From the NCBI RefSeq assembly GCF_900637635.1, contig NZ_LR134383.1, positions 1,384,501 through 1,448,500 on the forward strand: 64,000 nucleotides of DNA, read 5' to 3'. Made by a program: the position numbers and the translations under genes. The notes beneath the pieces were generated by a model that was given only the letters and a program-made list of their open reading frames with translations, did not search any database and was not told the DNA's origin. This DNA comes from Legionella jordanis. GTDB taxonomy: Bacteria > Pseudomonadota > Gammaproteobacteria > Legionellales > Legionellaceae. How positions within the stretch are numbered: position 1 is the first letter of the stretch; each line of letters begins with the position of its first letter. Of the stretch, positions 1 through 64,000 are shown one piece after another.

Positions 1-560
1 AGCAAATCACCATTGGTGATCCCCTTGACAGTAAAAATTTGATGGGTCCCTTGATTGATGGACAAGCAGTTCAGCAATTTAACCAGGCGATATCAAGAAT
101 TCGTGCAGCTGGCGGGCAGATTGTCTTCGGGGGGGAGGCCTTAAACCGGGATGGTTTTTTTGTTCAACCCACTTTGGTTACCGGCGTGGAAAATCACTGG
201 GATATTGTCCAGGAAGAAACATTTGCACCGATTCTTTATGTAATGCCTTATCAAAACCTCGAAGAAGCTATTCATTTACAAAATGCAGTGCCTCAAGGCC
301 TTTCTTCAGCCCTGTTTACCCAAAATCTGAAACATGCTGAACTTTTTCTAAGTGCCTTAGGGAGTGATTGCGGAATTGCCAACGTGAACATTGGCACTTC
401 AGGTGCTGAAATTGGCGGGGCATTCGGCGGTGAAAAGGATACCGGCGGCGGTCGAGAATCTGGTTCGGATTCCTGGAAGGCTTACATGAGAAGGCAAACC
501 AATACCATCAACTGGGGCAATGCTTTGCCTCTTGCTCAGGGTATTCGTTTTAATATCTAG
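1..560 (+). CDS. ALDH7-family aldehyde dehydrogenase, C-terminal part (5' end outside window)
   Basis: The reading frame is open from base 3, so only about 186 C-terminal residues are seen and the catalytic Cys region lies upstream of the window. The tail matches the ALDH7 (alpha-aminoadipic semialdehyde or piperideine-6-carboxylate dehydrogenase) signature: [17 protein letters not shown] followed by [18 protein letters not shown] and a PLAQGIRF ending. Members oxidise an amino-aldehyde with NAD(P) in lysine catabolism or osmolyte metabolism. The beta-oxidation genes lie downstream on the same strand, but a strong hairpin in the gap suggests a separate or attenuated transcript. The family call is firm; the substrate is inferred. 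Confidence 0.88.
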
Positions 561-564
561 CATC

Positions 565-591
565 AGCCTTGGTTAGGCTCTAACCAAGGCT
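565..591 (+). terminator. 12-bp perfect hairpin after the ALDH7 gene
   Basis: AGCCTTGGTTAG and CTAACCAAGGCT pair perfectly around a 3-base loop, 4 bases after the stop codon. No U-tract follows (AAACAATCA). It may be an mRNA-stabilising or attenuating hairpin, or a terminator lacking a clear T-run, between the ALDH7 gene and fadN. Confidence 0.5.
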
Positions 592-648
592 AAACAATCA
601 GGATCACCAATTACATTGCTGGTGGCCACATTTAGAGGATAGGAAATC

Positions 649-3015
649 ATGCAGGAACCTTTTTTCATAAAGAAAGTAGCGGTTCTCGGTGCCGGGGTGA
701 TGGGTGCGCAAATTGCAGCGCATTGCGTGAATGCCGGCATAGAAACCTTGTTGTTTGATTTGGCAGCCAAAGAGGGAGGCAGCAATGCCTTGGTTGAAAA
801 GGCCATCAGCAATTTAAGTAAATTAAAACCAAGCCCGTTAGCCACGCCTCACACAGCCAGTTTCTTAAAAGCTCAAAACTATGAAGAAAATCTGCAAGCT
901 TTGGCGGATTGTGATTTAATTATTGAAGCCATTGCTGAACGTTTGGATTGGAAAGAAGATCTCTATCAGAAAATAGCCCCCTATTTAAATAAAAAGACTA
1001 TTTTGGTCAGTAACACTTCCGGTTTGAGCATCAATACATTAAGCGGTGTTTTACCCGAGGCTCAACGCTCGCGATTTTGCGGCGTGCACTTTTTTAATCC
1101 TCCCAGATACATGCATTTAGCAGAATTAATACCGGCAGACACTACTGAGCCTGCCTTATTGGATGAGTTGGAGACCTGGTTGACTCGCCGCTTAGGCAAA
1201 GGGGTTATACGAGCAAAAGACACCCCTAACTTCATTGCCAATCGCATAGGGGTGTTTTCTTTGCTAGCTACTCTTCATCATGCTGAAGCCATGAATTTAG
1301 GCTTGGATGAAGTGGATGCCTTAACAGGCCCCTTGCTCGGCCGTCCTAAATCGGCGACGTTTAGAACCATGGATGTTGTCGGTCTTGACACCATGCTTCA
1401 CGTAGTTCACACCATGCAAGAGCAACTTGGGGATGATCCTTGGCACCCTCATTTTAAATTACCAGAATGGCTGCAATCTTTGATCAAGGAAGGTCATCTG
1501 GGTCAAAAGACTGGCCAGGGCATTTACCGCAAAAATGGTAAAATTATTGAAGTCTATGATCTCAATTCAAAAACGTATCGCCCTGCAAAAGGTGAGGTGA
1601 GCGAAGAAGTCAAAACCATTATGAAAACCGCAGATTTGTCACAGCGGATGCAACAACTTGCTGCCTCTGCTGATAAACAAGCGCGCTTCTTAATGGCTTG
1701 CTATCGCGATTTGTTTCATTATTCAGCCTATCACTTACAAGAAATTGCCCACAGTGTTCGAGATGTGGATTTAGCAATCCGTTGGGGATTTGGCTGGCAA
1801 CAAGGGCCTTTTGAAACTTGGGAGGGCGCAGGCGTTTCCGTCATGCTGGCAACTATTGAAAAGGCAAGAACCAATCACGAAACATTAAGTCAAGCCCAAT
1901 TGCCTCAGTGGTTAAGCCATGTTACTTCCTTTTATAAAGATGAAGGCGCTTATTCACCGGAACAAAATGATTATGTAGCACGAAGCAAGCTTCCAGTGTA
2001 TGACCGTCAGATTTTCCCTGATCGGGTTGCCAAAGAAAAAATGCCCTACATGCCTTCTTTATTTGAAAATGATGGGGTGAATTTGTGGTTATTAAATGAC
2101 GATGTTGCCGTAGTCAGCTTTAAGAGTAAGGCAAATACCATTGGACAGGCAGTTCTTGATGGGCTGGAGCAAGCCATCGATAAAGCAGAGCAAGACTGCA
2201 AGGGGCTCATAATTTATCAACATGATGCTAATAATTTTAGCTCTGGTGCTGATTTAAGGGGTGTTGCGTCACTAATCCAGCAAAATAAATTGGATGCCTT
2301 GGATGCGATGATACGCCAATTTCAAGCCGTTGCCATGCGATTGAAATATTCAAGCATTCCAACTGTAGCAGCTCTTCGAGGGCGTGCCTTAGGCGGAGGT
2401 TGTGAGCTTATGATGCATTGTGATGCTGTAGTAGCCGCATTTGAATCCTATCCAGGCTTGGTAGAAGCAGGGGTTGGACTAATTCCAGCAGGCGGGGGGT
2501 GTAAGGAAATGTCCTTGAGAGCCGCTCAGCAAGCTAAAGACGCTGATCTCTTGCTTTTTATACAACCTTATTTTCAACAAATTGCAACTGCACAGGTAGC
2601 TGGCAGTGCCGCAGAGGCTCGTCAAAAAGGATTTTTACGTGAATGCGATCGATGGGTGATGAATTCGAATGAAGTTCTCTTTGTGGCTTTAAAACAAGTC
2701 CAAATGATGCAGGCCTTAAATTATCAAGCTCCTTTAAAAGGCCGATTTAAAGTGGCAGGCCGAGAAGGGCATGCCCGTTTGCAGGCTGGCCTTGTAAATT
2801 GGTTAGAGGGAGGATTTATTTCCCAGCACGATTACATTTTGGCCAATCATTTGGCAGAAGTGCTTTGTGGGGGCAATGTGAATCAAGGGGAGATGGTCGA
2901 TGAAGAGTGGATGCTTCATCGTGAGCGGGAAGCATTTATGGCCTTAGCAGCTAATCCTTTGTCGCAGGCTCGAATCGCTCATCTATTGGAAACCGGCAAG
3001 CCATTGCGCAATTAG
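649..3015 (+). CDS. FadN-type 3-hydroxyacyl-CoA dehydrogenase / enoyl-CoA hydratase
   Basis: A 788-residue bifunctional beta-oxidation enzyme. The order is dehydrogenase first, with a Rossmann motif VLGAGVMGAQIAAH near residues 11-25 and the catalytic-His segment GVHFFNPPRYMH near 145. The hydratase/isomerase domain comes after about residue 480. This is the FadN order, the reverse of FadB. The hydratase part keeps both acid residues (GGGCEL and LVEAGVGLIP), so it looks active. It should hydrate trans-2-enoyl-CoA and oxidise 3-hydroxyacyl-CoA with NAD. The thiolase begins 11 bases downstream, forming the usual two-gene unit. The start codon ATG follows AGAGGATAGGAAATC. Confidence 0.9.
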   Translation: MQEPFFIKKVAVLGAGVMGAQIAAHCVNAGIETLLFDLAAKEGGSNALVEKAISNLSKLKPSPLATPHTASFLKAQNYEENLQALADCDLIIEAIAERLDWKEDLYQKIAPYLNKKTILVSNTSGLSINTLSGVLPEAQRSRFCGVHFFNPPRYMHLAELIPADTTEPALLDELETWLTRRLGKGVIRAKDTPNFIANRIGVFSLLATLHHAEAMNLGLDEVDALTGPLLGRPKSATFRTMDVVGLDTMLHVVHTMQEQLGDDPWHPHFKLPEWLQSLIKEGHLGQKTGQGIYRKNGKIIEVYDLNSKTYRPAKGEVSEEVKTIMKTADLSQRMQQLAASADKQARFLMACYRDLFHYSAYHLQEIAHSVRDVDLAIRWGFGWQQGPFETWEGAGVSVMLATIEKARTNHETLSQAQLPQWLSHVTSFYKDEGAYSPEQNDYVARSKLPVYDRQIFPDRVAKEKMPYMPSLFENDGVNLWLLNDDVAVVSFKSKANTIGQAVLDGLEQAIDKAEQDCKGLIIYQHDANNFSSGADLRGVASLIQQNKLDALDAMIRQFQAVAMRLKYSSIPTVAALRGRALGGGCELMMHCDAVVAAFESYPGLVEAGVGLIPAGGGCKEMSLRAAQQAKDADLLLFIQPYFQQIATAQVAGSAAEARQKGFLRECDRWVMNSNEVLFVALKQVQMMQALNYQAPLKGRFKVAGREGHARLQAGLVNWLEGGFISQHDYILANHLAEVLCGGNVNQGEMVDEEWMLHREREAFMALAANPLSQARIAHLLETGKPLRN

Positions 3016-3026
3016 GAGACTTAACA

Positions 3027-4211
3027 ATGACAAATGTATATGTAGTTGATGTGTTGCGTACCCCAGTTGGAAAAGCTCCACGCGGTGTTTTCAGACACAC
3101 TTTGCCGGATGATTTACTGGCGCATGCCATTCGCTCCTTAATGCAGCGTAATCAATCTGTGGATTGGGAAGAAATTGGCGATGTAGTGATTGGTTGTGCG
3201 ATGCCAGAAGCGGAACAGGGAATGAATGTGGCGCGAATCGCCTCATTGCTGGCAGGCATGCCTCAATGCGTTCCAGCGATGACTATCAATCGCTTCTGTT
3301 CTTCTGGTGTACAAAGTATTGTCACTGCCGCGGCTTCCATTGGTCATGGGGACATCTCAATGGCTCTGGCAGGAGGAGTGGAAAGCATGTCCATGGTTCC
3401 TCTTGGAGGCAACAAATACACGGCGAACCCTAAAATCTTTACAGATGAAAACGTGGCCATTGCTTTCGGAATGGGAATTACTGCAGAAAATGTTGCTAAA
3501 CGTTGGGAGGTCAGTCGCGAACAGCAAGATGAATTCGCAGCTGAAAGCCACCGTCGAGCTGTTGCTGCTCAACAGCGAGGGGATTTTAAAGACGAGATTG
3601 TCCCTGTAGAAATTACTATAAGACATGCTGATTTAAATAGTTCAGAAGTGATCAGTAAAAAGAAAATGGTGAGTGACGATGAGGGGCCTCGTGCTGATAC
3701 CTCTTATGAGGTTATTTCCAAGCTAAAACCTGTTTTTGCAGCAAAGGGGACTGTCACTGCCGGCAATAGCTCCCAGACGAGCGATGGAGCAGGGATTGCT
3801 TTGTTGGCAAGTGAAGAAGCCGTTAAACGTTTCGATTTGCAACCCATTGGTCGCCTGCGAGGTTATGCTGTAGCGGGTGTTGCACCAGAAGTAATGGGAA
3901 TTGGTCCAATCAATGCGGTTCCTTTGGCTTTAAAGCGCGCCGGTTTAACTCTAGATCAAATGGATTGGATCGAGCTTAACGAGGCATTCGCAGCTCAAGC
4001 TTTAGCAGTCATTAAAACTTTGGACTTCCCAAGAGATAAAGTAAACCCTTTAGGCGGAGCAATCGCCTTAGGACATCCCTTAGGAGCTACTGGAACAATT
4101 CGGGCAGCGACCCTGCTGCATGGTTTACGACGCACAAAAGGTAAATACGGGATGGTTACAATGTGTATCGGAACTGGCATGGGAGCTGCTGCCGTTTTTG
4201 AAGCAATTTAA
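3027..4211 (+). CDS. Acetyl-CoA acyltransferase (beta-ketothiolase)
   Basis: A 394-residue thiolase of typical length. The nucleophilic Cys is in NRFCSSG near residue 92, the NEAFAAQ loop and the GHPLGATG histidine are present, and the second Cys is in CIGTGMG near 380. It cleaves 3-ketoacyl-CoA to acetyl-CoA and a shortened acyl-CoA. It follows the FadN-type gene with an 11-base gap and a GGAG ribosome site, so it is almost certainly its partner. The FadA/FadI/AtoB-type distinction cannot be made by eye, so no symbol is given. Confidence 0.93.
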   Translation: MTNVYVVDVLRTPVGKAPRGVFRHTLPDDLLAHAIRSLMQRNQSVDWEEIGDVVIGCAMPEAEQGMNVARIASLLAGMPQCVPAMTINRFCSSGVQSIVTAAASIGHGDISMALAGGVESMSMVPLGGNKYTANPKIFTDENVAIAFGMGITAENVAKRWEVSREQQDEFAAESHRRAVAAQQRGDFKDEIVPVEITIRHADLNSSEVISKKKMVSDDEGPRADTSYEVISKLKPVFAAKGTVTAGNSSQTSDGAGIALLASEEAVKRFDLQPIGRLRGYAVAGVAPEVMGIGPINAVPLALKRAGLTLDQMDWIELNEAFAAQALAVIKTLDFPRDKVNPLGGAIALGHPLGATGTIRAATLLHGLRRTKGKYGMVTMCIGTGMGAAAVFEAI

Positions 4212-4219
4212 CCCAAATC

Positions 4220-4256
4220 AGGCTGAGTTAGGTGAATTCAAGCTATGACTCAGCCT
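4220..4256 (+). terminator. Candidate hairpin terminator after thiolase
   Basis: AGGCTGAGT and ACTCAGCCT (9 bp) pair around an AT-rich loop 8 bases beyond the thiolase stop. The trailing sequence TATTCTC is only weakly T-rich, so termination strength is uncertain. Confidence 0.4.
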
Positions 4257-4339
4257 ATTCTCAAGTTAGGTAACCCACCTGATTGATTGGTTTATCCGCT
4301 ACAATAAAAGCAATGGGATTCATGCAGCAAGGATAAATC

Positions 4340-5325
4340 ATGCGAGCAATGGTACTTGAGCGACTTCATCATCCTTTAAAACTCGAGTCTCGAGACATTC
4401 CAAAGCCGAATGAACATCAACTATTGATACGGGTAAAGGCTTGTGGCATTTGTCGGACAGATTTACATGTCGTAGATGGCGAATTGCCTCATCCGAAATT
4501 GCCCATTGTACCCGGTCATCAAATCGTTGGTGTGGTAGAGGAGTCAGGCAGGGAAGTAAGGCATTTTAAAAAAGGACAACGGGTAGGGGTTCCATGGCTT
4601 GGTGGCAGCTGTGGAATTTGTAAATTTTGCAGGTCCGGCCGTGAAAATCTTTGTGATCAAGCTCAATTTACAGGTTATCAGCTGGATGGTGGGTTTGCAG
4701 AATATTGCATTGCCGATGCACGTTTTTGCTTTCCAATTCCTGATGCCTATCCGAATGAGCAAGCTGCACCGTTATTTGTGCTGGCCTTATTGGCTATCGG
4801 GCTCTCCTGAAGACAGCTCAGGCAAAGCGCCTTGGCTTTTATGGTTTTGGTGCGGCAGCACACATTCTTGTTCAAGTGGCTAAGTATCAAAAAAAAGTGG
4901 TCTATGCTTTTACCAGTCCTGGTGATAAATCAGCTCAACAATTTGCCTATCAGCTCGGCGCAGTCTGGGCTGGCGGTTCAGACGAGGTTGCTCCTGATTT
5001 AGTGGATGCCGCTATTATTTTTGCTCCTGTTGGTGGTTTGGTGCCAGTTGCCTTGAAGGCTGTTGATAAAGGTGGAACTGTGGTTTGTGCGGGAATTCAC
5101 ATGAGCGACATTCCAAGCTTTCCCTATGCAATCTTATGGGGGGAAAGGACGTTATGTTCTGTTGCCAATCTCACACGTAAGGATGGTGAGGAGTTTTTGG
5201 AGTTGGCCCCTAAAATTCCAATAAAAACAGAAATTCATTCTTATCCTTTAGAAGAGGTCAATCAAGCTTTGGATGATTTGCGCCATGGCCGATTTACAGG
5301 TGCAGCAGTTATAGTGATGGATTAA
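4340..5325 (+). pseudogene. Zinc-dependent alcohol dehydrogenase, broken by a single-base frameshift
   Basis: The N-terminal half (4340-4812) shows a GroES-like zinc alcohol dehydrogenase. It has CGICRTDLHVVDGELP with the catalytic Cys, PGHQIVGVVEE, and the structural four-Cys lobe CGICKFCRSGRENLC. It then stops at a TGA. The rest continues in the next frame with CAGLIGYRALLKTA, a Rossmann motif GFGAAAH, and a normal C terminus to 5325. Restoring one T in the TTT run at 4775-4777 would give PLFCAGLIGYRA and one continuous protein of about 328 residues, the normal family length. So this is either a recent inactivating deletion or an assembly error. The last 17 bases overlap the convergent HDAC-like gene. 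Confidence 0.85.
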
Positions 5326-6244
5326 TGGCTGGTTTGGAAAGTCCTTTGAGGTGGGCAACAACACAGGAACCTAATCCTTCCAAATCATAGCCTCCCTCGA
5401 GTATGGATACAATACGACCGTCACATACTTTATCGGCAATTCGTTTGATGTGTTGACTTAACCAAAAATAATCTTCCTCCTTAAGAAGCAGGTGAGCGAG
5501 AGGATCTTTATAATAAGCATCAAACCCTGCTGAAATAAAAATCATTTCTGGAGCAAACTCTTCGAGGGACTTAAACCATTTTGTTGCGACCGCTTCACGA
5601 TAAAGAGCCCCGGACGTGTTTGCGGGAAGGGGAATATTGATTATATGATTTTTTCTTGTATCAGCACCGGAAAAGGGATAAAAAGGATGCTCAAAAGTCG
5701 AGCAATATAGGACCCGCTCATCATTGTAAAAAATATTTTCAGTTCCATTCCCATGATGAACATCAAAATCTATAATTGCGACGCGCCTTAGGCCAAATTC
5801 TTCCAAGGCATGGGCTGCACCGACCGCGATGTTATTGAAAATACAAAATCCCATCGCTTTGTTTTTTTCGGCATGATGACCTGGGGGACGCACATTGCAA
5901 AAGATAAGATCCTTTTCCTGCTTGATCACCAATTCCACAGCGTAAATGGCAGAGCCAGCTGCCCTAAGAGCCGCATTCAGCGAGTAGGGACTCATCAATA
6001 CGTCAGGATCAAGAGCAATAAATCCTTCAGAGGGGATTATATTGAAGATCAAATCGACATATTCCTGCTGATGGGCACGAATCAGATGCTGTCGTTTTGC
6101 AAGCGGGGCTTCATAATAAGTGATATTCAAATCAGAATTTAAAACCGCTTTGTCAATATATGCCAAACGGGCCGGTTGTTCTGGATGGGATACGCCCATC
6201 TCATGCAAATAACAATCGGGGTGAGAGATCAATCCAATCCGCAT
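5309..6244 (-). CDS. Histone deacetylase-family (acetylpolyamine/AcuC-like) amidohydrolase
   Basis: A 311-residue class II HDAC-fold enzyme. The tandem His GHH is at 122-124. The zinc ligands are the second Asp of DFDVHHGNG (D161), His163 and Asp242 in SAGFD, and the active-site Tyr lies in EGGYDLEGLG near the end. Bacterial relatives remove acetyl groups from polyamines, small molecules or acetylated lysines; the substrate here is not predictable. The start ATG is preceded by AAAGGTG. It is transcribed against the broken alcohol dehydrogenase and overlaps its 3' end by 17 bases. Confidence 0.9.
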   Translation of the reverse strand: MRIGLISHPDCYLHEMGVSHPEQPARLAYIDKAVLNSDLNITYYEAPLAKRQHLIRAHQQEYVDLIFNIIPSEGFIALDPDVLMSPYSLNAALRAAGSAIYAVELVIKQEKDLIFCNVRPPGHHAEKNKAMGFCIFNNIAVGAAHALEEFGLRRVAIIDFDVHHGNGTENIFYNDERVLYCSTFEHPFYPFSGADTRKNHIINIPLPANTSGALYREAVATKWFKSLEEFAPEMIFISAGFDAYYKDPLAHLLLKEEDYFWLSQHIKRIADKVCDGRIVSILEGGYDLEGLGSCVVAHLKGLSKPAINPSL

Positions 6245-6273
6245 TATTTCACCTTTGTGAGTCTCTTAACTTG

Positions 6274-6300
6274 ATTGTAGCTTGCTTCCAGGGTGGTCAA
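6274..6300 (-). promoter_or_regulatory. Possible sigma-70 promoter for the HDAC-like gene
   Basis: On the minus strand TTGACC (6300-6295) is followed 15 bases later by TACAAT (6279-6274), about 30 bases before the start codon. The hexamers are good but the spacer is short, so confidence is limited. Confidence 0.4.
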
Positions 6301-6393
6301 GAAGTAGGTTGGATGAAAGTCAATTGACTAAAATTTGGCTTTGCCTTGCAGAATATTCTACGCTTTTAATAGAAGGTGTTTAGAGGAGTTTGA

Positions 6394-7515
6394 ATGCGGA
6401 CCACTTTTTTCATTGCTGCGCTGTTGTTCATTCAATCTGCTTTCGCTGATGCAATTGTTGGATTTTCAGCTTACGAAAATGGTGATTACACCACAGCCTA
6501 CCCTCATTTGGTGCAAGCGGCAACAGATGGGAATGCTGACGCCATGTATTTACTAGGACGGATGTATCAATACGGTTATGGAGTTATACACGACGACGCC
6601 AAAGCCAGGGAATGGTATCAAAAGGCCGCCGATAAAAATAATGCCTTAGCCCAGTTAAGCTTGGGTTTTCTCTATGATAACGGCCAGGGGGTCAAACAGG
6701 ATTTTCAGCAAGCTTTTTCTTGGTACATGAGGGCAGCACAACAAGGAAATTCTATAGCTCAAAGAAATGTGGGTTTAATGTATGCAGTTGGGGATGGTGT
6801 AGAAGCCAGTGAGACAAAGGCCTTTGAATGGTTTAAAAAATCTGCAGAACAAGGTTATGCTCGAGCCCAGGTTAATTTAGGCTATCAATACATGATGGGT
6901 TATGGTGTAGCTAAAAATATTGATAAAGCTCTTTATTGGTATGAGAAAGCGGCTGAACAAGGTGATGCCAAAGGACAATACAGCTTAGGCTTGCTTTATA
7001 CCGGGAAATATGGTGTTGCCCCAAATCCACGTTTGTCCGCCTATTGGTTTGCAAATGCAGCCAATCAGGGACACCAAAATGCGCAAGCTTATTTGGCTTA
7101 CCAGTATTTAAAAGGTCTAGGGGTTGAGCAGGATTCGGAAAAAGCTGCTTATTGGTTCCATGCCTCTGCCGAGCAAGGTAATGCACAAGCCCAAGCAGAG
7201 TATGGTCAGCTCCTTTTGAGTGGTACGGGAATTGAAAAGGATTATCAACAAGCCGCTTATTGGTTCGGGAAAGCAGCCGATCAAGGCAATGCTATGGCTC
7301 AAGGGAAATTGGGTTATCTTTATCTGTCAGGTTTAGGAGTAAATAAGGATTTAAGTAAGGCTTATGCGTGGTTAAAAGTGGCTGCCAATAACAACAATCC
7401 ACAAGCAGCGAAAGATTTGTCTCGGTTAGAAAGTTCTCTGTCTCCCCAGCAAAAAGCCATTGGCGATCAACTGTATGATCAAATGAGAAAGCCAAAAACG
7501 GCATTATCAAAATAG
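6394..7515 (+). CDS. Secreted Sel1-repeat protein (Legionella LpnE/lpg1356-like)
   Basis: A 373-residue protein with an N-terminal signal peptide (FFIAALLFIQSAFA, cut before DAIVGF). It continues as a solenoid of roughly nine 36-residue Sel1 repeats of the form LGxxYxxGxGVxxDxxxAxxWYxKAAxQG. Such repeats bind partner proteins. Legionella carries several (LpnE, EnhC, LidL and others) linked to host-cell entry and vacuole trafficking. Length and layout match LpnE, but the neighbourhood (lsp genes, glnA) fits a different paralogue better, so no symbol is assigned. The ribosome site AGAGGAG precedes the ATG. Confidence 0.88.
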   Translation: MRTTFFIAALLFIQSAFADAIVGFSAYENGDYTTAYPHLVQAATDGNADAMYLLGRMYQYGYGVIHDDAKAREWYQKAADKNNALAQLSLGFLYDNGQGVKQDFQQAFSWYMRAAQQGNSIAQRNVGLMYAVGDGVEASETKAFEWFKKSAEQGYARAQVNLGYQYMMGYGVAKNIDKALYWYEKAAEQGDAKGQYSLGLLYTGKYGVAPNPRLSAYWFANAANQGHQNAQAYLAYQYLKGLGVEQDSEKAAYWFHASAEQGNAQAQAEYGQLLLSGTGIEKDYQQAAYWFGKAADQGNAMAQGKLGYLYLSGLGVNKDLSKAYAWLKVAANNNNPQAAKDLSRLESSLSPQQKAIGDQLYDQMRKPKTALSK

Positions 7516-7526
7516 CTAATTTGGCT

Positions 7527-7799
7527 TTATAAGGTTTCGAAACCGTGATATTCCTGCCAAGCTAAACTTTCTCGGCTATAATTTGTTACCTCGGCGCGTG
7601 GTGGTCCTTTTTTTAGCCAAGCCTCAAATTGTTCTAGATGTTGCTGATCGCCACAAGCTAAAATTTCAACTCGCCCGTCTGGTAAATTACGAGCCCAACC
7701 TGTGATCCCTAATTTGAGGGCTTCGTCTTGCGCAGAGGCTCGAAACCACACGCCTTGAACTTTGCCAGAGATATAGCAACGCATACAGGATTTATTCAT
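7527..7799 (-). CDS. Acylphosphatase
   Basis: A 90-residue protein of full family length. It has the GKVQGVWFRA signature with catalytic Arg20 and the GWARNLPDGRVE segment with catalytic Asn38. It hydrolyses carboxyl-phosphate bonds such as acetyl or carbamoyl phosphate in the cytoplasm. It converges on the Sel1-repeat gene with an 11-base gap. An earlier Met at residue 1 (MNKSCMRC) is used here; a start at Met6 is also possible. Confidence 0.93.
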   Translation of the reverse strand: MNKSCMRCYISGKVQGVWFRASAQDEALKLGITGWARNLPDGRVEILACGDQQHLEQFEAWLKKGPPRAEVTNYSRESLAWQEYHGFETL

Positions 7800-7926
7800 A
7801 CGCGGGTCCTTGCTGTGTCTATTTGACAGCCTTAGATTAGCGGATTCTTCTCCTTTTGAGAAGTTGCCATTTCAAATTGCGATGCAGTATAATGTTTGTT
7901 CATTGCCTATAAGCATTTGTTCCCCC

Positions 7927-8625
7927 ATGAAATATTTTGTTTATCTTCTTTGTTTGGCTTGTACTTGGCTTCATGCCGAGACATATACAGTCAAATTGGG
8001 TGATGCAAAAGTTCACATCATCAAACAAAAAGGTCATGGCAAGACTCTGGTTCATTTGCATGAAAATGAGCGAACGGCACTTGAGGCGGCAAAAATTTAT
8101 GTCAAACGAAAAGGGGGTACTTTAATTACCCTTAGACATTCTGGTAATCGCAATGTCGTGTTTCACTTAAATAAAGTGCGTTATGAGTTTGATCCCAATC
8201 GTATTTTTACAGATGTGGGCATAAAAAAAACCCTCAAACAATTCGGAAACTACTCCACTGGTGCACATCGCGAAGTGAAAAAACTGGCTAGAACAATTGT
8301 CAAACTCATTCCGAAGGGTAAAGTGATTGCAGTACACAACAACCGTGGCTATTCACTGAAAGAGTATCTTCCTCATCATTCTATGGCAAAAGATGCCAAG
8401 TCGTTGAATTACGTTCGCTGTTCCAGCTATAGAAATTTCTATTTTGTAACGAAACATCAGGAATTTAGAAGATTAAAACGCTTAAAATTTAACGTGGCTC
8501 TGCAATCAAATCATGCAAGGGATGATGGTTCACTTTCCTATTATTTTGCAAAGAGAAATTACATCAATATTGAAGCAGCCACCTATGCATTAAAACAACA
8601 ATTGAAAATGCTCGAAAATGCTTAA
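7927..8625 (+). CDS. Secreted protein with an M14-like metallohydrolase residue set
   Basis: The frame is open from 7810, but ATG 7927 begins a clean signal peptide (MKYFVYLLCLACTWLHA, cut before ETYTV), giving 232 residues. In order it carries VHLHENE (His45, Glu48 as HxxE), FDPNRIFT (Asn-Arg pair near 91-92), AVHNNRGYS (His137) and NIEAA (Glu216). This order of HxxE, NR, H and E is that of M14 zinc carboxypeptidases and AstE/AspA-type deacylases. The mature chain is basic and short for the family. A periplasmic peptide, wall or ester hydrolase is inferred; no specific family name was recognised. Confidence 0.6.
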   Translation: MKYFVYLLCLACTWLHAETYTVKLGDAKVHIIKQKGHGKTLVHLHENERTALEAAKIYVKRKGGTLITLRHSGNRNVVFHLNKVRYEFDPNRIFTDVGIKKTLKQFGNYSTGAHREVKKLARTIVKLIPKGKVIAVHNNRGYSLKEYLPHHSMAKDAKSLNYVRCSSYRNFYFVTKHQEFRRLKRLKFNVALQSNHARDDGSLSYYFAKRNYINIEAATYALKQQLKMLENA

Positions 8626-8626
8626 A

Positions 8627-9064
8627 CTAAAGGTATGCACTTAAGCAATTGCGAATCTTTTGCTGAGTTTCAAGAATATGCCCTTCATCTTTATATTTGG
8701 TTCTAGGCCAGAAAAAACCTTTTAATCCATCTCCTTTATTCCGCGGCACAATATGAATGTGCAAATGAGGAATACTTTGACTTACTACATTATTCATCGC
8801 AACAAAACTGCCGTGAGCCTCCATGGCACTCTCCACGGCTTTAGCCATACGTTTAGTTAACAAAAATAGCGGTGCTATCAAATCATCGTCAAGCTCTGTT
8901 AAGGTTTGAGTATGTTTCTTAGGGGCAAGAAGGGTATGGCCTGGAAACAAGGGGCGATGATCGAGAAACGCGATAAAGTGTGCATCTTCAAAAATGAGAT
9001 AGGCATTCTCCTGTTTTGAAATGATTGAATCTATGATGCATGGTTTTGTTTCAGTATTTGGCAT
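8627..9064 (-). CDS. HIT-family nucleotide-binding hydrolase
   Basis: A 145-residue histidine-triad protein. The signature HLHIHIVPR provides the H-x-H-x-H triad near residues 100-104, and DHRPLFPGHTLLAPKKH is the conserved N-terminal strand pair. Members hydrolyse phosphoramidates or dinucleoside polyphosphates. The gene lies 43 bases downstream of lspK on the same strand with an AAAGGAC ribosome site, so it may be read through from the secretion operon. It ends 1 base from the convergent M14-like gene. Confidence 0.92.
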   Translation of the reverse strand: MPNTETKPCIIDSIISKQENAYLIFEDAHFIAFLDHRPLFPGHTLLAPKKHTQTLTELDDDLIAPLFLLTKRMAKAVESAMEAHGSFVAMNNVVSQSIPHLHIHIVPRNKGDGLKGFFWPRTKYKDEGHILETQQKIRNCLSAYL

Positions 9065-9107
9065 ATATTTGTCCTTTTTTCAGCCGAGTCTATTCTTATA
9101 AACTGAT

Positions 9108-10052
9108 TCATAATGAATTTAAGCTTTCGGCAATAATTGTCACCGATACCCTACCTTTTTTATCTTTCGTGCGTTTAAGTAGCGTATAAGCCGTTAAGTT
9201 TAAATCCGGATGAGATACCTCTGTGATGCATAAAAAATATTGGCTTTCAATACTAATGTGTTCGCGGCGAATATTTAATTTTTCTAACAAAGGAGATATT
9301 TCCTCCAGTTTTTTTATTCCTTCTGTACCTCTTGCCGTTAGAATTTCTTTAACCTGGGTGTCGTTTAAACCAGCACCGAGCGTAGCTAAAATTTGCGGCG
9401 GCGCGGTATTGATATTGATGGGAGTAATCTCCGGCAGAGCAGTTAAATAATTACTTAAACTCATAAATAATTTTGCATCTACTCCCCTAATTAATCTCAG
9501 CTCAGAAATATGCTGAAATAACTGCTGGCTTGGATAGTAGGCGGGTTTTTGCTGTAAGTAGTAACTGACAAACTCATCGCTTCCACGTCCGGGCTGATAA
9601 GGGCTTATCCAGTGGCGAATGGCTAGAACCAAAGCTTGTTTATCCGAAGGGTTCATTGTTGTTGGAATTGAATTTAAAAGTTTTAAAAATGCTAATTGAT
9701 ACCGTTTATCCGCCAAATTGTTTAAATTAAAACGGGATTGCAAGTCAAATAAACTGCCTTTGAGCATGACCTCAGGATAAATGGATTTTAATTGGGGGGG
9801 GAAATCAAGAACTTTACCGAATTTATCCGCCACAAGAAATTTATTCCTTCCTTCGGTTAATTCATTCATAGCCCAAAAAGGTACGGCTTGTGAGGCCAGA
9901 TAGAGCTTGTCGCTCAATATGCTGAGACGAGTTCTGTAAATATCTACTTGCAATCGTGTAGTCATTGCTGTGGCAGCAATAGCCACCAGGGTCATAATAA
10001 ACAATGCTGAAATGAGGGCACTGCCTTTCTGCCATGAGCTATTGTTCAACAT
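9108..10052 (-). CDS. lspK: Type II secretion minor pseudopilin LspK (GspK)
   Basis: A 314-residue GspK. The N terminus has the short leader ending in QKG, then SALISALFIMTLVAIAATA. As expected for GspK, it lacks the usual Glu at +5. The large periplasmic domain has the helix-hairpin-helix-like ININTAPPQILATLGAGL motif typical of this family. GspK caps the pseudopilus with GspI and GspJ. Its start overlaps lspJ by 14 bases, indicating translational coupling. It is the last lsp gene of the run. Confidence 0.92.
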   Translation of the reverse strand: MLNNSSWQKGSALISALFIMTLVAIAATAMTTRLQVDIYRTRLSILSDKLYLASQAVPFWAMNELTEGRNKFLVADKFGKVLDFPPQLKSIYPEVMLKGSLFDLQSRFNLNNLADKRYQLAFLKLLNSIPTTMNPSDKQALVLAIRHWISPYQPGRGSDEFVSYYLQQKPAYYPSQQLFQHISELRLIRGVDAKLFMSLSNYLTALPEITPININTAPPQILATLGAGLNDTQVKEILTARGTEGIKKLEEISPLLEKLNIRREHISIESQYFLCITEVSHPDLNLTAYTLLKRTKDKKGRVSVTIIAESLNSL

Positions 10053-10659
10053 AAACAGCTCCTGGGATCACACTTAAAAAAATTAACTCACCCCAGTCCC
10101 TTAGATTTAAATTGAATTGGATTGCTTTGGGCAAGGGCTCCGCGCGCTGGTTTTGTTGTAAAGCATTCTCTCTCCATTCTGGCAAAACCTGTAAGGTCTG
10201 GTTTAAGTAAGCAAAATGACAAGCCGTTAAATTGTTGAGCAAGATCTTTTCTTCAAATTGCTCTCTACGGTGAACCGCATCCAACACGAGCCAACTCCGT
10301 CGTAGCAGCATGCCATCGCGGCAAAGATAAGCCACTCGTTGTAAATGGCTGCGTTTATCCTGGGCTAAAGGGTTTGCTAATCCCAGTTTAGTCAATTCGA
10401 AATATTGAGGTTGGCCTATAAAGGCAGGAAAGAGATGCATTTCATCACCTCTTACTGCCCTTGGCAGGGCTTGTGTGCTATCCCTTTGAATCAAAATTAA
10501 AGACGACTGTAAGGTATTTAGGCGATCGGCTTGTTGATTAACACGGGCACGGCTGTTGAATGCGTAATATAAGACAGAGGAAGTGATCGTTGCCAAAATG
10601 GCAAATACCGAAAGCGCAATTAAAATTTCTAGTAAAGTAAAACCTCGTAGTTTATTCAT
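10039..10659 (-). CDS. lspJ: Type II secretion minor pseudopilin LspJ (GspJ)
   Basis: A 206-residue GspJ. The prepilin leader MNKLRG is followed by FTLLEILIALSVFAIL, with the Glu5 needed for processing by PilD and the hydrophobic assembly helix. It forms the tip complex with GspI and GspK. It overlaps lspI by 8 bases and lspK by 14 bases. Confidence 0.93.
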   Translation of the reverse strand: MNKLRGFTLLEILIALSVFAILATITSSVLYYAFNSRARVNQQADRLNTLQSSLILIQRDSTQALPRAVRGDEMHLFPAFIGQPQYFELTKLGLANPLAQDKRSHLQRVAYLCRDGMLLRRSWLVLDAVHRREQFEEKILLNNLTACHFAYLNQTLQVLPEWRENALQQNQRAEPLPKAIQFNLNLRDWGELIFLSVIPGAVYVEQ

Positions 10660-11047
10660 GATGGTAACGAAATGCAGTTAAAGGACTCCCATAGGGTCCA
10701 GCTTGATTTTTACTCAAAGTAATGGTGATTTCCTCTACCGATTTGATTTTTGTCGGATTCGCCTTGACTCGCCAATACCAACGCTCTCCAAGGAGCGTAG
10801 TACTTTGAGTAATAATTTGGCTTTGACTTGGCGTGAGCAAACCGAGCTGCACCATGGCTACTCCTTGCATAGCAACCAGATGACTGATTGTTTTTTCTTT
10901 TATTCTTTGGGTATTCGCGACATTCTGGGCTGTAGCGCGCATGAGCGCAGTTAAAGCAATACTGATAATAGCTAAAGCAAGGAGAACTTCGATTAAGGTA
11001 AAACCTGAAGATTGAATTACTCTGCTGACCTTACTATTTGATTTCAT
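10652..11047 (-). CDS. lspI: Type II secretion minor pseudopilin LspI (GspI)
   Basis: A 131-residue GspI. The leader has a longer basic stretch ending in SSG, then FTLIEVLLALAIISIALTALM. It also keeps family features such as the AxAxNVANTQ segment and a RWYWRVKANPT strand. It nucleates the pseudopilus tip. It overlaps lspH by 4 bases (ATGA type). Confidence 0.94.
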   Translation of the reverse strand: MKSNSKVSRVIQSSGFTLIEVLLALAIISIALTALMRATAQNVANTQRIKEKTISHLVAMQGVAMVQLGLLTPSQSQIITQSTTLLGERWYWRVKANPTKIKSVEEITITLSKNQAGPYGSPLTAFRYHHE

Positions 11048-11517
11048 TTCGAAAAACTCAAGCTTAAGTCTCCATTGCGACTGCTCACTAAACTTACCAA
11101 AACTGGTTTTTTTTCCGTACCAAAATTTAAGACAAAGGCTGTTAATTCACCAGAGGGATTAATGATGATGTCTGGATTTTTTGCATTGGATTTATAATTT
11201 TTTTCAAAACGCACGACGACATGCTTTGGAAACAATTGGAAATGAAATAGGCTTTTTTCAGGCATTGTTTGCCAATTGTTATTTTGAAATCGAAAAGTTT
11301 GGTAGCCATTAGAGCGAATGGTCACGCCAAGCGTATTCATTTCCAACACGGCTTGCTGTTCTACCAGTTTGAGATAATTGGAAAATTGCTCAGCCGCAAC
11401 GACTGCTCGTCGAGAAGCACCAAAATCCCCAAAAGATAATAGGGCAAAACCTATGGTGATGCTAATAATAATCAGCACCACCAGAATTTCAATTAAACTA
11501 AAACCCCTAGCGCGCAT
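11044..11517 (-). CDS. lspH: Type II secretion minor pseudopilin LspH (GspH)
   Basis: A 157-residue GspH. The leader MRARG precedes FSLIEILVVLIIISITIGFALLSF, followed by a beta-rich globular domain. GspH links the tip complex to the GspG filament. It overlaps lspG by 11 bases and lspI by 4 bases within a tightly coupled operon. Confidence 0.93.
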   Translation of the reverse strand: MRARGFSLIEILVVLIIISITIGFALLSFGDFGASRRAVVAAEQFSNYLKLVEQQAVLEMNTLGVTIRSNGYQTFRFQNNNWQTMPEKSLFHFQLFPKHVVVRFEKNYKSNAKNPDIIINPSGELTAFVLNFGTEKKPVLVSLVSSRNGDLSLSFSK

Positions 11518-11926
11518 TCCAGTTGCCTATTTCGGCATTAATTCCCGTTCCGCCGGGCTGGCCATCCGCACCCAAAGTAAACACGTCCACTTCCGCATGC
11601 TCACCGGGATTAAGATATAGATAATCGCGACCCCAGGGATCCTTGGGCAGCGCCTGGAGGTATTGCTTCCAATCTCTTGGAACTGGATTGGTCGTTGGTT
11701 TCTGGACTAGAGCCACTAAACCCTGATCCGTGCTTGGATAGACTCCATTATCAAGTTTGTACAGATCGAGCGCGTTTTGAATGGCCAAGACGTCCTGCTT
11801 GGCTTTGACTACTCGTGCTTCATCAGGCCGGCTGATGATCTTCGGTACTACAATCGAGGCGAGAATGCCAAGGATTACCACCACGACCATAATTTCTATG
11901 AGAGAAAAGCCAGATTGTTTACCCAT
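11507..11926 (-). CDS. lspG: Type II secretion major pseudopilin LspG (GspG)
   Basis: A 139-residue GspG, the main pseudopilus subunit. The leader MGKQSG is followed by FSLIEIMVVVVILGILASIVVPKI. The characteristic middle segment YPSTDQGLVALV and WGRDYLYLNPG are present. A C-terminal acidic loop with DVFTLGADGQPGG contributes the calcium site of the family. It starts 17 bases after lspF. Confidence 0.96.
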   Translation of the reverse strand: MGKQSGFSLIEIMVVVVILGILASIVVPKIISRPDEARVVKAKQDVLAIQNALDLYKLDNGVYPSTDQGLVALVQKPTTNPVPRDWKQYLQALPKDPWGRDYLYLNPGEHAEVDVFTLGADGQPGGTGINAEIGNWNAR

Positions 11927-11943
11927 CTAAAACTCCTACTAAA

Positions 11944-13143
11944 TTAACTAACCAATTGCTCCATTGAAAATATCGGCAAAAGAGTTGCCAATACAATGAA
12001 CAACACAACAGCTCCCATGAATAAAATCACCATGGGCTCAAGCAAGGTTAAAGCAGTATCTATTAAACGTTTTACCTCACTGTCCAAATGCGACGCGGCT
12101 CGCTCCATCATAGTGGCAATTTGCCCACTCTTTTCTCCACTAGCGATAAGATGGGTTGCCATGGGGCTTAAAAATCCAGTGTCCTTCAATGCTTGATGAA
12201 TCGCTGTCCCTTCCCGGACACGACCAGTGGCTTGGTCAAAAGCACTTCGCATAACCAGGTTGGTTAAAAGGCTAGCTGACACACGCATGGTCTCAAGAAC
12301 ACTCACTCCTGCGGCGAACAAAATCCCAAAGGTATGGATGTAACGCGCGACATTGACCGATTTTACCAGATAAGAAACGATTGGTAACTTTAATAATATT
12401 TTATGCCAACCCATTCGTATACTTTGGTTTTTTAAGCTGCGTTTAAATACTAAAAAACAAAGAACCAGGCCGGATAACACATACAAACCATAAGATTTTA
12501 AAAAATTGCTGATGTGAATCAGCACCGTAGTCATCTGAGGAAGTGACTGTCCGCTCGTTGTAAACACCTCAATAATTTTGGGAACAACAAAAGCCAATAA
12601 AAAACTTATAATGGCTGTGGAGACGATTACCATCAATGATGGATAAATGAGTGCCTGTTGAATTTTTTGTTTCGTTTCTTGCTGATTTTCAGTGTAATCG
12701 GCTAATTTTTCTAAAACCAAATCAAGGCGTCCTGTTTGCTCTCCTGCCCCGACCGTGGCTCGGTATAGTTCTGGAAAAGCGTTCGGAAATTCACCCATAG
12801 CTTGAGCTAGGGCATAGCCCTCCACGACTTTGGCACGAACGCCTATAATTAATTCACGTACCTTATCTTTTTCAGTTTGTTCGCTGACACCGCGCAATGA
12901 TTCTTCAACTGGAATGCCTGCGGCAAGAAGTGTGGCCAATTGGCGAGTCAATAATGCTAAATCTTGAGACGATATTTTGTCCCTGTGCCGCGATTGCAGT
13001 GGTTTGGCTAGGGTGCGAATCTGGGTGGGAATCATTCCACGTTCACGCAATAATTGACGGGCATGGCGTTCAGAGTCAGCTTCAATGATGCCTTTCGTGG
13101 TGTTTCCTGTTTTGTTTAGCGCTTGATAGTGATACGCGCCCAT
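11944..13143 (-). CDS. lspF: Type II secretion inner-membrane platform protein LspF (GspF)
   Basis: A 399-residue GspF with the two repeated T2SSF domains and three membrane helices: about residues 170-190, 220-240 and a C-terminal one ending in IVLATLLPIFSM. N-terminal MGAYHYQALNKTGNTTKGIIEADS is the usual opening. GspF couples the secretion ATPase to pseudopilus assembly. It is the first gene of lspFGHIJK, divergent from glnA with 99 bases between them. The lsp operon exports Legionella degradative exoenzymes. Confidence 0.95.
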   Translation of the reverse strand: MGAYHYQALNKTGNTTKGIIEADSERHARQLLRERGMIPTQIRTLAKPLQSRHRDKISSQDLALLTRQLATLLAAGIPVEESLRGVSEQTEKDKVRELIIGVRAKVVEGYALAQAMGEFPNAFPELYRATVGAGEQTGRLDLVLEKLADYTENQQETKQKIQQALIYPSLMVIVSTAIISFLLAFVVPKIIEVFTTSGQSLPQMTTVLIHISNFLKSYGLYVLSGLVLCFLVFKRSLKNQSIRMGWHKILLKLPIVSYLVKSVNVARYIHTFGILFAAGVSVLETMRVSASLLTNLVMRSAFDQATGRVREGTAIHQALKDTGFLSPMATHLIASGEKSGQIATMMERAASHLDSEVKRLIDTALTLLEPMVILFMGAVVLFIVLATLLPIFSMEQLVS

Positions 13144-13242
13144 AATGAGTTCATAAGTTTTTAAGGATAAATGAGTTTAATCTATTGGGTTTCGTAAGTC
13201 ACTTAAGGTAGACTAACGACGGCTAATCTAGGAGACCAAAAA

Positions 13243-14679
13243 ATGGATAAAGGCAAAGAATTTGAATCGCAAAGCGCTAAGGCTAAGCTCTTTGCAACAA
13301 TTAAAGAGCAAGACATTAAATTTGCTGATTTTCGCTTTACGGACACTCGGGGTAAGGAGCAGCACGTGACCATCCCTGTTTCTGCCATTGATGAAGACCT
13401 GCTTGATAATGGCAAGATGATAGATGGTTCCTCCATTAAAGGATGGCAAAAAATTCATCAATCCGATCTGGCCCTAATACCTGATTTAGAAACTGCTGTA
13501 CTCGATCCTTTCTACCAGGACAACACCTTAATTATTCGTTGTGATGTGGTTGATCCGCAAACCATGTTGGGTTATGACCGAGATCCCCGTTCCATTGCTC
13601 AACGAGCAGAAGCTTACCTGCAATCCACTGGCATTGCCGATAAATCATTATTTGGTCCCGAACCTGAATTCTTCCTGTTTGATGATGTTCGCTGGGAAAC
13701 GAATTTACGTGGTTCCTTTTACAAAGTTGACTCACTGGAAGGTCATTGGAATTCTGGCGAGGCTTTAGCAGGTGGCAATATCGGTCACAGGCCAGGTGTC
13801 AAAGGAGGATATTTCCCAGTACCCCCTGTTGATTCATCACAGGACATTCGTTCTGCTATTTCTTTAACACTCGAAGAATTGGGAATTTTTGTAGAAGCCC
13901 ATCACCATGAAGTAGCTACTGCTCAAAGTGAAGTCGCTACGAAATTTAATACACTCCGCAAAAAAGCCGACGAGATGCAATTAATTAAATACGTCGTGCA
14001 TAATGTCGCTCACAATTACGGTAAAACCGCTACTTTTATGCCGAAGCCCCTCGTGGGGGATAATGGCAATGGCATGCATTGCCACCAGTCTTTGGTAAAA
14101 GATGGTATTAACCTGTTTGCTGGCGATCAATATGCGGGTTTATCGGATATAGCCCTTTACTATATTGGTGGGATTATCAAACACGCCCGCGCATTGAATG
14201 CATTTACGAATCCAGCGACAAACAGCTATAAACGGCTTGTTCCTGGTTTTGAGGCCCCCGTGTTATTGGCTTATTCAGCTAGAAACCGCTCTGCGGCTAT
14301 TCGTATTCCTCATGTATCCAATCCAAAGGGACGACGAATTGAAGTCCGCTTCCCAGATCCGATGGCCAATCCTTACCTGGCTTTTTCAGCGATGTTAATG
14401 GCGGGTCTTGACGGTATTCAAAAGAAAATCCATCCTGGGCAGGCTATGGACAAAGACTTGTATGATTTACCCCCAGAAGAGCTGGTTGACGTACCAACTG
14501 TCTGTAACTCTCTTGATCAGGCTGTTTATCATTTGCGCCAAGATCAAGAGTTCCTTACCCAGGGGGATGTGTTTAGTGCTGATTTCATTAACAGCTACAT
14601 TGAACTGCGAGAATCAGAAATAGCTCAAGTTCGTAGCCTGGTACATCCTATTGAGTTTGAACTGTATTACAGTCTGTAA
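13243..14679 (+). CDS. glnA: Glutamine synthetase, type I
   Basis: A 478-residue GSI enzyme joining ammonia to glutamate with ATP. Visible motifs include DGSSIKGW near the N terminus, [11 protein letters not shown], the ATP-binding [17 protein letters not shown], and NRSAAIRIP. The segment DLYDLPPEE places an adenylylation Tyr at residue 407, so it is probably controlled by GlnE. The ATG has a GGAG site 9 bases upstream. A DUF4124 gene starts 9 bases after the stop and is likely co-transcribed. Confidence 0.97.
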
Positions 14680-14688
14680 TTTATAACT

Positions 14689-15201
14689 GTGCCCCGGTTT
14701 TTATTAGTGTCGGTCTTTATTCTGGCTGCCAATTCCCTAAATGCTAGCATTTATAAGTGGATTGACAGCCAGGGTGTCACTCATTTGAGTGATTCTCGGC
14801 AGGAGGATTTTACAAACCAGGCCCTGGGAATCTCAGAGGCTAAGTCCAATTCAGTTCAACACAAACAAAATTTATCGATAACACCTTCCCCATCCAAGAA
14901 AGAGCAGGGATATGAAGTTGAAATTTTTCAGCCTAAAAATCAGGAAACCATCCGTAATAATCAAGGTAGGTTGATAGTCTTAAGCCGTTTAAGCCGTCCT
15001 TTATTCAGGAATAAACAGCAGCTTCTTCTCGATGATAAAATATACTGCACACAGACAGGAAGCTATTTTGTTTTAGATAATGTAAATCGAGGTGCGCATA
15101 AACTGGTTATCCAAATTGTTGATGGCCAAGGAAAGATAATCAGCGTAAGCCAACCAATAGTGATCTATATGCATCGGGCTTTTATTCGCCGCAACTCTTA
15201 G
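14689..15201 (+). CDS. DUF4124-domain secreted protein
   Basis: A 170-residue protein starting at GTG. A signal peptide (LLVSVFILAANSLNA) is followed by the DUF4124 motif SIYKWIDSQGVTHLSD, a low-complexity linker, and a C-terminal Ig-like beta domain (FQPKNQETIRNNQGRL to the end). Similar proteins often sit beside glnA in gammaproteobacteria. The function is unknown; periplasmic or outer-membrane location is likely. The 9-base gap from glnA indicates one transcript. Confidence 0.8.
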   Translation: MPRFLLVSVFILAANSLNASIYKWIDSQGVTHLSDSRQEDFTNQALGISEAKSNSVQHKQNLSITPSPSKKEQGYEVEIFQPKNQETIRNNQGRLIVLSRLSRPLFRNKQQLLLDDKIYCTQTGSYFVLDNVNRGAHKLVIQIVDGQGKIISVSQPIVIYMHRAFIRRNS

Positions 15202-15242
15202 ATTGACAGCCTAAGTCAACGATTTTCTCTTGCTGAAAACTG

Positions 15243-15440
15243 TTAAATGGGTAACGCGCTGGTATGTGGCTGAGGCGGGGCATTGGAAAAAATCGAGGCA
15301 AAGAGCAAAACTACAAAAATAAGGAGGGAAAAATAAAAAAGGATTTTTGCAACATGGCTTAAAGTCGATGGTCTTCTTCGATAAGCAAATATTGCAGCAA
15401 TGATACCAATCAATAGAAAAAACAGGCTTCCTGCCAACAT
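15243..15440 (-). CDS. DUF1328-like small membrane protein
   Basis: About 65 residues with two membrane helices (GSLFFLLIGIIAAIFAY and VAKILFYFSLLIFVVLLFASIF). The VAKILFYF segment is the hallmark of DUF1328 (YtjA) proteins. The frame extends 11 codons further upstream, but ATG 15440 has AAGGATGGAG in front of it and gives the family's normal N terminus. The function is unknown; relatives are often stress-induced. It is divergent from htpG. Confidence 0.7.
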   Translation of the reverse strand: MLAGSLFFLLIGIIAAIFAYRRRPSTLSHVAKILFYFSLLIFVVLLFASIFSNAPPQPHTSALPI

Positions 15441-15470
15441 TACTCCATCCTTAGAGTAAATAATGATCCA

Positions 15471-15492
15471 CATTCAATTTAGAAATTGAATG
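15471..15492. promoter_or_regulatory. 22-bp palindrome between DUF1328 gene and htpG
   Basis: CATTCAATTT and AAATTGAATG form a perfect 10-bp inverted repeat around AG. It lies in the divergent control region, 31 bases upstream of the DUF1328 start and 29 bases before the htpG heat-shock -35. It is a plausible dimeric regulator site; no known consensus was recognised. Confidence 0.45.
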
Positions 15493-15520
15493 CATTTTTA
15501 ATACCATTTCTCCCTGTACC

Positions 15521-15548
15521 CTTGAAATTTCCGGGTTAAGCCGCATAT
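15521..15548 (+). promoter_or_regulatory. Sigma-32 heat-shock promoter of htpG
   Basis: CTTGAAA (15521-15527) matches the sigma-32 -35 element exactly. After a 13-base spacer, CCGCATAT (15541-15548) matches 7 of 8 positions of CCCCATNT. It lies about 45 bases before the htpG ATG, as expected for an RpoH-driven chaperone gene. Confidence 0.85.
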
Positions 15549-15593
15549 AGGGAAAATTAAGATTATTCCTTTCCTTAACATGGAGATTTATAA

Positions 15594-17462
15594 ATGGTGA
15601 GTAAGCAGCAAACCATGGGTTTTCAAACTGAAGTTAAGCAAATGCTACATCTCGTGGTGCATTCACTTTATTCTAATAAAGAAATATTTCTGCGAGAGTT
15701 GATTTCAAACGCTTCCGATGCCTTGGATAAATTGCGCTTCTTAGCTTTATCTGATTCTTCTTTATATGAGGGAGATTCAAATCTACAAATTACTGTCGAT
15801 TTTAATGAAAAAAATAAAACCATCAGCATTAAAGATAATGGAATCGGCATGAGTTGGGATGAAGCTGTTGAGAATCTGGGAACCATAGCGAAATCCGGAA
15901 CTAAAGAATTTTTGAGTCATTTGACTGGGGAGAAATCAAAGGATGCTCATTTAATTGGGCAATTTGGCGTTGGTTTCTACTCAGCTTTTATTGTTGCCGA
16001 CCGAGTTACTGTTAAAAGCCGTAAGGCAGGGTTAAGCGCCGATGACGGTATTGTATGGCAATCCAATGGAGAAGGTGAATTTACGATAGGTCAGGAGAAG
16101 AGAGCTGAGCGTGGCACCGAAGTAATTTTGCATTTGAAAAGTGATGAGGACGAATTTCTAAGTGACTGGAGACTTCGAAGCATCATCACCAAGTATTCCG
16201 ATCACATTTGCTGGCCTATTGTGATGAAGAAAAGAAATGAAGAAGATAAGCCTGAAGAGGGTTATGAAACCGTCAATAAAGCCACAGCCTTGTGGACCAT
16301 GCAAAAATCTGAAATAAGTGACGAAGATTACAAAGCGCTTTACAAACACATATCCCATGATTTCCAGGAGCCACTCATCTGGTCCCATAATCACGTTGAA
16401 GGAAAACAAGACTACATCAGTTTGCTGTTTATCCCATCGCATGCGCCCTTTGATTTGTGGCAACAAGATATGAAGCACGGTTTAAAGCTCTATGTTAAAC
16501 GTGTTTTTATTATGGATGATGCCTCACAATTTTTGCCGCGATATTTGCGTTTTATTAAAGGAATCATTGATGCCAGTGATTTACCTTTGAACGTTTCTCG
16601 TGAAATTTTACAAGAGAATAAGCAAGTAGAAGCAATCAAGTCAGCTTCTACCAAACGTGTACTTTCCATGCTTGAAAAATTAAGCCAGCAAGATCCTGAA
16701 AAATATCAAAGCTTTTGGAATGAGTTTGGTTTGGTGCTTAAAGAAGGGCCCATCGAGGATTATGCCAATCGTGAAGTCATTGCTAAATTATTGCGCTTTA
16801 CAACGACAAAGAACAATTCAGAAAAGCAAAATGTATCACTGATGGATTATGTTTCTCGCATGAAAGAGGGACAAGATAAAATTTATTATCTGACCGCCTC
16901 AAGCTATAACGCTGCCAAAAATAGCCCTCATCTTGAAATTTTTAAGAAGAAAGACATTGAGGTCTTACTATTAACTGATCGTGTCGATGAATGGCTTGTC
17001 AACTATTTAAGCGAATTTGAAGGCAAGCAGTTACAGTCCATCAGCAAAGGCAAAGTGGATCTCGAAACTGAAGACACTTCAGACATTAAAAAACAGGAAG
17101 AAGCCTTAGCTCCTATGCTTAAGCATATTAAAGAAGTGTTAGGGGATAAGGTTAAAGAGGTACAGCTTACTAATCGTTTAACCAATTCTCCGGCTTGTAT
17201 TGTCGCCGATGAAAATGATATGGGATTGGAAATGCAACGAATTCTTCAAGCTGCAGGTCAAAAAGTTCCTGAGATAAAACCAATATTTGAGATTAATCCA
17301 GAGCATGCATTAATCCAGCGCTTGCACACAGTTCAAGACGATAGCCTTTTTTCAGAATGGGTGTTTATGCTTTTCGAACAAGCTGTCTTGGCCGAGGGAG
17401 GACAATTGGACAATCCAGCCGATTTTGTTAGCCGTGTTAATCGATTGCTGTTGGAAGCCTAG
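15594..17462 (+). CDS. htpG: Chaperone HtpG (Hsp90)
   Basis: A 622-residue Hsp90. The GHKL ATPase motifs are all present: [29 protein letters not shown] and [11 protein letters not shown]. The middle and C-terminal dimerisation domains are full length. It is a cytosolic ATP-dependent chaperone for late-folding clients. Start ATG 15594 ([18 protein letters not shown]) follows a GGAG site. It has its own sigma-32 promoter and a hairpin after the stop. Confidence 0.97.
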
Positions 17463-17473
17463 TTTCTCGAATT

Positions 17474-17511
17474 CTTGTAATAGATGAGTGAACCGGCTCA
17501 TCTATTACAAG
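17474..17511 (+). terminator. 15-bp perfect hairpin after htpG
   Basis: CTTGTAATAGATGAG and CTCATCTATTACAAG pair perfectly around an 8-base loop, beginning 12 bases after the htpG stop. The downstream CTTGTCTATTTCC is only moderately T-rich, but position and length fit a transcription end. Confidence 0.6.
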
Positions 17512-17679
17512 CTTGTCTATTTCCTACTCTATTATTCTGACCCATAAATCCTGTTCAATCCGTCTAAGCAGTCTATTAACGCACTAAGAAGACAAACATT
17601 ACAATCGCACAACGGTTAAAGGCTAACTTGCGCAAAGTCTCATATGAATACAAACTTAGCTGCTTAATGAAGAAATTGA

Positions 17680-17729
17680 AAAAAATGGCTCTTCTTATCT
17701 CTTTACCTTGTAAAGCAGTCAAGAAGAGC
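17680..17729 (-). terminator. Rho-independent terminator of fis (nested hairpin)
   Basis: Read on the minus strand, GCTCTTCTT and AAGAAGAGC form a 9-bp outer stem. It encloses an inner stem CTTTAC-AAG-GTAAAG and is followed by CCA and seven T residues. This is a strong intrinsic terminator about 60 bases beyond the fis stop codon. Confidence 0.8.
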
Positions 17730-17786
17730 AAAATGTGGCTCAATACCTAGCAAATTAAGTATGAGGATGGGAATCAATGAATGAAA

Positions 17787-18086
17787 TTACTCGTCGGTTA
17801 AGCGGAAATATTTAGTGCCAAAATAGCGCTGTAGTTTTTTGCGAATGGTGCCGCGGCTGATTCCAAGCATCTTGGCAGCTTGCAGTTGGTTGCCACGACG
17901 TTTTTCCATAACGGCTTGCAAAAGAGGGGGCTCAACTTCAGAGAGAATCATGTCATAGAGATCATCGATTGGTTTATTTTTATTTTCGGCAAGAAAACGG
18001 GTTACTAAGCTGTAAACCAAGTCTTGAAGGCCTTGATCTTGTTTTAAATTTTGAGATGTGGCTTGTGTTTCAATGACATTCATCAT
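17787..18086 (-). CDS. Fis-family nucleoid-associated DNA-binding protein
   Basis: A 98-99 residue protein with the Fis helix-turn-helix at the C terminus: RGNQLQAAKMLGISRGTIRKKLQRYF, compared with the classic [21 protein letters not shown]. Two adjacent ATGs occur; the second (18083) has the better spacing from AAGGA. Fis bends DNA and regulates growth-phase genes. Legionella has three Fis paralogues that control effector genes. The lpxB neighbourhood resembles that of the second one, but this is inferred from synteny. Confidence 0.88.
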   Translation of the reverse strand: MMNVIETQATSQNLKQDQGLQDLVYSLVTRFLAENKNKPIDDLYDMILSEVEPPLLQAVMEKRRGNQLQAAKMLGISRGTIRKKLQRYFGTKYFRLTDE

Positions 18087-18467
18087 AACTTCCTTATTCT
18101 AGTTAAATCAGTTGTCCAATTGCTTCCACGCGAGAAAATATCCCTGATGAAAGCAAAATTTATTGTACATGAAGGTTAATTGATAATCTACATTCAACCA
18201 CTAAAAACTTTTAAAAAAATGAAATTTATCAAGAGAATACTTTGATTTTTCAAATAAAAAAGGAAAGGCTTTTGGGCTGAAATTATGGCACGGATGATCG
18301 TTAAATATAGCTATGCAGAGGAAAGAAGATATCTGCTAAGGGAAGGGCTGATTAAGGCTTTCATAGCCAGTTGATGAGCAGAGTTAGTGTATTTTGAGCA
18401 ATTTCTCGCCCATCTATCAGTCGTCCCTGGGTGATATGGTATTAAATTTAGAAAAATTAATTGCCTT
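18087..18467. other. Control region upstream of fis and downstream of lpxB
   Basis: About 380 bases without a gene. It holds the fis 5' control region and, at its right end, adjoins the lpxB terminator hairpin. A plus-strand frame starting here runs antisense into lpxB and was not accepted. No promoter could be fixed with confidence. Confidence 0.5.
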
Positions 18468-18495
18468 CGCAGTTGCTCATGAGCGAGCAACTGCG
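18468..18495 (-). terminator. Hairpin spanning the lpxB stop codon
   Basis: CGCAGTTGCTC and GAGCAACTGCG pair perfectly (11 bp) around ATGAGC, with the lpxB stop inside the structure. On the minus strand it is followed by AAGGCAATTAATTTTTC, giving a weak T-tract. It is likely a terminator. Confidence 0.6.
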
Positions 18496-19640
18496 TTTTC
18501 TAATAAGGCTTGTTTTACCAGATCGCTTAAACTGCAATCCGCTTGTTCAGAAGACAAAGAAAACTTCAGTCGCTGCAAGCGCTCAAGCATCCTGTGGGTG
18601 GTTTCCTCATTCGTTAATAATTCATTAAGAGTCTGGCTTAGCTCTTTCGAGTTGCAATCGTACTGCAACAGTTCAGGTACAATCATCTGCCTGGTTAGCA
18701 AATTACATAAGCCAAGGTATTTCACACGGATAAGTTTCATAGCCAAGTAGTAGCTAAACCAGGAGCCTTTATAAATGATGCACATGGGTTTTTCTTGCAA
18801 GGCACACTCCAGTGAGGCTGTTCCAGAAGCCACCACTGCACAGTCACAACATGCGACTACTTCTTTGGCTTGACCTACGATGAAAGAAACATTTAATTGC
18901 TTATCTTTGAAATAGGATTTGACGAATTCAGGCTGTAAACTATTTGCTATAGGAATGGCAAAATGTAAGCCTTGATGTTGTTGATTTAAGATTTCTATGG
19001 TTTCTATTAAAACCGGCATATGTTTTTCAATTTCATGAATTCGACTGCCGGGTAATAGGGCTACAAGCCGTTTATCCTTAGGCAAATTTAATGCCGCCCG
19101 TGCCAGCTCAATGTTGCTGCAGTCCTGGATTTTATCCAACAAAGGATGGCCTACAAATGTTACAGCCACGCCTGCATTTTGATAAATTTCTTTCTCAAAG
19201 GGTAGAATGACTGCCATTCTATCAATGTTGGCTTGAATGGTTTTGATGCGATTGGCTTTCCAGGCCCAGATCTGTGGGCTGATGTAATATAAAATTTTAA
19301 TCCCAAGTTCCTGTTTGGCGAATTTTGCCAATCGAAGATTGAACCCGGGATAATCCACCAAAATTAAAAGATCAGGTTTTGTTTCGCGCAAATGCATTTG
19401 AATGGCGCGAAAGGCTTGTTTGATGACTCTCAAATGACGAAATACTTCGATCAGGCCCGTAACGCCAAAGCGAGCCAAGTCGCTCAGAAGCTTAACCCCG
19501 GCTTCTTCCATGTGCCGACCACCAATGCCGGTGATTTCCAGATTTTTATCCCAGGCTAGTAGCTCGCGAACCAAATTGGAGGCATGCAAATCCCCTGATG
19601 CTTCTCCTGCGACAATGACAATCCTTTTCTTAGAATGCAT
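18477..19640 (-). CDS. lpxB: Lipid-A-disaccharide synthase
   Basis: A 387-residue GT-B glycosyltransferase. The N-terminal GEASGDLHASNLVREL motif is diagnostic. PQIWAWKANRI and LLPGSRIHEIEKHMPVL are further family blocks. It condenses UDP-diacyl-glucosamine (or its 3-amino analogue) with lipid X at the inner membrane. ATG 19640 lies inside the 3' end of the gnnA-like gene (11-base overlap), so the two are translationally coupled. A TTG four codons earlier is an alternative start. Legionella can carry more than one lpxB. Confidence 0.95.
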   Translation of the reverse strand: MHSKKRIVIVAGEASGDLHASNLVRELLAWDKNLEITGIGGRHMEEAGVKLLSDLARFGVTGLIEVFRHLRVIKQAFRAIQMHLRETKPDLLILVDYPGFNLRLAKFAKQELGIKILYYISPQIWAWKANRIKTIQANIDRMAVILPFEKEIYQNAGVAVTFVGHPLLDKIQDCSNIELARAALNLPKDKRLVALLPGSRIHEIEKHMPVLIETIEILNQQHQGLHFAIPIANSLQPEFVKSYFKDKQLNVSFIVGQAKEVVACCDCAVVASGTASLECALQEKPMCIIYKGSWFSYYLAMKLIRVKYLGLCNLLTRQMIVPELLQYDCNSKELSQTLNELLTNEETTHRMLERLQRLKFSLSSEQADCSLSDLVKQALLENAVARS

Positions 19641-20589
19641 TTCTTTGTTCAAGGTTATTATGAATTAGAGAAGTAATTTTAGCCGCTACTTCCAAAGCAT
19701 CACGACCGTCTTCTCCCGTCACCAGAGGTGTGCTGTTGTTTTCGATGCAATTTAAAAAGGCTTTGATTTCCTCAAGCAATGCGTCGCCTTTTTCAAAGAC
19801 GGACTCATGGCGAATAATTTCAGGAATCCCTGGAAACATTTCACCTGGGCCTCTTTCAAAAACTGCAAATTGCTTGTTCTGATAATCAATGGAAATGTAA
19901 GAGTTCGATTGAAAAATTCGGGTCTTTCTTTCGCTTTTGAAGCTCACTCGGCTGGCTGTGACATTCGCGACGCAATGGTTCTCAAATGTCAGTCTCGCAT
20001 TGGCTATGTCAATGGATTTTGACAATACAGGAGCCCCTTGTGCATCAATACTCACGATTGGGCTTTTCACCATAGCCTGGATGAGATCTATGTCGTGGAT
20101 CATCAGATCAAGAATAACATTCACGTCAGTACCTCTGGGATTAAATGGTGCCAAACGGTTGGATTCAATGAATAGAGGTCTTTCAAGGTAAGAATCTAAA
20201 GCTAGGCGAGCAGCGTTAAACCGCTCTAAGTGGCCAACTTGCAGCTTCACCTGATTTTTATTTGCCAGTTCAATCAATTCATTAGCTTGGGCCACTGTTT
20301 CGGTAATTGGTTTTTCAATCAGCACGTGAATGCCTTGAGCTAAACAATCTTTGGCAATTTCATAGTGTTTATTGGTGGTGGCTGCAATGCTTACTGCATC
20401 AACTTGGCCAAAAAGCTCCCGATAATCCATGTAAGCAGGCACATTTAATTCTTGGGATAGAACTTCACAGGCTTGGCGGTTAATATCGCAAATGGCAACA
20501 AGGTTAGCATTGGACAACATATTATATTTTTGCGCATGGAAACGACCCAGATAGCCACCTCCAATTACAGCACATCTTAAACTACTCAT
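19630..20589 (-). CDS. gnnA: Gfo/Idh/MocA oxidoreductase, probable GnnA (UDP-GlcNAc 3-dehydrogenase)
   Basis: A 319-residue NAD-dependent oxidoreductase. The Rossmann motif CAVIGGGYLGRFHAQKY is at the N terminus and the catalytic-lysine loop is LIEKPITETVAQANE. The ATG at 20589 gives the usual family start; a TTG 11 codons earlier is possible. It overlaps lpxB by 11 bases. In Acidithiobacillus, gnnA and gnnB sit with lpxA and lpxB and make the UDP-GlcNAc3N used for 2,3-diaminoglucose lipid A, the sugar known in Legionella. The assignment rests on family plus this coupling; the GnnB aminotransferase is not in the window. Confidence 0.75.
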   Translation of the reverse strand: MSSLRCAVIGGGYLGRFHAQKYNMLSNANLVAICDINRQACEVLSQELNVPAYMDYRELFGQVDAVSIAATTNKHYEIAKDCLAQGIHVLIEKPITETVAQANELIELANKNQVKLQVGHLERFNAARLALDSYLERPLFIESNRLAPFNPRGTDVNVILDLMIHDIDLIQAMVKSPIVSIDAQGAPVLSKSIDIANARLTFENHCVANVTASRVSFKSERKTRIFQSNSYISIDYQNKQFAVFERGPGEMFPGIPEIIRHESVFEKGDALLEEIKAFLNCIENNSTPLVTGEDGRDALEVAAKITSLIHNNLEQRNAF

Positions 20590-20811
20590 AACCACTAAAA
20601 TTTTGACAAGAATTTGCCACAAATGATCGCATTTTCGCAGGTATAAATCAAACCCAAGTCGCTGTCCTATTCATTAACTGTGAAATCAAAGAGAAAAAAG
20701 CAGTGATTGAATAAGTATCCTATCCTTTAGAACAAGCTTAAGCATTTTAGGATGCCAATTTTATGGAAAAGAGGTATGATCGGCTCTTTTAAGAAAAGAA
20801 GGAGCTTGGCT

Positions 20812-21384
20812 GTGCAAATCCTAGTAGCCGGCGTCGATGAAGTGGGTCGAGGTCCTCTTGCTGGCCCCGTTGTTACCGCAGCAGTCATATTAAAAAAGCC
20901 CATTGACGGAGTGAAAGACTCTAAGAAACTTTCCCCAATTAAACGCAAAGAATTGGCTATCAGAATTAAAGAAGAAGCTTATTGCTTTGCCTATGGACGA
21001 GCTGAAGTCGAAGAAATAAATCAGTTAAATATTCACCATGCTACTTTGCTGGCCATGAAGCGTGCTGTTGAAGCTTTAGTGATTCAACCGCATGAAGTAA
21101 TTGTGGATGGGCTTTTTGTACCTCAAATTGCTTTGCCTTGTAAGGCCATTGTGGATGGAGATGGGTCCGAATGTTCGATTGGTGCTGCATCCATTCTAGC
21201 AAAAGTGCTACGCGATCAGGAAATGGAAGAAATGGACCAAATTTACCCTGGTTATGGTTTTTCAGCCCACAAAGGCTATGCAACTGAAATTCATAGAAAA
21301 GCTTTGTTGCAGTTAGGTCCTTGTCCCATTCATCGAAAAAACTTTTTGCCGGTGAGTGAGGCACTTGCAGCAAGCACAATCTAA
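20812..21384 (+). CDS. rnhB: Ribonuclease HII
   Basis: A 190-residue RNase HII. The [15 protein letters not shown] motif carries the first catalytic Asp and Glu, with DSKKLSP, VDGLFVP and [12 protein letters not shown] blocks following. It nicks 5' of ribonucleotides misincorporated in DNA and removes RNA from hybrids. The open frame reaches 20752, but GTG 20812 is preceded by an ideal AAGGAG at 7 bases and gives the normal length, so it is preferred. It is divergent from the gnnA-lpxB pair. Confidence 0.94.
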
Positions 21385-21438
21385 ACGGCAGTTTGCCCTT
21401 AATGAACTAATTCAGATACATGCTTTAGTAGATTGACT

Positions 21439-22557
21439 CTAGAGCATACTGTTGAACAAAATCCGGTGCGAGCTGATGGACATTAAAATCCCAAAGCTCG
21501 TCAAAAAGGTAACCATTGCAGTACCACCATAACTGACCAAGGGTAAAGGAATCCCCACAACAGGTAAAATTCCCATGACCATACCAATGTTTACAAAAGC
21601 CGAGAGAAAAAACGTCATGGCCAAACTCGCAGCTAACAGTCGAGTAAAGCTTGTTTGAGCATTTCTTGCAATGTGAAGACCACGCAGTGAAATGAGGATG
21701 ATGACTATCAAAAGTATCGTACTGCCAACAAAACCAAATTCTTCACCACTTACTGCAAATATAAAATCCGTTGCATGTTCGGGTAGAAAGTTAAGATGCG
21801 ATTGACTGCCTGCAAGCCAGCCTTTGCCAAAAGCGCCACCAGAACCAATGGCAATTTTTGATTGAATGATGTGATAACCAGAACCTAGTGGATCTTGTTC
21901 CGGATTTAACAGGGTGAATATTCTTTGTTTTTGATAATCATGCATGAAATGCCAGAGCAACGGGGCTGCAGCGCCTATCATGACAGCCAGTATGGCAAGG
22001 ATGCGCATGCTGATTCCAGCCAAAAACACCACGCTCAATCCTGCGGAAACAACCATGATAGCAGTTCCTAAATCAGGTTGTTTGGCGATGAGCAGGGCTG
22101 GAAAAAATATAATTAGCCCCGCTACGATTAACGACTTCAGATTAACGGGTAGCGATTGTCTATCAAAATACCAAGCCGTCATCATTGGTATTGCCAGTTT
22201 CATAATCTCCGAGGGTTGAAAACGGAATAAACCCAAATCAAGCCAGCGCTGTGCACCTTTACCAATTTTACCAATCAACATGACAGCGATTAGTAAACTT
22301 AAACCAAATCCATAAATCCAAGGCGTCCACACTTTATATTTGTGAGGAGGTATCATTGCAAAAATCATCATAATGACGAGCGCAAAAGTCAGGCGCATGG
22401 ATTGGCGAAGCAGCATGCTCATATTTTGATTCGATGCACTGTATAAAATCAGCATGCCAAAGACTATGAGCCCCAGTAATAGACCAAATAAAGGTAGATC
22501 AATGTGAATTGATTTTGTGGTAAATCGATAAACCGGACGAACGTGATGGCTTTTCAT
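21439..22557 (-). CDS. rodA: Rod-shape-determining SEDS protein RodA
   Basis: A 372-residue polytopic SEDS glycosyltransferase with about ten membrane helices. Visible blocks include FQPSEIMKLAIPM, AKQPDLGTAIMV, GSGGAFGKGWLAGSQSHLNFLPEHATDFIFAV and GIPLPLVSYGGTAM. It polymerises lipid II for lateral wall growth with PBP2. Its start overlaps the mrdA stop by 4 bases. Confidence 0.96.
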   Translation of the reverse strand: MKSHHVRPVYRFTTKSIHIDLPLFGLLLGLIVFGMLILYSASNQNMSMLLRQSMRLTFALVIMMIFAMIPPHKYKVWTPWIYGFGLSLLIAVMLIGKIGKGAQRWLDLGLFRFQPSEIMKLAIPMMTAWYFDRQSLPVNLKSLIVAGLIIFFPALLIAKQPDLGTAIMVVSAGLSVVFLAGISMRILAILAVMIGAAAPLLWHFMHDYQKQRIFTLLNPEQDPLGSGYHIIQSKIAIGSGGAFGKGWLAGSQSHLNFLPEHATDFIFAVSGEEFGFVGSTILLIVIILISLRGLHIARNAQTSFTRLLAASLAMTFFLSAFVNIGMVMGILPVVGIPLPLVSYGGTAMVTFLTSFGILMSISSHRILFNSML

Positions 22558-24407
22558 GATTTGGCTTCGCTTTTTTTCAATTCAAAATAAGCATCCAGAA
22601 CTTTACGGGCGACATTGGATGCAGCAAAATCATTTTCAACGACAACGGCAATTGCAATTTCAGGATTTTCGACGGGTGCAAAGGCAATGAATAAAGAATT
22701 ATCCCTTAAATATTCAGGTATATCTTCATATTTGGTTTTTTCATATTGATGTCCGCCAAACACTTGTGCCGTTCCGGTTTTGGCGGCCACCGAATAAGGT
22801 GGATTCCGTCCAAAACGATAGCCTGTCCCTTCTTCACTGGTAATGACTGAATGCATACCTTCAGCGACGATATCCCAATAGCTATCATCTTTAAGCCGCA
22901 TTGGGTATTCCTCCAAAACTGGATAAGGGTGAGTCTCACCCTTATCGCTTTGAACGGATTTTTGCAATAGGTGAGGGCGAAAACGTCTGCCTTTTTGGCT
23001 TAGGGAAGCCGTTGCGTTCGCCAATTGAATCGGAGAAGCCAACATAAAACCCTGGCCTATGGAGGTAATAACTGTATCGCCAGGATACCAGGATACGCCT
23101 TTGGTTTGCTGTTTCCAATGCTTATTTGGAACAAGTCCTGCGGCTTCTTCCGATAAATCCACGTGCGTTAACTGCCCAAAGCCAAATTGGACCAGCATGT
23201 CCTCAATGGCTGAAATGCCCATCTTGTGACCTAATTGATAAAAATAGGTATCGCAAGACACAGTAATTGCTCTTTTTAGATTGATAACGCCATGGCCTGT
23301 TTTTTTCCAATCGCGATAAGCGTGACTTACTCCAGGCAAACGGAACCAACCGGGATCATAGATGCTATAACGTGCATCAATCACTCCTTTCTCCAGGCCT
23401 GCCAAACCCATAAAAGGTTTTAGGGTAGAGGCTGGGGGATACAATCCCCTCACGGCACGATTATAAAGAGGTCTTTCACGAGCACTCGCAAGTTGTTGGT
23501 ATTCGGCAGCGGTTATGCCATTAACAAAGATATTTGGATTGAAACTTGGGGAGCTCACCATGGCCAATATGTCACCATTTGTTGTGTTCATGGCTACTAC
23601 GGCGCCTCTTTTGTTGAGCAGAGCCTCATAGGCTGCTTTTTGCAGACGAGAATCAATAGTGAGATAAAGTTTTTCACCTGATACCGGATTTTTTTTACTC
23701 AAAACTCGAACTGTTCTGCCACTTACATCGGTCTCTACCTGTTGGTAACCGACTTCCCCATGCAAAATGGTTTCATAATATTTTTCAATACCCGATTTTC
23801 CAATAAAATTGGTTGCTCTGTAATTTGTGGGATCAACCTCTCTCAGCTCTTGCACATTAATGCGACCCACATAACCGAGAATATGGGCCATTATTTCGCC
23901 TAAGGGGTAATATCGCATTAGCCTTGCCTTGATGCTAACTCCTGGGAACTGATATTGATTGCTGGCGAAAATGGCTACTTCTTCCTGATTAAGTTTTAAC
24001 TTAAGTGGAATAGGCACAAAAGAGCGGTTTTGCTTTCGAATTCGATTAAAGTTTTCAAGGTCCTCATTGGTAATGGAAGGTAATAATTTTTGCAGCCTTT
24101 CCAAGGTTTGCCCCATGTTTTTAATCCGTTCCGGAATGATTTCAAGAACATAAACAGGAATGTTTTCGGCCAGAACGACGCCATTTCTATCTAAAATTAT
24201 TCCCCTGGGTGGTGCGATGGGGATAATACTCATCTGATTTTTTAAAGATAAAGTATGGTATCTTTTAAATTGGGAAATTTGTAAATGAGCCAAACGAAAA
24301 ATTAAAATTAGCGATAAGCTAAAAACTAATAATACAAGAAAATTGAGACGAAAGCGTTGTATACGCGAATCCAAGCGGTCTGTCCTGATCGATTTGTTTA
24401 AACGCAT
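22554..24407 (-). CDS. mrdA: Penicillin-binding protein 2 (elongasome transpeptidase)
   Basis: A 617-residue class B PBP. It has one N-terminal membrane helix (LNFLVLLVFSLSLILIFRL), a dimerisation domain and the transpeptidase motifs. These are SxxK as YPPASTLK (Ser near 325), SCDT in the SxN position, and KTGTAQVFG near 540. It crosslinks peptidoglycan for rod elongation with RodA. It sits upstream of rodA in the order rsfS-rlmH-mrdA-rodA, common in gammaproteobacteria. Confidence 0.96.
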   Translation of the reverse strand: MRLNKSIRTDRLDSRIQRFRLNFLVLLVFSLSLILIFRLAHLQISQFKRYHTLSLKNQMSIIPIAPPRGIILDRNGVVLAENIPVYVLEIIPERIKNMGQTLERLQKLLPSITNEDLENFNRIRKQNRSFVPIPLKLKLNQEEVAIFASNQYQFPGVSIKARLMRYYPLGEIMAHILGYVGRINVQELREVDPTNYRATNFIGKSGIEKYYETILHGEVGYQQVETDVSGRTVRVLSKKNPVSGEKLYLTIDSRLQKAAYEALLNKRGAVVAMNTTNGDILAMVSSPSFNPNIFVNGITAAEYQQLASARERPLYNRAVRGLYPPASTLKPFMGLAGLEKGVIDARYSIYDPGWFRLPGVSHAYRDWKKTGHGVINLKRAITVSCDTYFYQLGHKMGISAIEDMLVQFGFGQLTHVDLSEEAAGLVPNKHWKQQTKGVSWYPGDTVITSIGQGFMLASPIQLANATASLSQKGRRFRPHLLQKSVQSDKGETHPYPVLEEYPMRLKDDSYWDIVAEGMHSVITSEEGTGYRFGRNPPYSVAAKTGTAQVFGGHQYEKTKYEDIPEYLRDNSLFIAFAPVENPEIAIAVVVENDFAASNVARKVLDAYFELKKSEAKS

Positions 24408-24454
24408 TTCAAATAGCTATCGCATAAAAAAACAACACATCTTATCTCAAATTA

Positions 24455-24925
24455 TCATTTATGGTAAGGGTGGTTATTAAGAATCGACCAAGCACGATAT
24501 AGTGCTTCCAGTAATACAATGCGCACCAAAGGATGTGGAAGTGTTAATTTGGAAAGTGACCATTGTTCATGGCTTCTTTGCAAAACTTCAGCGGAAAGAC
24601 CTTCAGGCCCCCCAATTATAAGGCATAGGTGGCTTGTTATTTGTTGAAGATGCTCTATTTTCCGTGCCAGTCCCTCGCTGCTGAAGCTTTCCCCGGTCAT
24701 ATCAAGAGCTATTACCCTGGCTCCAGAGGGAATGGCTGCAAGGATCATCCCCGTTTCCTTTTCAAGAATACGTGCCATATCGCTGGATTTACCCCTCTTG
24801 GCTAAAGGGATTTCCATCAACTGAAACTGAGCATACTCTTGAATACGTTTACTAAACTCTAATGCGGCTTCCGTGACCCATTTTGGCATTTTATTACCGC
24901 AGGCAATTAGAGTGATTTTGAGCAT
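24455..24925 (-). CDS. rlmH: 23S rRNA pseudouridine-1915 N3-methyltransferase RlmH
   Basis: A 156-residue SPOUT methyltransferase of exact family length. It has the SAM-binding knot [12 protein letters not shown] and the C-terminal [20 protein letters not shown] followed by HPYHK. It methylates pseudouridine 1915 in helix 69 of 23S rRNA. rsfS precedes it with an 8-base gap, the conserved pairing. Confidence 0.97.
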
Positions 24926-24933
24926 GTGCTGCC

Positions 24934-25269
24934 TTATTTATTGGGGATTGGTTGCCAAAGCCCTTCTAAGTTGTAGAAGTTTCTGATCTCTTCCTGCATC
25001 ACGTGGAGAACGAAATCACCAAAATCAATTAAGACCCATTCACCAGTCTCAAGTCCTGTTTGGCTAAGGGGAACTAATCCTGTCTTTTTTAACTGTTCGA
25101 CACTGAGCTCAGCAATTGCTTTGACGTGTCTTGATGAACGGCCGCTGCAAATGACCATATAGTCAGTAACAGAAGTTTGTTTCCTAACATCTATAACAAC
25201 AATATTTGATGCTTGATTATCATCGAGAGATTGCAATAATTGCTTTAAAAGTTCAGGTTGCTCAGACAT
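24934..25269 (-). CDS. rsfS: Ribosomal silencing factor RsfS
   Basis: A 111-residue RsfS (DUF143). Diagnostic segments are [29 protein letters not shown] and [29 protein letters not shown]. It binds L14 and blocks subunit joining in starvation. It is the first gene of the rsfS-rlmH-mrdA-rodA run. Confidence 0.96.
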
Positions 25270-25433
25270 AGAGTAAAAATTTTCTTCTCAAAAAGGGGAT
25301 GGATGATAACAGTTATTATTAAAAGTCTCAAAGTCTAATTATTAAATGTTCTAGTCAAATCGGTTATTAAGGTGGTTCTTTCCTGTGAAATGCTGCTAGA
25401 CTGGGCGAATGGAATTTCTCCTGGGAAAGGACA

Positions 25434-26072
25434 ATGCAAATAAGGAATGCTGTTCTATATCTGGTACTTTTTCTTTTCACCAAAGCAAGCCTGGGTCTGG
25501 ATTTAACCAAGTTGATAAAAGTTAATAATGAAAACAACCCTAATTGCATCAGCTATTATCAATACAAAGGCAGTTTGTATTGCAGTACATCTTCTTCCCA
25601 ACCGCATAAACCCAATCCGAACATTCTTGATTATGAGCGACAACAGATTGTGTTTGACAACCGAGCCTGGGTGGCGGCCTGGGCAAAAAATACAGGACAG
25701 ATGATAACCGTTGAGTACGTCCCGGAGGGGCAAAATATTAATGATTGGCAAGAGCTTATAACGAGTCAGTTTGCAGAAGGTTTGCAAAAAAAGGTGAGTC
25801 CTTTGCAATTTTGCGAAACGATTGTTTTAGCATTGGAGCAATCCGGCTTTAAACCGAAAATAACTTTTTTTGAGAAGACAAATGATCGGATAATTTTTGA
25901 ATTTCAAATACATGCCCCAGAACATTTTCAGCAGGATGAGTTGCAAATGATAACCAGAGGGCAAAAAGGAATTTATATCTTGCATTATGTAATAAAACAA
26001 ACAGACATGGGAGAAGCCAATCGCAAATTATGGTTAAGCAATTTCAAGGCCACAACACCTAAAGAAATTTAA
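25434..26072 (+). CDS. Secreted hypothetical protein
   Basis: A 212-residue protein with a signal peptide (AVLYLVLFLFTKASLG, cut before LDLTK) and an AAAGGACA ribosome site. The mature part has two early cysteines (NCISYY and LYCSTS) that could form a disulfide. It continues with a mixed alpha/beta region (WQELITSQFAEGL, TFFEKTNDRIIFEFQIH) and a basic C-terminal WLSNFKAT. The central fold somewhat resembles small periplasmic stress proteins, but no family was recognised. It is divergent from rsfS and convergent with the OMP gene. Confidence 0.7.
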   Translation: MQIRNAVLYLVLFLFTKASLGLDLTKLIKVNNENNPNCISYYQYKGSLYCSTSSSQPHKPNPNILDYERQQIVFDNRAWVAAWAKNTGQMITVEYVPEGQNINDWQELITSQFAEGLQKKVSPLQFCETIVLALEQSGFKPKITFFEKTNDRIIFEFQIHAPEHFQQDELQMITRGQKGIYILHYVIKQTDMGEANRKLWLSNFKATTPKEI

Positions 26073-26095
26073 TCTCAGTTCTTACTGCAACCTCC

Positions 26096-26749
26096 TTAAA
26101 AAAAGTAGGCAAGCCTGGCTGTTACTGCATAAAGAAAAGGAAAGTAGGTATTTGAAGGATTCAATTGCGACTCACCATAACCAGCACTGTAAGTTCCAGC
26201 AAGTTCAGCCATAAAATGCTCTTTGAATCGATAATTTAAACCCGCAGCAAAGGTGGGGGATAAACGCCAGTCATCTACTAAAATATCCTCTCGATGAACA
26301 CCCGCTGCACCGGCACTGGAAAAAAGGCGAAGAGAGCTGTTGTTGATTGGCAACATGATTTTTGCCATAAGACTTAACGTTTCTGTCTTAGTTTTAAAAG
26401 AAACCAAATTATCGTTTTCAAAGCTGAATAAGCTCATGGGATCAAACGAAATCTCGGCATCAGGATAGCGCATGTAATTAAACTCTACTGCGAAAGCTGA
26501 CAGGAATTCATAACCTGCCATGACTCCCCATACGCCACCCCCCTCCGTTACATCAATGGGCGTGGACATGCTAAGGGCCAAGTTTTGGTTTTCTTCAGTG
26601 GGTACTAGACCTTGCCAGGTTGTAGAACCATAACCACCCATTACACCTATATAAAGGGGATGATGGAAAAGCGGTGGTCCAGCTTCCCCTGCATAACCAA
26701 ATGTAGAAGAGGTTGTTAATAATGTGGTAAACAAAATTTTTTTAATCAC
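26096..26749 (-). CDS. Outer-membrane beta-barrel protein
   Basis: A 217-residue protein with a signal peptide (ILFTTLLTTSSTFGYAGEAG). Alternating strands contain IGVMGGYGSTTW, AVEFNYMRY and FAAGLNYRFKEHFMAEL. The C terminus ARLAYFF ends in an aromatic residue, the barrel-insertion signal. It resembles small eight-stranded porin-like proteins. It is the last of four same-strand genes after the MMPL-NRPS pair, with a 56-base gap to the Cys-rich gene. The function is unknown. Confidence 0.8.
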   Translation of the reverse strand: MIKKILFTTLLTTSSTFGYAGEAGPPLFHHPLYIGVMGGYGSTTWQGLVPTEENQNLALSMSTPIDVTEGGGVWGVMAGYEFLSAFAVEFNYMRYPDAEISFDPMSLFSFENDNLVSFKTKTETLSLMAKIMLPINNSSLRLFSSAGAAGVHREDILVDDWRLSPTFAAGLNYRFKEHFMAELAGTYSAGYGESQLNPSNTYFPFLYAVTARLAYFF

Positions 26750-26805
26750 AATAACTCTCTTAGTCTTAATTTCTTTGAGAGAAATTAAGAAACAGCTGAA
26801 AATAA

Positions 26806-27150
26806 TTATTGGCAGGCCTTATAAGTTGAATTACAAATTCTTCCCCGAGAATCAACGCCACCGCGAAGATAGCAATTCCAATTGTCAATGCAGTCTTGGG
26901 TGCTGGTGTATTTTTGATACTCACATGCTTTTTGGAGTGAGCCAAATACACTGATCATTCGTGAATAAAGGGAGTTCATATCCTGACACATCCCGGATGG
27001 CAAGCCGGAAGATACACAATAGCAAGTTGCAGCCGTTTTAAATGATGGGCAAAAATTGACATCATCAGTAGGTTTGGCGTTAGGGCAGCTGGCAGCAGCA
27101 AAGTGTGTAAAAAAAAGGGCAAATATTGTGAGACAGATTTTTTTTCTCAT
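26806..27150 (-). CDS. Small secreted cysteine-rich protein
   Basis: A 114-residue protein with a signal peptide (ICLTIFALFFTHFAAA, cut before SCPNA). The roughly 94-residue mature chain has ten cysteines, an even number that could make five disulfides, including the CYC pair. Such density suggests an exported, disulfide-locked peptide. The ribosome site is AAGGATCAAGG. It starts 52 bases after the NRPS stop on the same strand. No family was recognised; a toxin, inhibitor or adhesive role would be speculation. Confidence 0.75.
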   Translation of the reverse strand: MRKKICLTIFALFFTHFAAASCPNAKPTDDVNFCPSFKTAATCYCVSSGLPSGMCQDMNSLYSRMISVFGSLQKACEYQKYTSTQDCIDNWNCYLRGGVDSRGRICNSTYKACQ

Positions 27151-27202
27151 CCTTGATCCTTGTTATTTAATGAATTCATTCAAAACTTTACCAGAATTAA
27201 TC

Positions 27203-30200
27203 CTAAGACAAAATAGTGAAACTGTCCTTTTGTGGAGTTTGCTCTAAAGTTTCACAATTCATTATCCTTATCATTTCTTTAATAATTGACTCTCGGAAAT
27301 CTGAAGTCAAGTTAGCTGAAATTGCAATATAGGGTTTGTTTTCAGTGCTTTTTAAAAAGCAAACATCGAAAACATTATCAATGTTCAATAAATCAAATTG
27401 ATAGAGTCTTGGTTGCTTTGCTTTAAAACCAAACCAATATTTTTCAGCAGAGTCTTGAGTCCAAAAACTGCTGTGTACATTCACATTAATAAGAAATTCA
27501 TTATTTCGAACGTTGTTTAGGCGACTGCAACATTTGATGATTTGTCGATGCAGCTTAAGTGATCGGAAGCTGCCGTAAATCCAGGAAAGAATCTTTATTC
27601 CGAACTCAATCATTATTTTCCTTCGCTTGCGAAAAGTGCCTACACTCGCGAGTTTAATTAAATTCGGACATGCTTGATGCAAACTTGTGGTTTGAGTGGA
27701 GTGATGTGCTTGCTGGCATACACTGATTAAAGTAGATTGTTCATGCACCGCCAGGCGTAAAAGAGCAAGATTAAGAAAACATCCGATAGTCTCGTCGTAT
27801 TTTGGATCAATCCGTGTGGATCGGATTTTGTTGAGGACAATGGCAGAATTGTCCTTAAAGCTGAATTTACAACAATTTCTTAATGCCAAAGCTAGAATTC
27901 CTATTAGGCCATCATCAAGGCTCAGATGATTTCGTGAGCAAAATGTTCGCAGATGACCTAAAGCATCTTTGGGAATTTCGCAATAAGTGGAATAGGGCAG
28001 CTTTGCCTGTTTCATATGGTCAACAATGTGTTCTGAAGGGAATTGGACTAAATAAGCGTCTTGCAAATAATTTTCCCAAAAATCCAAATCCTGGTTTATT
28101 TGTTTTTCCACCAGGTCTTTTTCAGCCAGTATATAATGCCTGTAAGCTGTATCAGGAAGTGGCGGTGATGTTGGAGAAGATAAATAAAAATCTGATAACT
28201 CGGAAAATATAATTGATGGTGACACATCATCAGAGATAATGTGAGGGAGGGCAATCTGTAATTCACTTAAATTGTCCTCAAGACGAAATAACTGAACTTT
28301 AAGGAGGGGATGATTTTTAGGCCAAGGGTAGAAGCGGATTAAAGCATCAAATGAATGCTCCAAGGTGGCCTCGTGTTCTGTTTCAGGCAGATGTCGAAGA
28401 TCAATTTCATCTATCTTAAAAGTGAGCTCTTTTCGCGTGTATTGGGCAGGAATCCAGGAATAGATTCCAAAAGACAGCACTTCGTGTTTGTCTAACAATC
28501 GCTTCAAGGCTAAATTAAGCTTCTGCACATCAATAGCACCTGCAAAGCGCCTGCGAGCACAAATATTTAATTTTCTGGCTTTCGGTTTAAAGGTATTGGT
28601 TAGCCAGAGTAAAAGTTGGAAATCTCCAAGTGGAAGTAAGTCGGATTCATTATGGGGATCGGGAGGTAAGAATGGCTCTGATTTTTTTACACTTTTTAAT
28701 AGATGGCTTAAAGCAGCTATGGTTGGAAATTCATAAAATTGTTGCAGGGTAATCTCCTTTTTCAGGGAGTGGTTGATGGTAGAAATAATTCTTGCAGCTA
28801 ATAAAGAATGACCACCGAGGTCGAAAAAATCATCATGTATTCCAACAGATTCAATGCCTAATTCACTAGCCCAAATTTTTGCCAATTGTTCTTCCAGATG
28901 ATTCCGGGGAGCAATGTAATTTTCCCCGCTTGAAATGGGGGGAACGATTAAAGCGAATCGATCTAATTTTTCATTGGCATTTAGCGGAAAGTGCTGCATT
29001 TCGACAAAATTGCCTGGAATCATATAATCGGGTAGGTACTGTTTCAAATAGTCTTTTAATTCTCTTTCGTTTAAGGATAATGTTTCATCATTAGGTATAT
29101 AATAGGCAATTAGTCTCTTATCTGAATGGAGGCCATCAACGGCTATTACTACAGCCGCTTTAATTAAAGGGTGGGCCGCAAGCCTTTCTTCGACTTCGGC
29201 GGGTTCAACTCGAAACCCTCTTATTTTAATCTGATGATCAATTCGCCCAACGCATTCAATTTCTCCCTTCATTAAACGGCGACATAAATCACCCGTTTTA
29301 TAAAGGCGGGCATTGGGTTCTTGATTGAAAGGATTTTTAATAAAGGATTTCGCAGTCAATTCCGGACTGTTTAAATAACCGCGAGCTAAACATTCCCCAG
29401 TCAGAAACAGTTCACCAATATTCCCATCAGCTACCGGGTTTAACTCTTCGTCCAAAATGTATGCTTGGCTATTAGGAACTAATTCGCCAATAGGTACGTT
29501 TGAGCCCAGGCTCTGTATGTTGTTGCAATCCACTTTAAACAGGCATACAGCCACACTCGTCTCAGTTGGGCCGTACTCATTGTACAAAATATGCACTGGG
29601 TAGAGATTGAGCCAAGCTTGGCAATCGCTTTTTGCCAGGTTTTCACCGGCAAGCATAATTTTTTTCAACTGCTTAAGCGACATCTGATGGTTCTTTGCTT
29701 CATGCACAAGCACTCTAAAATAACTGGGTGTTAACTTGATAAAATTGACGCGGCTCGATTGTAAAAATTTAAGGTACTGACGCGGATCTTTTTTGATATT
29801 ATCTTCACAAATAACCACTGTAAGACCCAATACAAGTGGAATAATGGAAGTCGTCAGAGCAAAGTCAAATGCTGGATTGGATGAAAAATCAATCCGCTCT
29901 TTCGTATGCAAATCGCAATAGTTTGCAAACCACTGCGCGTAATTAATTACACCTCCATGTTCAACCATTACGCCTTTGGGTTTACCTGTCGAACCAGAGG
30001 TATATATGATATAGGCTAGATTTTTAGCGGAAGTGAGGTTATGTGGATTGTCTTTGGACTTCTCAGCCCAGACAGATGGGTTTTCAATGTTGATTAATTT
30101 GCCATTGTAACGATGAAGTTTTTTTTCCCATTTAGAATTGGTAATCAGAATGGTAGTATTTGCTTCATTTAAAATCATTAACAAACGTTCTTCTGGAAAT

Positions 30201-30460
30201 GAAGGATCAAGAGGAATGTAGGCCCCACCCGCTTTGAGAATGGCAAGAATGGCAACGAAAAACTCTATTGAGCGTTCCATACATAGGGCAATAGGCTGAT
30301 CAACAGTCACTGAATGCTCTTGCAAATAGTGAGCAAGTTGATTGGCTTTCTGGTTTAGTCCTTGATAGCTAATTTTTTGATCAGCAAACGAAACCGCAGT
30401 TTGTCGAGAATTTTGCTCAACCTGCAATTCAAACAATTCGTGTAAGGTATTTCCGCTCAA
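27203..30460 (-). CDS. Non-ribosomal peptide synthetase, single module A-T-C
   Basis: A 1085-residue NRPS starting at TTG with an ideal AAAGGAG site. The adenylation domain (about 1-505) has YIIYTSGSTGKPKG, NEYGPTE, YKTGDL, GRIDHQIKIRGFRVEP and the A10 lysine (Lys498). The carrier domain (about 515-590) has FFDLGGHSLL, with the phosphopantetheine Ser552. A condensation domain (about 608-1060) has DKHEVL, a degenerate PHIISDD in place of HHxxxDG (His740 and Asp744 kept), and IGCFLNLALLRL. There is no thioesterase. Specificity residues read D-F-T-K-M-A-E-V-A-K, nearest the known asparagine code. The module likely joins one amino acid to a free acceptor. An MMPL exporter precedes it. Confidence 0.92.
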   Translation of the reverse strand: MSGNTLHELFELQVEQNSRQTAVSFADQKISYQGLNQKANQLAHYLQEHSVTVDQPIALCMERSIEFFVAILAILKAGGAYIPLDPSFPEERLLMILNEANTTILITNSKWEKKLHRYNGKLINIENPSVWAEKSKDNPHNLTSAKNLAYIIYTSGSTGKPKGVMVEHGGVINYAQWFANYCDLHTKERIDFSSNPAFDFALTTSIIPLVLGLTVVICEDNIKKDPRQYLKFLQSSRVNFIKLTPSYFRVLVHEAKNHQMSLKQLKKIMLAGENLAKSDCQAWLNLYPVHILYNEYGPTETSVAVCLFKVDCNNIQSLGSNVPIGELVPNSQAYILDEELNPVADGNIGELFLTGECLARGYLNSPELTAKSFIKNPFNQEPNARLYKTGDLCRRLMKGEIECVGRIDHQIKIRGFRVEPAEVEERLAAHPLIKAAVVIAVDGLHSDKRLIAYYIPNDETLSLNERELKDYLKQYLPDYMIPGNFVEMQHFPLNANEKLDRFALIVPPISSGENYIAPRNHLEEQLAKIWASELGIESVGIHDDFFDLGGHSLLAARIISTINHSLKKEITLQQFYEFPTIAALSHLLKSVKKSEPFLPPDPHNESDLLPLGDFQLLLWLTNTFKPKARKLNICARRRFAGAIDVQKLNLALKRLLDKHEVLSFGIYSWIPAQYTRKELTFKIDEIDLRHLPETEHEATLEHSFDALIRFYPWPKNHPLLKVQLFRLEDNLSELQIALPHIISDDVSPSIIFSELSDFYLSSPTSPPLPDTAYRHYILAEKDLVEKQINQDLDFWENYLQDAYLVQFPSEHIVDHMKQAKLPYSTYCEIPKDALGHLRTFCSRNHLSLDDGLIGILALALRNCCKFSFKDNSAIVLNKIRSTRIDPKYDETIGCFLNLALLRLAVHEQSTLISVCQQAHHSTQTTSLHQACPNLIKLASVGTFRKRRKIMIEFGIKILSWIYGSFRSLKLHRQIIKCCSRLNNVRNNEFLINVNVHSSFWTQDSAEKYWFGFKAKQPRLYQFDLLNIDNVFDVCFLKSTENKPYIAISANLTSDFRESIIKEMIRIMNCETLEQTPQKDSFTILS

Positions 30461-30493
30461 TTGATCACTCCTTTGATCCAGGCCTTATTTTTA

Positions 30494-32713
30494 TTATAGT
30501 TTGGGTAAAATTTTATCCATCCATCTTGGAAGATACCAATTTAGACTTTGAAGTATTGCCATAGTAGAAGGCACCAGCAATGTCCTTATTAAAAAAGCAT
30601 CTACGAAAATAGCTACTGCAATTCCTAGGCCAAAAGCTTTAACCATTAATACATCTGCCACAAGAAAAGAACCGCAAATCACTATGACGATTAAGGCTGC
30701 ACTGGTAATAATTCGACTGCTCCGCTCAATCCCAAAGACAATAGCCTTGTTCGTATCCTGAGTGGTTTCATGAGCTTCTTTGATTCGTGATAAGAGGAAA
30801 ACTTCATAATCCATTGAAAAACCAAATAATGCGCAGAAAATAATAACCAACAGGCTAATATCAAGGGATCCTTGGGGTTCAAAATGCAGATAGTGTGATA
30901 AATATCCTTCCTGGAATACCAAAACCAATGCGCCATAGCAGGCAGAAAGGCTAATTAGGTTCATAAGGATGGCTTTGACCGGCAAGAAAAGAGAGCGTAG
31001 TAACAATAGCAATATAAGATAAGTAAAAACCATGATCCAGATTAGGGCGAGTGGTAGACTCTCTGATATTCGTTTTAGGACGTCGTAATTGCTAACGGGC
31101 GTGCCTGCGTATGATAATTTGAGGCCGGGCATGTTCAGATTGCGTAAGCTTTCCACCAAGTCTGAATTTTTTTCAGACTCAGGTGCGTATTTGCTGATGA
31201 CAGTCATTACTGTAAAAGAATGGCCCGTGGTGGTATCCAGTAAAATTTTCACTGCGCCACTTAACATTTTTTTGGGTGCGGAATAGAGCTTATAGTATTG
31301 ATTTTTATTTAAATCTGCATCTGAAGAGACAATGCCGCGAATTTGATCCACGCCGGGATATTTTTTTAATTGTTGTACCAGGTCGTATAACCTGGAGAGA
31401 TTTTTTCGCGACAGTACATCTCCCTTTGTTTGCACCAAAATCTGAATGGCTGATAACTCTTTAATGTTAAAACTCTGGGAATAGCTATTAAAAAAGGCTC
31501 GGCTTTCGGAATCTTTCGGCAAGATTTTATAATCGGAAACGCCAAATTTTGCAGATAAAAAAGGATAACCCAAAGCTAATAATAAAATTAGGATGGGGAA
31601 AAGAAACAATAATGGGTGCCCCACTACCTTTTCCGCTAACCAATGCCATACACGAGAGTGTCGAACTTCATGTTTTCGCGAAAAATGAATGGAAAATAAA
31701 TTTATCCGTGATTTTAAAACGGCTAAAATCGCTGGCAATACAATCACAGCCGTGAAAACAGCCACTAATACGGCAGACATTCCTCCCATAGCCATTGAGA
31801 ACAAGATATTTATGGGAAACAAAAACAGGGCGCTTAAACTTACAAGAACCGCTAAGCCGCTAAAAAAGATGGCTTTACCTGCGGTTTCAACAGTTACGGC
31901 TATCGCTTCTCTTACGCTTAAACCATTCTCCAACTCTTCACGGAAGCGGTTAATGATGAATAATGAGTAGTCGAGGCTTAAGCAGAGCCCTAAAAGCAGT
32001 GCAATATTTAATGTATAAATTGAGAGTGTCCACACCTGACCTAAAAAATACAGCGAGCAAAGAATAATCAAAGCGCATCCGCCGCCAAGAAAGACAGGCA
32101 GGAAAGCGGCTATTAAGGAACCAAAAACAAAAAGCATGGTGATGATAGCCACTGGGGTGGCAAAAAAATCTGCACGGTAAAGATCAACCTGAGTTTGCTT
32201 ATTGACTGCTTTCATAAACAATGGTTGCCCACCCATTTCAACCGTCATATTGGTTGGTTTTCTAATGCTGTTGGTGAATTGATCCAATAATTGAGAATTT
32301 AAACTTATAGGACTTTTAACAATCACAACCGCGTAAGCTGTATGCTTGTCTTTGGAGATTTGCTTCTTGTTTTCAGATGGAAAAATAATTTTATTTTCAA
32401 TTGGAAAATTTTTTAATGGAGATAAAGACCATTTGATTTTTTTAATGAAAAGAGGATTGCTGGCTTTAAGAGTGTCGCTATGGAACATGATGATAAATTT
32501 ATTTTCATTATTGTAATTTAAATTGTGGTTGATTAATTCCTGAGTCTTGGCGCTTTCGGAATGCTCATCAATAAAGCCGGTTGATTTAAAGGGCGAAATG
32601 ATATGGGGCAGAAAAGGTAAGCAGGCTAAAAGCATTAAAAGCCATAAACTTATTAGATACCAGCGAAGCGGGTAAATGAGATTTCCAAACTTATAAAATA
32701 AGTGTTTTTCCAT
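30494..32713 (-). CDS. MMPL/RND-family exporter
   Basis: About 739 residues with the MMPL layout. It has an N-terminal helix, a periplasmic loop, a block of helices, and a second identical half. The paired motif LSLDYSLFIINRFREELENG recurs as FGFSMDYEVFLLSRIKEAHETT, with the conserved Asp-Tyr proton-relay pair. These proteins export lipids, siderophores or lipopeptides. ATG 32713 is chosen; a TTG six codons earlier is possible. The NRPS starts 33 bases downstream, so this is the probable exporter of its product. Confidence 0.9.
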   Translation of the reverse strand: MEKHLFYKFGNLIYPLRWYLISLWLLMLLACLPFLPHIISPFKSTGFIDEHSESAKTQELINHNLNYNNENKFIIMFHSDTLKASNPLFIKKIKWSLSPLKNFPIENKIIFPSENKKQISKDKHTAYAVVIVKSPISLNSQLLDQFTNSIRKPTNMTVEMGGQPLFMKAVNKQTQVDLYRADFFATPVAIITMLFVFGSLIAAFLPVFLGGGCALIILCSLYFLGQVWTLSIYTLNIALLLGLCLSLDYSLFIINRFREELENGLSVREAIAVTVETAGKAIFFSGLAVLVSLSALFLFPINILFSMAMGGMSAVLVAVFTAVIVLPAILAVLKSRINLFSIHFSRKHEVRHSRVWHWLAEKVVGHPLLFLFPILILLLALGYPFLSAKFGVSDYKILPKDSESRAFFNSYSQSFNIKELSAIQILVQTKGDVLSRKNLSRLYDLVQQLKKYPGVDQIRGIVSSDADLNKNQYYKLYSAPKKMLSGAVKILLDTTTGHSFTVMTVISKYAPESEKNSDLVESLRNLNMPGLKLSYAGTPVSNYDVLKRISESLPLALIWIMVFTYLILLLLLRSLFLPVKAILMNLISLSACYGALVLVFQEGYLSHYLHFEPQGSLDISLLVIIFCALFGFSMDYEVFLLSRIKEAHETTQDTNKAIVFGIERSSRIITSAALIVIVICGSFLVADVLMVKAFGLGIAVAIFVDAFLIRTLLVPSTMAILQSLNWYLPRWMDKILPKL

Positions 32714-33057
32714 GTTCCGCCATCCCCTCAAAAATGAAGGGTAATGGTAAGCACATGATTAAATGTTAGGCATAAATAACAATTTTTGCAGCTTTTTAGT
32801 TGAAAATACTAAAAAAATTCCTGAAGAAAGAAATAGAGGATGAATAAAACCTCTTCACGGGTTAGCAACCCCTTGGATTATTTGAATCAGTTTTTCAAGA
32901 AAAAAATCAGTTTTTTAGGCTGAAAAACAGGAGGTGGCGACCTCTTGGCAGTGGTTACAGGAGCAAAATACAGTATAAAAAAATTTCATTCGGATTATTG
33001 TGAAGTGAATACTGGCTCGTTTACAATCAGCTCGAAATTACCTCCCAAGTGACAAAC
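32714..33057. other. Divergent control region of the MMPL-NRPS genes and a small secreted gene
   Basis: About 340 AT-rich bases without a gene. A 7-bp stem (AGGAGGT/ACCTCTT, one wobble pair) lies at 32929-32946. No regulator consensus was recognised and no promoter could be fixed. It must carry the control signals for the MMPL-NRPS run. Confidence 0.5.
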
Positions 33058-33369
33058 ATGAAAACAATTCGCTGTTTCTCTCGGCTTCTACTTTGTGGAA
33101 TTATGTTGAGCATTAGCTTTGCTTGCCAAGCGGGTTGGGGCCATAACCATTACCATGGCCATGGTTCTTATGGATATGGCCCTGGGGGGTATTATGGATG
33201 GGGTTTATATCCTGGTTGGAGTGGGCCTAATGTCATTATTAACATACCGGCACCTGCTCCTGTTTATGTTCCACCCCGCGTTTACATTCCTCCACAATAT
33301 GTTCCACAATGTGAACCGGTTGAGGTCTGTAATCCGGATGAATGTTGGTTACAACAGGAATGTCGCTAA
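33058..33369 (+). CDS. Small secreted Gly/Tyr/Pro-rich protein
   Basis: A 103-residue protein with a signal peptide (LLLCGIMLSISFACQAG). It continues with a Gly-His-Tyr-rich stretch (HNHYHGHGSYGYGPGG), a hydrophobic strand NVIINIPAPAPVYVPP, and a Cys-rich tail with four cysteines (CEPVEVCNPDECWLQQEC). The Pro/Tyr repeats suggest an extended surface or wall-linked protein. ATG 33058 is chosen over the in-frame GTG 33049; neither has a strong ribosome site. The function is unknown. Confidence 0.7.
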   Translation: MKTIRCFSRLLLCGIMLSISFACQAGWGHNHYHGHGSYGYGPGGYYGWGLYPGWSGPNVIINIPAPAPVYVPPRVYIPPQYVPQCEPVEVCNPDECWLQQECR

Positions 33370-33479
33370 GCAGGAATATCTTGTCTGAGCCCTAATGAAC
33401 TGCTGCCTAACCTATTACTCTCCCTGCTAAGATGCAGAGCTTTCGCAGGGAGTTTTTAAATTATTGAGCTATTGCTGTG

Positions 33480-33944
33480 CTACTTACAGCTTTCAGTCAT
33501 GCGTTTTTGAATTTCTTCCGGCGAAAGATCTTCAATGTGAGTGGCAATATACCATTTATGACCGAAAGGATCTTCAAGGGAGCCACTGCGATCCCCATAA
33601 AATTGGTCGCTGACTTCACGAAGCAATTTTGCCCCATGTTGAACAGCGAGAGCGGCAACAGCATCCACATCTTTTACATACAAGTGAATCCCTACTGGAG
33701 AACCGCCATAAGCAGCAGGTGCTTTGGCGTCCATTTCAGGAAATTCATCAGCCAGCATGAATTTTGATTCACCGATGCTTAATTCAGCATGACCTATTTT
33801 GTTATTTGGGGCTGGCATGCGCATTACTTCCTTGGCACCAAAGACTGTTTTATAAAATTCGATGGCTTTGGCTGCGTCGTCAACAATTAAATAAGGGGTA
33901 ATCGTCGAATAACCTTCTTGCATGTAAGAATCTGCCTTTGTCAT
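33480..33944 (-). CDS. VOC-family (PhnB/glyoxalase-like) protein
   Basis: A 154-residue vicinal-oxygen-chelate protein. The two beta-alpha-beta-beta-beta modules are visible: TPYLIVDDAAKAIEFYKTVFGAKEV and VGIHLYVKDVDAVAALAVQHGAK, with LEDPFGHKWYIATHIEDL near the end. It resembles the PhnB/YdhR-like group annotated as bleomycin or glyoxalase-related. The substrate is unknown. The MFS gene lies upstream on the same strand with 34 bases between. Confidence 0.9.
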   Translation of the reverse strand: MTKADSYMQEGYSTITPYLIVDDAAKAIEFYKTVFGAKEVMRMPAPNNKIGHAELSIGESKFMLADEFPEMDAKAPAAYGGSPVGIHLYVKDVDAVAALAVQHGAKLLREVSDQFYGDRSGSLEDPFGHKWYIATHIEDLSPEEIQKRMTESCK

Positions 33945-33978
33945 GTTTGCTCCTTTAATGCTTAACCACGTTGAATTA

Positions 33979-35274
33979 TTAATTGGTTTGGGGTTCAGGT
34001 GAAGCTTTTGAACGTTTAAATATCTTCAACAGCAGGGCGCTTCCTGATAAACCTAATGCGGAGAGTAACATAGGCAATGCCGCTCCAACCTGGGCTATTA
34101 ATCCTGTAAAAATGGAGGTAAGTCCAAAGCAAAGGGCCATGATAGAGCCAGTTACTCCCATCACCCAACCTTGTTCGTTTTCGCTAACCTGATTGGAGAA
34201 AATGGTTAATAACATTGAATAAGCCACTGACAAAGTAATGCCGATACAGAAAGTAGCAACCCAAGCCACCCATTGTACAGGGACTAATAAGGTTAATAAA
34301 ACAGATATGGATGTTGCTAAGAGACCCACAATAACTGTTAAATCATAATCAAATCGTTTGCTGCAATAATCAACAACGTAACCGCAACCAATGCTGAAAC
34401 CCAATCCCATGACTGCCAAAAAGAAAGAATTTCCCAAGGCTGAATACTGGTACATCTGAAAGAGGTAAAGCGAAATGAAAGAAAAATAGTTGGACCAACC
34501 AAAGATCATCACTAATAAAACCAACGAGTAACGCTCAATGCCTGGGTGTTTGAAAGCAGAGATAAAGATATTAACGGCATGGTGCCACCTGATTTCGATT
34601 TTCTCATGAGCCTTAATGAAGGTTTCAGCGAAGCAAAAATAAAGCAGCAAAGCATTAATTAAAGCCAGAATGGCAGCAAAATATAACGGCGTTTGATAAG
34701 CAAACCAACTAACAATTCGATGATCCGATAACAGGCCGCCGAAAATTGGACCAAATACAAAGCCTAACGATACTGCGAGAAGGATTAAACCAATATTTCT
34801 CGCCTTGTGTTCTTCACTGCTGACATCAACAATCGCTGCCTGCGCAATGGGTTGGCTTCCAGAAGTAAAACCAGCAATGATGCGTCCTAAAAGCAGCAAC
34901 CAAAAATTATGGGCTACGATGGCCAGCGCTGATAAGAGATAGCCAAGCAAGGCGCCGATTAGGCAAATCATCAAAGATTTTTTTCTGCCAACATTATCAG
35001 ATAAATCTCCTAAAATGGCAGCACCAAAAAACCAGCAAATCATAAAAATGCCAATGGTCAAACCATAATAAAAATCACGCATGCCCATACTGAGATCAGT
35101 AGGTAAAAAGCCAGAGGAGGGTTCTACAAGGATGGTGTTTAAGATCGGAAACAATAAACCTAATCCCATGCCATCAATAAATAGCACCAGAAAAAGCGGA
35201 AGAATTGATTTTAAAGAATTATTTTGAGGCATGATAAATCGAAACCAGGAAAAAAAATTGAACGATGATTGCAT
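33979..35274 (-). CDS. MFS transporter (TetA-like drug/proton antiporter group)
   Basis: About 431 residues with twelve membrane helices. The loop 2-3 motif GDLSDNVGRKKSLM is the classical MFS motif A, and FTSGSQPIAQAAIVDVSS resembles the TetA(B)/DHA1 group. It probably exports a small molecule with proton exchange. The frame is open to TTG 35283; ATG 35274 is used, and ATG 35232 (MPQNNSLK) is also plausible. Followed by the VOC gene on the same strand. Confidence 0.85.
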   Translation of the reverse strand: MQSSFNFFSWFRFIMPQNNSLKSILPLFLVLFIDGMGLGLLFPILNTILVEPSSGFLPTDLSMGMRDFYYGLTIGIFMICWFFGAAILGDLSDNVGRKKSLMICLIGALLGYLLSALAIVAHNFWLLLLGRIIAGFTSGSQPIAQAAIVDVSSEEHKARNIGLILLAVSLGFVFGPIFGGLLSDHRIVSWFAYQTPLYFAAILALINALLLYFCFAETFIKAHEKIEIRWHHAVNIFISAFKHPGIERYSLVLLVMIFGWSNYFSFISLYLFQMYQYSALGNSFFLAVMGLGFSIGCGYVVDYCSKRFDYDLTVIVGLLATSISVLLTLLVPVQWVAWVATFCIGITLSVAYSMLLTIFSNQVSENEQGWVMGVTGSIMALCFGLTSIFTGLIAQVGAALPMLLSALGLSGSALLLKIFKRSKASPEPQTN

Positions 35275-35324
35275 ATTCAGCAAACACCGTCAATTTTAAT
35301 TCAAATCAATCAGAGGCAGAGAAG

Positions 35325-36782
35325 CTATTCAGCAGAGGCCAATTGCGCGGAACTGCTCAACAAGTATTTGATAGTTCGGTTTAGAACCAAGCAGACAAAT
35401 GTGGAGGCTAACAGTATCAGAAATAAATAGCTAAACGTATGACTATAATGGGCTTTCAGTTGCAAGATAGTCACTTCTTCTGGCTTGATAGCCGTCAAGG
35501 TTGCCAATTTTCCTGACAAAAAGGCACCAATCCCCAAAGAGACAAAGAAAATTCCCATCATGGTGCTGACCTTTTTACGGCTTGCAAGCACGGTGATGGC
35601 AGAAAGACCAACGGGTGAGAGGAGCAATTCAGCAATAGAAATAAGCAAGTAGGCCGGAATAAAATAAAGTGGGGACAACAAGCTTGTCCCATGGCTACTA
35701 TGGCAAACCAGCGTTATAAGAGTGTATGCAAGTGTCATAAAAAGCATGGAAAGCATGAATTTGTTTCCGGTTTTGATGCCGCTGTGAACCGAGTCGATAA
35801 CAGGTCTTCTTCGTGAGATGAAATAGCCAAAAATAATCATGCCAATACTTTGAATGCTGACGTAATAAGGTGGAGGGAACAGGATGCCAAACAATTTTGG
35901 TTCAACCACCCTGGAAATGAATAAAGTCAGCGAGAGAAACATTTGAAAGTAAAAAGCCCAGAACATTACAGAGATAACGCATAAAAGACCAATAACCAGT
36001 GTTTGTCTGGCTTGTTGAGGGGTTTCTCTCTTGATGACATCAATTAAATAAATTAAACATAACAAGATCACCCCTGCGAAAGCTACATCCGCCAAGGATG
36101 GGTAATGCAGTAAGAAAAAACTGGCCGACCACAAGCCGAACGTCATGAGTAAGGCTTTAATGCCCTTAGTGACGGTAAGCTCAGAGGGATGGTAGTCGCT
36201 AATTCGATACAGCTTGACCCCGAAGGCAAAGACAGCAAAAGCAATGATCATGCCGCATGCTGCACTGGCAAAGGCCAAAGACCAGCCAAAATAATAATTA
36301 AGCTGACTTGGCAAGGTTGTACCTAAAATTATGCCAGTGGTAATACCCATATAAAAGATTGTGAAACCACTCTCCCGTGCAGGGGAATTATCAGGATACT
36401 GATTACCGAGTAAGGAAGAAATGTTGGGTTTTAGAAGGCCTGTTCCAACTGCTATCCCGGCAAGGGAGGCTGCCAATGAGTCATCCGTATGAAACAAAAA
36501 CAACGATAAATAGCTAAAGAATAAAACGACGGCCCCAGTTAAGATGGCTTTCTTTTGACCAAGAAGGTGGTCGGCGAGCCAACCCCCAACAACAGGTGAA
36601 AGATAAGTTAGAGCGGTAAACGTGCCAACCAACGTATAGACTTTTGCATCCTGCCATTTAAATTCAAAAGCTAAGTAGAGGGCTAAAAGGGTTTGAACAA
36701 CATAGAATCCATATCTTTCCCACATCTCTGTAGCAAAAAAAGTTGCTAAAGAACGAGGTTGTTTTATTTGCTGATTAGACAC
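35325..36782 (-). CDS. POT/PTR2-family peptide/proton symporter
   Basis: A 485-residue transporter with the POT signature EMWERYGFYVVQTLLALYL (the ExxER proton-coupling motif) and GGWLADHLLGQKKAIL. The typical twelve-helix plus two-helix pattern is present. It imports di- and tripeptides with protons, a good fit to an amino-acid-dependent organism. The start is GTG. It is divergent from hutU, suggesting linked amino-acid use. Confidence 0.92.
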   Translation of the reverse strand: MSNQQIKQPRSLATFFATEMWERYGFYVVQTLLALYLAFEFKWQDAKVYTLVGTFTALTYLSPVVGGWLADHLLGQKKAILTGAVVLFFSYLSLFLFHTDDSLAASLAGIAVGTGLLKPNISSLLGNQYPDNSPARESGFTIFYMGITTGIILGTTLPSQLNYYFGWSLAFASAACGMIIAFAVFAFGVKLYRISDYHPSELTVTKGIKALLMTFGLWSASFFLLHYPSLADVAFAGVILLCLIYLIDVIKRETPQQARQTLVIGLLCVISVMFWAFYFQMFLSLTLFISRVVEPKLFGILFPPPYYVSIQSIGMIIFGYFISRRRPVIDSVHSGIKTGNKFMLSMLFMTLAYTLITLVCHSSHGTSLLSPLYFIPAYLLISIAELLLSPVGLSAITVLASRKKVSTMMGIFFVSLGIGAFLSGKLATLTAIKPEEVTILQLKAHYSHTFSYLFLILLASTFVCLVLNRTIKYLLSSSAQLASAE

Positions 36783-36795
36783 AATACTCTAACAC

Positions 36796-36812
36796 TTGAA
36801 AAACGTTTTCAA
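36796..36812. promoter_or_regulatory. Inverted repeat upstream of the POT transporter gene
   Basis: TTGAAAA and TTTTCAA are a perfect 7-bp inverted repeat around ACG, starting 14 bases before the POT start codon in the 139-base divergent region shared with hutU. The shape and the central CG resemble a LacI-type operator, but no specific regulator is identified. Confidence 0.4.
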
Positions 36813-36921
36813 AGTTTATCATGGTGACTTTTATTTTGACAGTGTTGTTTTGCGAATGAAGCATTCACGCCAAGAAAGCAGTCGTGTATGATAGCCTGCA
36901 ACATCCTGGGACGGAGTAAAT

Positions 36922-38601
36922 ATGTTGGAAAATAAGAAAAAATCACCTGTGAAAGCCAAAACAGGGACTAGCTTAGATGCTAAAAACTGGCTTACAGAAG
37001 CTCCCTTACGAATGCTGTGTAACAATTTGGATCCTCAAGTTGCCGAAAATCCTGAGGAACTGGTTGTTTATGGCGGGCTTGGCCGTGCTGCCCGGAACTG
37101 GGATTCGTTTCATAAAATTGTCGATGTACTGAAAAAGCTGAATAACGATCAAACTTTACTAATTCAATCCGGAAAACCGGTTGGCGTATTTCCCACCCAT
37201 GAAGATGCTCCTCGTGTGCTTATTGCGAATTCAAACCTGGTACCTCACTGGGCAAACTGGGATCATTTTAATGAGTTGGATAAAAAAGGCCTCATGATGT
37301 ATGGGCAAATGACGGCTGGAAGCTGGATCTACATCGGATCTCAGGGGATCGTGCAGGGAACTTATGAAACATTTATCGCTTGCGGTAAAACGCATTATGA
37401 AGGGAATTTGTCAGGAAAATGGGTTCTCACAGCTGGGCTAGGAGGTATGGGGGGCGCTCAACCTTTAGCCGCTACGATGGCTGGTGCCAGTATTCTTGCG
37501 ATCGAGTGTGACGAATCGCGCCTGGAAAAACGAGTTCAGACTCGCTATCTCGATAAATGGACGAGGGATTTGAATGAAGCATTGGCGTGGATTGAAGAGT
37601 CTTGCATGCAACGCAAGCCTTTATCGGTAGGCCTATTAGGAAATGCAGCTCAAATTTACCCGGAATTACTGCAAAGGCAAATTAAGCCATCTATTGTAAC
37701 GGATCAAACCAGTGCTCATGACCCATTAAATGGCTATTTGCCTCTCGGTTGGACCTTGGAAGAGGCGGCGGAAATGCGCATTAAAGCGCCGCAAAAAGTC
37801 ATTGCTGCGGCCAAAGAATCCATGGCTCAGCAAGTAAAGGCCATGTTGGCATTTAAAGATTTGGGAATTCCAGTGTTTGATTATGGCAACAACATTAGGC
37901 AAATGGCTTATGAGCAGGGTGTCGCTTCCGCATTCACCATTCCAGGATTTGTCCTGAACTACATTCGGCCCTTATTTTGCCAAGGGATAGGCCCATTCCG
38001 ATGGGTGGCCTTGTCGGGAGATCCTGAAGATATTTATGCCACTGACCGCAAGGTGAAAGAGCTGATGCCCAATGAACCTCATCTGCATCGCTGGTTGGAT
38101 TTAGCGCAAGAAAAGATTGCCTTTCAGGGCTTGCCAGCGAGAATTTGTTGGGTTGGTCTAAAAGATCGTGCTCGTTTAGGCCTTGCCTTCAATGAAATGG
38201 TAAAAAATAAAGAAGTCAAAGCGCCTATTGTTATCGGTCGAGATCATTTGGACTCTGGTTCAGTGGCCAGCCCAAACCGGGAAACGGAGGGAATGCTTGA
38301 TGGCAGCGATGCGATATCGGATTGGCCGTTACTAAATGCCTTATTAAATTGCGCAAGTGGTGCAACCTGGGTCAGCATCCATCATGGAGGAGGTGTAGGT
38401 CTAGGATTTTCCCAACATGCCGGCATGGTGATTGTGGCTGATGGCAGCGATAAGGCGGCGCAAAGATTGCAGCGGGTGCTACACAATGATCCAGCAACGG
38501 GAGTTATGCGTCATGCGGACGCGGGTTATGAGCTAGCAAAACAATGTGCAAGGGACAACAATTTATGGCTGCCAATGGAATCTATTGGAGAACCGAAATG
38601 A
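36922..38601 (+). CDS. hutU: Urocanate hydratase
   Basis: A 559-residue urocanase of the usual length. Blocks include [34 protein letters not shown] at the N terminus, the [14 protein letters not shown]-binding motif (as [15 protein letters not shown]), and [20 protein letters not shown] near the end. It hydrates urocanate to imidazolonepropionate in histidine breakdown. Its stop overlaps the hutH start (ATGA). hutI and hutG are not in the window. Confidence 0.97.
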
Positions 38602-40103
38602 CCGATGTTTTTCAGCTCGTTCCTGGCCAACTTAGCCTTAACACGATTAAATCAGTTCTTGCCCATAACCAGGACATTTCTATTGATGAACAATTTTTTC
38701 CTGCCATTGATGCATCCTGCGAAGTAGTCAATAAAATCATTCGCGAAAAACGAACGGTTTATGGGATTAATACAGGTTTTGGTTCTTTAGCCAAACAATC
38801 CATCAGCATTGAAAACCTGATTCAATTACAGCGTAATATTGTCCTTTCCCATGCCTGTGGAACGGGCGAGTTACTCACAGACAGGCAGGTCGCGCTTATT
38901 ATGCTGCTTAAGATAAATAACTTGGCTCAGGGTTATTCAGGGGTTAGAAGAGAGCTAATTGAGGCTTTATGCAATTTGTATAATCGAAGGGTATATCCTT
39001 GCATACCAGGGAAAGGGTCGGTTGGTGCATCAGGTGATTTGGCTCCATTAGCTCACCTGGCATTGCCTTTATTGGGGGAAGGCCAGGTCCGTTTCCAGGG
39101 AGAATTGATTCAGGCCAGTGAAGGTTTGGCCATGGCCGGTTTATCGCCCCTTGAATTAGCAGCTAAAGAAGGGCTGGCTTTGCTAAATGGTTTGCAAGTC
39201 TCGACCGCTCTTAGTATTGAAGCCTTCTTTAAATGTGAATTATTGTTTGAAACGGCTATCATTGCGGGAAGTCTCTCTGTTGATGCTGCAAGCGGTAGCG
39301 ATGTGCCTTTTGATGATCGAATTCACCTGGCAAGAGGTTATCAGTCTCAGCGGGAGGTGGCTGCCATGTACCGCGAACTCTTGGCCGGTAGTGCGATTCG
39401 AGAATCGCATCGGGATTGCTCAAGAGTTCAGGATCCATACTCCTTAAGATGTCAGCCTCAAATTATGGGTGCAGTCTGGCACCAAATGAAATTTGTTAGA
39501 GACACGCTTCAAATTGAAGCCAATGCCATTTCTGATAATCCTCTAATTTTTGTGGAAGAAGAGGAAATTTTATCTGGGGGTAATTTCCATGGCGAAATGA
39601 TAGCCATGGCTTGTGATAATTTGGCTTTGGCAATAGCAGAAATAGGGGCTAATGCCGAACGTCGAATTGCCCTGCTTATTGACAGTAACTTTAGTGGTTT
39701 GCCAGCATTTTTAGTCAAAGAAAGCGGCTTGAACTCCGGATTTATGATTGCTCATGTAACAGCAGCAGCCTGTGCCAGTGACAACAAGGCCTTGGCTCAT
39801 CCCCACTCGGTAGATAGTTTGCCCACCTCTGCAAATCAGGAGGACCATGTGTCAATGGCCACGAATGCTGCTCGAAGGTTAGAGGCGATGATTGATAATA
39901 CTGCCACTATATTAGCGATTGAGCTTTTAGCGGCTTGCCAGGGGCTTGAATTCCACAAACCTCTGACCACATCAAAAATCTTACAGCAGTCCTATGATAA
40001 AGTCAGGACTCATGTAAAACCCTACGATAAAGATCGCTATTTTGCGCCTGATATTGCCAGCATAAAAGAATTGATCTTAAAAGGAGAGTTTCGTCGTCAT
40101 TAA
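38598..40103 (+). CDS. hutH: Histidine ammonia-lyase
   Basis: A 501-residue lyase. [17 protein letters not shown] contains the Ala-Ser-Gly that forms the MIO cofactor. The tyrosine loop [14 protein letters not shown] and DNPLIF are also seen. It deaminates histidine to urocanate. The frame runs earlier, but ATG 38598 overlaps the hutU stop (ATGA) and gives the normal N terminus, so the pair is translationally coupled. Histidase being downstream of hutU is common. Confidence 0.97.
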
Positions 40104-40133
40104 CTGAAAATCAATGCCCTAAAGGATTAAATC

Positions 40134-41537
40134 ATGGAATTACCTCAACACTTTCAAACGTTGAAGGAGCGCCATCTTAAAGAACCATATGCTTCTTTAA
40201 GCCAACGCCGAGAAAATTTATTGCTCCTTAAGAAGATTCTTCAGGAGAATGCAGAAGCATTGGCCGAACAGTTGAGTTATGATTTTTCTCATCGCAGTCG
40301 TTTTGAAACTCTACTTCTTGAGCTTTTTCCAGCCATCAATACCATAAATTATTGTATAAAAAATCTAAAAAAATGGGCTAAACCCCGTAAACGTCATGTT
40401 TCCTGGTTGTTTAAGCCAGCGTCAGCTTATCTGCTGCCGCAGCCATTGGGCGTAGTAGGCATTGTCGTACCGTGGAACTATCCTCTGCTGTTGGCCATTG
40501 GTCCACTCGCCTATGCTTTGGCAGCAGGCAATAGGGTCATGATTAAAATGTCTGAATTAACAGCCGCTGTGGGTGGATTTTTTGAGCAGCTCATTCAAAA
40601 CTCAAGACTTGCTGAAACGATACAAATCGTCAATGGAGATATTGAAATCGCCAAATCGTTTAGCCAATTGCCTTTTGGTCATTTACTGTTTACTGGTTCG
40701 CCGAAAGTAGGGTCGCAAGTGATGAAAGCCGCAGCTGAACATCTTACCCCTGTTACGTTGGAGTTAGGGGGGAAATCACCTGTTTTTATTTCGAATACCC
40801 TAAAGCCGCAGTTTTTAAAACGCCTTTTCATGGCTAAAGTCGCCAATGCGGGACAAACCTGCATAGCTCCCGATTTTTTACTTATTCCAAAGAATCGGGA
40901 GCAACTGATTGAGGATGAATTCAGGCAATTCATTGATGAGCATTATCCAAACCTAATAGATAATCAGGATTATTCAAGCATCATTTCAACCGAGCACAAG
41001 CAAAGGTTAGAAAATATCCTTAAAGATGCTGAAATGAAAGGTGCTCGAATTGTTACAATAGGGAATGGCGTTAAAAATGGCAGAAAATTACCAATCCATT
41101 TAATTTTTAATGCCAGTTTAGCAATGAAAGTGATGCAGGAGGAAATATTTGGGCCGATTTTGCCTGTACTCTGCTACCAATCCCTTAATGATGCTTTAGA
41201 GCAAATTAATGCTTTTGCAAATCCGCTTGTTCTTTATTACTACGGCTCTGATCAACAAGAAATCGAGCAGTTGAGCATGAGAACTTTATCCGGTGCGTTA
41301 TGCATCAATGATAGCCTAACCTATATTGGAATTGATGATCTGCCTTTCGGAGGCGTGGGGCAAAGTGGAATGGGTTATTATCACGCTCAGGAAGGCTTTG
41401 ATGTGTTTTCCAAATTAAAAGCGGTTTTTGTGCAAAAACGGTTTAATATGGTTCCCTGGTTTTATCCTCCCTATGGGTGGTTAACTACGTTTTTGCTAAC
41501 CAAAATTTCTGGACTTCATCTTAAGGAGAAGAAATGA
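40134..41537 (+). CDS. ALDH3-like (fatty/coniferyl) aldehyde dehydrogenase
   Basis: A 467-residue NAD(P)-dependent aldehyde dehydrogenase. LELGGKSPVF, NAGQTCIAPDF (catalytic Cys) and EEIFGPILPV are the family markers. The length and the hydrophobic C-terminal tail (FNMVPWFYPPYGWLTTFLL) fit the ALDH3/coniferyl group, with possible membrane association and long-chain aldehyde substrates. The next gene starts 4 bases before its stop, so the two are coupled. It begins 30 bases after hutH and may share that transcript, though the functions differ. Confidence 0.9.
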   Translation: MELPQHFQTLKERHLKEPYASLSQRRENLLLLKKILQENAEALAEQLSYDFSHRSRFETLLLELFPAINTINYCIKNLKKWAKPRKRHVSWLFKPASAYLLPQPLGVVGIVVPWNYPLLLAIGPLAYALAAGNRVMIKMSELTAAVGGFFEQLIQNSRLAETIQIVNGDIEIAKSFSQLPFGHLLFTGSPKVGSQVMKAAAEHLTPVTLELGGKSPVFISNTLKPQFLKRLFMAKVANAGQTCIAPDFLLIPKNREQLIEDEFRQFIDEHYPNLIDNQDYSSIISTEHKQRLENILKDAEMKGARIVTIGNGVKNGRKLPIHLIFNASLAMKVMQEEIFGPILPVLCYQSLNDALEQINAFANPLVLYYYGSDQQEIEQLSMRTLSGALCINDSLTYIGIDDLPFGGVGQSGMGYYHAQEGFDVFSKLKAVFVQKRFNMVPWFYPPYGWLTTFLLTKISGLHLKEKK

Positions 41538-42340
41538 CGAAAGTGCTATTTATAACGGGCGGTAGCCGCGGCATAGGACGAGCTATTGCGCATCGTTTTG
41601 CCAAGGAAGGTGCAAAAATAGCGATTGCAGCCAAAACCGATAAACCTCATCCAACTCTTGAGGGAACCATACACAGTGTGGCTAAGGAAATCGAGGAGCT
41701 AGGGGGAGAGGCTTTGCCATTAGTTGTAGATGTGCGCTATGACGATCAAGTTCAACAAGCCATGGCACAAACGGTGCAAGCCTTTGGCCAATTGGATATT
41801 TTAATTAATAATGCCAGTGCAATTAGTTTAACCGACACCGTTTCAACACCTATGAAACGTTATGATTTAATGCAATCTGTGAATACGAGGGCTAGTTTTC
41901 TGTGCGCTCAAACTGCAATTCCCTATCTTAAGCGTTCTAGTAATCCTCACATTTTGACTCTTTCCCCACCTCTAAATATGAACGCCAAATGGTTCGCATC
42001 CCATTTGGCATATACCCTCAGTAAATACGGCATGAGTATGTGTACGCTCGGATTATCTGAGGAGCTAAAACCACATGGAATTGCAGCCAACTCTCTCTGG
42101 CCAAGGACCACCATTGCCACTGATGCCATCCGGGTGAATTTTCCAGAGGCCATTTATAAGGCCAGCCGTAAACCGGAAATCATGGCCGATGCTGCGTACT
42201 GGATACTCACCCAACCCGCCAAAACAGTAACCGGATATTTTTTCATTGATGAAGAGGTATTAACAAAAGCTGGTGTTCAGGATTTTTCTGTGTATGCTAT
42301 CGATCCTAACGTTAAGCCTTTTCCAGATTTATTTTTATGA
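41534..42340 (+). CDS. HSDL2-like short-chain dehydrogenase
   Basis: A 268-residue [22 protein letters not shown] binds the dinucleotide, NNASAISL is the NNAG-like motif, and [14 protein letters not shown] carries the YxxxK catalytic pair. The sequence resembles hydroxysteroid-dehydrogenase-like protein 2, including AAKTDKPHP after the first strand. It oxidises or reduces an unknown lipid or alcohol. It overlaps the ALDH3-like gene by 4 bases and rnhA by 4 bases. Confidence 0.9.
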
Positions 42341-42780
42341 GGATTGAAATTTATACGGATGGTGCCTGTAAAGGCAATCCCGGTGTAGGAGGATGGGGGG
42401 TTTTGCTCCGCTACAATGGCCATGAAAAAACCTTAATGGGAGCTGAGGCACTTACTACCAACAATCGTATGGAATTAACTGCAGCCATTAAAGCCCTTGA
42501 AGCTTTAAAAAGAAGCTGTGAAATCGATTTGTATACCGACTCTCAATACTTGCGGCTCGGTATCACCACCTGGATTGCCCAATGGAAAAAGAATGGCTGG
42601 CGAAATTCTAAAAGGGAGCCTGTTAAAAATGCTGATCTCTGGCAACAGCTGGATACTTTAACGACCAAACACAAGATTCATTGGCATTGGGTAAAAGGGC
42701 ATTCAGGTCATCCAGAAAATGAAAGGGCGGATAGTCTGGCCAATGAAGCCATTATTGAGCTCTTAAAATCAATGGCTTAA
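42337..42780 (+). CDS. rnhA: Ribonuclease HI
   Basis: A 147-residue RNase [21 protein letters not shown] has the first catalytic Asp, MELTA the Glu, LYTDSQYLR the second Asp, and [22 protein letters not shown] the last Asp and substrate-handle region. It degrades RNA in RNA-DNA hybrids. It overlaps the SDR gene by 4 bases. In many relatives rnhA neighbours dnaQ; here a remnant gene lies between them. Confidence 0.97.
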
Positions 42781-42913
42781 TGGCTGGTGAAAGAATGCCA
42801 GTAACCCAGTCAAGAGTTAGCCTTCTCACCATGATCGTTCTTATTTCAGATTAATTTCATTTGAACAATAAGTGAACCCGAAATATTATTAAATAAACAA
42901 GGTGGTGTAGAGT

Positions 42914-43426
42914 ATGAACATCGTCGATGCGCTTATTTTTGTCTCAAGAGATATTTCGGAAGCCATTTGGTACTGTCGACGCAGAAGATTTATAAAAGAG
43001 GTGGCGCCGTTAATAATATTCTGGTCCGATCGGTTTTTTCTAAATTGGCAAAACCTACAAGAGCTCGGAAAAGAGAGGCATCTGCTACTTAAGGAATCGG
43101 ATTTAGAAAGATACAGACACTATTTCTACAAGAAACAATTTCAGAAACTCCAACCAAGCATGGAGGATTTAACCGCTCCTCTCACCATCAAAGTTCACAA
43201 GAAAATTAAAGGCACCTGGTTGTTTTTATACACTGATGCCAAAGGCATCGTGCATGATTTTTATTTTAGCAATACAAAGAATTTTGAAGCCCCAAGAGCC
43301 TTTTTCAACCATTCTTTAGCTTCAAATGGATTACCTCAACTGGTCAATTTGCAAATAGCAAACAATAAAAGGCTTGCAGAAAAACTTAATGTTAAATCCC
43401 ATTTAGATGACATGGATTTCATTTAA
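42914..43426 (+). pseudogene. IS6-family transposase-derived gene, catalytic residues lost
   Basis: A 170-residue ORF. Residues 96-141 (KKIKGTWLFLYTDAKG..., then SNTKNFEAPRAFF and SLASNGLP) follow the pattern of IS6/IS26-type transposases around KGKWxYLYRAVDKxGxxxDF and AAKRFFKKAL. The upstream RRRRFIKEVAPLIIFW segment fits their N terminus. At both catalytic Asp positions (before KIKG, and in the segment after GLP) the residue is not Asp, and the last third with Glu is missing. So it cannot transpose: either decayed or domesticated. It sits between rnhA and dnaQ. The ORF is nevertheless intact, with GAGT before the ATG. The IS6 relation was judged by eye. Confidence 0.55.
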
Positions 43427-43559
43427 TAAATCCATCGATTTATTCTTGATGCATAACAGATTGCCAAGTCAAAATTCACATCGTTAAATCACTTTCCTCA
43501 TTTAAGTTTCTGTAAGGATAAGATAAAATCCCTCCTGCTTTATTTTCGAGACTTCTGCA

Positions 43560-44276
43560 ATGCGCCAAATTGTTCTAGATACCGAAACAACGGGTATTGG
43601 CCACGAGCTTGGTCATAGAATAATTGAGATTGGTTGTGTGGAAATGATTGACCGCAAGCTTACTGGAAAGCATTTTCACATCTATCTCAATCCCGAACGC
43701 GAAGTGGATGAAGGTGCTTTCCGTGTCCATGGCATCAGTAATGAATTCCTTCAGGATAAGCCTTTATTCAAAGATGTTGTTCATGACTTTATAACCTTTA
43801 TCCAACACTCTGAACTGATTATCCACAATGCCGCTTTTGATGTTGGTTTTCTAAATGCGGAATTACAATTAATTGGCTGGCCTAAACGCATAGACGATTA
43901 CTGCAATGTTTGTGATACTTTGATTCTTGCTCGAGAAAAACATCCGGGCCAACGCAATAGCTTGGATGCCCTTTGTAAACGCTATGAAATAGATAACTCA
44001 AACCGTACCCTTCATGGCGCTTTGCTGGACGCTGAAATTTTAGCTTCAGTTTACCTGGCCATGACAGGCGGCCAAACCACTCTTTTTGATGATGAAATTG
44101 AGCTCATTACAAATGCGGTTCTGGCTGTTCCAGAGCGTCGAGAAAGCTTATCCAGCCGCTCCCCAATTCTGCCTGCGAACGAAGAGGAACTTGCAAAACA
44201 TAATGACTTCATTGAATTTTTAATTAAAAAATCCGGTATAAACTTATGGACTAAGGATGAGGAGGAAATTGTTTAA
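43560..44276 (+). CDS. dnaQ: DNA polymerase III epsilon subunit (proofreading exonuclease)
   Basis: A 238-residue DEDDh exonuclease. Exo I is VLDTETTG, Exo II HNAAFDVGFLN, and Exo III HGALLDAEILA. QTTLFDDE near 183 matches a beta-clamp-binding motif (QxxLF). The C-terminal tail that binds the polymerase subunit is present. It removes mispaired bases behind the replicase. Confidence 0.96.
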   Translation: MRQIVLDTETTGIGHELGHRIIEIGCVEMIDRKLTGKHFHIYLNPEREVDEGAFRVHGISNEFLQDKPLFKDVVHDFITFIQHSELIIHNAAFDVGFLNAELQLIGWPKRIDDYCNVCDTLILAREKHPGQRNSLDALCKRYEIDNSNRTLHGALLDAEILASVYLAMTGGQTTLFDDEIELITNAVLAVPERRESLSSRSPILPANEEELAKHNDFIEFLIKKSGINLWTKDEEEIV

Positions 44277-44300
44277 TTTTTAATCTATATTAAAGGCAGG

Positions 44301-44825
44301 GTGGTCATTTTAGGAAGAGTCATGGAAGAAAAAAAACCTCGCCAACTCGGGATTGCTATTCTTGTCTTTGCTTTCCCATTTCTTTTTCTCAACTTACCTG
44401 CTAAAGCCTTAGCCTATAGCCATGGGCCTTATCTAACCCTGGCTTCCAATACTTTTATTTTCAGTCCGCGAACGAGAACTTGGAAAGCTGTTCAAAATGG
44501 TAAAGTCATTCGTAGTGGGAAGGCATCGGGAGGCAGTCATTACTGCAAGGATATTCGTCGCTCATGCCGAACCCCATCCGGAGTTTATCGCATTTGGAGC
44601 AAGGGCGGGGCAGGCTGCGTTTCATCACGATACCCGCTTCCTCATGGTGGTGCCAAAATGCCGTACTGCATGTTTTTCAGTAAATATTACGCCATCCATG
44701 GCTCATACGAAGTACCAAATTATAATGCAAGCCATGGCTGCATAAGGGTTTTGCCAAGTGATGCTTTATGGTTAAGTAGAAACTTCATAAAAATTGGCAC
44801 TAAAGTAGTAGTACAACCTTATTAA
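44301..44825 (+). CDS. L,D-transpeptidase (YkuD domain)
   Basis: A 174-residue protein, with an N-terminal hydrophobic signal or anchor (IAILVFAFPFLFLNLPAKALA) and the YkuD catalytic motif YAIHGSYEVPNYNASHGCIRV containing His and the Cys nucleophile. It forms or remodels peptidoglycan crosslinks, or attaches proteins to the wall, in the periplasm. It begins 24 bases after dnaQ and is convergent with erpA. Confidence 0.9.
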   Translation: MVILGRVMEEKKPRQLGIAILVFAFPFLFLNLPAKALAYSHGPYLTLASNTFIFSPRTRTWKAVQNGKVIRSGKASGGSHYCKDIRRSCRTPSGVYRIWSKGGAGCVSSRYPLPHGGAKMPYCMFFSKYYAIHGSYEVPNYNASHGCIRVLPSDALWLSRNFIKIGTKVVVQPY

Positions 44826-44831
44826 GGTTGT
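44813..44831. terminator. Possible shared hairpin between ldt and erpA
   Basis: ACAACCTT and AAGGTTGT form an 8-bp stem with a 3-base loop, overlapping the transpeptidase stop and ending 1 base from the erpA stop. There is no T-run on either strand, so the terminator role is uncertain. Confidence 0.35.
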
Positions 44832-45218
44832 CTATTCGTCATCCTCAATGCTGAAAGAAGACCCACATCCACAAGTGGTTTTAGCATTGGGGTTGCGGAT
44901 AACAAATTGTTCCCCCTGAATATTTTGAACGTAATCAATCTCTGCTTCGTTGAGATATTGATAACTCATCGAATCCACCAGGAGTTTTACTGAGGAGCGG
45001 CCATCAGAGCAAGTTTGCTGAATCACCTGATCATCCTCATTGATTTGAGTATCAAAAGTAAAACCATATTGAAATCCTGAGCAGCCTCCTCCAGTCACAA
45101 AGACTCGAAGGTTTAAGTCAGGATTGCCTTCCTCTGCAATCAAGGAAGCGACTTTGTCCGCGGCACTGACGGAAAAATATATGCCAGATGAGGTGGGGCA
45201 TGCATTGGTTGCTGTCAT
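44832..45218 (-). CDS. erpA: Iron-sulfur cluster insertion protein ErpA
   Basis: An A-type carrier of about 128 residues, with three conserved cysteines: one in [12 protein letters not shown] and two in CGCGSSFS at the C terminus. The start is taken at the ATG at 45218 ([12 protein letters not shown]); the frame extends four codons further. The longer N terminus and [10 protein letters not shown] favour ErpA over IscA. It passes Fe-S clusters to target enzymes. It is downstream of mnmA on the same strand. Confidence 0.88.
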
Positions 45219-45298
45219 TTTAAACTCCACGACTAAATTCTAATTTTAGCTTAATCCCAGATTAGGAGGAAAGCTCCGAATAGAGTAATTGTACTACA

Positions 45299-46390
45299 TC
45301 AGCGAATAATTTGTTCGATAGTAGCCCCACCCAGACATTGATTTTTTTCATAAAATACAATGTATTGTCCGGGTGTGATAGCACGCTGCAAGTGCGAAAA
45401 CATAACGTAATGCTGTTTACCACTGGCAGGCGAGATTACGCAAGGTTGTTCTATTTGCCGATAACGTGTTTTTGCATAACATGTAAGCGGCAATTGGTCT
45501 TTGTAATCAACCAGCCAATGTATAGGGCCACAAACCAAACCCTGGGCATATAATAAAGGGTGATCACTCCCCTGAGCCACAATAAGTGTGTTGCTTTCAA
45601 TGTCTTTATCAACCACATACCAGGGTTCATCATTACCGGATTGTCGACCACCAATACCTAATCCCTGTCTTTGGCCTAAGGTGTAAAACATTAAACCCTC
45701 ATGTCTTCCCAGAAATTCACCCAAACTACTTTTAATGTCTCCAGGTTTTGCCAAAAGAAATTCCTTCAAGAATGTCTTGAAACGTTTTTCCCCAATAAAG
45801 CAAATTCCGGTAGAGTCCTTTTTGGCATGGGTTACTAAGCCCAGCTGTTTTGCGAAATCTCTAACCTCAGCTTTAAGATAATCACCAATAGGAAACAAGG
45901 TCCTTGCCAGGGCACTAGGTTCCACTGCATGCAGAAAATAGGTTTGATCTTTTTCTCGATCTTTTGACTTAAGTAATTGACTAGTGCCATTACTGGTTCG
46001 AACTTTTGCATAATGGCCTGTAGCAATGTAGTCAGCGCCTAATTTTAATGCATGATTTAAAAAAGCATTGAATTTAATTTCTTTATTGCATAAAACATCT
46101 GGGTTGGGGGTTCTTCCATTTTCATATTCATTTAAAAAATGGGCAAATACGCGATCCCAATATTCTTTTGAAAAATTCACGCTATGCAGAGGAATGCGTA
46201 ACTGATTACATACAGCTTGTGCATCAGCCAAGTCTTGAGCTGCCGCGCAATAACCCTCACGATCATCTTCTTCCCAATTCTTCATGAACAAGCCTTCTAC
46301 TTCATATCCTTGTTCACGCAATAACCAGGCAGCAACGGACGAATCAACGCCACCAGACATTCCCACAATAACTTTGGCTTTCATAGGCAA
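45299..46390 (-). CDS. mnmA: tRNA 2-thiouridine(34) synthase MnmA
   Basis: A 363-residue tRNA thiolase. The PP-loop [15 protein letters not shown] activates the base with [14 protein letters not shown] has the first catalytic Cys and GICFIGE the second. It thiolates U34 in Lys, Glu and Gln tRNAs. Full family length. Divergent from yceD. Confidence 0.97.
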
Positions 46391-46603
46391 ATGAATAAAA
46401 AAAAATCAAATTCTACGCTATAATAAGGTATTTTTAAAATCCTCGCTCCATTAAAATTATGCGAATGGGAGTCATTTAAGGATTTCGCATCCAATCTTGC
46501 GTTATCACTGAGGTTTAATTCATGTATTATATAGCATTAATATTAGATTTATGGAGTTACCTTTGTGGTAAACCATATTCTAATAGTTGTATAAGGATTG
46601 GTC

Positions 46604-47029
46604 ATGTTAGTTAATCTGAAAAATTTAGCCGCGCAGAATGAGGAAACCTCCGTTAACCTGGAATTAGAAGAAAGGCTCCCTCCGCAACTTTTGGGCCCTT
46701 GCCAGATAACCTGTCATTTCTCAGTGCAGCGTGTAGACAATTATTATGTACTGGATTTGTCAGTTAAGTCTAATCTGACGAGTGTTTGTCAACGATGTTT
46801 AAAAGAATTTAGTTATCCCTATGACAATCAGACCAGGTTGGCAATTGTTGATTCGGAAGCAATGGCCGATAGACTAATGGAACAGTATGAATGTGTTGTT
46901 TCTGATGGTTACCAGGTTAATTTAAAAGAATTAGTAACTGATGAATTACATCTTTATGCTCCACAAATGCATGATAAAATCAGTGATTGCGACAGTGAAA
47001 TGAAGCATTTTATTGTCGGTGAGCATTAG
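46604..47029 (+). CDS. yceD: YceD (DUF177) 23S rRNA accumulation protein
   Basis: A 141-residue DUF177 protein. It has the conserved CQRCL motif (SVCQRCLKEFSYPYD), VNLKELVTDELHLYAPQ and a C-terminal HFIVGEH. ATG 46604 follows AAGGA; the frame extends two codons upstream. It precedes rpmF as in most gammaproteobacteria. A TATAAT-like element at 46419-46424 might drive it, but lacks a convincing -35. Confidence 0.88.
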   Translation: MLVNLKNLAAQNEETSVNLELEERLPPQLLGPCQITCHFSVQRVDNYYVLDLSVKSNLTSVCQRCLKEFSYPYDNQTRLAIVDSEAMADRLMEQYECVVSDGYQVNLKELVTDELHLYAPQMHDKISDCDSEMKHFIVGEH

Positions 47030-47032
47030 AAT

Positions 47033-47058
47033 AAGTACTATTTAAGCAAGTAGTACTT
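47033..47058 (+). other. Hairpin between yceD and rpmF
   Basis: AAGTACTA and TAGTACTT (8 bp) pair around a 10-base loop shortly after the yceD stop. There is no T-run, so an RNA-processing or attenuation site is as likely as a terminator. Confidence 0.4.
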
Positions 47059-47123
47059 GGATTAACGTTAAAAAATGGGTAATATTCCGCCCCAATGAAT
47101 GCAAATTGTTTAGGAGTGATACA

Positions 47124-47315
47124 ATGGCTGTACAACAAAATAAAAAATCACGTTCACGTCGTGATATGCGTCGTTCGCACGATGGCTTAACACCACCTGC
47201 ACTATCTGTGGATCCAGTAACTGGTGAAAAACATCTTCGTCATCATATGACGAAAGACGGCTACTACCGTGGTAGAAAAGTATTAGATACTGGTAACGCT
47301 TACGAACAAGAGTAA
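47124..47315 (+). CDS. rpmF: 50S ribosomal protein L32
   Basis: A 63-residue L32. [28 protein letters not shown] is the classic start, with [22 protein letters not shown] in the middle. ATG 47124 follows an AGGAGTG site; the frame opens six codons earlier. It is part of yceD-rpmF-plsX-fab. Co-transcription with lipid genes is a conserved link between ribosome and membrane synthesis. Confidence 0.98.
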
Positions 47316-47319
47316 TCGC

Positions 47320-48348
47320 TTGAAACCTATTACCATTGCAATTGATGCGATGGGCGGGGATCATGGTCTAAAAGTTGTGATTCCTGCTTGTGTTCGTGCT
47401 GCTCGACACAATCCTGACTTAAAATTGATATTGGTTGGCGATCAAGGTCAGGTTAATGCGCATCTAAAAAAATCAGGCGTGAATAACAACCATCAGTTCA
47501 CAATTGTTCATGCCTCAGAAATTGTGGCTATGGATGAACTGCCGTCTCATGCTATGCGCAACAAAAAAGATTCTTCCATGCGTGTGGCCATCAATTTGGT
47601 GAAAGAGGGTCGTGCCCAGGCTTGTGTGAGCGCAGGAAACACCGGCGCTCTTATGGCTACAGCTCGATTTGTGCTTAAAACGCTGCCAGGTATTGATAGG
47701 CCTGCTATTATCGCAGAGCTACCTACAATGCAGGGAAGAACACGCGTTATTGATTTAGGCGCTAATGTTGATTCTTGCGCTGAGCATCTCTTCCAATTTG
47801 CTGTAATGGGATCGGCATTGATTCAAGCTGTTGATCAAAAAAATAATCCTAAAATTGGCCTGTTGAATATTGGCGTGGAAGAAATCAAAGGCAATGATCA
47901 AGTCAAACGAACCGCGCACATGTTGGCCGAATGCCATCTTATGAATTACATTGGCTATGTAGAAGGTGATCAATTTTATTCAGGCCAAGTAGATTTGGTT
48001 GTTTGCGATGGTTTTGTCGGTAACGTTGCTTTAAAAGCTAGCGAAGGTTTGGCAAAACTAATGATTTCGGTCTTAAAAGAATCCTTTTCTCGCAATATTT
48101 TTACCAAGCTCGTAGGTTTGCTTGCGATGCCTGCTCTTGGCCATCTTAAAAAGCACATGGATCCTGCACGATACAACGGTGCCAGCCTTTTGGGTTTAAA
48201 TGGCATTGTGGTCAAAAGTCACGGTGGAGCAAATGAACTAGGCTTCCAACACGCCATTGAAGAGGCGGTATTGCAAGTAAAAAATAATGTGGTCGATTTA
48301 GTGCGCGATCAAATTACGGATTTTTTAAATCAAGGTTTATTGCTATGA
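47320..48348 (+). CDS. plsX: Phosphate acyltransferase PlsX
   Basis: A 342-residue PlsX starting at TTG, 4 bases after the rpmF stop. [19 protein letters not shown] and [23 protein letters not shown] are hallmarks. It makes acyl-phosphate from acyl-ACP at the membrane. The TTG and the tight spacing suggest translation coupled to rpmF. It overlaps fabH by 4 bases. Confidence 0.96.
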
Positions 48349-49298
48349 AAAATGCCATTATCAATGGAACAGGCAGTTATTTACCTGAGCGCTCAGTTAG
48401 TAATCAGGAGCTGGAATCTCAACTTGATACAACGCATGAATGGATTTATTCAAGAACAGGAATTAGTAGTCGTCATATTGCATCAGAGCATGAAACGACT
48501 TCTTTCATGGCTTCAAAAGCTGCCATAAATGCATTGGCTTCATCCGATATTAATGCTGACGATTTAGATCTAATCCTTGTTGCCAGTTGTACGCCAAACC
48601 ACTTTTTTCCAAGCATGGCTTGTCATGTCCAAGATGCTTTGAAAATAAGCAAACCGATTCCTGCCTTTGACATTGGGGCTGCTTGCAGCGGTTTTGTCTA
48701 TGCTCTGGATGTGGCAAGACAATACATCGCAAGTGGTACTGCCAAACACGTCATGGTGGTCGGAAGCGAAAGTATGTCTCGGGCACTTGACTGGAGTGAT
48801 CGCTCAACTTGCGTTTTATTCGGTGATGGTGCAGGAGCTGTGGTTTTAAGCGCCAGCGACAGGCCAGGCATTCTAGGCAGCACCCTTCATGCTTCGCATG
48901 ATTTCGATGGTTTATTAACCTATCCTAATTTCTCCTCCCTGGACAACGCTGCATACATTGGCATGCGCGGCAATGAAGTATTTAAAATTGCTGTAAACAT
49001 CATGGGTGATGTTGTTGATGAAATTTTGCAAACTTGCCATTTGCAAAAATCAGACATCAACTGGTTAATTCCTCATCAAGCGAACATTCGCATAATTCAA
49101 GGCATAGCTAAAAAACTTAATTTACCTATGTCACAAGTCATTGTAACTATCGAAAACCAAGGCAACACTTCGGCGGCTTCCATTCCACTTGCTCTTGATT
49201 ATTCCATTCGTGAAAACCGCATCCAGCGAGGGGATTTGCTTTTGCTGGAGTCGTTTGGCGGAGGAATGACTTGGGGTGCCATGGCTATTCGTTACTAA
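48345..49298 (+). CDS. fabH: 3-oxoacyl-ACP synthase III
   Basis: A 317-residue Fab[15 protein letters not shown] has the catalytic Cys, IPHQANIRI the His, and [14 protein letters not shown] the Asn. It condenses acetyl-CoA with malonyl-ACP to start fatty acid synthesis. ATG overlaps the plsX stop (ATGA). Confidence 0.98.
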
Positions 49299-49327
49299 AC
49301 TGACAGGACCGGAGCATTTAATTAATT

Positions 49328-50266
49328 ATGACTAATTTTGCTTTTGTTTTCCCAGGCCAAGGTTCCCAGAATATTGGCATGCTGTCTGAGCTTGCTGAAC
49401 AGTATCCAATTATTCAGGAGAGTTTTGCACAAGTTTCCAACCGTCTGGGTTATGATGTTTGGCAATTGACCCAAGAAGGTCCAGAAGAAAAGTTAAATCA
49501 AACAGAAATTACTCAGGTAGTCATGTTGACCGCCGATGTGGCTGTGTTTAAATTGCTGCAAAAAAACACATCAGTAAAACCTCAAATGATGGCTGGCCAT
49601 AGTTTAGGTGAATATGCGGCCTTAGTCTGTGCTGGTGCAATTGAGTTAGCAGATGCCGCTCACCTTGTGGCCCGTCGCGGTCAACTCATGCAAAAACACG
49701 TTCCACTTGGGCAAGGGGCTATGGCTGCCATTGTCGGTCTTAGTGACGAACAAGTTAAAAGCTTATGTCAACAGGCCAGTAATTCAGAATTTCAAGTTAT
49801 GCCGGCTAATTACAATGCCATCGGTCAAGTTGTTATTGCTGGGCATACGGTTGCTGTTGAAGAGGCTATAAAATTGGCTGAGGACATGGGGGCTCGTTTG
49901 GCCAAAATTATCCCAGTAAGTGTGCCTTGCCATTGCCCTTTACTGGAAAAAGCCGCTGCAGCTTTTGAAGAAGACCTGGCTAAGGCTAATTTTCAAAAAC
50001 CTGAATACGACGTCATTTCAAATGTGAATTTAAGTGTCTATCAATCTCCTCAAGAAATCCGCGCTCTACTTAAGGAGCAACTCTATCGGCCAGTTCGATG
50101 GGTTGAAACCATTCAACTTATGAAGCAAAAAGGCATTGACCACGTGATTGAATGCGGACCAGGTAAAGTGCTAAGTGGTCTTGTAAAACGCATTGATAAA
50201 AATTTATCGGCAATGAGCGTGAATGACGTTTCGAGCTTTCAACAAGCTGTAACGCAGTTGATTTAA
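49328..50266 (+). CDS. fabD: Malonyl-CoA:ACP transacylase
   Basis: A 312-residue FabD. VFPGQGSQNIGML is the oxyanion motif, GHSLGEYAALVCAG contains the catalytic Ser, and SVPCHCPLL the catalytic His. It loads malonate onto ACP. A GGAG ribosome site lies before ATG 49328, 29 bases after fabH. Confidence 0.97.
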   Translation: MTNFAFVFPGQGSQNIGMLSELAEQYPIIQESFAQVSNRLGYDVWQLTQEGPEEKLNQTEITQVVMLTADVAVFKLLQKNTSVKPQMMAGHSLGEYAALVCAGAIELADAAHLVARRGQLMQKHVPLGQGAMAAIVGLSDEQVKSLCQQASNSEFQVMPANYNAIGQVVIAGHTVAVEEAIKLAEDMGARLAKIIPVSVPCHCPLLEKAAAAFEEDLAKANFQKPEYDVISNVNLSVYQSPQEIRALLKEQLYRPVRWVETIQLMKQKGIDHVIECGPGKVLSGLVKRIDKNLSAMSVNDVSSFQQAVTQLI

Positions 50267-50289
50267 ATTGATTATATTTGAGGATTAGC

Positions 50290-51036
50290 ATGTCAAATTT
50301 ACAAGGGAAAATTGCACTAGTAACCGGAGCGAGCAGAGGGATTGGCAAAGCCATTGCCTTAAACCTGGCTCAGAAAGGTGCGTATGTAATTGGAACTGCC
50401 ACAACTTCCGAGGGTGCTCAAAAGCTAACGGATTTATTCAAACAGGAACAAGTAGCTGGTGAAGGGAAAGTGCTTGATGTAACTAGCAAGGAAGGGGTTG
50501 AAAATTTCATGACCCAACTGGCTGATGCAGATAAAAACCCCGGGATTCTTATCAATAATGCCGGCATTACCTGCGATAATCTATTATTAAGAATGGATGA
50601 CGAGGAATGGTATAAGGTTATTGAAACCAATTTGAATGCTATATTTCGAATAACCAAAGCTTGTCTTAAACCTATGTTTCGAGCACGATGGGGCCGTATT
50701 ATCAGCATTGGCTCTGTCGTGGGCGCCAGCGGAAATACTGGGCAGGCCAATTACACAGCTGCTAAGGCAGGGGTTGTAGGTTTTAGTAAATCTTTAGCCC
50801 AGGAAATTGGCAGTCGTAATATTACAGTAAATGTTGTTGCGCCAGGGTTTATTGATACTGATATGACCAGTGCATTGCCTGATATGGTCAAAGAGGAAAT
50901 GCTAAAGCGCATCCCACTTAAACGATTTGGTAAAGTTGAAGATATTGCTGAAACAGTAGCCTTTTTGGCTTCGGACTATGCAAATTATATTACAGGTGAG
51001 ACCATCCATGTGAATGGTGGCATGTATATGGATTAA
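50290..51036 (+). CDS. fabG: 3-oxoacyl-ACP reductase
   Basis: A 248-residue SDR. VTGASRGIGKAIALNLAQKG binds NADPH, NNAGITCDNL and YTAAKAGVVGFSKSLA (YxxxK) follow, and GETIHVNGGMYM ends it. It reduces 3-oxoacyl-ACP. ATG 50290 follows GAGGATTAGC; the frame extends to a TTG four codons earlier. Confidence 0.97.
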   Translation: MSNLQGKIALVTGASRGIGKAIALNLAQKGAYVIGTATTSEGAQKLTDLFKQEQVAGEGKVLDVTSKEGVENFMTQLADADKNPGILINNAGITCDNLLLRMDDEEWYKVIETNLNAIFRITKACLKPMFRARWGRIISIGSVVGASGNTGQANYTAAKAGVVGFSKSLAQEIGSRNITVNVVAPGFIDTDMTSALPDMVKEEMLKRIPLKRFGKVEDIAETVAFLASDYANYITGETIHVNGGMYMD

Positions 51037-51109
51037 ATGGCTTGCGTTCTTTGAATAATTGAATAAACTAGCCTACAAGACTTTTTTAACCTAAGAGGAA
51101 ATACAAGTT

Positions 51110-51358
51110 ATGAGTACAGTTGAAGAACGAGTTCGCAAGATTGTTATTGAGCAATTGGGCGTTAATGGAGAGGACTTAAAAAACAACGCATCCTTTGTTG
51201 ATGACTTAGGTGCTGACTCTCTGGATACTGTTGAGTTGGTGATGGCTCTCGAAGAAGAATTTGAAACCGAAATTCCAGATGAAAAGGCTGAAAAAATCAC
51301 CACTATTCAAGAAGCGATCGATTATATTGAATCAAATCTTAATAAAGAAGAAGCTTAA
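51110..51358 (+). CDS. acpP: Acyl carrier protein
   Basis: An 82-residue acidic [22 protein letters not shown] contains the Ser37 that takes phosphopantetheine. [20 protein letters not shown] follows. ATG 51110 has AAGAGGAAATACAAGTT upstream. It is the carrier for all the neighbouring Fab enzymes. Confidence 0.98.
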
Positions 51359-51378
51359 TAACTTCAAGGAGTTTTCCG

Positions 51379-52617
51379 TTGACTAAGCGGCGTGTTGTTG
51401 TTACCGGCATGGGGATGGTTACCCCTGTCGGACTAAATGTAGAGCAAACCTGGCAAAATATTTTAGCTGGTAAAAGTGGTGTTGGTATGGTTGAAGGATT
51501 CGACACTACTGAATACCCTACTAAAATATGGGCAAAGGTAAAAAACTTTAATATAGAAAACTACTTGCCGCTAAAAGACGCCAGGAAAATGGATGTATTC
51601 ACTCAATATGGTGTTGCAGCCGCGGATGAAGCTCTTGCTGATTCTGGTTTAGTCATTAATGATGAACTTGCATTGCGCACTGGTATTGCTGTTGGTGCAG
51701 GTATCGGTGGTATTGAAACCATTACCAACAACCAGGATAAACTGGTAGCCGGTGGCCCTCGCAAGGTGTCTCCGTTTTTTATCCCTGCCGGTATCATCAA
51801 CATGGTGGCAGGACAGATTTCCATTAGGCATAAGCTGAAGGGACCTAATATTTCCGTCGTTACCGCTTGCACTACTGGAACTCATAATATCGGTTTAGCC
51901 GGACGTATGATTGCTTATGGTGATGCTGACGTTATGGTATGTGGTGGGGCTGAAATGACAACCACTCCGTTGTGTCTTGCTGGTTTTTCTGCAATCCGTT
52001 CATTATCCAAGCGTAATGATGAGCCTGAAAAAGCCTCAAGGCCTTGGGACAAGGATCGAGATGGTTTTGTCATGGGCGAAGGTGCTGGAGTCTTGATTCT
52101 TGAAGAATATGAACATGCTAAAGCCCGTGGTGCAACCATTTATGCTGAATTAGTTGGCTTTGGTATGTCAGGGGATGCTTACCATATCACCGCTCCTGAT
52201 GAGGATGCAGATGGTGCAACCCGTGCTATGGCCGCTGCTATTCAGGATGCAGGTATTGATGTCAGTGAAATTGATTACATCAATGCTCATGGTACATCCA
52301 CCTATTTGAATGATTTAAATGAAACCAAAGCTGTCAAACGCTTGTTTAAAGAGCATGCTTATAAATTGGCAATGAGCTCAACAAAATCCATGACTGGTCA
52401 CTTGTTGGGTGCGGCTGGTGCGGTCGAAGCCATTTTTAGTATTCTTGCCATAAAAGATCAAATAGCACCACCTACCATTAATCTAGACAATCCTGATGAG
52501 GATTGTGATTTAAATTATGTCCCTCATCGCCCCCAAGAAATGCGCATTAATTATGCATTAAGCAATTCACTGGGCTTTGGTGGTACAAACGGAAGTTTAA
52601 TTTTTAAGCGGGTATAG
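51379..52617 (+). CDS. fabF: 3-oxoacyl-ACP synthase II
   Basis: A 412-residue [37 protein letters not shown] has the nucleophile Cys; INAHGTST and [14 protein letters not shown] carry the two His. It elongates acyl chains, including cis-vaccenate formation. It starts at TTG with an ideal AAGGAG at 7 bases. Confidence 0.97.
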
Positions 52618-53613
52618 ATGAAACGCCCGCTTAAATTAATTCTATTGGCTTGCTTTTTACTCAGTTTATTTAGCGTTGTTGCTGTAGGATATTTTTTTTA
52701 TAATTTATTCTCGCGGCCAATGCTCCCTGAGGGAGCACAGCCTGCAATTGTAACGATTGATAAAAACACTTCCGCCTCAACCTTCGTACATCATTTAAAA
52801 ACCAGGCATTTGATCCCCTCGAGCCGACTACTGCTTTATTGGATTAAGGTGAAAGGGTTGGCACCTCAATTAAAAGCAGGGATATATGAAGTCAAACCTG
52901 GTGAATCAATCAGTCATTTTTTAACAAAAGTTGTTTCTGGTGAAGTATTGGTTCAGTCATTTAGCATTATTGAAGGAACTACTATTAATCAGGTTAAAGC
53001 GAATCTGGCGAATGCACCATTTTTGAAATCTGGTTTAAACGATTGGCAAGGAATCCAGGCTAATTACTTAAGTCCCGAAGGGCTTTTGCTCGCCGATACT
53101 TATCAATATGATGCAGGCAGCGAGGCCAATAATTTGCTGAAGCGCGCCAATCAAAACTTATTGCAGTATCTGGAGTATTGCTGGAAAACCAGGGATCCTG
53201 ATTTACCCTACCAATCTGCCTATGAATTACTGATTGCAGCCTCCATTTTAGAAAAGGAAACCTCCATTCCTGCTGAGCGTAAATTAATTTCCGGCGTTCT
53301 TGTTAATCGCTTAAAAAAACATATGCTGCTGCAAATGGATCCTACCGTTATATATGCTTTAGGCCCTAGCTATCGCGGTAAATTGAGCCACGAGGATTTA
53401 TCAGTGGATTCGCCCTACAATACCTATCGCTATCACGGATTACCGCCAACCCCTATTGCAATGGTAGGAAAAGGGTCCTTGGATGCAGCAGCTCACCCTC
53501 AAAAAACCGACTATCTTTATTTCGTAGCAAAAGGGGACGGCTCGCATCAGTTCTCCGTTAATTACGAAGAGCAAAAAAAAGCCATTTCCGAATATCAAGG
53601 CAAGGGATCCTAA
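52618..53613 (+). CDS. mltG: Endolytic transglycosylase MltG
   Basis: A 331-residue YceG-type protein. It has an N-terminal membrane helix (LILLACFLLSLFSVVAVGYFF), a LysM-like region, and the catalytic block AASILEKETSIPAERKLISGVLVNRLK with QMDPTVIYALG. It cuts nascent glycan strands. It starts directly at the fabF stop. Confidence 0.95.
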   Translation: MKRPLKLILLACFLLSLFSVVAVGYFFYNLFSRPMLPEGAQPAIVTIDKNTSASTFVHHLKTRHLIPSSRLLLYWIKVKGLAPQLKAGIYEVKPGESISHFLTKVVSGEVLVQSFSIIEGTTINQVKANLANAPFLKSGLNDWQGIQANYLSPEGLLLADTYQYDAGSEANNLLKRANQNLLQYLEYCWKTRDPDLPYQSAYELLIAASILEKETSIPAERKLISGVLVNRLKKHMLLQMDPTVIYALGPSYRGKLSHEDLSVDSPYNTYRYHGLPPTPIAMVGKGSLDAAAHPQKTDYLYFVAKGDGSHQFSVNYEEQKKAISEYQGKGS

Positions 53614-53614
53614 T

Positions 53615-54256
53615 ATGATGAGGCAGGGCCGTTTCATAGTGGTAGAGGGCTTGGAAGGAGCAGGGAAGTCCACGGCTGTGCAAACAATTAAAGAGTATCT
53701 GGAGAATTGTCTTCCACAGGTGATTATCACCCGGGAGCCAGGTGGAACTCGTATTGGGGAAACGGTGAGGAGTCTCATCAAAGAAAAAGTAGATCATGAA
53801 ATCATTGACCCAAGGGTTGAACTGCTGCTGCTTTATTCGGCTAGAGTACAATTGCTTGAGGAGTTAATTAAACCGGCATTAAATCAAGGAACTTGGGTTT
53901 TGGGTGATCGCTTCGAATTATCGACTTATGCTTATCAAGGAGGAGGCAGGCATCTTGATCTGGAAATGATCTCTACTTTGTCCAGGTACTGTCTACAGGG
54001 CTTTAAACCCGATTTAATTTTCTTTTTAGATATTGCTCCGGAACTTGGTCTCAGTCGGGCAAAGAAGCGCAGTGCTGCAGATCGGATTGAGCAAGAATCA
54101 TTGGCATTTTTTACCGATGTTGCAAATGCCTACCATAAAATGATTAGCCATATGGATAATGTGGTTTGTATTGATGCAGGTCTGCCATTGGAACAAGTGC
54201 AAGAATCCATCGTTGAGCACCTTAAACTGTTTATAGCTAAAAATGCAGTCTTCTAA
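53615..54256 (+). CDS. tmk: Thymidylate kinase
   Basis: A 213-residue TMP kinase. The P-loop is VEGLEGAGKSTAV, and TREPGGTRIGE is the DR(Y/H)-like substrate loop with the DRFELSTYAYQGGGR motif. It phosphorylates dTMP. It starts 1 base after mltG and overlaps holB by 14 bases. Confidence 0.97.
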   Translation: MMRQGRFIVVEGLEGAGKSTAVQTIKEYLENCLPQVIITREPGGTRIGETVRSLIKEKVDHEIIDPRVELLLLYSARVQLLEELIKPALNQGTWVLGDRFELSTYAYQGGGRHLDLEMISTLSRYCLQGFKPDLIFFLDIAPELGLSRAKKRSAADRIEQESLAFFTDVANAYHKMISHMDNVVCIDAGLPLEQVQESIVEHLKLFIAKNAVF

Positions 54257-55163
54257 AATTCCTCAATTTTCAGCTGATTATGCAAAATGGTGGGAGCGCT
54301 TTTGCAATATTTACCGCCATGAAAGATTGCCTCACGCTTTTTTGTTGGTTTCTCCTGCGACCATGACTTCTCTCGATTTTGTCTATACCATGGCTGCTGT
54401 ATTGCTTTGCAATCGAGAAACCAAGCCTTGTGGCGAATGTCAATCATGTCGCTTAGTTTCCGCTAAAATGCATCCAGATTTAAATGTAATAAAACCGGAT
54501 AAGGCGGGGGGCATAATAAAAATTGATCAGATTCGTGAGCTACAAGACCTCGCTTACCATTCTCCCCAATTGGGAGTAAGACGTATAATTTTGCTGCAAC
54601 CTGCAGAAAAAATGAATGTGCCAGCGGCCAATGCGCTGTTAAAACTTCTGGAGGAACCTCCTACTTCCCTCACTTTCATATTACTTGCAGAGCACATTAG
54701 CACAATTTTACCCACCATATTAAGTCGATGCCAGCAATGGCATCTCCCTTTAGCTCAAGATTGGACTGCCTTGTCAGCGGAAGGGGCCGCGGATAAAAGT
54801 GAGCGGGAAAAATTGCTTGCTGAGCGCGAGGAAATCATTCAAGAGCTCATTAGCTTGGTTAAGGGTAATATTAGCGTTTGCGCTCTGGCTTCAAAATGGG
54901 CTATTCACGGGTTTTCGGATCTCATTTGGCTACTCTCTTTAATCAATGCCCAAATGCTTAAATATCTGCTGGCAGGCTCAAAAGAGGAGCACAGTGAGGC
55001 TCAGTTATTACAAGAGTTGGCAAACTGCTTTACTCCACCAATCTTATTTCGTCAAATGGATGAGTTATACAGTATTGTTAAAAAATTAAACAAAAATCTA
55101 AATATTAATCCATTACTCACCTTGGAAAATTTGCTCTTGGGTTATAAGTCTTTCCCTGGTTAG
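54243..55163 (+). CDS. holB: DNA polymerase III delta-prime subunit
   Basis: A 306-residue clamp-loader subunit. The zinc-binding cysteines are in LLCNRETKPCGECQSCRL, and ILSRCQQWHLP carries the SRC motif. As expected for delta-prime, the P-loop is degenerate. It works with tau/gamma and delta to load the beta clamp. The ATG lies inside tmk (14-base overlap). Confidence 0.93.
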   Translation: MQSSKIPQFSADYAKWWERFCNIYRHERLPHAFLLVSPATMTSLDFVYTMAAVLLCNRETKPCGECQSCRLVSAKMHPDLNVIKPDKAGGIIKIDQIRELQDLAYHSPQLGVRRIILLQPAEKMNVPAANALLKLLEEPPTSLTFILLAEHISTILPTILSRCQQWHLPLAQDWTALSAEGAADKSEREKLLAEREEIIQELISLVKGNISVCALASKWAIHGFSDLIWLLSLINAQMLKYLLAGSKEEHSEAQLLQELANCFTPPILFRQMDELYSIVKKLNKNLNINPLLTLENLLLGYKSFPG

Positions 55164-55207
55164 GCATTCAAGCTAAACTTCATTTTAAACTGATTAGAGA
55201 CCTAAAT

Positions 55208-55990
55208 ATGCTAGTTGATTCTCACTGCCATCTCAATTTTATTGATTTAACAGAATTTAATAATGATTTAGGTAATCTTCTTGAGAGGGCGAAAGAAAAC
55301 GGCGTCCATCATTTTCTTTGTGTTTGCGTCGAATTAACCGATTATCCCAGTTTACGTAAGTTAGCTGAGCATTATGAAAACATCAGTATTTCAGTTGGCT
55401 TGCATCCAAACAGCGAAGTCAATGAAGAACCAAATTCAAATATTTTGTATGAACTGGCGCAGCATCCAAACTGTATTGCCATTGGTGAAACGGGTCTGGA
55501 CTATTATAGAACCGAGCACGCGGATCGGATAAATAATCAAAAAGAACGATTTAGGACTCATATTCGTACAGCTTTAGCATCCAAAAAACCTCTAATTGTT
55601 CATACTCGACAAGCGGCGGAAGATACGCTGCAAATTATGGCGGAAGAAAAGGCGGCTGATGTAGGTGGAGTAATGCATTGCTTTGCAGAAAATTGGGATG
55701 TTGCCCAAAAAGCGATGGATCTTAATTTTTATATTTCTTTTTCAGGTATTGTAACGTTTAAAAACGCCACGCTTTTGCATGAAGTTGCAAAAAAGGTACC
55801 GCTAGATCGCATGTTAATAGAAACTGATTCACCTTATTTAGCACCAGTACCTTATCGGGGAAAACAAAACCATCCAGCTTTGGTGAAATATGTTGCTGAA
55901 GCGATTGCAGATTTGCGTCAGACCAGTTATGAGGAAATTGCACACCACAGTACTCAAAATTTTTATCGCTGTTTTAACCTTAAGCAATAA
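55208..55990 (+). CDS. TatD-family metal-dependent hydrolase
   Basis: A 260-residue TIM-barrel hydrolase. The first metal motif is VDSHCHLNF; GLHPNSEV, GETGLDYYR, HTRQAAEDT and HCFAENWDVAQKAM follow, with ETDSPYLAPVP near the end. TatD-like proteins act as DNase or D-aminoacyl hydrolases. The position after holB is conserved (YcfH type). Confidence 0.95.
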   Translation: MLVDSHCHLNFIDLTEFNNDLGNLLERAKENGVHHFLCVCVELTDYPSLRKLAEHYENISISVGLHPNSEVNEEPNSNILYELAQHPNCIAIGETGLDYYRTEHADRINNQKERFRTHIRTALASKKPLIVHTRQAAEDTLQIMAEEKAADVGGVMHCFAENWDVAQKAMDLNFYISFSGIVTFKNATLLHEVAKKVPLDRMLIETDSPYLAPVPYRGKQNHPALVKYVAEAIADLRQTSYEEIAHHSTQNFYRCFNLKQ

Positions 55991-55995
55991 CCATT

Positions 55996-57123
55996 ATGAA
56001 TGAAACCAACGGCAAATCAGGTGAACAATTATTTTTGGGGTTAATGTCCGGCACCAGTATGGATGGTATAGATGCGGCATTGATTGATTGCAGCACGCAT
56101 AATTTTATAGCAGGAGTTACCCGTCCTTACAGTAAAGAGGCAAAATTAAGTTTAAATGAGGTTGTCTCTGGCGAGAACCAGTCTCTGAAGGCAATTAGCC
56201 AATTAAATCGGATATTGGGTCTGGAATTTGCACAAGCAGCTATAGAACTACTTGACAAAGCACAGATTCCCGCGGAGCGAATTAAAGCCATTGGAAGCCA
56301 TGGGCAAACTGTTTGCCATGATGCATATGCCGATATTCCCTATACTCTGCAGTTGGGTTGTGCACATACGATAGCCGAAGCAACCCGCATTAAAGTTGTT
56401 GCTGATTTTAGGACTCGTGATTTGGTGGTAGGAGGGCAAGGTGCTCCTTTTGCTCCCATCTATCACCAGGCTCTTTTTGCTCATATTGAACATCCGCTGA
56501 TACTAGTTAATGTCGGTGGTGTTGCTAATGTGACTTGCTTAATGTCTGGCGGTCATGTCTATGGCTATGACTTAGGGCCTGGAAATTGTCTTATGGATGC
56601 CTGGATTAAAAAACATCGAGAATTGGATTTTGATAAAAATGGGGACTGGGCGCGTTCTGGACAGGTGATCATGCCCCTTCTTGATCAGTTATTAAGTGAT
56701 CCATTTTTTAAAAAGCCGTTCCCGAAGAGTATTGGCAAGGAATATTTCTCATTGGAGTGGATAAATCCATTCCTCCAAACTAATTGGGCCAATGCGGATG
56801 TACAAGCCACACTACTTCAGTTGACTTCCAGCATTGTGGTCGAAGCGATGACTAAAGAAGGGATACAGGCGAAGGAGGTTCTTATTTGTGGTGGCGGGGC
56901 TCATAATTTGGCTCTGCTTGATTCGCTTAGCAAACTCTTGCCTGACACGAAGGTTAAAAGCACCAGTGCTTATGGGATTGATCCTGATTTTATTGAAGCT
57001 GCGATGTTTGCCTGGTTGGCAGAAAAGACATTATCTAACATAGCTTTAGATCTTTCTCAAATCACAGGAGCCAGGCGCAAAGCCATTCTTGGTACAATCT
57101 ATCCTGCAGGCATTGACAAATGA
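55996..57123 (+). CDS. anmK: Anhydro-N-acetylmuramic acid kinase
   Basis: A 375-residue kinase. GLMSGTSMDGIDAAL is the N-terminal ATP motif, and GSHGQTVCHD, FRTRDLVVGGQGAPFAPIYHQALF and NVGGVANVT are all family blocks. It phosphorylates and hydrates anhydroMurNAc in wall recycling. It starts 5 bases after the TatD-like gene. Confidence 0.97.
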   Translation: MNETNGKSGEQLFLGLMSGTSMDGIDAALIDCSTHNFIAGVTRPYSKEAKLSLNEVVSGENQSLKAISQLNRILGLEFAQAAIELLDKAQIPAERIKAIGSHGQTVCHDAYADIPYTLQLGCAHTIAEATRIKVVADFRTRDLVVGGQGAPFAPIYHQALFAHIEHPLILVNVGGVANVTCLMSGGHVYGYDLGPGNCLMDAWIKKHRELDFDKNGDWARSGQVIMPLLDQLLSDPFFKKPFPKSIGKEYFSLEWINPFLQTNWANADVQATLLQLTSSIVVEAMTKEGIQAKEVLICGGGAHNLALLDSLSKLLPDTKVKSTSAYGIDPDFIEAAMFAWLAEKTLSNIALDLSQITGARRKAILGTIYPAGIDK

Positions 57124-57172
57124 ATTTCGCTTGCGGTGTAATGTGCGTTTTTGAATAGGCAAAGATATTATT

Positions 57173-58447
57173 TTGAACGCTCAGCACTCAAATTATCACC
57201 ATCCTGGTAAATTTACCGCGTACATGATTTTTTTATTGTCCGCCTCATTCTACCTGTACGAATTTGTTTTGCAGGTGGCTCCCAGTGTCATGGCTGAGTC
57301 TATGATGAAAACCTTTAAGGTTAGTGCCGCGGGTTTTGGGATTGTCTCTGCCTTTTACTTCTATGCCTATGCTCCCATGCAACTACCAGCTGGTCTTTTA
57401 TTCGACCGCTATGGGCCACGCAAGTTGATGACATCTGCGCTTACCCTTTGCGCGATTGGTTCTTTTTTCTTTGCTTCAACAGATAGCCTCTTTACCGCTG
57501 CACTGGGTCGCTTTCTAATTGGTATTGCCTCTGCTTTTTCCTTTATCGGAGTGCTTGTTCTTGTGTCCCGTTGGTTCCCACCACAACAATTTGCATTCCT
57601 GGCTGGCATTGCTCAATTAATGAGTTCTGTTGGTGCGATGTTTGGGGAGGTTCCTTTAGCCGCGCTAATACAGCAAGTGGGTTGGCGTAATGCGAGCTTC
57701 ATATTGGCCTTAGTAGGTTTAGCATTAGCTGCTTTAATCTGGTTTGTTATCCGAGATTATCCTGATCAACCTACGCAACGTCCGCCAAAAAGACAATTCA
57801 TTGATGAATTGCATCGTTTAATTAGTGTTTGTAAACGCTCTTACACTTGGGTTATTGGTGCTTATGCTTTTACTATTTGGACACCCATAGCGGTATTTGC
57901 CGCATTATGGGGTGTTCCTTATCTGCAACAAAAATATCAAATTTCTGTAATCCTGGCTTCTGGTTTATGCAGTATGATTTGGCTGGGAATTGGTATTGGC
58001 AGCCCCTTTTTAGGGTGGGTAAGTGACCGTTTTTACAGTAGGCGGCTAGCGCTTGCTTTAAGCTCGATATTCGGCTTGGTAGCAACAATTTGTCTTTTAT
58101 ATATTCCTAATGTGCCGATTTCGTGGATGTATGTTGTATTGTTTGTTTTAGGATTTGGAGCAGGTGGGCAAACCGTTAGCTTTGCGGTAGTCAAAGACAA
58201 TAATCCTCCTGAATTAGTGGGAACAGCATCGGGTTTTAACAATCTCTCCGTCTTGGTGGGTGGGGCTATTTTCCAGCCTCTCGTTGGAGTTCTCCTTCAT
58301 CATAGCGAAAATTTGATGGTGAATGGCATTCCTGTTTATACGGTGGCAAGCTACAACAAGGCTTTACTGGTTATGCCTCTATGTTATTTACTCAGTTTAC
58401 TAATTACTCTTTTTGCTATGAAAGAGTCCCACCCTGGACGGATATAA
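57173..58447 (+). CDS. MFS transporter
   Basis: A 424-residue MFS protein with twelve helices. LFDRYGPRKLM is the motif A loop, and GRFLIGIASAFSFIGVLVLVSRWFPPQQFAFLAG suits the organic-anion or phthalate-permease-like group common in Legionella. The second half repeats GWVSDRFYSRR. The substrate is unknown. It starts at TTG without a strong ribosome site; no better start precedes the first helix. Confidence 0.88.
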   Translation: MNAQHSNYHHPGKFTAYMIFLLSASFYLYEFVLQVAPSVMAESMMKTFKVSAAGFGIVSAFYFYAYAPMQLPAGLLFDRYGPRKLMTSALTLCAIGSFFFASTDSLFTAALGRFLIGIASAFSFIGVLVLVSRWFPPQQFAFLAGIAQLMSSVGAMFGEVPLAALIQQVGWRNASFILALVGLALAALIWFVIRDYPDQPTQRPPKRQFIDELHRLISVCKRSYTWVIGAYAFTIWTPIAVFAALWGVPYLQQKYQISVILASGLCSMIWLGIGIGSPFLGWVSDRFYSRRLALALSSIFGLVATICLLYIPNVPISWMYVVLFVLGFGAGGQTVSFAVVKDNNPPELVGTASGFNNLSVLVGGAIFQPLVGVLLHHSENLMVNGIPVYTVASYNKALLVMPLCYLLSLLITLFAMKESHPGRI

Positions 58448-58619
58448 GCATATAGATCTCTGCCTAATGGGAGGGATCTATCGTTTAAACGGGCCTTGTA
58501 AGATGACTCGCCAATATCGTTTGCTCTCATTATCTTCCTATATTTGATGTAGTCGCACTGGCTTAACGGATGTTCGTAATCTTTGCTATGCTTGAGTTAA
58601 ACCATTTTGAATCTACTGT

Positions 58620-59930
58620 ATGAAAACACAAGAAGGATTAGAAGTAAGCACGACCTCAGTTGACGTCATCAACAACCTTGATCACTTTTATCATCAGATA
58701 CTGGGCTCAGGCAAAGAGGCTGGGACAATTTTGAATGCTGTTGAACGATATCCTTCCAATATTCTCTTATTGAGTTACGCTGCTGCTTTTAATTTATACG
58801 CTCAAGAACATGCAGCCACTGAAGTGGCCAATGATTACCTGGTTCAAGCTGAGAGCCTGTTTAGAAGTGCTAATTTACGCGAGAAACTAACTTTTCAAGC
58901 CATTAAAGCATGGTCTAATCTTGAGTATGAAACTGCCTTAACCTTCTTTGCAGCCATTATTGAGTTATTTCCACAGGATCTTTTAGCTTTGAAATTTGCT
59001 GAGTGGCTATATTATTGCACTGGTCAGGCTTTTCAGGCTGAGCAATTTCTGGCACTTTGCTATCGATGTTTCAAACCGAATGAAAATAATCCATATTTTT
59101 TAGCAAGCTTTTCTTTTGCCCTCGAATTATCAGGTCATTACCAAGAAGCAAAAGCCTCTGCTGAAAAGGCCATTAGCCTTGAACGAAATACCCCCTGGGC
59201 TCATCACAGCCTGGCTCATGTTTATCTGTTACAGAGTGACATTGAGGGGGGAATAAAAGTCTTAAAAGATTTACAGCCTACTTGGGAGGGGATCTTACCC
59301 CTTTTAAGAGGGCATAACAGTTGGCATTTGGCCTTGTTTCATTTAGCCAATCGGGATGAATCCCAGGTTATGAATTTGTATCCAAAGATTTTTGGCAGTC
59401 TGCCCAATACGGCTTTGGAACAACTGGATGCCATTTCTTTACTCTGGCGAATGGATATGGCTGGTATATCGCAGGAGCAACGGTTCAGAGACATTTTGCC
59501 CCATTTGGGTTTGCATCCTTTTGAGCAATACATTGGTTTTAATAATGCCCATTTTATTTATTGTCTAGCCAGGGCAGGCGAGGAGGAATTGCTGAAACGT
59601 TCACTCGCTGACGCTTCAGATTATGCTAACAAGCTTCCTCCCGGCTACAAACGGGATTTGTGGCAAAAAACAGCATCTCCCCTGTTGGCTGGAATTGCTG
59701 CCTTTGCCAAAGGGGATTATTCATTGGCTGCAGATTTAATGGCTACCTCTTTTCCCTATGCATTTCAAATGGGCGGCAGCGATGCCCAAAATGAATTATT
59801 TACTCAAAGTTACTTTCTAAGTTTACTCAGGAGTGGGCAAACGAAAAGAGCGCAGGAATTTTTTAATCATTGGTTATCCCATTATCAAAATTCAGCACTA
59901 GCTGATTATTGGTTCTCCAAAAGTATTTAG
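58620..59930 (+). CDS. TTC38-like tetratricopeptide protein
   Basis: A 436-residue all-helical protein. The segment WAHHSLAHVYLLQSDIEGGIKVLKDLQPTWEG followed by LLRGHNSWHLALFHL matches the TTC38 family (TPR-like, with the HxxWHLALFxL block). Relatives are common in bacteria; the function is unknown. Its stop overlaps the DUF892 stop by 4 bases on the other strand. Confidence 0.85.
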   Translation: MKTQEGLEVSTTSVDVINNLDHFYHQILGSGKEAGTILNAVERYPSNILLLSYAAAFNLYAQEHAATEVANDYLVQAESLFRSANLREKLTFQAIKAWSNLEYETALTFFAAIIELFPQDLLALKFAEWLYYCTGQAFQAEQFLALCYRCFKPNENNPYFLASFSFALELSGHYQEAKASAEKAISLERNTPWAHHSLAHVYLLQSDIEGGIKVLKDLQPTWEGILPLLRGHNSWHLALFHLANRDESQVMNLYPKIFGSLPNTALEQLDAISLLWRMDMAGISQEQRFRDILPHLGLHPFEQYIGFNNAHFIYCLARAGEEELLKRSLADASDYANKLPPGYKRDLWQKTASPLLAGIAAFAKGDYSLAADLMATSFPYAFQMGGSDAQNELFTQSYFLSLLRSGQTKRAQEFFNHWLSHYQNSALADYWFSKSI

Positions 59931-60436
59931 CGTTTGGCTGTTTCTGTTGACAACTCAGAACGAACAATGAACGCTTTGACCAGGTGAGGAAGATTGCCCA
60001 ATAGCCATTCAGCCATGGCTTTTTCCTGAAGCAGCAATTGTTGGCAAGTGATTTTCATATCCAACTCCTCGGCACTTTCGGCAGCAGAGATTAATGCTGT
60101 GTAATAGGCGATTTCCATGTTTTCAAAAACGTAGATGTCCATAGCACCTTGCACAACCTCATCTGAGGACAACATATGTCCTGCTACCTGGCTCAATCCA
60201 ATTATTTTTGCAGAGAAGTCTTTTAACATTGAGTGATGACCCCCTAGCTGCTTTATGCATTTTTCAAGTTGATTTTTCTGAAAAATAGTTTCTTCCAGAT
60301 GGTGCTTCATATGCTTTCTCAAACGAGGATAATTTTCTAAGCGAGCAATTTGGCCTTTGAGCATTTGTTCCGATTGCTTCTCCATTGCATGAGCATCCCG
60401 CAACCAATGCATTAATATACCCTTACTTGTTGTCAT
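59927..60436 (-). CDS. DUF892 (YciE/YciF) ferritin-like protein
   Basis: A 169-residue four-helix protein. LRDAHAMEKQSEQMLKGQIARLENYPRLRKHMKHHLEET is the DUF892 signature, with repeated ExxxxH-type positions that can hold a di-metal site. YciF proteins are stress-induced and of unclear function. The neighbours are two further small stress-type genes. Confidence 0.88.
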   Translation of the reverse strand: MTTSKGILMHWLRDAHAMEKQSEQMLKGQIARLENYPRLRKHMKHHLEETIFQKNQLEKCIKQLGGHHSMLKDFSAKIIGLSQVAGHMLSSDEVVQGAMDIYVFENMEIAYYTALISAAESAEELDMKITCQQLLLQEKAMAEWLLGNLPHLVKAFIVRSELSTETAKR

Positions 60437-60529
60437 AATATCTCCATTCTAGTGTCCTAGCGCACAGAGATAATTCGCAAGATTACAGATACCAATGCGC
60501 CACGAATCATTACAGTGGGTTGTCCATCT

Positions 60530-60688
60530 TTATCTTGGTACAACACCAAAAATTAACAAAAGAATGAATATAATTAGCAAAACGCCAACAATTCCTGATG
60601 GTCTATAACCCCAACCAGAGCTATATGGCCAGGCTGGTGCTAGTGCTGCTAGCAGTAGTATAAGGATTAACAAAACAATTAGGCTCAT
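60530..60688 (-). CDS. DUF3309 small membrane protein
   Basis: A 52-residue protein. MSLIVLLILILLLAALAPAWPYSSGWGYRPSG, then a second hydrophobic helix, matches DUF3309 (WPYSxGWGYxPSG). ATG 60688 has GGGAG 7 bases upstream; the frame extends 12 codons earlier. It probably sits in the inner membrane; the function is unknown. Confidence 0.85.
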   Translation of the reverse strand: MSLIVLLILILLLAALAPAWPYSSGWGYRPSGIVGVLLIIFILLLIFGVVPR

Positions 60689-60728
60689 TTTAATACTCCC
60701 TTTAAAAGAGTTAACTGTATTCATTTAA

Positions 60729-60757
60729 ATTATAGTAAATAACGTCCTTTACAACTT
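60729..60757 (-). promoter_or_regulatory. Promoter of the DUF3309 gene
   Basis: On the minus strand, a perfect TATAAT (60734-60729) sits in the context TTTACTATAATTTA, about 40 bases before ATG 60688. The -35 region is weak (AAGTTG at 17 bases), a pattern that fits stationary-phase sigma use. Confidence 0.45.
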
Positions 60758-61178
60758 GTCGGTGATTTGGCCAACTACTCAAATAGAATAAGCCTACAAT
60801 CCTACGCATCCATCTTTTTGCTAAAAGATGTTTGATATAAACGGTGCAGACCCTTGCATTTTCAATAAACTTGCACGAAGCCGTTATCGTAAATTACGAC
60901 ATTTGTTAAATCATAGAAAGCAAATAAAGCGCACCAATTATGAAGCTGTTTCTCCAAGAACCTGCATCAGCGAGATACATCTATGTCAGTCTGTTGTGAA
61001 TCTGTCCACGACGCCAACTCTGTTAACCCACCACACTCACGGAAATTAATTAACAACATCGGCGGCTACTTGCTGCGGTAACAACTATGGATGGAGTGGG
61101 TTAGCAGGAGGTGATTGAGTTCATATTTAAATCTTTATGGCATTTAACAATAAATTCACTCGAAATTTAATCCTATTT

Positions 61179-61189
61179 GCTATACTTAA
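61179..61189 (+). promoter_or_regulatory. Sigma-S type -10 element upstream of the DUF883 gene
   Basis: GCTATACTTAA matches the extended sigma-S -10 consensus KCTATACTTAA at every position. No sigma-70 -35 is seen at the usual spacing. It predicts a start near 61193 and a 5' leader of about 50 bases before ATG 61242. Confidence 0.65.
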
Positions 61190-61241
61190 AACTAAGCTTT
61201 ATCACAGAGTTGTAATTATTAATGGACTACAGGAGATAATA

Positions 61242-61535
61242 ATGGACATGAAAAAACCAGAAACATCCAATAGACCACAGGTTTCTTCTGACTTCTCAAA
61301 AAAGGGAAGCATGAGAGAATCTGGATTGGGTGATGCGACTAATACCTTAATAAACGATAGTAAGCGAGTTGCTAATGAGCTTTATCAAGAAGGGAAAAGC
61401 AGAGTAAACGAAGCTCAAAGCAACATCAAAGAGTACTCCGATCAAGTGGCCCAAAAAGTGTATCAAAGACCTTTGATGTCATTACTTATAGCAGGTGGTG
61501 TGGGCTTTATTTTATCTGCCTTGCTTCGTCGCTGA
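61242..61535 (+). CDS. DUF883 (ElaB/YqjD-like) membrane-anchored protein
   Basis: A 97-residue protein. A long amphipathic helix (NDSKRVANELYQEGKSRVNEAQSNIKEYSDQVAQKV) ends in RPLMSLLIAGGVGFILSALLRR, the YqjD/ElaB C-terminal anchor. Such proteins bind ribosomes at the membrane in stationary phase. ATG 61242 has GGAG upstream; the frame opens 35 codons earlier. It has a sigma-S-like promoter and a strong terminator. Confidence 0.85.
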   Translation: MDMKKPETSNRPQVSSDFSKKGSMRESGLGDATNTLINDSKRVANELYQEGKSRVNEAQSNIKEYSDQVAQKVYQRPLMSLLIAGGVGFILSALLRR

Positions 61536-61543
61536 TAAAATTC

Positions 61544-61576
61544 AAAGAGCATGTTGATTCAACATGCTCTTTTTTT
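61544..61576 (+). terminator. Rho-independent terminator after the DUF883 gene
   Basis: AAAGAGCATGTT and AACATGCTCTTT form a 12-bp stem with a 5-base loop, followed by a run of T to 61576. It lies 9 bases after the stop. Read the other way it can also help end the egtD transcript. Confidence 0.88.
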
Positions 61577-61697
61577 GTGACTATTGCCATTTTTGCATTG
61601 GAATAATTTTTTATTACCAGCGAAATCCACAGCCATACCGGTTAAATGCCTTCCAATTCAATTCAGCTCTCCTTATATGATATATGAAGAGATTATT

Positions 61698-62693
61698 TCA
61701 TTTGGGTTTTGCTCGCCATAGTGAGTTTACAAAATAGTTTTGTGAATCACTGAAATTGTTTACCACTTCAAAGTAACTTGTTTGTGCTAAATGTTCGATT
61801 TGAAACAGAGTGTATTTGTATGAAGATTCCACATGTATGGGTTCAAATCGGTCAAAGAAAAAGGTTTTATTTAATGACCCAATATGAACCGTTTGTTCTG
61901 CCCGACTGACAATAAAGCTTTCCATAGCTCCATCAAGCACGTTGTAATTGCCGTAATGTTCGAAAGATTTTAAATTAAAATCCGCGTTTAGTTCTCGATT
62001 CACTCGCTCAAGGAGATTTAAATTAAAGGCACGGGTTATACCATCACGATCATTGTAGGCGCGAAGAAGAACGTCAATATCTTTTCGTAGATCAAAACCA
62101 ATGAGCATGTAATCTCCTTCTTGCAAGGATTGACGTATTTCTTGTAAAAAACACCTCGATGTTGAAAGATCGAAATTGCCTATACTTGAACCTAAAAATA
62201 AAACGAAGTTCTTTTCTTTGGAGGTTTCACCTAAGCATTTAATGCCATTAGAATAGTCGGAATTGATTGAAATAATGTTTAAATCAGGTAATTCCCCGTT
62301 TATTTTTTGTGCTAACTGTTCCAGGTACTGCGTGGAAATATCAATCATGCAGTAGCTGAAAGAACGCCGGTCTTTAATAAATTGATCAATCAACAACCTG
62401 GATTTAATACCCTCCCCAGGCCCTAATTCGATCAAATTAAAAGTGGTCTTTCCTAGTAATGCGGATAACTCTTTTCTAATGGTTGTAAGAATATCAATCT
62501 CACAAGCAGTTAAATAGTAATCTGGATGTTTTGTGATTCGATTAAACAGTTCGGAACCGGTCTCATCATAAAAGTATTTCGACGGAATGGTCTTTTTAGA
62601 TCGAGAAAGTCCTAATAAAACATCTCTCATAAATTCATTGTTAGCCTGATTGTGGGACTGATGATTCTGTATAGCTTTTAATAAGGCAGCCAT
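61698..62693 (-). CDS. egtD: L-histidine N-alpha-methyltransferase EgtD
   Basis: A 331-residue SAM-dependent methyltransferase. YFYDETGSELFNRITKHPDYYLT, the SAM motif IELGPGEGIKSRLL and the late IHVESSYKYT block mark EgtD. It trimethylates histidine to hercynine, the first step to ergothioneine. AGGAG precedes ATG 62693, which is 9 bases after the egtB stop, so they form one operon. Confidence 0.93.
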   Translation of the reverse strand: MAALLKAIQNHQSHNQANNEFMRDVLLGLSRSKKTIPSKYFYDETGSELFNRITKHPDYYLTACEIDILTTIRKELSALLGKTTFNLIELGPGEGIKSRLLIDQFIKDRRSFSYCMIDISTQYLEQLAQKINGELPDLNIISINSDYSNGIKCLGETSKEKNFVLFLGSSIGNFDLSTSRCFLQEIRQSLQEGDYMLIGFDLRKDIDVLLRAYNDRDGITRAFNLNLLERVNRELNADFNLKSFEHYGNYNVLDGAMESFIVSRAEQTVHIGSLNKTFFFDRFEPIHVESSYKYTLFQIEHLAQTSYFEVVNNFSDSQNYFVNSLWRAKPK

Positions 62694-62702
62694 GCTGAGC
62701 TC

Positions 62703-63974
62703 CTATAGACTAGTTGCTAAACGAATTCCGCTAAATTGCCAGCGTTTTTCTGGCTGAAAAAAATTGCGATAGCTTAACCGGATGTGTTGTTTGGGAGTCA
62801 CACAGCAACCTCCACGTAAGACATATTGATTATTCATGAACTTGCCATTGTATTCTCCTAGACTACCCTCCAACATTTTATAGCCGGGATAAGGTGAGTA
62901 GGGACTTGCGGTCCACTCCCACAAATCACCTAAAAACTGTTGCGGTAAATCTGGCTGTTCTGATTTAGGGTCTTGTGGGTGATAGTGTCCGCTTTCCATA
63001 AAATTAGCCTGTTCTAAAGGAAACGCGGCCTGACTTACATAGTGTTCCCATTCTGCTTCAGTAGGAAGACGATAACCGCGCCATCTTGCGTAGGCATCTG
63101 CCTCAAAATAACTGATGTGGGATACAGGCTCGGCTGGATTTAATGCCTGCAAACCATTTAGTGTAAAAAGATGCCATTTACCTCCCATATCATGCCAATA
63201 CAAAGGAGAAGAAATCTGGTTGGCCAAAACCCAATCCCAGCCGTCTGATAACCACCATCTGGAGTTACTATAGCCTCCGTCTTCCATGAACTCTTGGTAT
63301 TCAGCATTACTAACCAATAAAGAAGAGATTGCATAGGGATAAAGAAAAATTTTATGTCTTGGCAATTCATTATCAAAACAGAAGCCTTGTTCTGAATAAC
63401 CAATTTCAGTTAGTCCTCCCGTGATTTCCAGGTTGGGGATAGATTGAGGTTTGACTGTTTTCAATGAGCTTGTTGCCGGGATTTTATTGTAAGCTGGAAA
63501 ATCTGGATCCAGAGACAGATTGAATTTTATATCCATAAATAATAGTTCTTGGTGTTGCTGTTCGTGCTGCAAGCCCAGGACAATTAAATCCTTTAGTTGG
63601 TTTAATTCATCTTCGGTTTTTCCATCGAGTAATTCCAGCAAATGCTCGTTGATATAATGACGATAGGCGTAGACGATTTCCGCGGTGGGTCTTGACAGCA
63701 ATCCTCTCTGGGAGCGTGTAAAAGGTTTACCTATTGTTTGGTAATAGGAGTTGAAGCGATAAGCAAATGAGCCATCAAATAAACGGTAAGAGGGGGAATA
63801 AGGTTGTAAAATAAAAGTCTCAAAGAACCAACTGCTGTGAGCTAAATGCCATTTGGGTGGACTTACATCAGCCATACCCTGAATGACATAGTCTTCTGCA
63901 TAAAGAGGATGGCAGATTTGTTCTGTCCGTTGCCGTACTTGCTTAAAAGTACGAGCAAGTTCTTCCTTTAGCAT
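62703..63974 (-). CDS. egtB: EgtB-type hercynine sulfoxide synthase
   Basis: A 423-residue iron enzyme. The N-terminal DinB-like domain holds metal ligands in WHLAHSSWFFE (His46) and HEQQHQE (His137, His141). The C-terminal formylglycine-enzyme-like domain has GDLWEWTASPYSPYPGYK, EYNGKFMNNQYVLRGG and the RWQFSGIRLA ending. It joins hercynine to cysteine or glutamylcysteine with oxygen. AAGGGA precedes ATG 63974. No egtA, egtC or egtE is in view. Confidence 0.93.
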   Translation of the reverse strand: MLKEELARTFKQVRQRTEQICHPLYAEDYVIQGMADVSPPKWHLAHSSWFFETFILQPYSPSYRLFDGSFAYRFNSYYQTIGKPFTRSQRGLLSRPTAEIVYAYRHYINEHLLELLDGKTEDELNQLKDLIVLGLQHEQQHQELLFMDIKFNLSLDPDFPAYNKIPATSSLKTVKPQSIPNLEITGGLTEIGYSEQGFCFDNELPRHKIFLYPYAISSLLVSNAEYQEFMEDGGYSNSRWWLSDGWDWVLANQISSPLYWHDMGGKWHLFTLNGLQALNPAEPVSHISYFEADAYARWRGYRLPTEAEWEHYVSQAAFPLEQANFMESGHYHPQDPKSEQPDLPQQFLGDLWEWTASPYSPYPGYKMLEGSLGEYNGKFMNNQYVLRGGCCVTPKQHIRLSYRNFFQPEKRWQFSGIRLATSL

Positions 63975-64000
63975 TATATTCCCTTATATTGCATAAAAGA

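What the first reader, a model, noticed from the sequence alone, without database searches (positions are those of the whole stretch)
26096..32713. MMPL-NRPS-Cys-rich-OMP cluster: a possible undescribed small-metabolite system
Four minus-strand genes run with gaps of 33, 52 and 56 bases: MMPL exporter, one-module NRPS (A-T-C), a 10-cysteine secreted peptide, and a beta-barrel outer-membrane protein. An exporter directly before a lone NRPS module without thioesterase suggests a small aminoacyl conjugate made in the cytoplasm and sent out. The peptide and OMP may be part of the same function, or only nearby. Housekeeping genes (rsfS, hut) bound the region, so it looks like an inserted accessory locus.
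Basis: partly seen in the sequence, partly recalled or inferred. Interest (0 to 1): 0.75.

Follow-up and report, generated by a model that had tools for sequence, protein, structure and literature searches.

The report
Legionella envelope lipid transport gene module
Four neighbouring genes in a Legionella relative belong to an old, jointly inherited set found across the Legionella family that probably moves a lipid, perhaps a sterol taken from the host, across the cell envelope.

Summary
In detail: MMPL (30494..32713), A-T-C NRPS (27203..30460), a 114-aa ten-cysteine secreted protein (26806..27150) and an OmpA-like barrel (26096..26749) lie head-to-tail with gaps of 33, 52 and 56 bases. The linkage is real and old. 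Across 143 Legionellaceae genomes Cys-rich protein and OMP are both present in 105 and both absent in 34; Cys-rich protein and MMPL in 103 and 33. In 104 loci examined, 101 keep OMP directly behind the Cys-rich gene, while order and setting around them change; a flanking gene does not co-travel. MMPL + Cys-rich + OMP is therefore the core. The NRPS is an optional partner, but its main type was found only with the Cys-rich gene (61 of 107 against 0 of 36). An unexpected partner is an ERG4/ERG24 sterol reductase: strong hits in 61 of 107 against 0 of 36, beside the core in 10 genomes. Best reading: a Legionellaceae trans-envelope lipid module, probably for sterol-type lipids, with an MmpL3-like pump and an NRPS predicted to load Asn (Gly in one genus). 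Cargo, direction and NRPS product are inferred, not shown.

The parts
30494..32713 (-). MmpL3-like MMPL/RND inner-membrane transporter, 739 aa
   Evidence: Pfam MMPL 219 bits; best solved relative MmpL3, E 9e-74; both Asp-Tyr pairs (248-249 and 635-636 of the 739-aa form; 254-255 and 641-642 of the 745-aa ORF used) are identical in 92 of 92 proteins over 700 aa, window included
27203..30460 (-). One-module NRPS A-T-C, 1085 aa, TTG start; predicted Asn-loading (code DFTKMAEVAK); no thioesterase
   Evidence: Pfam domains; specificity residues and motifs in 44 linked full-length proteins, window included; C-domain motif PHIISDD; its type was found only in genomes with the Cys-rich gene
26806..27150 (-). 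Secreted 114-aa protein with ten conserved Cys, predicted all-helical; proposed periplasmic carrier (inferred)
26096..26749 (-). Outer-membrane beta-barrel of OmpA/OmpW-like fold (8 strands in the model), 217 aa, GTG start
   Evidence: PF13505 and PF01389; model and PDB Foldseek matches: OmpA E 3e-11, OmpW 4e-7 and 7e-7; directly behind the Cys-rich gene in 101 of 104 loci

Best explanation
The locus is one copy of a Legionellaceae trans-envelope lipid module. Shown by sequence: an MmpL3-like pump, a ten-cysteine secreted helical protein and an OmpA/OmpW-like barrel are inherited and lost together, stay linked in changing contexts, and are often joined by an A-T-C NRPS and/or an ERG4/ERG24 sterol reductase whose main types, in this survey, occur only where the Cys-rich gene occurs. 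Inferred: the pump uses its two Asp-Tyr pairs for proton-coupled movement of a lipid; the Cys-rich protein carries it through the periplasm; the barrel passes it into or through the outer membrane. The lipid is most likely sterol-like and host-derived, because no squalene or oxidosqualene cyclase was found in 22 genomes of the window's genus. The NRPS loads Asn (Gly in one genus) on its T domain, and the terminal C domain transfers it to an acceptor handled by the same system, releasing it without a thioesterase. Direction is undecided; export is the default for MMPL proteins (recalled).
For: Co-occurrence in 143 genomes: Cys-rich/OMP 105 both, 34 neither; Cys-rich/MMPL 103 both, 33 neither; strong reductase hits in 61 of 107 genomes with the Cys-rich gene and 0 of 36 without (56 of 87 and 0 of 30 among the 117 better genomes); NRPS type I 61 of 107 and 0 of 36 (51 of 87 and 0 of 30); control flank gene 37 of 107 and 17 of 36, p 0.23. 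Within-genus shuffles over the six mixed genera: reductase and NRPS type I seen 0 times in negative genomes, expected 6.1 and 7.9, p about 1e-4 and 5e-5. Linkage: OMP directly behind the Cys-rich gene in 101 of 104 loci; MMPL within 6 kb in 76, upstream same strand in 45, downstream same strand in 7, convergent in 24 (orders). The reductase lies directly beside a core gene in 10 genomes of three genera and one gene away in an eleventh, in at least three layouts; it is PF01222, 221 bits, and matches solved Delta14-sterol reductase 4quv, E 2e-59. MmpL3 similarity and invariant Asp-Tyr pairs. OMP fold. NRPS codes. No cyclase in 22 genomes. Module-free G052 is sister to G064, which has the module, in a 13-sequence tree.
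Against: 46 of 107 Cys-rich-positive genomes have no strong reductase hit, and in the window's own genome it lies some 1.5 Mb away among unrelated genes. One negative genome, G112, has a PF01222 hit just over the cut-off (27.1 against 27 bits; C-terminal part, 243-aa ORF), which I did not count. In 22 of 107 no A-T-C NRPS was counted, so its product cannot be the only cargo. The pump resembles the glycolipid exporter MmpL3; the sterol-transporter model BstA scores 24 bits against a cut-off of 1400. The Cys-rich model matched none of 47 PDB chains, so 'carrier' rests on position only. The reductase is not the only recurring neighbour: a Fis-family gene is beside the core in 8 genomes, with an Hsp90 gene near in 6 (a shared chromosomal setting of deep genera, I think), and varied short-chain dehydrogenases in 5; these were not searched family-wide. 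Genomes are related, so Fisher values overstate significance; only one flank gene served as control. Unlinked A-T-C NRPSs neighbour TauD-type dioxygenases in 7 genomes, which fits a separate small-molecule role. Exceptions: G003 and G036 have Cys-rich + OMP without MMPL, G026 and G035 lack OMP; G052 keeps an A-T-C NRPS of another type without the core.
Confidence: 0.4

Rival explanations
1. NRPS product exporter: the NRPS makes an Asn (or Gly) conjugate in the cytoplasm, and MMPL with peptide and OMP exports it as a small metabolite or lipopeptide; no sterol is involved.
For: NRPS directly before the Cys-rich gene on the same strand in 44 of 104 loci, all four within 6 kb in 43; NRPS type I counted only in Cys-rich-positive genomes; codes conserved across species. 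The siderophore exporters MmpL4 and MmpL5 are weaker relatives of the pump.
Against: 33 loci have MMPL near without an NRPS near; the single-contig genome G130 keeps MMPL, Cys-rich and OMP in tandem with no A-T-C NRPS found (five candidates scored); it does not explain the sterol-reductase association.
Confidence: 0.25
2. MmpL3-like exporter of a Legionellaceae envelope lipid that is not a sterol, with Cys-rich chaperone and OMP acceptor; NRPS and reductase are separately acquired modifiers of that lipid or only share its ecology.
For: MmpL3 is the closest solved relative by a wide margin (E 9e-74 against 4e-25 for MmpL4); the Cys-rich gene is in 25 genera, NRPS type I in 13 and the reductase in 10.
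Against: Does not by itself explain why strong reductase hits are missing from all 36 genomes lacking the Cys-rich gene and recur beside the core.
Confidence: 0.26
3. The genes are neighbours by shared ancestry only; co-occurrence reflects phylogeny, without common function.
For: Genomes are related; local synteny explains many shared neighbours in genus g26 and a Fis/Hsp90 setting in deep genera.
Against: Gene order, strand and setting change while the core stays together; within-genus shuffles give p about 5e-5 for OMP and MMPL, observed 2 against about 12 and 11 expected; the adjacent 212-aa gene does not co-travel.
Confidence: 0.04

Closest known systems
BstA/BstB/BstC sterol transporters of Methylococcus capsulatus (PMC10942540; abstract, section 5 and found passages read)
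   Same: MMPL/RND-family inner-membrane protein plus periplasmic and outer-membrane-side partners beside sterol genes; also found by phylogenetic profile and neighbourhood
   Different: BstB is a phosphonate-type binding protein and BstC a TatT-type protein; here a ten-Cys helical protein and a beta-barrel; the BstA model scores 24 of 1400 bits; no cyclase found in the genus
MmpL3, trehalose monomycolate exporter of mycobacteria
   Same: Closest solved relative; both Asp-Tyr pairs align
   Different: Gram-negative host, different partner genes, no long C-terminal extension; mycolates are not expected in Legionella (recalled)
'Cluster F' NRPS of Legionella (Tobias et al. 2016, PMC5126622; sections 13, 17, 20 and found passages read)
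   Same: Single A-T-C module, called the most prevalent cluster in a study of 15 Legionella species, not confined to a clade
   Different: No product given in the sections read and MMPL does not occur in the text; the figure with its neighbours is not held, so identity with this locus is likely, not proven
Sterol reductases of amoeba-associated bacteria (L. drancourtii Delta7, PMC2667531, part 1 of 3 read; Coxiella Delta24, as cited in PMC9806796, passages read)
   Same: Intracellular bacteria with sterol-modifying enzymes and host sterol as likely substrate
   Different: The reductase beside the module is closest to the solved Delta14-sterol reductase 4quv, and the passages read describe no linked transporter
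ErdS, fungal ergosteryl-aspartate synthase (PMC9437257, passages read; the fungal Gly enzyme is recalled)
   Same: Attachment of an amino acid to a sterol
   Different: tRNA-dependent AspRS-DUF2156 enzyme; here an NRPS

Membership tests
MMPL/RND transporters (PF03176) | Profile match over gathering cut-off | tested here: met
   219.3 bits against 20.5
MMPL/RND transporters (PF03176) | Asp-Tyr proton-relay pairs of MmpL3 (role recalled) | tested here: met
   Aligned to 7nvh; identical in 92 of 92
BstABC sterol transport system | BstA equivalog model NF045600 | tested here: not met
   24.2 bits against cut-off 1400
BstABC sterol transport system | BstB-like and BstC-like partners (PF12974, PF16811) | tested here: not met
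   No such Pfam match at E 0.01 in the Cys-rich protein or OMP
BstABC sterol transport system | Linkage with sterol genes | tested here: inconclusive
   Reductase beside the core in 10 genomes; no cyclase in 22 genomes of the genus
NRPS module | A, T and C domains with intact T serine motif | tested here: met
   Pfam; GGHSL in 44 of 44 linked full-length proteins
NRPS module | Canonical HHxxxDG of the C domain (motif recalled) | tested here: not met
   First His is Pro in 43 and Ser in 1 of 44; second His and Asp kept in 44
NRPS module | Asn-activating A domain | tested here: inconclusive
   Code D[FM][TS]K..E..K in 37 of 44, close to the recalled Asn code DLTKLGEVGK; 7 of 44 resemble the recalled Gly code DILQLGLIWK; residues mapped by motif, no activity data
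Cluster F NRPS (PMC5126622) | Same locus as the published cluster | not testable with these tools
   Architecture agrees; figure and supplementary tables not held or not open
Known small Cys-rich carriers or peptides | Profile or fold match | tested here: not met
OmpA/OmpW-type barrels | Profile and fold | tested here: met
ERG4/ERG24 sterol reductase (partner gene, not in the window) | PF01222 and match to a solved enzyme | tested here: met
   activity not testable here
Fungal-type steryl-amino-acid synthase | AspRS plus DUF2156 domains | tested here: not met
   Only AMP-binding, PP-binding and Condensation domains in the NRPS

The most novel reading that the evidence does not exclude
A bacterial, non-ribosomal route to aminoacylated host sterols: the A-T-C NRPS esterifies a reductase-processed host sterol with Asn or Gly, and the MMPL-Cys-rich-OMP core places the conjugate in the bacterial outer membrane or the vacuole, a chemical counterpart of the tRNA-dependent steryl amino acids of fungi, with a carrier of unrecognised fold.
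Probability: 0.09. Interest if true: 0.88.

Novelty: new variant of a known kind. Interest (0 to 1): 0.61.

Why it matters
How bacteria acquire, modify and place host sterols is called poorly understood in the BstABC paper (abstract). A compact, jointly inherited pump, secreted protein and barrel with a recurrent sterol reductase gives a concrete candidate, and also a setting for what is likely the most prevalent orphan NRPS of Legionella. The set is missing as a unit in several lineages, so the trait can be compared with lifestyle. The Cys-rich protein is a family-restricted protein without a recognised fold.

Tried and rejected
Rejected or inconclusive: (1) Peptide and OMP as bystanders. (2) The 212-aa convergent neighbour 25434..26072 as a fifth member: 57 of 143 genomes at E 0.001; I dropped three weak or short ones (G019, G056, G058) and used 54, of which 17 are Cys-rich-negative; none of the other places listed adjoins the module. 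(3) Bacteriocin-like peptide: one copy per genome and 40-76% identical apart from one broken-looking hit in G019. (4) An elicitin-, saposin- or plant-LTP-like fold for the Cys-rich protein was my guess; no PDB match supports it. (5) BstABC membership. (6) Squalene-epoxidase search PF08491: 127 of 134 match weakly and the E. coli control rings, so I read it as UbiH-type enzymes and uninformative. (7) Four unlinked reductases have unrelated neighbours. (8) One distant MMPL outside the family, 28% identity, not followed. (9) The claim that the reductase is the only recurring neighbour was checked and dropped; confidence in the main reading was lowered from 0.42 to 0.40 for this and for G112. (10) Literature: searches; the listings (only the top rows for 14, 70 and 124) showed no paper whose title or abstract start describes this module.
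Full report
What is there. The window is from a Legionellaceae genome of 3.13 Mb in one contig. Four minus-strand genes are confirmed at the stated coordinates with gaps of 33, 52 and 56 bases: MMPL, A-T-C NRPS, ten-cysteine secreted protein, OMP.

Family-wide survey. Each protein was searched in the 143 Legionellaceae genomes held. Counting strong hits, the Cys-rich protein is in 107, OMP in 107, MMPL in 106. Cys-rich and OMP agree in 139 of 143, Cys-rich and MMPL in 136 of 143; among the 117 better genomes there are two exceptions each. The 36 Cys-rich-negative genomes include incomplete ones and two of 0.5 Mb; 30 of them are in the better set. Six genera are mixed, and within-genus shuffles give p about 5e-5 for OMP and MMPL. 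In a tree of 13 sequences of a penicillin-binding protein (window 22554..24407; Pfam) the module-free G052 is sister to G064, which has the module, so the locus can be lost as a unit. Fisher values ignore relatedness.

Linkage. I fetched 120 stretches. Of 104 loci with the Cys-rich gene (window included; G038, G039 and G041 were not fetched), 101 have OMP directly behind it on the same strand, 76 have MMPL within 6 kb, 52 an A-T-C NRPS within 6 kb and 43 all four. Layout differs: MMPL-NRPS-Cys-OMP in most of the window's genus and many of g26; Cys-OMP followed by convergent MMPL in deeper genera, in g15 with the NRPS beyond; NRPS-Cys-OMP-MMPL in G009, G011 and G044. Staying together through such rearrangement is the strongest sign of joint function.

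The NRPS. It is optional. In 22 of 107 genomes with the Cys-rich gene I counted no A-T-C NRPS; this may be inflated because one search scored at most five candidates per genome. Type I is in 61 of 107 and 0 of 36; with all types it is 85 of 107 and 1 of 36, the exception being G052. In 44 linked full-length proteins the A-domain residues read D[FM][TS]K..E..K in 37 (Asn-like) and DILQ-GMIWK in 7 from g15 (Gly-like), compared with recalled reference codes. The T motif is intact. The C motif is xPHxxxD: first His lost, second His and Asp kept. The C domain is remote from solved ones (best E 3e-11, EpoB). With no thioesterase, a terminal C domain passing the amino acid to an acceptor is the natural reading (inference). 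Unlinked copies lie beside TauD-type dioxygenases in 7 genomes (Pfam on two of them).

The pump. The closest solved relative is MmpL3, E 9e-74, aligned in both halves; MmpL4 follows at 4e-25. Both Asp-Tyr pairs are identical in 92 of 92 proteins. In 369 sampled genomes of the class, five have a match at E 1e-40, four of them Legionellaceae and one distant at 28% identity.

The unexpected partner. Neighbours around the core in 104 genomes were clustered. A 431-aa protein recurs in 11 genomes of three genera: directly behind OMP (G103, G122, G128, G130, G131), one gene behind it (G129), directly before the Cys-rich gene (G064, G067, G087, G094), or divergent beyond MMPL (G119). It is ERG4/ERG24 (PF01222; tested on one member), nearest the solved Delta14-sterol reductase 4quv. 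A search of all 143 genomes found PF01222 over the cut-off in 62; 61 are strong (E below 1e-30) and all 61 have the Cys-rich gene; the other, G112, lacks it and its hit is marginal. G002, G024 and G032 have only a higher-scoring type, probably the Delta7 kind known from L. drancourtii (inference). The window's genome has a copy elsewhere (G000:C1:3039539). No squalene or oxidosqualene cyclase was found in 22 genomes of the genus, so a sterol would come from the host. Against this, 46 of 107 lack the reductase. Other recurring neighbours: a Fis-family gene (13 genomes, 7 genera, directly beside the core in 8) with an Hsp90 gene (6 genomes), which I take as an ancestral chromosomal setting; varied short-chain dehydrogenases (11 genomes, beside in 5); an ABC ATPase cluster (9 genomes, beside in 1). 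These were not searched family-wide.

Interpretation. A trans-envelope lipid module with sterol-type cargo fits best; a plain NRPS-product exporter and a non-sterol envelope lipid exporter are live rivals. Asn/Gly-type NRPSs and a sterol reductase around one pump permit a bold reading, aminoacylated sterols, for which there is no direct evidence.

Known work. Tobias et al. 2016 describe a single-module A-T-C NRPS, 'Cluster F', as the most prevalent cluster; no product is given in the sections read and MMPL does not occur in the text. Sterol reductases in L. drancourtii and Coxiella are in print, as are BstABC transporters and fungal steryl-aspartate. Ten paper searches listed nothing linking these genes in Legionella; most subscription papers are not held. 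Named hits (41 loci) include no L. pneumophila record, but that scan is not exhaustive and absence there was not tested by name.

Noticed in passing
window 15594..17462 (+); loci around the Cys-rich gene in deep genera: An Hsp90 (HtpG-like) gene lies near the Cys-rich gene in 6 genomes of four deep genera and a Fis-family gene in 13 genomes of seven; the window's Hsp90 gene is about 9 kb from its OMP gene. Possibly the ancestral position.
   Followed up: partly
L228:6398-7651, L234:6274-7263 and five more genomes: TauD-type dioxygenase next to unlinked A-T-C NRPS genes of two types (cluster of 7; Pfam on two).
   Followed up: partly
L232-L241: A second A-T-C NRPS type with T motif GGNSL and C motif SHxxSD in 10 genomes; a peptidase S51-type gene adjoins it in 6 (Pfam on one).
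   Followed up: partly
L090:13349-14194, L071:13588-14376, L077:4802-6314: Short-chain dehydrogenases beside MMPL in 5 genomes; sequences differ, co-occurrence not tested.
   Followed up: no
window 25434..26072 (+): 212-aa secreted protein without a Pfam family, in 57 of 143 genomes at E 0.001, not tied to the module.
   Followed up: yes
window 33049..33369 (+): 106-aa secreted Gly/Tyr/His-rich protein with Cys near its C-terminus, no family match.
   Followed up: no
L065:13318-15969 (+): 883-aa protein with a calpain-type (Peptidase_C2) domain beside MMPL in G122.
   Followed up: no
window 61698..63974 (-): Histidine-specific methyltransferase and FGE-sulfatase/DinB genes in tandem, an EgtD-EgtB-like pair (ergothioneine role recalled).
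   Followed up: partly
L225-L227: Just before the unlinked type I NRPS genes of G055, G060 and G070 lies a short remnant of an MMPL C-terminus, a trace of earlier linkage.
   Followed up: partly
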